11,493 nt of DNA from Promethearchaeota archaeon (lineage in GTDB: Archaea; Asgardarchaeota; Lokiarchaeia; Sigynarchaeales; SOKP01): NCBI GenBank assembly GCA_019894655.1, contig JAGXNZ010000305.1:1-11493 (forward strand), in the 5' to 3' direction. This document shows positions 1-11,493 of the stretch, piece after piece. Each line of letters starts with the position of its first letter. The stretch's first letter is position 1. The notes beneath the pieces are model-generated. The model ran no database searches, was not told where the DNA came from, and saw only the letters and a list, made by a program, of their open reading frames with translations. The position numbers and the translations under genes were made by a program.

Positions 1-84
1 AGTTTTCAAGACGTATTGAATTATCCAAATAGAATGCTGAATCAAATTATAATTAAAATTTTGACTTTACCTAAAAAAACTTAA
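1..84 (+). CDS. Possible 3' end of an upstream gene (partial)
   Basis: Reading frame 1 is open from the first base to a TAA at 82-84, giving 27 codons rich in Leu, Ile and Lys and ending LTLPKKT. The other two forward frames close within the first 30 bases. I do not recognise the peptide. An open stretch this short can arise by chance in AT-rich DNA. If real, it ends about 30 bases before the glycosyltransferase gene and could share its transcript. Confidence 0.3.
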   Translation, partial: SFQDVLNYPNRMLNQIIIKILTLPKKT

Positions 85-113
85 GGATAGAGATGTAATA
101 AAAAAACAATAAG

Positions 114-1664
114 ATGAGAAATAGAAACTATTATTACTTTAGAACCGCGCTACATCTAATTCTATTAATGTTTCAGTTACTATTTTGGAATTTCACCATA
201 GACGATGCTTTTATCTCGTTTAGATACGCTAAAAACATTTTTCTCAATCAAGAAATTGTATTCAATATTGGTGAAGCCCCCGTTGAAGGGTATTCAAATT
301 TCTTATGGGTAATGTGGATGACTTTAAGTTTCGTTTTTAACATAGAAATTGCCTTTTTTTCCAAGGTTTCAGGCTTGATTTTTTGTCACTTGAGCGTCTT
401 AATCCTTTATAAATTAGCTTTTCGAATAAGTAAATCAAAAAATTTAAGTTATATCGTAATTCTTTTTTATGTTTTAACTCCAAATATAGCTTTATGGTCA
501 GTGGGTGGCTTGGAGACTTCCTTATTCTCCTTCCTTTTACTTGTATCTGTCTACGTTTTCATTCTAGACATATCCGTTAGGAAAAATCGTATTATTAAGC
601 TTTCACCTTTATCCTTCGCTTTGTTAAGTCTAACGCGCCACGAAGGAGCAGTCTTATTTGCCCTCACATTGATTTTCTTTACTTATTTACTTTTCAAGAG
701 TAATGAAATGAATATAAATAGACGAATCCTTCTTCTTTTTTGTTATGGAGGAACATTTATACTTACTTACGCGCCCTATTTTCTATGGAGAATCGTTTAT
801 TATAGCAATATACTTCCTCATACATTCATAGCAAAGCAAACGGGTTTTAATTTATTGTTATTTTTAGAGCGTCTAATTTTCTATTTACCGTTAATAATCT
901 TTCTAATACCTAGTTTCTTTCTAATTTTATTCTATTACGTTAAACACCCCCATTATCGGATTAAAAATGAGAATCAAAGGTACATTATTCTAATTATTCT
1001 TTCATTATCGATTATAACGCTATTTTTAACTAGTTGGATGCCAGGATATAGATTTACGGTGCCGATAATTCCGTTAGTCTACCTACTATTACCGAAACCG
1101 CTTAATTTCCTATTAACTACTTATGGAAATAAATATCAACTCAACCTTTTGTCGAAAAATTTCAAATTTATAACTATAACAATAATCTGTATCTTTAATT
1201 TCTCACAAATTTTTATGTTCTACCCTTTCGTTAACTTATATGGTGCTGGAATCAAGGAATGTAATATTGTTTTAGGAAAATGGATTAACGAAAATTCTTC
1301 AGAAAACGCATCTCTTGCAGTTTGGGATGCCGGAGCTATTCCATTTTATTCTAATATCCGTACAATAGATATTTATCCGGATAGTTTGCAAGATTTACAC
1401 TTATTTAATAATCCAGAAGATGCGGATTATATTTTAAACCAAAATATAACTTTTCTCATATTGAATGACGAATATTTTACTTACATTAAAACAGATATTC
1501 GTTTTCTCAATAATTATCATTTAATTTTTTACGCCCAGGTTTATTACGCTGATGTTTTCTATGGGCAAGATTATATCTATCAGATATATTTATATAATGA
1601 TTTTAATATCTCCGAATCAGCGATTAACACACTGGTTAACTCTTCTGATAGATTTTACATTTAA
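114..1664 (+). CDS. GT-C/GT39-like polytopic membrane glycosyltransferase
   Basis: A 516-aa integral membrane protein, probably transferring a sugar from a lipid-phosphate donor to a surface glycan or protein on the outer face of the membrane. After a first hydrophobic segment (about 11-27) comes the GT-C acidic motif IDDAFISFRYA with Asp30-Asp31, followed by VFNIGE and VEGYSNFLW (57-65). Family-like landmarks follow: GGLET (131-135), TRHEG (174-178) and LPHTFIAK (234-241). About ten further hydrophobic segments run to residue 373, then a soluble tail (about 376-516) containing VWDAGAIPFYS and a TIDIYPDS segment. This order matches the large group of GT39/AftB-like transferases with a DDAFI...VEGYxNFLW signature. 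Donor and acceptor cannot be told from sequence. The ATG at 114 leaves 29 residues before the DD motif, as expected; no strong ribosome binding site is seen. The gene ends 14 bases from the convergent nitroreductase gene. Confidence 0.82.
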   Translation: MRNRNYYYFRTALHLILLMFQLLFWNFTIDDAFISFRYAKNIFLNQEIVFNIGEAPVEGYSNFLWVMWMTLSFVFNIEIAFFSKVSGLIFCHLSVLILYKLAFRISKSKNLSYIVILFYVLTPNIALWSVGGLETSLFSFLLLVSVYVFILDISVRKNRIIKLSPLSFALLSLTRHEGAVLFALTLIFFTYLLFKSNEMNINRRILLLFCYGGTFILTYAPYFLWRIVYYSNILPHTFIAKQTGFNLLLFLERLIFYLPLIIFLIPSFFLILFYYVKHPHYRIKNENQRYIILIILSLSIITLFLTSWMPGYRFTVPIIPLVYLLLPKPLNFLLTTYGNKYQLNLLSKNFKFITITIICIFNFSQIFMFYPFVNLYGAGIKECNIVLGKWINENSSENASLAVWDAGAIPFYSNIRTIDIYPDSLQDLHLFNNPEDADYILNQNITFLILNDEYFTYIKTDIRFLNNYHLIFYAQVYYADVFYGQDYIYQIYLYNDFNISESAINTLVNSSDRFYI

Positions 1665-1678
1665 GTAATTTTATCTAT

Positions 1679-2485
1679 TTATAATCCTTTGACCGGTTTT
1701 CGGGATCGGGGAGGAGCTCGTTTGAAGGTTATGTTAGGATAACCAATTATGAAAGCTCCCATACGTTTACCTCTAACACCTGCTAGCTTCATTATTCCCT
1801 TGTTGTGTTGAGATGCCATATTAATATAACCGTTCCAACACGTACCTAAGCCTAAAGATTGTGCTGCGAGTCTACCGTAAGTAATAATAATACCAATATT
1901 ATGATCTGCAAGTTGCATATCCAGCATGGAAGACACAAATATAACATGAGGGGCATCAAAAAATAGGGGAATGTCATAATCTCTTTTCCGAGCTTCAAAA
2001 GATTTTTCATATTGTGGTCTCATGCCAAGTGTATTTAGCAATGTGTCAATTACCATATCTGATAAACTCTTTAGTATTTCTCGATCAGATACAATTACGT
2101 ACTTTTCATACCTGAGATTACTGCCTGTCGGAGCATATTGCATAAGATCTATGACTTTTTTCAAAGTGTCTTTCGGAACTTCTTTCTTTTTATAATGTCT
2201 TATAGAACGGTGACCTCTTAAAAATTTATACAATTTATCATAAGGTACGATAGAATCGAGTTTTTCAATCCCTTCAAATGTGAAAACCTCATCTCCAAAA
2301 TCTTCGTAAATTATTGCATCTTGTGGACAGACTGCGATACAGTGCCCACACAAACTGCATGTATTGTCAACATCTTCAAAAAGGACCTTCTTCTTGGCTT
2401 CGTCCAAGAAATAAAATCGACATTCTTTAATACATAATCGACATTCGTTACATTTTTCGTAATCAATTCCAATAATTGACATCAT
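1679..2485 (-). CDS. Nitroreductase family flavoprotein with N-terminal 2[4Fe-4S] ferredoxin domain
   Basis: A 268-aa fusion. Residues 1-60 carry two CxxCxxCxxxC clusters (Cys12, 15, 18, 22 and Cys43, 46, 49, 53, the second followed by Pro), typical of bacterial-type ferredoxins binding two [4Fe-4S] centres. Residues about 85-268 are a nitroreductase/FMN reductase fold: HRSIRHY (92-98) and APTGSN (118-123) are the usual FMN-phosphate and flavin contacts, GLGTCWNGY (212-220) is the second flavin segment, and a GYP motif (248-250) precedes an Arg/Pro-rich tail. Electrons probably pass from the clusters to FMN and then to an unknown organic substrate, in the cytoplasm. The fusion architecture is common in anaerobic archaea and bacteria. 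Two adjacent ATGs (2485 and 2482) follow a GGGGG tract that can act as ribosome binding site, so the start is uncertain by one codon. It diverges from the M29 aminopeptidase gene. Confidence 0.92.
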   Translation of the reverse strand: MMSIIGIDYEKCNECRLCIKECRFYFLDEAKKKVLFEDVDNTCSLCGHCIAVCPQDAIIYEDFGDEVFTFEGIEKLDSIVPYDKLYKFLRGHRSIRHYKKKEVPKDTLKKVIDLMQYAPTGSNLRYEKYVIVSDREILKSLSDMVIDTLLNTLGMRPQYEKSFEARKRDYDIPLFFDAPHVIFVSSMLDMQLADHNIGIIITYGRLAAQSLGLGTCWNGYINMASQHNKGIMKLAGVRGKRMGAFIIGYPNITFKRAPPRSRKPVKGL

Positions 2486-2518
2486 TTTCCCCCTTAAATT
2501 TAGAGTTGCTATTACACG

Positions 2519-2526
2519 TTATAAAT
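2519..2526 (-). promoter_or_regulatory. TATA-like box for the nitroreductase gene
   Basis: The minus strand reads ATTTATAA here, 34-41 bases before the ATG at 2485. With the archaeal spacing of about 26 bases this puts the start near 2495 and gives a leader of about 10 bases containing the G-tract. Motif inspection only. Confidence 0.45.
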
Positions 2527-2552
2527 AATTAAGAAATATAGGAAAAAGCAAC

Positions 2553-2560
2553 ATTTATAA
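2553..2560 (+). promoter_or_regulatory. TATA-like box for the M29 aminopeptidase gene
   Basis: ATTTATAA on the plus strand, preceded by the purine-rich stretch GGAAAAAGCAAC that could be a BRE. Transcription would begin near 2584, upstream of both candidate start codons (2612 and 2645). It is the same octamer used in the opposite direction at 2519-2526. Confidence 0.45.
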
Positions 2561-2611
2561 TTTGATATTTAGAACTCCTATGTATTATTAGTCTTCAGAT
2601 AGAATAAGTGA

Positions 2612-3754
2612 ATGATTTTTAAATTAGAACATAATATTTTACTCATGATTAATGAATTTTATGAAAAATTAGCTAAATTAGCGGTAAAATATGCTCTTGA
2701 AGTTAAAAAAGGACAAAGAGTTGTTGTTTTTGGTCCTTCCATAGCCGAAGACCTTTTTCAAGCTATTTATGCCGAAGTACTAAAAAATGGCGGTCACCCG
2801 TTATTAATACCAACAATTGAAGGGACAGAAGAACTATTTTATAAACATGCTTCTGAGGAACAGTTATTATATGTTGACGAGGTTAAAAAAATACTAAGAA
2901 GGGAATTTGATTGTTTTATCAGAATTTTCGGAGATTACAATCGAAAAAAACTCGCTTTAATTGATCCAAAAAAAATCGCAAAAGTTAAAGGTTCACCAGC
3001 AAGCCTAGAACTAAGCAAAATCTTCAATGAAAGAGATTCGAAGGGAGAATTAAAATGGGTGATTATTCCCTATCCGTGCAATTCTATGGCTCAAGAGGCA
3101 GGAATGGACTTATTTTCTTACTCAGAATTCGTTAAAAAAGCATTGTTTTTGGATAAAGAAGATCCTGTCAAAGAATGGAAGGAAATTAAGAAAAATCAAG
3201 ATAGAATAGTTGAATACTTGAACAAGATTGATAAACTTCAAATTATAGGGGAAGATACTGATCTTTCACTTTCAGTTAAAGGGAGAAAATGGATAAATTG
3301 TAGTGGACAGAATAATTTACCCGATGGAGAGGTATATACTGGCCCAATAGAAGATTCTGTAAATGGACATATAAGGTTTACCTATCCCGGTATATACCTT
3401 GGAAAAGAAGTCGAAAATATTTACTTGGAATTTAAGGATGGGAAAGTGACAAAAGCTACAGCAGATAAAGCGGAGGATTTACTACAAGAGATAATTACTA
3501 TAAAAAATGCCGATATCATTGGTGAATTTGCTATCGGAACAAACTATGGTATTACCGATTTTACAAAAAATATGCTGTTTGACGAAAAAATCGGAGGAAC
3601 TTTACACAGTGCCTTAGGAATGGGATTCCCAGAAACAGGATCAAAAAATCTAAGCGCAATTCATTGGGATATTCTTAAAGATATGACAGTTCCAGGTTCA
3701 AAAATTATTGCAGATGGCAAAGTTATCTACGAAGAGGGTCAGTGGAAGATTTAA
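2612..3754 (+). CDS. M29 family metallo-aminopeptidase (AmpS/AmpT-like)
   Basis: A cytoplasmic leucyl-type aminopeptidase of the M29 (thermophilic metalloprotease) family, removing N-terminal residues from peptides with a two-metal centre. The 380-aa length fits the family. The C-terminal catalytic half shows all the usual ligand motifs: LPDGEVYTGP with Glu240, GEFAIGTNYGI with Glu305, DEKIGGTLH with His332, and SAIHWD with His351 and Asp353. It finishes with the typical DGKVIY tail. The N-terminal half (KLAVKYALEVKKGQRVVV) is the family's substrate-shaping domain. The start is ambiguous. ATG at 2612 gives an extra MIFKLEHNILL, whereas relatives usually begin close to the second ATG at 2645 (MINEFYEKL); AAGTGA just before 2612 is a weak ribosome binding site favouring the longer form. 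It is followed by a T-run terminator, so it looks monocistronic. Confidence 0.93.
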   Translation: MIFKLEHNILLMINEFYEKLAKLAVKYALEVKKGQRVVVFGPSIAEDLFQAIYAEVLKNGGHPLLIPTIEGTEELFYKHASEEQLLYVDEVKKILRREFDCFIRIFGDYNRKKLALIDPKKIAKVKGSPASLELSKIFNERDSKGELKWVIIPYPCNSMAQEAGMDLFSYSEFVKKALFLDKEDPVKEWKEIKKNQDRIVEYLNKIDKLQIIGEDTDLSLSVKGRKWINCSGQNNLPDGEVYTGPIEDSVNGHIRFTYPGIYLGKEVENIYLEFKDGKVTKATADKAEDLLQEIITIKNADIIGEFAIGTNYGITDFTKNMLFDEKIGGTLHSALGMGFPETGSKNLSAIHWDILKDMTVPGSKIIADGKVIYEEGQWKI

Positions 3755-3762
3755 ACAACAAA

Positions 3763-3775
3763 TTTTTTTTTCTTT
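3763..3775 (+). terminator. T-run terminator after the aminopeptidase gene
   Basis: Nine consecutive T followed by C and three more T, beginning 9 bases after the TAA at 3752-3754. T-rich tracts without a strong hairpin are the usual intrinsic terminator in archaea. Confidence 0.6.
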
Positions 3776-3822
3776 CATATTCTATTAGTTAATAAAACTT
3801 TTAACTCATTTTTCTCTTTAAA

Positions 3823-3832
3823 TTTTTAAATA
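3823..3832 (+). promoter_or_regulatory. TATA-like box for the acetyltransferase-like membrane gene
   Basis: TTTTTAAATA lies about 27 bases upstream of the TTG at 3854. This is the spacing expected if transcription starts at or very near the first codon, i.e. a leaderless message. Confidence 0.4.
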
Positions 3833-3853
3833 AAACAAGTTTATCTTAGTAAA

Positions 3854-4843
3854 TTGACTCAAGAAGAAGAAAATCTGACCGAACTATCAAGAAGGATTTT
3901 AAGCATAGACGTTTTTAAAGGGCTTACGGTCCTCGTGATGGTTTTTCTTAACAGTTTTCACCCATATGAAGACGTTCCTGTGTGGACTAAACACGCTGGA
4001 GAATATGGTCTAACCTATGTCGATTTAATAGCAACTTTTTTTGTGTTTATGTACGCTCTTAATATGAATATTTCTTATAAACGTCGCGTAGAAAAAGTTG
4101 GGAAGAAAAGAGCGCTATTAAGATATATACGCAGATCTTTAATCTTTATTGGCATAGGTTTAGTTGTTACGATATATGCAGGACCGGAAGGATTTTATTT
4201 TCGGTGGGGCACCCTTCAAGTTTTAGGTTTTTCAGGTTTAATGTTATTACCGCTACTCGCATTAAAACCGTATGTAAAGTTGGTGTTTGCTATAGCTTTC
4301 CTGATTTTGCATCAAATCATTCTTTCTACACCGTTAAGAGCTGTAATTTTCGATTCGGTAGAAGGAGGCATTTTTGGAATATTTTCTTGGGGTTCGATGA
4401 TGTTTTTAGTCTCATTTTTAGCTGAAAGTTTAAGTAAGGGTCGAGAATACATAAAACGATACTTTTTATTTGGAGGTATAATTTGTCTACTACTTGGGAT
4501 TGGTTCTGCTTTCTTATGGGAAGTAAGCAGACCCTATGTTTCATTACCCTATATTTTAATTAGTGTGGGAGTGGCGTCATTAATTTATTTACTTATATAT
4601 TATATTTACGAAGAGTGGGGTAAGAATTATAATTTTGTAAAAAAAGAGAAAATATTTAGCGCCGTAGGAAAAAATGCGTTTATTTTTTATCTTGTGCATA
4701 TGATGATTGCTTACACAATTTATATGATATTTCCTTTCGACACTTCTCTTCTCATTCTCGTTCCATTAGCCATCGTACATACTGCTTTTATCTGGGTATT
4801 AGCGTATTATATGAACAAACTCGAAATGTTTATCGTCATATAA
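3854..4843 (+). CDS. Heparan-alpha-glucosaminide N-acetyltransferase-like (HGSNAT/DUF1624) membrane protein
   Basis: A 329-aa polytopic membrane protein of the HGSNAT/YeiB-like acyltransferase group, which moves an acyl group across the membrane onto a sugar or surface polymer. The N-terminus shows RRILSIDVFKGLTVLVM (13-29), matching the family's R-SLD-RG opening. KHAGEYGLTYVDL (46-58) corresponds to the catalytic-His region (His47, with Asp57 in the DL-FPFF segment). RWGTLQVLG (118-125) and GKNAFIFYLVH (272-282) match the later conserved helices. About nine to ten hydrophobic segments are visible. The substrate is unknown. There is no in-frame ATG between the upstream stop (3827-3829) and the conserved N-terminal motif, so TTG at 3854 is the best start; the first ATG is at residue 29, inside the motif. 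No ribosome binding site is seen, and the TATA spacing suggests a leaderless transcript. Confidence 0.75.
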   Translation: MTQEEENLTELSRRILSIDVFKGLTVLVMVFLNSFHPYEDVPVWTKHAGEYGLTYVDLIATFFVFMYALNMNISYKRRVEKVGKKRALLRYIRRSLIFIGIGLVVTIYAGPEGFYFRWGTLQVLGFSGLMLLPLLALKPYVKLVFAIAFLILHQIILSTPLRAVIFDSVEGGIFGIFSWGSMMFLVSFLAESLSKGREYIKRYFLFGGIICLLLGIGSAFLWEVSRPYVSLPYILISVGVASLIYLLIYYIYEEWGKNYNFVKKEKIFSAVGKNAFIFYLVHMMIAYTIYMIFPFDTSLLILVPLAIVHTAFIWVLAYYMNKLEMFIVI

Positions 4844-4884
4844 GATTGAGTATCTCCCCAAAACATTCGACTATATAATAAAGC

Positions 4885-4892
4885 TTATAAAA
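4885..4892 (+). promoter_or_regulatory. TATA-like box for the gelsolin-like gene
   Basis: TTATAAAA predicts a start near 4915, about 34 bases before the ATG at 4949. This is downstream of an in-frame ATG at 4898 and argues against that codon. A second AT-rich candidate (CTATATAATAA, 4871-4881) lies just upstream. Confidence 0.4.
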
Positions 4893-4948
4893 TAGAATTG
4901 TATAATAGTTATTTGTACTTTTTTGTAAAATTCATCACGGGAGGAAAT

Positions 4949-5254
4949 ATGACCGAATTAAAAGAGGAATTTCTAATATTTATAATTAATGAAGAAATGG
5001 AAGAATTTGACGAATTAGACCTATTGGATGCCCCAATTCACACGGCTCTAGATTCATTCTTTATTTTCATAATCGTAGATCCTAAAGATAAGGAGGTATG
5101 GATTTGGCAAGGAGAGAAAGCGAGTATTCGAAAAAAATTCATTGCAACCCAAAAAGCACCAGAAATAAGAGATCTCTATGGCGTAGACTTTAAAATATCC
5201 TCAATAGACGAAGGAAATGAACCACCTGAGTTTAAAAAACTGATTGGATTATAA
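4949..5254 (+). CDS. Single-domain gelsolin-like protein (Asgard eukaryotic-signature protein)
   Basis: A 101-aa protein that is almost entirely one gelsolin-homology domain. From residue 35: LDSFFIFIIV, then VWIWQGEKAS (50-59; WxG is the gelsolin beta-strand signature), a helix carrying KFIATQKAPEIRD, then FKISSIDEGNEPPEF (81-95), matching the family's closing eG-EP-eF motif. Gelsolins bind actin, and Asgard archaea are known to encode one- and two-domain gelsolins that regulate actin filaments, so a cytoskeletal role is likely. The N-terminal 30 residues are very acidic. By hand alignment to human gelsolin domain 1, Asp35 matches calcium ligand Asp66, but ligand Glu97 falls on Lys62. The start at 4949 is set by a strong ribosome binding site GGGAGG six bases upstream; the earlier ATG at 4898 adds 17 unrelated residues. 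It converges on the small-GTPase gene. Confidence 0.75.
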   Translation: MTELKEEFLIFIINEEMEEFDELDLLDAPIHTALDSFFIFIIVDPKDKEVWIWQGEKASIRKKFIATQKAPEIRDLYGVDFKISSIDEGNEPPEFKKLIGL

Positions 5255-5313
5255 TCTTCAAATTAAGCATCTTGAGTAATGGATAAATTCATTAAAAGGA
5301 ATGATAACTTTAT

Positions 5314-5335
5314 TCGTGAAATTTATGTTTCACGA
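5314..5335. terminator. Perfect hairpin between convergent gelsolin-like and GTPase genes
   Basis: TCGTGAAA (5314-5321), a six-base loop TTTATG, then TTTCACGA (5328-5335) form an 8-bp perfect stem. It lies 59 bases after the gelsolin-like stop and 9 bases beyond the GTPase stop on the other strand. Location suggests a bidirectional terminator or 3' end stabiliser. No long T-run follows on either strand, so processing is equally possible. Confidence 0.5.
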
Positions 5336-5343
5336 TCGTTCTT

Positions 5344-6381
5344 TTATCGCAATGAGTTATAAAGCGATTCCGCTATAGTATAAAAGGCTAATTCAACATT
5401 TTCGCCAGTTTTAGCGCTGGTCTCAATGTATCCTAAATTAAGGTAACTCGCAAGATCAGACCCTTTTTCAGAAGTGCTCTTGTTAGATTGGCCAATATCT
5501 TTTTTGTTTCCAATTATATAACCTGTTAAAGCAGGCCTATCTGTTAGTTGGTTCTGAATGTCATAATACCAATTTGAAACGCTATCTAACGAGCTTGGTT
5601 TTGATAAATCGAAAATAAGGAATAAACCATCAGAGCCTAAATAAAATTGTTGTCTCATATTTTCGAATTTTTGCTGGCCGGCAATATCCCAAAGCACTAA
5701 TTGAATATAAGAGCCTTTAACTTGAAAGATTTTATCTGAAACGTGAACGCCAAGAGTAGGGATATAATGCCTTCGAAATGCGTTGTTGGTAAATCTTAAT
5801 ATTAATGAAGATTTCCCGACAGACGGATCCCCACATATTATGATTTTAAATTTATAACTGATTAAATTAGCTTCTTTTATTTTTTGATCGGGAAAAGCTT
5901 TAGCACTCTCTTCTGCAATTTCGTTATTTTTAAACTCGATTAAGAATTGGTTAATAGTAAGAAAGAGCTTATTTAGAGTATCTATATAATTTGCTCTTGG
6001 AGCTTTTGGTTTCTGTAATTGTGCGATATTTTTAGCCACTTCTTCAAATGGAATATCAAAATAATTTAAATATTTATAAAAGATAACATCGTCAGATTCT
6101 TTAAACAATAAAGTAATTGCTCCTTGCCCAATTCCACCTCTCCTCGATTCGTCATTCCACTTTACATATTTTATTAAACCTTTTAAATTTAAAGAAGGAA
6201 ATGGAAGAATTACCAATGATTTTGGAATGAGACCTCTTTCTCCTGATAAAACAGTAATTGTTTTAACACTAATATGGAGTCTACTTGATTGGGGAATTTC
6301 TCCTACCCATACAAATGGATTTGGCCCAAGATCATCATCCAATTCAGTGTAAAGTATTCCTTTTATTAGGTTTGCTTCCAT
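5344..6381 (-). CDS. Longin/profilin-like domain fused to a Ras/Rab-type small GTPase
   Basis: A 345-aa two-part protein. Residues about 178-345 form a complete Ras-superfamily G domain: G1 GDPSVGKSS (184-192), G2 Thr209 in YIPTLGV, G3 WDIAGQ (231-236, with Gln236 at the position of catalytic Ras Gln61), G4 NKKD (292-295) and G5 TSAK (321-324). GTP binding and hydrolysis should both be intact. Residues 1-120 (GILYTELDDDLGPNPFVW, then LHISVKTITVLSGE, then SLVILPFPSL, then DDVIFYKYL) resemble a small alpha/beta domain that I associate with Asgard archaeal signalling proteins; a longin/profilin-like fold is my tentative assignment. Residues about 121-175 look like a linker. The protein ends SLYNSLR, without a C-terminal Cys for prenylation, so membrane attachment, if any, must come from elsewhere. 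The start at 6381 has no clear ribosome binding site. The product is probably cytoplasmic or membrane-peripheral. Confidence 0.88.
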   Translation of the reverse strand: MEANLIKGILYTELDDDLGPNPFVWVGEIPQSSRLHISVKTITVLSGERGLIPKSLVILPFPSLNLKGLIKYVKWNDESRRGGIGQGAITLLFKESDDVIFYKYLNYFDIPFEEVAKNIAQLQKPKAPRANYIDTLNKLFLTINQFLIEFKNNEIAEESAKAFPDQKIKEANLISYKFKIIICGDPSVGKSSLILRFTNNAFRRHYIPTLGVHVSDKIFQVKGSYIQLVLWDIAGQQKFENMRQQFYLGSDGLFLIFDLSKPSSLDSVSNWYYDIQNQLTDRPALTGYIIGNKKDIGQSNKSTSEKGSDLASYLNLGYIETSAKTGENVELAFYTIAESLYNSLR

Positions 6382-6442
6382 AGTTAAGCGATAGTAATAT
6401 AAACAAAAAATTGAAAATTTCTTAATATACTTATCGAGTAAA

Positions 6443-6456
6443 AATATAAATATAAA
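6443..6456 (-). promoter_or_regulatory. TATA-like region for the GTPase gene
   Basis: The minus strand reads TTTATATTTATATT here, within an AT-rich tract after the tRNA 3' end. It would give a start near 6420 and a leader of about 35-40 bases. Motif inspection only; the tract offers several registers. Confidence 0.3.
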
Positions 6457-6516
6457 CGCTTTTTTGATTTAAAAAGTTTTAATTAACGACTTACTCTTAA
6501 CATTACCTCAGTATTA

Positions 6517-6617
6517 TGGGAAAGGGGGGAATTGAACCCCCGACCTCTCAGTTCCGAACCGAGTTTAATGCTGAAATTCATAGGATTCAGTATCATTCCA
6601 AGCTAGACCACCTTCCC
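6517..6617 (-). tRNA. tRNA-Pro (anticodon CGG), intron-containing
   Basis: On the minus strand a full cloverleaf can be drawn once a 27-nt insert is removed, leaving 74 nt. Acceptor GGGAAGG pairs with CTTTCCC (one G-U) with discriminator A73; no CCA is encoded. The D-arm GTCTAGCTTGGAATGATA is the characteristic archaeal tRNA-Pro form. Anticodon stem CTCGG/CTGAG (one G-U) encloses loop TTCGGAA, anticodon CGG reading codon CCG. The variable loop is AGGTC, and the T-arm is GGGGG-TTCAATT-CCCCC. The insert interrupts the 5' strand of the anticodon stem rather than the usual 37/38 site. Position 37 is A, although tRNA-Pro normally carries G37 (m1G37). Identity as Pro rests on both D-arm and anticodon. 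Confidence 0.88.
6562..6588 (-). other. 27-nt tRNA intron at non-canonical position 28/29
   Basis: Removal of 27 nt restores the anticodon stem. Because CT occurs at both ends, cuts after position 26, 27 or 28 give the same mature tRNA. Only the 28/29 register gives a bulge-helix-bulge core: AATC after the 5' cut pairs with GGTT after the 3' cut (one U-G), with three-base bulges CT^G and CT^C. Outer helices are weak, so this would be a relaxed motif. A competing CTGAA/TTCAG hairpin (6571-6590) is possible. Confidence 0.7.
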
Positions 6618-6660
6618 AAGAGAAAGCCTTTAGTGGGGGACACAAAATTGCGTCTGAAAC

Positions 6661-6667
6661 ATAAATA
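6661..6667 (-). promoter_or_regulatory. TATA-like box for tRNA-Pro
   Basis: TATTTAT on the minus strand, 44-50 bases upstream of the tRNA 5' end. Normal spacing would give a 5' leader of roughly 20 bases, removed by RNase P. It lies just after the UPF0147 stop codon, so the tRNA probably has its own promoter. Confidence 0.3.
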
Positions 6668-6691
6668 AGAAAGGATTAAAACAATAAATTT

Positions 6692-6979
6692 TTAATCTTT
6701 TATATTTTCTAAGAGCGAAATTATCCGATAAATAGTAGTTCGCGAATGAAATGGAATATTAGCATCTTGAGATAAGTCATTAATCATATACATAACACTA
6801 CTGGCAAGAACTGCGGGAGAATCATCTTCACGCTTTAACTCATCGATTCCTTTTTGGGCTACCCGCTTTATATTTCTTGGAACGCCTCGATCATTAATCA
6901 TTCCATTAAGTAAATAATCCACTTTGGAAAATGCGTCTAATATTTCTTCAGTAAATTCTGGTCCTCGCGACATATCCAT
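6692..6979 (-). CDS. UPF0147 family protein
   Basis: A 95-aa, mostly helical, charged cytoplasmic protein of the archaeal UPF0147 family, which has no established function. The family signature is visible: GVPRNIKRVAQKGIDEL (32-48), then SSVMYMINDLSQDANIPFHSRTTIYRIISLLENI to the end, the usual layout of a family about 90 residues long. Two starts are possible. ATG at 6979 lies directly against GTGAG, which is too close for a ribosome binding site. ATG at 6973 (third residue) has GTGAG at a six-base spacing, which is more normal, so the protein may be 93 aa. It sits between PEP synthase and the tRNA on the same strand, with its own likely TATA box. Confidence 0.88.
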   Translation of the reverse strand: MDMSRGPEFTEEILDAFSKVDYLLNGMINDRGVPRNIKRVAQKGIDELKREDDSPAVLASSVMYMINDLSQDANIPFHSRTTIYRIISLLENIKD

Positions 6980-7045
6980 CTCACATTTTAAAAAAATTCT
7001 GTTACTTGACCTTTCTAAATATTAATTAAAATTTAATTTTTCTGA

Positions 7046-7053
7046 TTTTATAA
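7046..7053 (-). promoter_or_regulatory. TATA-like box for the UPF0147 gene
   Basis: TTATAAAA on the minus strand within the 112-base gap after PEP synthase; it would start transcription near 7022, about 43-49 bases before the candidate ATGs. Motif inspection only. Confidence 0.35.
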
Positions 7054-7091
7054 TAAACGTCATGTAGTAGTAACATAATAGTGATAAAAAA

Positions 7092-10007
7092 CTAGAAAAT
7101 TCCAAATTCGCGGATTTTTTTAGTTAATTTTGGAATTTCTTCTTCGAAAGTAGCTAACTGATTAGAATTTCTATCGTATATTTCTTTAAACGCTAAAACC
7201 TCGGCTTGATTCAAATCTTTAACGAAATTATAAGATATTTCATATATTTCTAAGAAAATATTATTAAATCTATCTGTTATTTCTAATAATTTCGGCGCGA
7301 CCTTTTTTCTTTGCTGTCTTACCATGTTTCGCAATTTACCTCGAGGAATTCTTATATTTTCAATAAGATTATCACACATATCCAAGAACAGATATGTATT
7401 CGCTCGATTTTCTTCTGGTAATTTAGTTTCAATGATCTCTGTTCGCCAAGTATTTATTCGGCCTCGCGCAAATGTATCAAAGTTAAGTGAAATAGAATCA
7501 ATTCCTTCCCTGACTAAAAATCGTAGAAAGTCTGGATCGTCACTAGGAGCTTGCCCGCAAATACCGACTTTTCTTTTGCGCTCATGGGCAGTTTTAATCA
7601 GATGACTTATAGATCGTCGAATAGATTCACTGTTTGTGTTATAATTGTAATTGTTCATAAGGGGTATCATTTTTTCGTTGTCTCTACCTACACCATAGGT
7701 TAATTGAGTAAGATCATTTGAACCAATTGAGAAGCCGTCAAAGTATTCACAGAAAATGTCTGCACAGATTATATTCGAAGGAATCTCTGCCATGACATAG
7801 ACCTTAAGGCCGTCTTTACCTCTAACTAATCCCTCATTTTCCATAATCTCGATAATTTTCTTTGCCTCCTCTGGACTTCGACAAAAAGGAAGCATGGGAA
7901 TTATGTTGATTAAGCCCCATTCTCTCGCTTTCTTAATTGCTTTCAGTTCTAAAATGAAAGCTTCTTGAAATTCTTCGTGAACATAACGTGAACACCCCCG
8001 GAAACCAAGCATTGGATTATTTTCCTCTCCTTCATATATCCATCCTCCAATGAGGTTAGCGTATTCATTGGTCTTGAAATCGGAAAGACGAACCACGCAT
8101 TCAGCTAACTCACCATTTGATAGTATCTTCCAGACTCCGGCTGCAATAGTAGCAATTCCTTCCGCTAACTTCTCTACATAAAATTCTTCTTTGTCATCGT
8201 AACCCGCTGTAATTTCTCTTATTACGTCAAGTGTCTCTTTTAGCTTCAGGATTTCTTTATTAAAGGGATCCTTGTGATAAAGATCCGATTTCTTGATGTT
8301 TTCAATTTTCTTTCTATGTTCTAGAAGAACTCCATACCTCATAACTAATGAATCAAATTCTATCAGGGCGTTAGGATGAATACGGATTTCGTCGTTTATT
8401 ATAAATTCTAACCTTGCTAAACCAGTTCCGTCGGGGTATTTGCCCGAAGATAAAGCGCCTTTGGGAATTCCTAAATTTACAAGGACTTGAGTTTTTGTAC
8501 TTGGGAGTTGTGCAAATTCTATAGAATCAAAATCATACTGTACGTCTTTAAGCCAGATTCGTGGTTCTCCCTCACTACAATCAATAGTGACGCTTTCAAG
8601 ACCATCCCTTTGTTTTTCTTTTATGATTCCTATAATGTTATCTGCCCCGACTATGGAAGCAATGTTTAATTCACGAGAGACAATAGCTGCATGGCACGTT
8701 GGTCCTCCTCGCTCCGTAATAACTCCACCTAAATTTTGCATGTAAGAGGTCCAATCGGGATTTGTTTCTTCCGTAACCAGTATATCTCCCTCTTCTAATA
8801 AATGAGCATCGTTGATAGATTCAATTACTTTAATTTTTCCATAACCGATTCTACGTCCTATTGCTGTTCCTTTATTCCCTACTAAAAATCCTTCGTTAGT
8901 CAATGCTACAGGATCTTCTAAAAGGTAAAAGATTTCTTCAGTGTCACCTTTCTGTGAATGAACGGTTTCAGGTCGTGCCTGTACTATATAAATTTTTCCG
9001 TCGTAACCCAAAGCCCATTCGATATCCATAGGTCGTTTGTAATGTTCTCGTATTTTGATTGCATACTCTGCTAAAACTCTAATCTCATCTTCGCTTAAAC
9101 AAAATTGTTTTTGCCTTTCTTGCTCGACAGGGAGAGTTATGGTCCCTCCTTTGTCATTGTCAAATATCATCATCTGTTCTTTTTTTACCAAAATTCTACT
9201 TATAAGCTTTAGCTTTGGACCGTGTTTAAAAACAATAAATTCATCACCTGCTTCAGCCCCCTGTACGATAAGTTCTCCTAACCCCCATGTTCCCCTAATC
9301 ACAATTACATTTGGATTTCCCGAATCTGGATCTTCAGTGAACATAACACCAGAGGATTTTACACCTTTCAACCCTCCAGCGATCTCTTGAACACCCACGC
9401 TTAATTTAACGGTAAAATGATCAAAACCAGCTCTTTCTCTGTACATCGTAGCCCTCGTTGTGAAAATTGACGCCATATCTTTAAGGATATATTCTAGAAT
9501 TTGATTTTCTCCAGAAATGTTTAAGTGTGTATCCTGCTGACCCGCGAAAGAGGCGTCAGGCAAATCTTCTGCTGTAGCAGAGCTTCTTATTGCAAAAGTG
9601 CTTTCACTTCCGATTCGATCCACCAAGGTGCGGTATGCTTCAATAATTTCATCAGCCAAACTGTCGGGAATTTTAGCTTGTTCTATCACGTAACGGATAT
9701 CAGCGCAGAATTTATCAACCTTTTGAATCGATTTTATATCCTCATTTTTAAGCTCTTCGGTAATTTTGGCAATATCTCGATTAATGTAATTCTTTAACGT
9801 TATCTCTTCGTTTTTAATCCTAAAATAATTAGTCTCTAAAATATAATCGTAAGCATCAGCTGTAACAGCAAATCCTAATGGCACTGGAATCCCAAAAGAA
9901 AGGAGTTCTCCTAAAGAAGCGTTTTTCCCTCCAACAATAGCCACATCAGTAGATCGAACATCATCGAAAAATTTGATATAGCGAAAGCTCGTTTTTTCTT
10001 TATCCAT
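7092..10007 (-). CDS. ppsA: Phosphoenolpyruvate synthase (pyruvate, water dikinase) with C-terminal extension
   Basis: Converts pyruvate, ATP and water to PEP, AMP and phosphate, the entry step of gluconeogenesis in many archaea. All three modules are present. The N-terminal ATP-binding domain has GGKNASLGEL (26-35), FAIRSSATAEDL (138-149) and DIEWAL (328-333). The swivelling phosphohistidine domain has TERGGPTCHAA with catalytic His439. The C-terminal pyruvate/PEP domain has NPMLGFRGCSRY (664-675), MAEIPSN (739-745), GFSIGSNDLTQLT (758-770) and GICGQAPSD with catalytic Cys818. At 971 aa it is well above the roughly 800 typical of PpsA. About 50 extra residues lie between His439 and Cys818 compared with E. 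coli PpsA, and about 110 extra, charged and probably helical, lie after residue 860. The usual FDERN-like segment after GVGRD reads MNNYNYN. GTGA seven bases before the ATG at 10007 can serve as ribosome binding site. Confidence 0.95.
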   Translation of the reverse strand: MDKEKTSFRYIKFFDDVRSTDVAIVGGKNASLGELLSFGIPVPLGFAVTADAYDYILETNYFRIKNEEITLKNYINRDIAKITEELKNEDIKSIQKVDKFCADIRYVIEQAKIPDSLADEIIEAYRTLVDRIGSESTFAIRSSATAEDLPDASFAGQQDTHLNISGENQILEYILKDMASIFTTRATMYRERAGFDHFTVKLSVGVQEIAGGLKGVKSSGVMFTEDPDSGNPNVIVIRGTWGLGELIVQGAEAGDEFIVFKHGPKLKLISRILVKKEQMMIFDNDKGGTITLPVEQERQKQFCLSEDEIRVLAEYAIKIREHYKRPMDIEWALGYDGKIYIVQARPETVHSQKGDTEEIFYLLEDPVALTNEGFLVGNKGTAIGRRIGYGKIKVIESINDAHLLEEGDILVTEETNPDWTSYMQNLGGVITERGGPTCHAAIVSRELNIASIVGADNIIGIIKEKQRDGLESVTIDCSEGEPRIWLKDVQYDFDSIEFAQLPSTKTQVLVNLGIPKGALSSGKYPDGTGLARLEFIINDEIRIHPNALIEFDSLVMRYGVLLEHRKKIENIKKSDLYHKDPFNKEILKLKETLDVIREITAGYDDKEEFYVEKLAEGIATIAAGVWKILSNGELAECVVRLSDFKTNEYANLIGGWIYEGEENNPMLGFRGCSRYVHEEFQEAFILELKAIKKAREWGLINIIPMLPFCRSPEEAKKIIEIMENEGLVRGKDGLKVYVMAEIPSNIICADIFCEYFDGFSIGSNDLTQLTYGVGRDNEKMIPLMNNYNYNTNSESIRRSISHLIKTAHERKRKVGICGQAPSDDPDFLRFLVREGIDSISLNFDTFARGRINTWRTEIIETKLPEENRANTYLFLDMCDNLIENIRIPRGKLRNMVRQQRKKVAPKLLEITDRFNNIFLEIYEISYNFVKDLNQAEVLAFKEIYDRNSNQLATFEEEIPKLTKKIREFGIF

Positions 10008-10091
10008 CGCAAAATCACTAAAAAATTTATTTCTCTATTACTTTTTTTTTAAGTTTTTGAAGCTTAATAAAATTATTACTAAAAATAATCT

Positions 10092-10103
10092 CTTTTTATA
10101 TAA
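10092..10103 (-). promoter_or_regulatory. TATA-like box for ppsA
   Basis: The minus strand reads TTATATAAAAAG, which would start transcription near 10070 with a leader of about 60 bases. An alternative, CTTAAAAAAAAAG just downstream (10041-10053), would give a leader of about 10 bases. Confidence 0.35.
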
Positions 10104-10123
10104 TATTTATAGTTTAACATTCT

Positions 10124-10153
10124 AAGTCATCAGCCAATAAATATGGATGACTT
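10124..10153. repeat. 8-bp perfect inverted repeat upstream of the ppsA TATA box
   Basis: AAGTCATC (10124-10131) and GATGACTT (10146-10153) are exact reverse complements separated by 14 bases. The dyad lies 21-50 bases upstream of the proposed ppsA TATA box. It could be an activator or operator site, or an RNA hairpin in read-through transcripts. Function is inference. Confidence 0.4.
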
Positions 10154-10188
10154 TCTATTGTAAGCCACTTAATCTCCTAATAAAAATT

Positions 10189-10199
10189 AAAAAAAAAAA
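10189..10199 (-). terminator. T11 tract, possible second terminator
   Basis: Eleven A on the plus strand, i.e. T11 on the minus strand, about 110 bases beyond the first T-run after the macro-domain gene. It may be a back-up terminator, or simple AT-rich composition. Confidence 0.3.
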
Positions 10200-10297
10200 G
10201 AGAAAAATGAAAATTAAGTGATAAAATATGGTGTACAAAAATAATCTATTTCCTATTTTTAAATCTTCATCTTTACTAATTTGTCCTAAAAAAGTGT

Positions 10298-10306
10298 AAA
10301 AAAAAA
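10298..10306 (-). terminator. T9 terminator after the macro-domain gene
   Basis: Nine T on the minus strand beginning 23 bases past the stop codon at 10329-10331. It fits the T-run form of archaeal intrinsic termination and separates this gene from ppsA. Confidence 0.55.
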
Positions 10307-10328
10307 TTCTTCACGAATAATATGTACC

Positions 10329-10853
10329 TTAATCCAAATTTAACTCCTTATTGAAAACTTCATAATCCGAATTGTTATATAAACAAAAAATAATTTCTTT
10401 TATTTCAGTTTCTCCAGCAAGGTATTTTTTTGCGGTTAGGATCGATATCTCTGCACATCTTTTGATAGGATATCCAAAAATTCCCGTTGATATAGCCGGA
10501 AAAGCAATAGTCTTCAGTTTGTGCTCGTCCATCAATTTAAGGCTATTTAAAACTGCGTTGGTTAGTTTAAAATCCTCATCGCCCTCACCCATACGAGGGC
10601 CAACGGCATGAATAACATTTTTTGCTTTTAAATGCCCTCCTGTTGTAATAACAGCACCACCAACGAAAGTCCCCCCAATTTTATTGCATTCTTCCTGAAT
10701 TTTGGGACCTCCCTTTCGTCTAATCGCACCAGCTACTCCTCCACCGAGGATCAGCTGAGCATTCGCAGCGTTGACTATAACATCAGTGACTATATCTGTT
10801 ATATCTCCTTGTACGATTTTGATTAAAGAATTATTAACTGTTATCGTATCCAT
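10329..10853 (-). CDS. Macro domain protein (ADP-ribose/O-acetyl-ADP-ribose binding or hydrolysing)
   Basis: A 174-aa stand-alone macro domain. It binds ADP-ribose derivatives, and related proteins remove ADP-ribose from proteins or nucleic acids or deacetylate O-acetyl-ADP-ribose. Ligand motifs in order: VQGDITD with Asp17, IVNAAN (26-31), GGGVAGAI (37-44) and AISTGIFGYP (120-129). The sequence covers the full domain without extensions. The GGGVAGAI form rather than GGGVDGAI sets it closer to AF1521-like archaeal members than to the MacroD/YmdB deacetylases, so the exact reaction is open. ATG at 10853 has AGGT three bases upstream as ribosome binding site. It lies 53 bases after the YkgJ-type gene, with a T7 tract between, so co-transcription is uncertain. 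No sirtuin, DraG or ADP-ribosyltransferase gene is visible nearby. Confidence 0.92.
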   Translation of the reverse strand: MDTITVNNSLIKIVQGDITDIVTDVIVNAANAQLILGGGVAGAIRRKGGPKIQEECNKIGGTFVGGAVITTGGHLKAKNVIHAVGPRMGEGDEDFKLTNAVLNSLKLMDEHKLKTIAFPAISTGIFGYPIKRCAEISILTAKKYLAGETEIKEIIFCLYNNSDYEVFNKELNLD

Positions 10854-10894
10854 TTTACCTAATTTTTATGCGTATAATTCTGAAAATAAATAAT

Positions 10895-10901
10895 AAAAAA
10901 A
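10895..10901 (-). terminator. T7 tract after the YkgJ-type gene
   Basis: The minus strand carries T7 within a T-rich stretch starting a few bases after the stop at 10907-10909. It is a probable terminator or partial terminator before the macro-domain gene. Confidence 0.4.
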
Positions 10902-10906
10902 GAAAA

Positions 10907-11493
10907 TTATTCTGGTTTAGGTTCTTGCCCTTTTTTTAAAATCTCATCTAGTTGAGTACGATCCTCGTCGCTCATTTTCGACATCGCTTCCATGTTTTGC
11001 TTCATTAAATCCATCATTACTTTCTGCGATATTAATTGAGTTAAAACAGGTAATGCAATCCTCATACGAGTCAGTTCGTAAAACATTTGTTTTGCCGTGT
11101 CTCTCATGTCTTTTAATTCTTCTTTAGTTATCCCTTCTTCACCGATTCCAGGGCATTCTACATCGACAACCGTGAAATTTTTTCCATCAAATTCTAATGG
11201 ATAAGTTCTACAACTTAGAGGTCGGTTGTCATAAACTAAACATTCTTTTTTCTCTTTGTTATAGAGTGGACACTTGACGTCTAGTAAATCTTCCATAGGA
11301 ATAGATCCAAATAGATCTCGCGGCTTTTCCTCTTCACCTTCTTTTGGAGGCGGCGGTAAAGGTTTCAAGATCAAATCAATTCCTCCATCTGGTTTATTAA
11401 ATATGTCTAAATATGGTAAAAAGTTTGCAACAACGCCATTCCTCGCCCACAATTCAAGATCCCAAAAAGTTATTGGTATCGGTCCCCGAGCTA
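10907..11493 (-). CDS. YkgJ/FliB-type zinc-iron-chelating Cys-cluster protein, N-terminus beyond the window
   Basis: The frame stays open to the right edge, so this is a partial gene. The TTG at 11450-11452 is an internal Leu codon: 13 more residues (ARGPIPITFWDLE) precede it without a stop, and the N-terminal Cys cluster expected in this family is not in the window. The visible part has CPLYNKEKKECLVYDNRPLSC then RTYPLEF (Cys codons begin at 11272, 11242 and 11212), matching the CPfl-CsIYe-RP-CR-YP core of the YkgJ family, with a further Cys in VECPG. The Cys residues probably hold a metal or Fe-S cluster; function in archaea is not established. Oddities are a Pro-rich charged insert (PLPPPPKEGEEEKPRD) before the core and a Met- and Lys-rich helical tail. 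It would be cytoplasmic. Confidence 0.75.
   Translation of the reverse strand, partial: ARGPIPITFWDLELWARNGVVANFLPYLDIFNKPDGGIDLILKPLPPPPKEGEEEKPRDLFGSIPMEDLLDVKCPLYNKEKKECLVYDNRPLSCRTYPLEFDGKNFTVVDVECPGIGEEGITKEELKDMRDTAKQMFYELTRMRIALPVLTQLISQKVMMDLMKQNMEAMSKMSDEDRTQLDEILKKGQEPKPE

Follow-up and report, generated by a model that had tools for sequence, protein, structure and literature searches.

How eukaryotic GTPase regulation arose is an open question, and it is touched by a gene in the 11,493-nucleotide stretch of archaeal DNA analysed here (the window), in which a predicted longin domain is fused to a small GTPase. What could a longin do for the GTPase to which it is joined? The gene (5344..6381, on the minus strand, as are all of the features within it) is a single open reading frame from ATG to stop that encodes 345 amino acids. 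These comprise a longin domain delimited by AlphaFold strands and helices and by fold searches (residues 1–125; 6007..6381), a long helix and linker (residues 126–172; 5866..6006; the helix spans 129–162 in the models) and a Rab-like GTPase domain defined by its Pfam Ras match and by Rabs in the PDB (residues 173–345; 5347..5865). A preliminary description of the locus placed about 120 unrelated residues in front of the GTPase. The extra N-terminal part is present, but it is 172 residues long (a domain of about 125 residues, the helix and a short linker), and the word 'unrelated' holds for simple sequence search, as Pfam has no match in residues 1–172, but not for structure, in which the region is modelled as a longin.

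The GTPase itself is intact, as had been claimed. Pfam Ras covers residues 179–340 (150.1 bits, E = 5.4e-44), and the top PDB sequence matches of the protein are Rab8A, Sec4, Rab14 and other Rabs. All five G motifs are present: the P-loop GDPSVGKS (G1, residues 184–191; 5809..5832), P-T with the switch I threonine (G2, residues 208–209; 5755..5760), WDIAGQ (G3, residues 231–236; 5674..5691), NKKD (G4, residues 292–295; 5497..5508) and SAK (G5, residues 322–324; 5410..5418). The catalytic glutamine is Gln236 (codon 5674–5676), and the WD..GQ signature occurs in 148/148 full-length sequences (duplicates included). With Gtr1_RagA, the Pfam family of Rag GTPases, the protein scores 15.5 bits, under the cut-off of 22. 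The absence of a C-terminal cysteine for prenylation was also correctly recognized and extends to the family: the sole cysteine of the window protein is Cys183, and among the 148 full-length sequences (duplicates included) none has a cysteine in the last 10 residues and one has a cysteine within the last 25. Archaeal Rab-like proteins without a prenyl cysteine are already in print, according to the available portion of PMC4915359.

AlphaFold models residues 1–172 as a longin domain (pLDDT 86.7), with strands at 6–15, 19–27, 57–61, 66–76 and 84–94 and helices at 31–47 and 95–123. The modelled topology (b-b-a-b-b-b-a-a, with C-terminal helices at 105–123 and 129–162) begins with a strand and agrees with the longin definition given in the accessible text of PMC10933270: a five-stranded sheet, no N-terminal helix and two C-terminal helices. 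The hallmark of roadblock/LC7 domains, a helix ahead of strand 1, is absent from the model, which opens with strand 6–15. In fold searches the N-terminal model matches solved longins; profilin is not named among the matches listed (50 in one search), and a profilin match beyond these is possible. The longin-type fold proposed in the preliminary description is thus borne out by structure prediction and fold search, and on these models both the fold and the family membership of the N-terminal domain are well supported. A fold search with the full-length model showed only the GTPase, and the pTM of that model is 0.51, so it does not fix the mutual placement of longin and GTPase.

Is the fusion real? 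Of 408 candidate proteins, 247 match residues 1–172 at E ≤ 1e-3. A Ras domain is present in all 120 of the matches listed, 114 of which are 343–350 amino acids in length; source annotations, where given, read 'Rab family GTPase', 'GTP-binding protein', 'small GTP-binding protein' or 'hypothetical protein'. Thirteen proteins were recovered with the N-terminal domain alone. To judge by sequence, with not every contig checked, several of these resemble frame-shifted copies or fragments from the ends of contigs, and P0130 continues into an unrelated enzyme. A genome scan identified 36 loci, of which 35 bear the title Lokiarchaeota or Lokiarchaeia and one Hodarchaeum. The complete fusion frame (344–350 amino acids) occurs in 32 of these; of the other four, one meets the contig end after 344 amino acids, two more are truncated where their contigs stop and the last is interrupted after 69 amino acids. 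This broken copy (L034:6001-6210) lies within a long contig, and the gene is not resumed in the three forward frames. The Hodarchaeum contig (L013, JAEOUE010000141.1, filed as Hodarchaeum mangrovi) is probably mis-binned, because it is 97.0% identical to a Loki contig (L012) over all of its 4158 bases. In one homologue set (A1), mean identity to the window protein is 72% for the longin, 74% for the GTPase and 54% for the linker.

The genomic context is conserved as well. Upstream of the fusion gene lie a UPF0147 gene (6692..6979, minus strand; Pfam 84.9 bits) and a PPDK/PEP synthase gene (7092..10007, minus strand; Pfam PPDK_N 334 bits), and both are neighbours in 34/36 loci. UPF0147 is kept beside the fusion in 34/36 loci and is inverted in L025 and L026. 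A small gene that encodes one gelsolin repeat (4898–5254, plus strand; Pfam 22.0 bits, cut-off 21) is convergent with the fusion gene and recurs in 11/36 loci. Beyond these loci, a longin profile built on the family has matches at E ≤ 0.01 in 85/227 Asgard genomes, with up to 11 in one genome (G083), and 14 of 35 sources with a match (34 named loci and the window) have two or three copies within the sequence retrieved. This Asgard survey, which the preliminary description had called for, indicates a true and conserved fusion. The joining of two separate genes by chance or by assembly error has a negligible probability given the counts of complete fusions, shared neighbours and Asgard genomes, and we found nothing in its favour.

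We then asked which kind of longin this is. The closest solved longin among the matches listed is 8yqg, a Lokiarchaeota protein. The nearest eukaryotic longins by structure, again among the matches listed, are those of Lst4, FLCN, GATOR1 and C9orf72–SMCR8, all from GTPase-activating protein (GAP) complexes; longins of exchange factors (Mon1–Ccz1, TRAPP and DENND1) rank beneath every GAP-complex match listed, with ties at the edge. In DENN-type GAPs the arginine is located between strands 4 and 5, where a conserved Arg-Gly has been proposed as the mark of GAP longins (PMC12803157, a preprint, in the part available), and Arg147 of SMCR8 is directed at BeF3 in ARF1 (PMC8213707, likewise in part). 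The window protein has a candidate arginine-finger loop at this place, DESRRGGI (residues 77–84; 6130..6153), which runs D77-E-S-R-R81-G82-G83 between strand 4 (66–76) and strand 5 (84–94). The corresponding loop of FLCN around its catalytic Arg164, checked by sequence, is D160-S-L-A-R164-G165, so that the two have the pattern D-x-x-x-R-G in common. Arg81 (codon 6139..6141), the candidate catalytic residue, therefore occupies the strand 4–5 loop in which the longin GAPs FLCN, NPRL2 and SMCR8 have their conserved catalytic arginine.

Conservation within the family singles out the same residues. From a part of the listed genome matches to the longin profile, we took 144 distinct proteins of at least 300 amino acids (out of 146) and dropped three without a P-loop. 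The resulting set of 141 paralogs, all fused to a GTPase, retains D77 in 118 members, R81 in 114 and G82 in 120; the positions between D77 and R81 vary, and Arg80 occurs in 70. When sequences are grouped at 60% identity, 42 of 48 clusters have Arg81 and 46 have Gln236, and Arg81 is invariant in the 59 sequences of set A1 and the 40 of set A3. When 165 positions are ordered by entropy, Arg81 comes only 34th. It is missing from 27 of the 141 paralogs, all of which retain WD..GQ; these offer a natural way to test the idea of an arginine finger. The paralogs with lysine, isoleucine or other residues in its place include L038, L014:8847-9890, L016:7074-8249 and part of the clade L133, L138, L139, L144–L147 and L150–L158. 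Among extra copies on the fetched stretches, 13/15 keep Arg81. As only 2/15 are without it, the pairing of an arginine copy with an arginine-less tandem copy, in the style of SMCR8–C9orf72, is not a rule in these archaea.

Relatives of the window protein provide a further link to folliculin. Protein scans of the window protein itself give no match to Pfam Folliculin (cut-off 23.3 bits). In a small set of frames, the window-based longin profile recovers L208 (85 bits), L207 (82), L205 (76) and L206 (67). Of these, L207, a longin–Ras fusion, scores 25.3 bits with Folliculin, and L205, a longin with a coiled coil, scores 23.6, both above the cut-off. L206, another longin–Ras fusion, and L070 each reach 23.0 bits in the protein scan, just under the cut-off, and 24.1 in the genome search, and L208, a longin fused to a Rag-like GTPase (Gtr1_RagA 90.4 bits), reaches 17.5. 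We did not count L076, which scores 23.8 bits in the genome search versus 7.5 in the whole-protein scan. Altogether, 24 divergent relatives were scanned, and 7 of them have a Folliculin match at E ≤ 1. L073, L076 and L205 have the same longin followed by a long, predicted-helical tail and no GTPase; the tail is very lysine-rich in L073 and L076, and for L076 there is a weak match to BORCS6 (E = 0.0029, below cut-off).

Across the 227 Asgard genomes, Folliculin matches occur at E ≤ 1e-3 in 59 and above the cut-off in 40, and we found none in 14 control genomes. All 75 listed matches cover profile positions 51–93, and the 33 that were fetched all contain Arg-Gly; because Folliculin matching favours Arg-Gly sequences, it is the within-family count in the 141 paralogs, and not this one, that is independent evidence. 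Eleven of the 33 have a P-loop behind the longin, and the ten of these that were scanned all match Gtr1_RagA (81–90 bits); ten without a P-loop were also scanned and all exceed the Folliculin cut-off. Fusions of a longin with a D-x-x-A-R-G-type loop to a Rag-like GTPase (463–505 amino acids) are found in Asgard archaea in L226–L231, L237–L239 and L244. Judged by sequence comparison, the longin type of the window family therefore occurs in fusions with Rag-like GTPases too, and it is on GTPases of this class that FLCN and NPRL2 act.

Seven Asgard proteins of about 361–394 amino acids (L209–L212, L198 and L199 from G063, G057, G060, G061, G064 and G056, and L074 from G083) have a longin with an ..RGG.. 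loop and a C-terminal half that reads as DENN-like by eye, which makes them candidate archaeal longin–DENN proteins. Over the longin, L209–L211 exceed the Folliculin cut-off and L198 falls just under it; Pfam Folliculin_C matches at E ≤ 0.01 in 12/227 Asgard genomes (one above the cut-off) and in 0/14 controls. The window-based profile does not match L209–L212, L198 or L199 at E ≤ 10. These proteins are tied to the window family through L074 and through an hhalign comparison of the window-family profile with their longin (93.5%, E = 2e-7), in which RGG falls on RGG. We rejected a C9orf72-like identity for L074 (E = 0.028, below cut-off). No significant direct sequence link joins the window longin to either NPRL2 or FLCN of humans: when A3 is compared with NPRL2 by hhalign, only residues 6–34 align (P = 0.028, probability 1.8%), the family profile gives E = 0.083 for NPRL2 and no match for FLCN, and the Asgard longin–DENN profile places R164 of FLCN on its own arginine, ungapped, at E = 3.3. 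In a PDB profile search with A3 we took the matches, mostly TALE repeats, to be chance, and Pfam NPR2 has ten weak matches in the 227 Asgard genomes, none above the cut-off.

On the basis of the modelled longin fold, the conserved fusion, an arginine in the right loop, the Folliculin matches of relatives and the Rag-like fusions, we hypothesize, at even chances, that this Rab-like GTPase has a built-in longin GAP that works either in cis or between the two chains of a dimer. The longin would dock onto the switch regions of the GTPase in the same chain, or onto those of the partner in a longin dimer, and would insert Arg81 beside the gamma phosphate, where Arg81 and Gln236 together could speed GTP hydrolysis. 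As there is no prenyl tail, the protein probably also uses the longin to bind a partner or membrane. We infer catalysis by Arg81, the fused GTPase as its target, dimerization and localization alike. More tentatively, it is possible that the FLCN, NPRL2 and SMCR8 GAPs have their archaeal origin in folliculin-type longins that give an arginine finger to a fused Rab- or Rag-like GTPase, together with the longin–DENN-like proteins; GAP and substrate would have shared one chain first and been split later.

Several other roles for the longin deserve weight. It could serve as a platform that sits off the active site and brings two GTPases together or attaches to a partner or membrane, compare Rag and Ragulator, with Arg81-Gly82 needed for folding or for the partner. 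The 27 paralogs that lack Arg81 but retain an intact G3 would fit such a role, as would the nearest solved longin, a dimer by title that has no Arg-Gly, and the missing prenyl cysteine, which means that something else must localize the protein. We nevertheless consider a platform fairly unlikely, as Asp77 and Arg81-Gly82 stand out by their conservation from the rest of the exposed loop, which is variable, and a purely structural role does not predict the folliculin pattern. The preliminary description drew its analogy with exchange factors (GEFs) or partners of GTPases such as Mon1–Ccz1 and DENN proteins. The exchange-factor analogy is less likely: a longin that opens the nucleotide pocket of its own GTPase, as in the Mon1–Ccz1, TRAPP and DENND1 complexes, is improbable in view of the structural ranking, the Arg-Gly loop and the Folliculin matches of relatives, all of which favour GAP longins. 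A longin that acts as a GAP in trans on a different Rab- or Rag-like GTPase, with its own GTPase regulating or recruiting it, would suit the many paralogs per genome and the tandem copies that mostly keep Arg81. We regard this as very improbable, because none of the 120 homologues listed has lost the fusion, which makes the fused GTPase the likelier target.

If the built-in GAP is real, one chain holds both switch and timer, a conserved and expanded Asgard family that has so far been generically annotated gains a testable function, and the origin of the longin–GAP partnership, which covers nutrient sensing (FLCN and GATOR1) and ARF control (C9orf72–SMCR8), can be tested in a single soluble protein. 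It is plausible that an early form of the longin–GTPase pairing survives in the fusion. As a class, longin–GTPase fusions are already known from one Asgard genome (PMC10933270, in its available text). New here are the nearness to GAP-complex longins, the D-x-x-x-R-G loop, the relatives above the Folliculin cut-off and the Rag-like fusions, although priority is not certain. Our literature search, which lay mostly outside subscription journals, returned no account of Asgard proteins with a DENN domain and no Asgard GTPase-activating arginine finger; archaea, longin and arginine finger together led to a Myxococcus paper, folliculin is mentioned along with Asgard archaea in PMC10933270 and one other paper, and the main text of PMC10307638 does not mention folliculin, DENN or longin.

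Among known systems, the closest in architecture are the fusions of the MK-D1 genome, in which 26/74 small GTPases carry a roadblock or longin domain (Tran et al. 2024, PMC10933270). The preliminary description held that longins and GTPases are normally separate chains, which applies to eukaryotes but not, on this report, to Asgard archaea. In the available text, as here, a small GTPase and a longin or roadblock domain share a chain; the fused architectures are described with the Rag-like class, whereas the window GTPase is Rab-like, and that text neither connects the longin with folliculin nor mentions an arginine finger; FLCN appears in it as introductory background and in one reference. The window family may already be in a figure of the supplement. 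In 8yqg the partner domain is, by title, a roadblock and not a GTPase, and its loop has no Arg-Gly in the alignment. Rab GTPases share the intact G1–G5 motifs and catalytic glutamine but have the prenylation cysteine that the window protein lacks. The longins of the Rab GEFs Mon1–Ccz1, DENND1 and TRAPP have in common with it a longin fold acting on Rab GTPases, and MglA–MglB is likewise a prokaryotic Ras-like GTPase with a roadblock/longin-fold GAP; longins were proposed in 2012 to derive from prokaryotic GAP roadblock domains (PMC3521125, in part). Unlike the window fusion, the ARF GAP C9orf72–SMCR8 consists of separate chains with DENN domains. The eukaryotic Rag GAPs FLCN and NPRL2 have a DENN domain after the longin, where the window protein has a Ras-type GTPase instead, but they share with it the longin fold and the arginine in the strand 4–5 loop, which in FLCN (residues 160–165) follows the same pattern.
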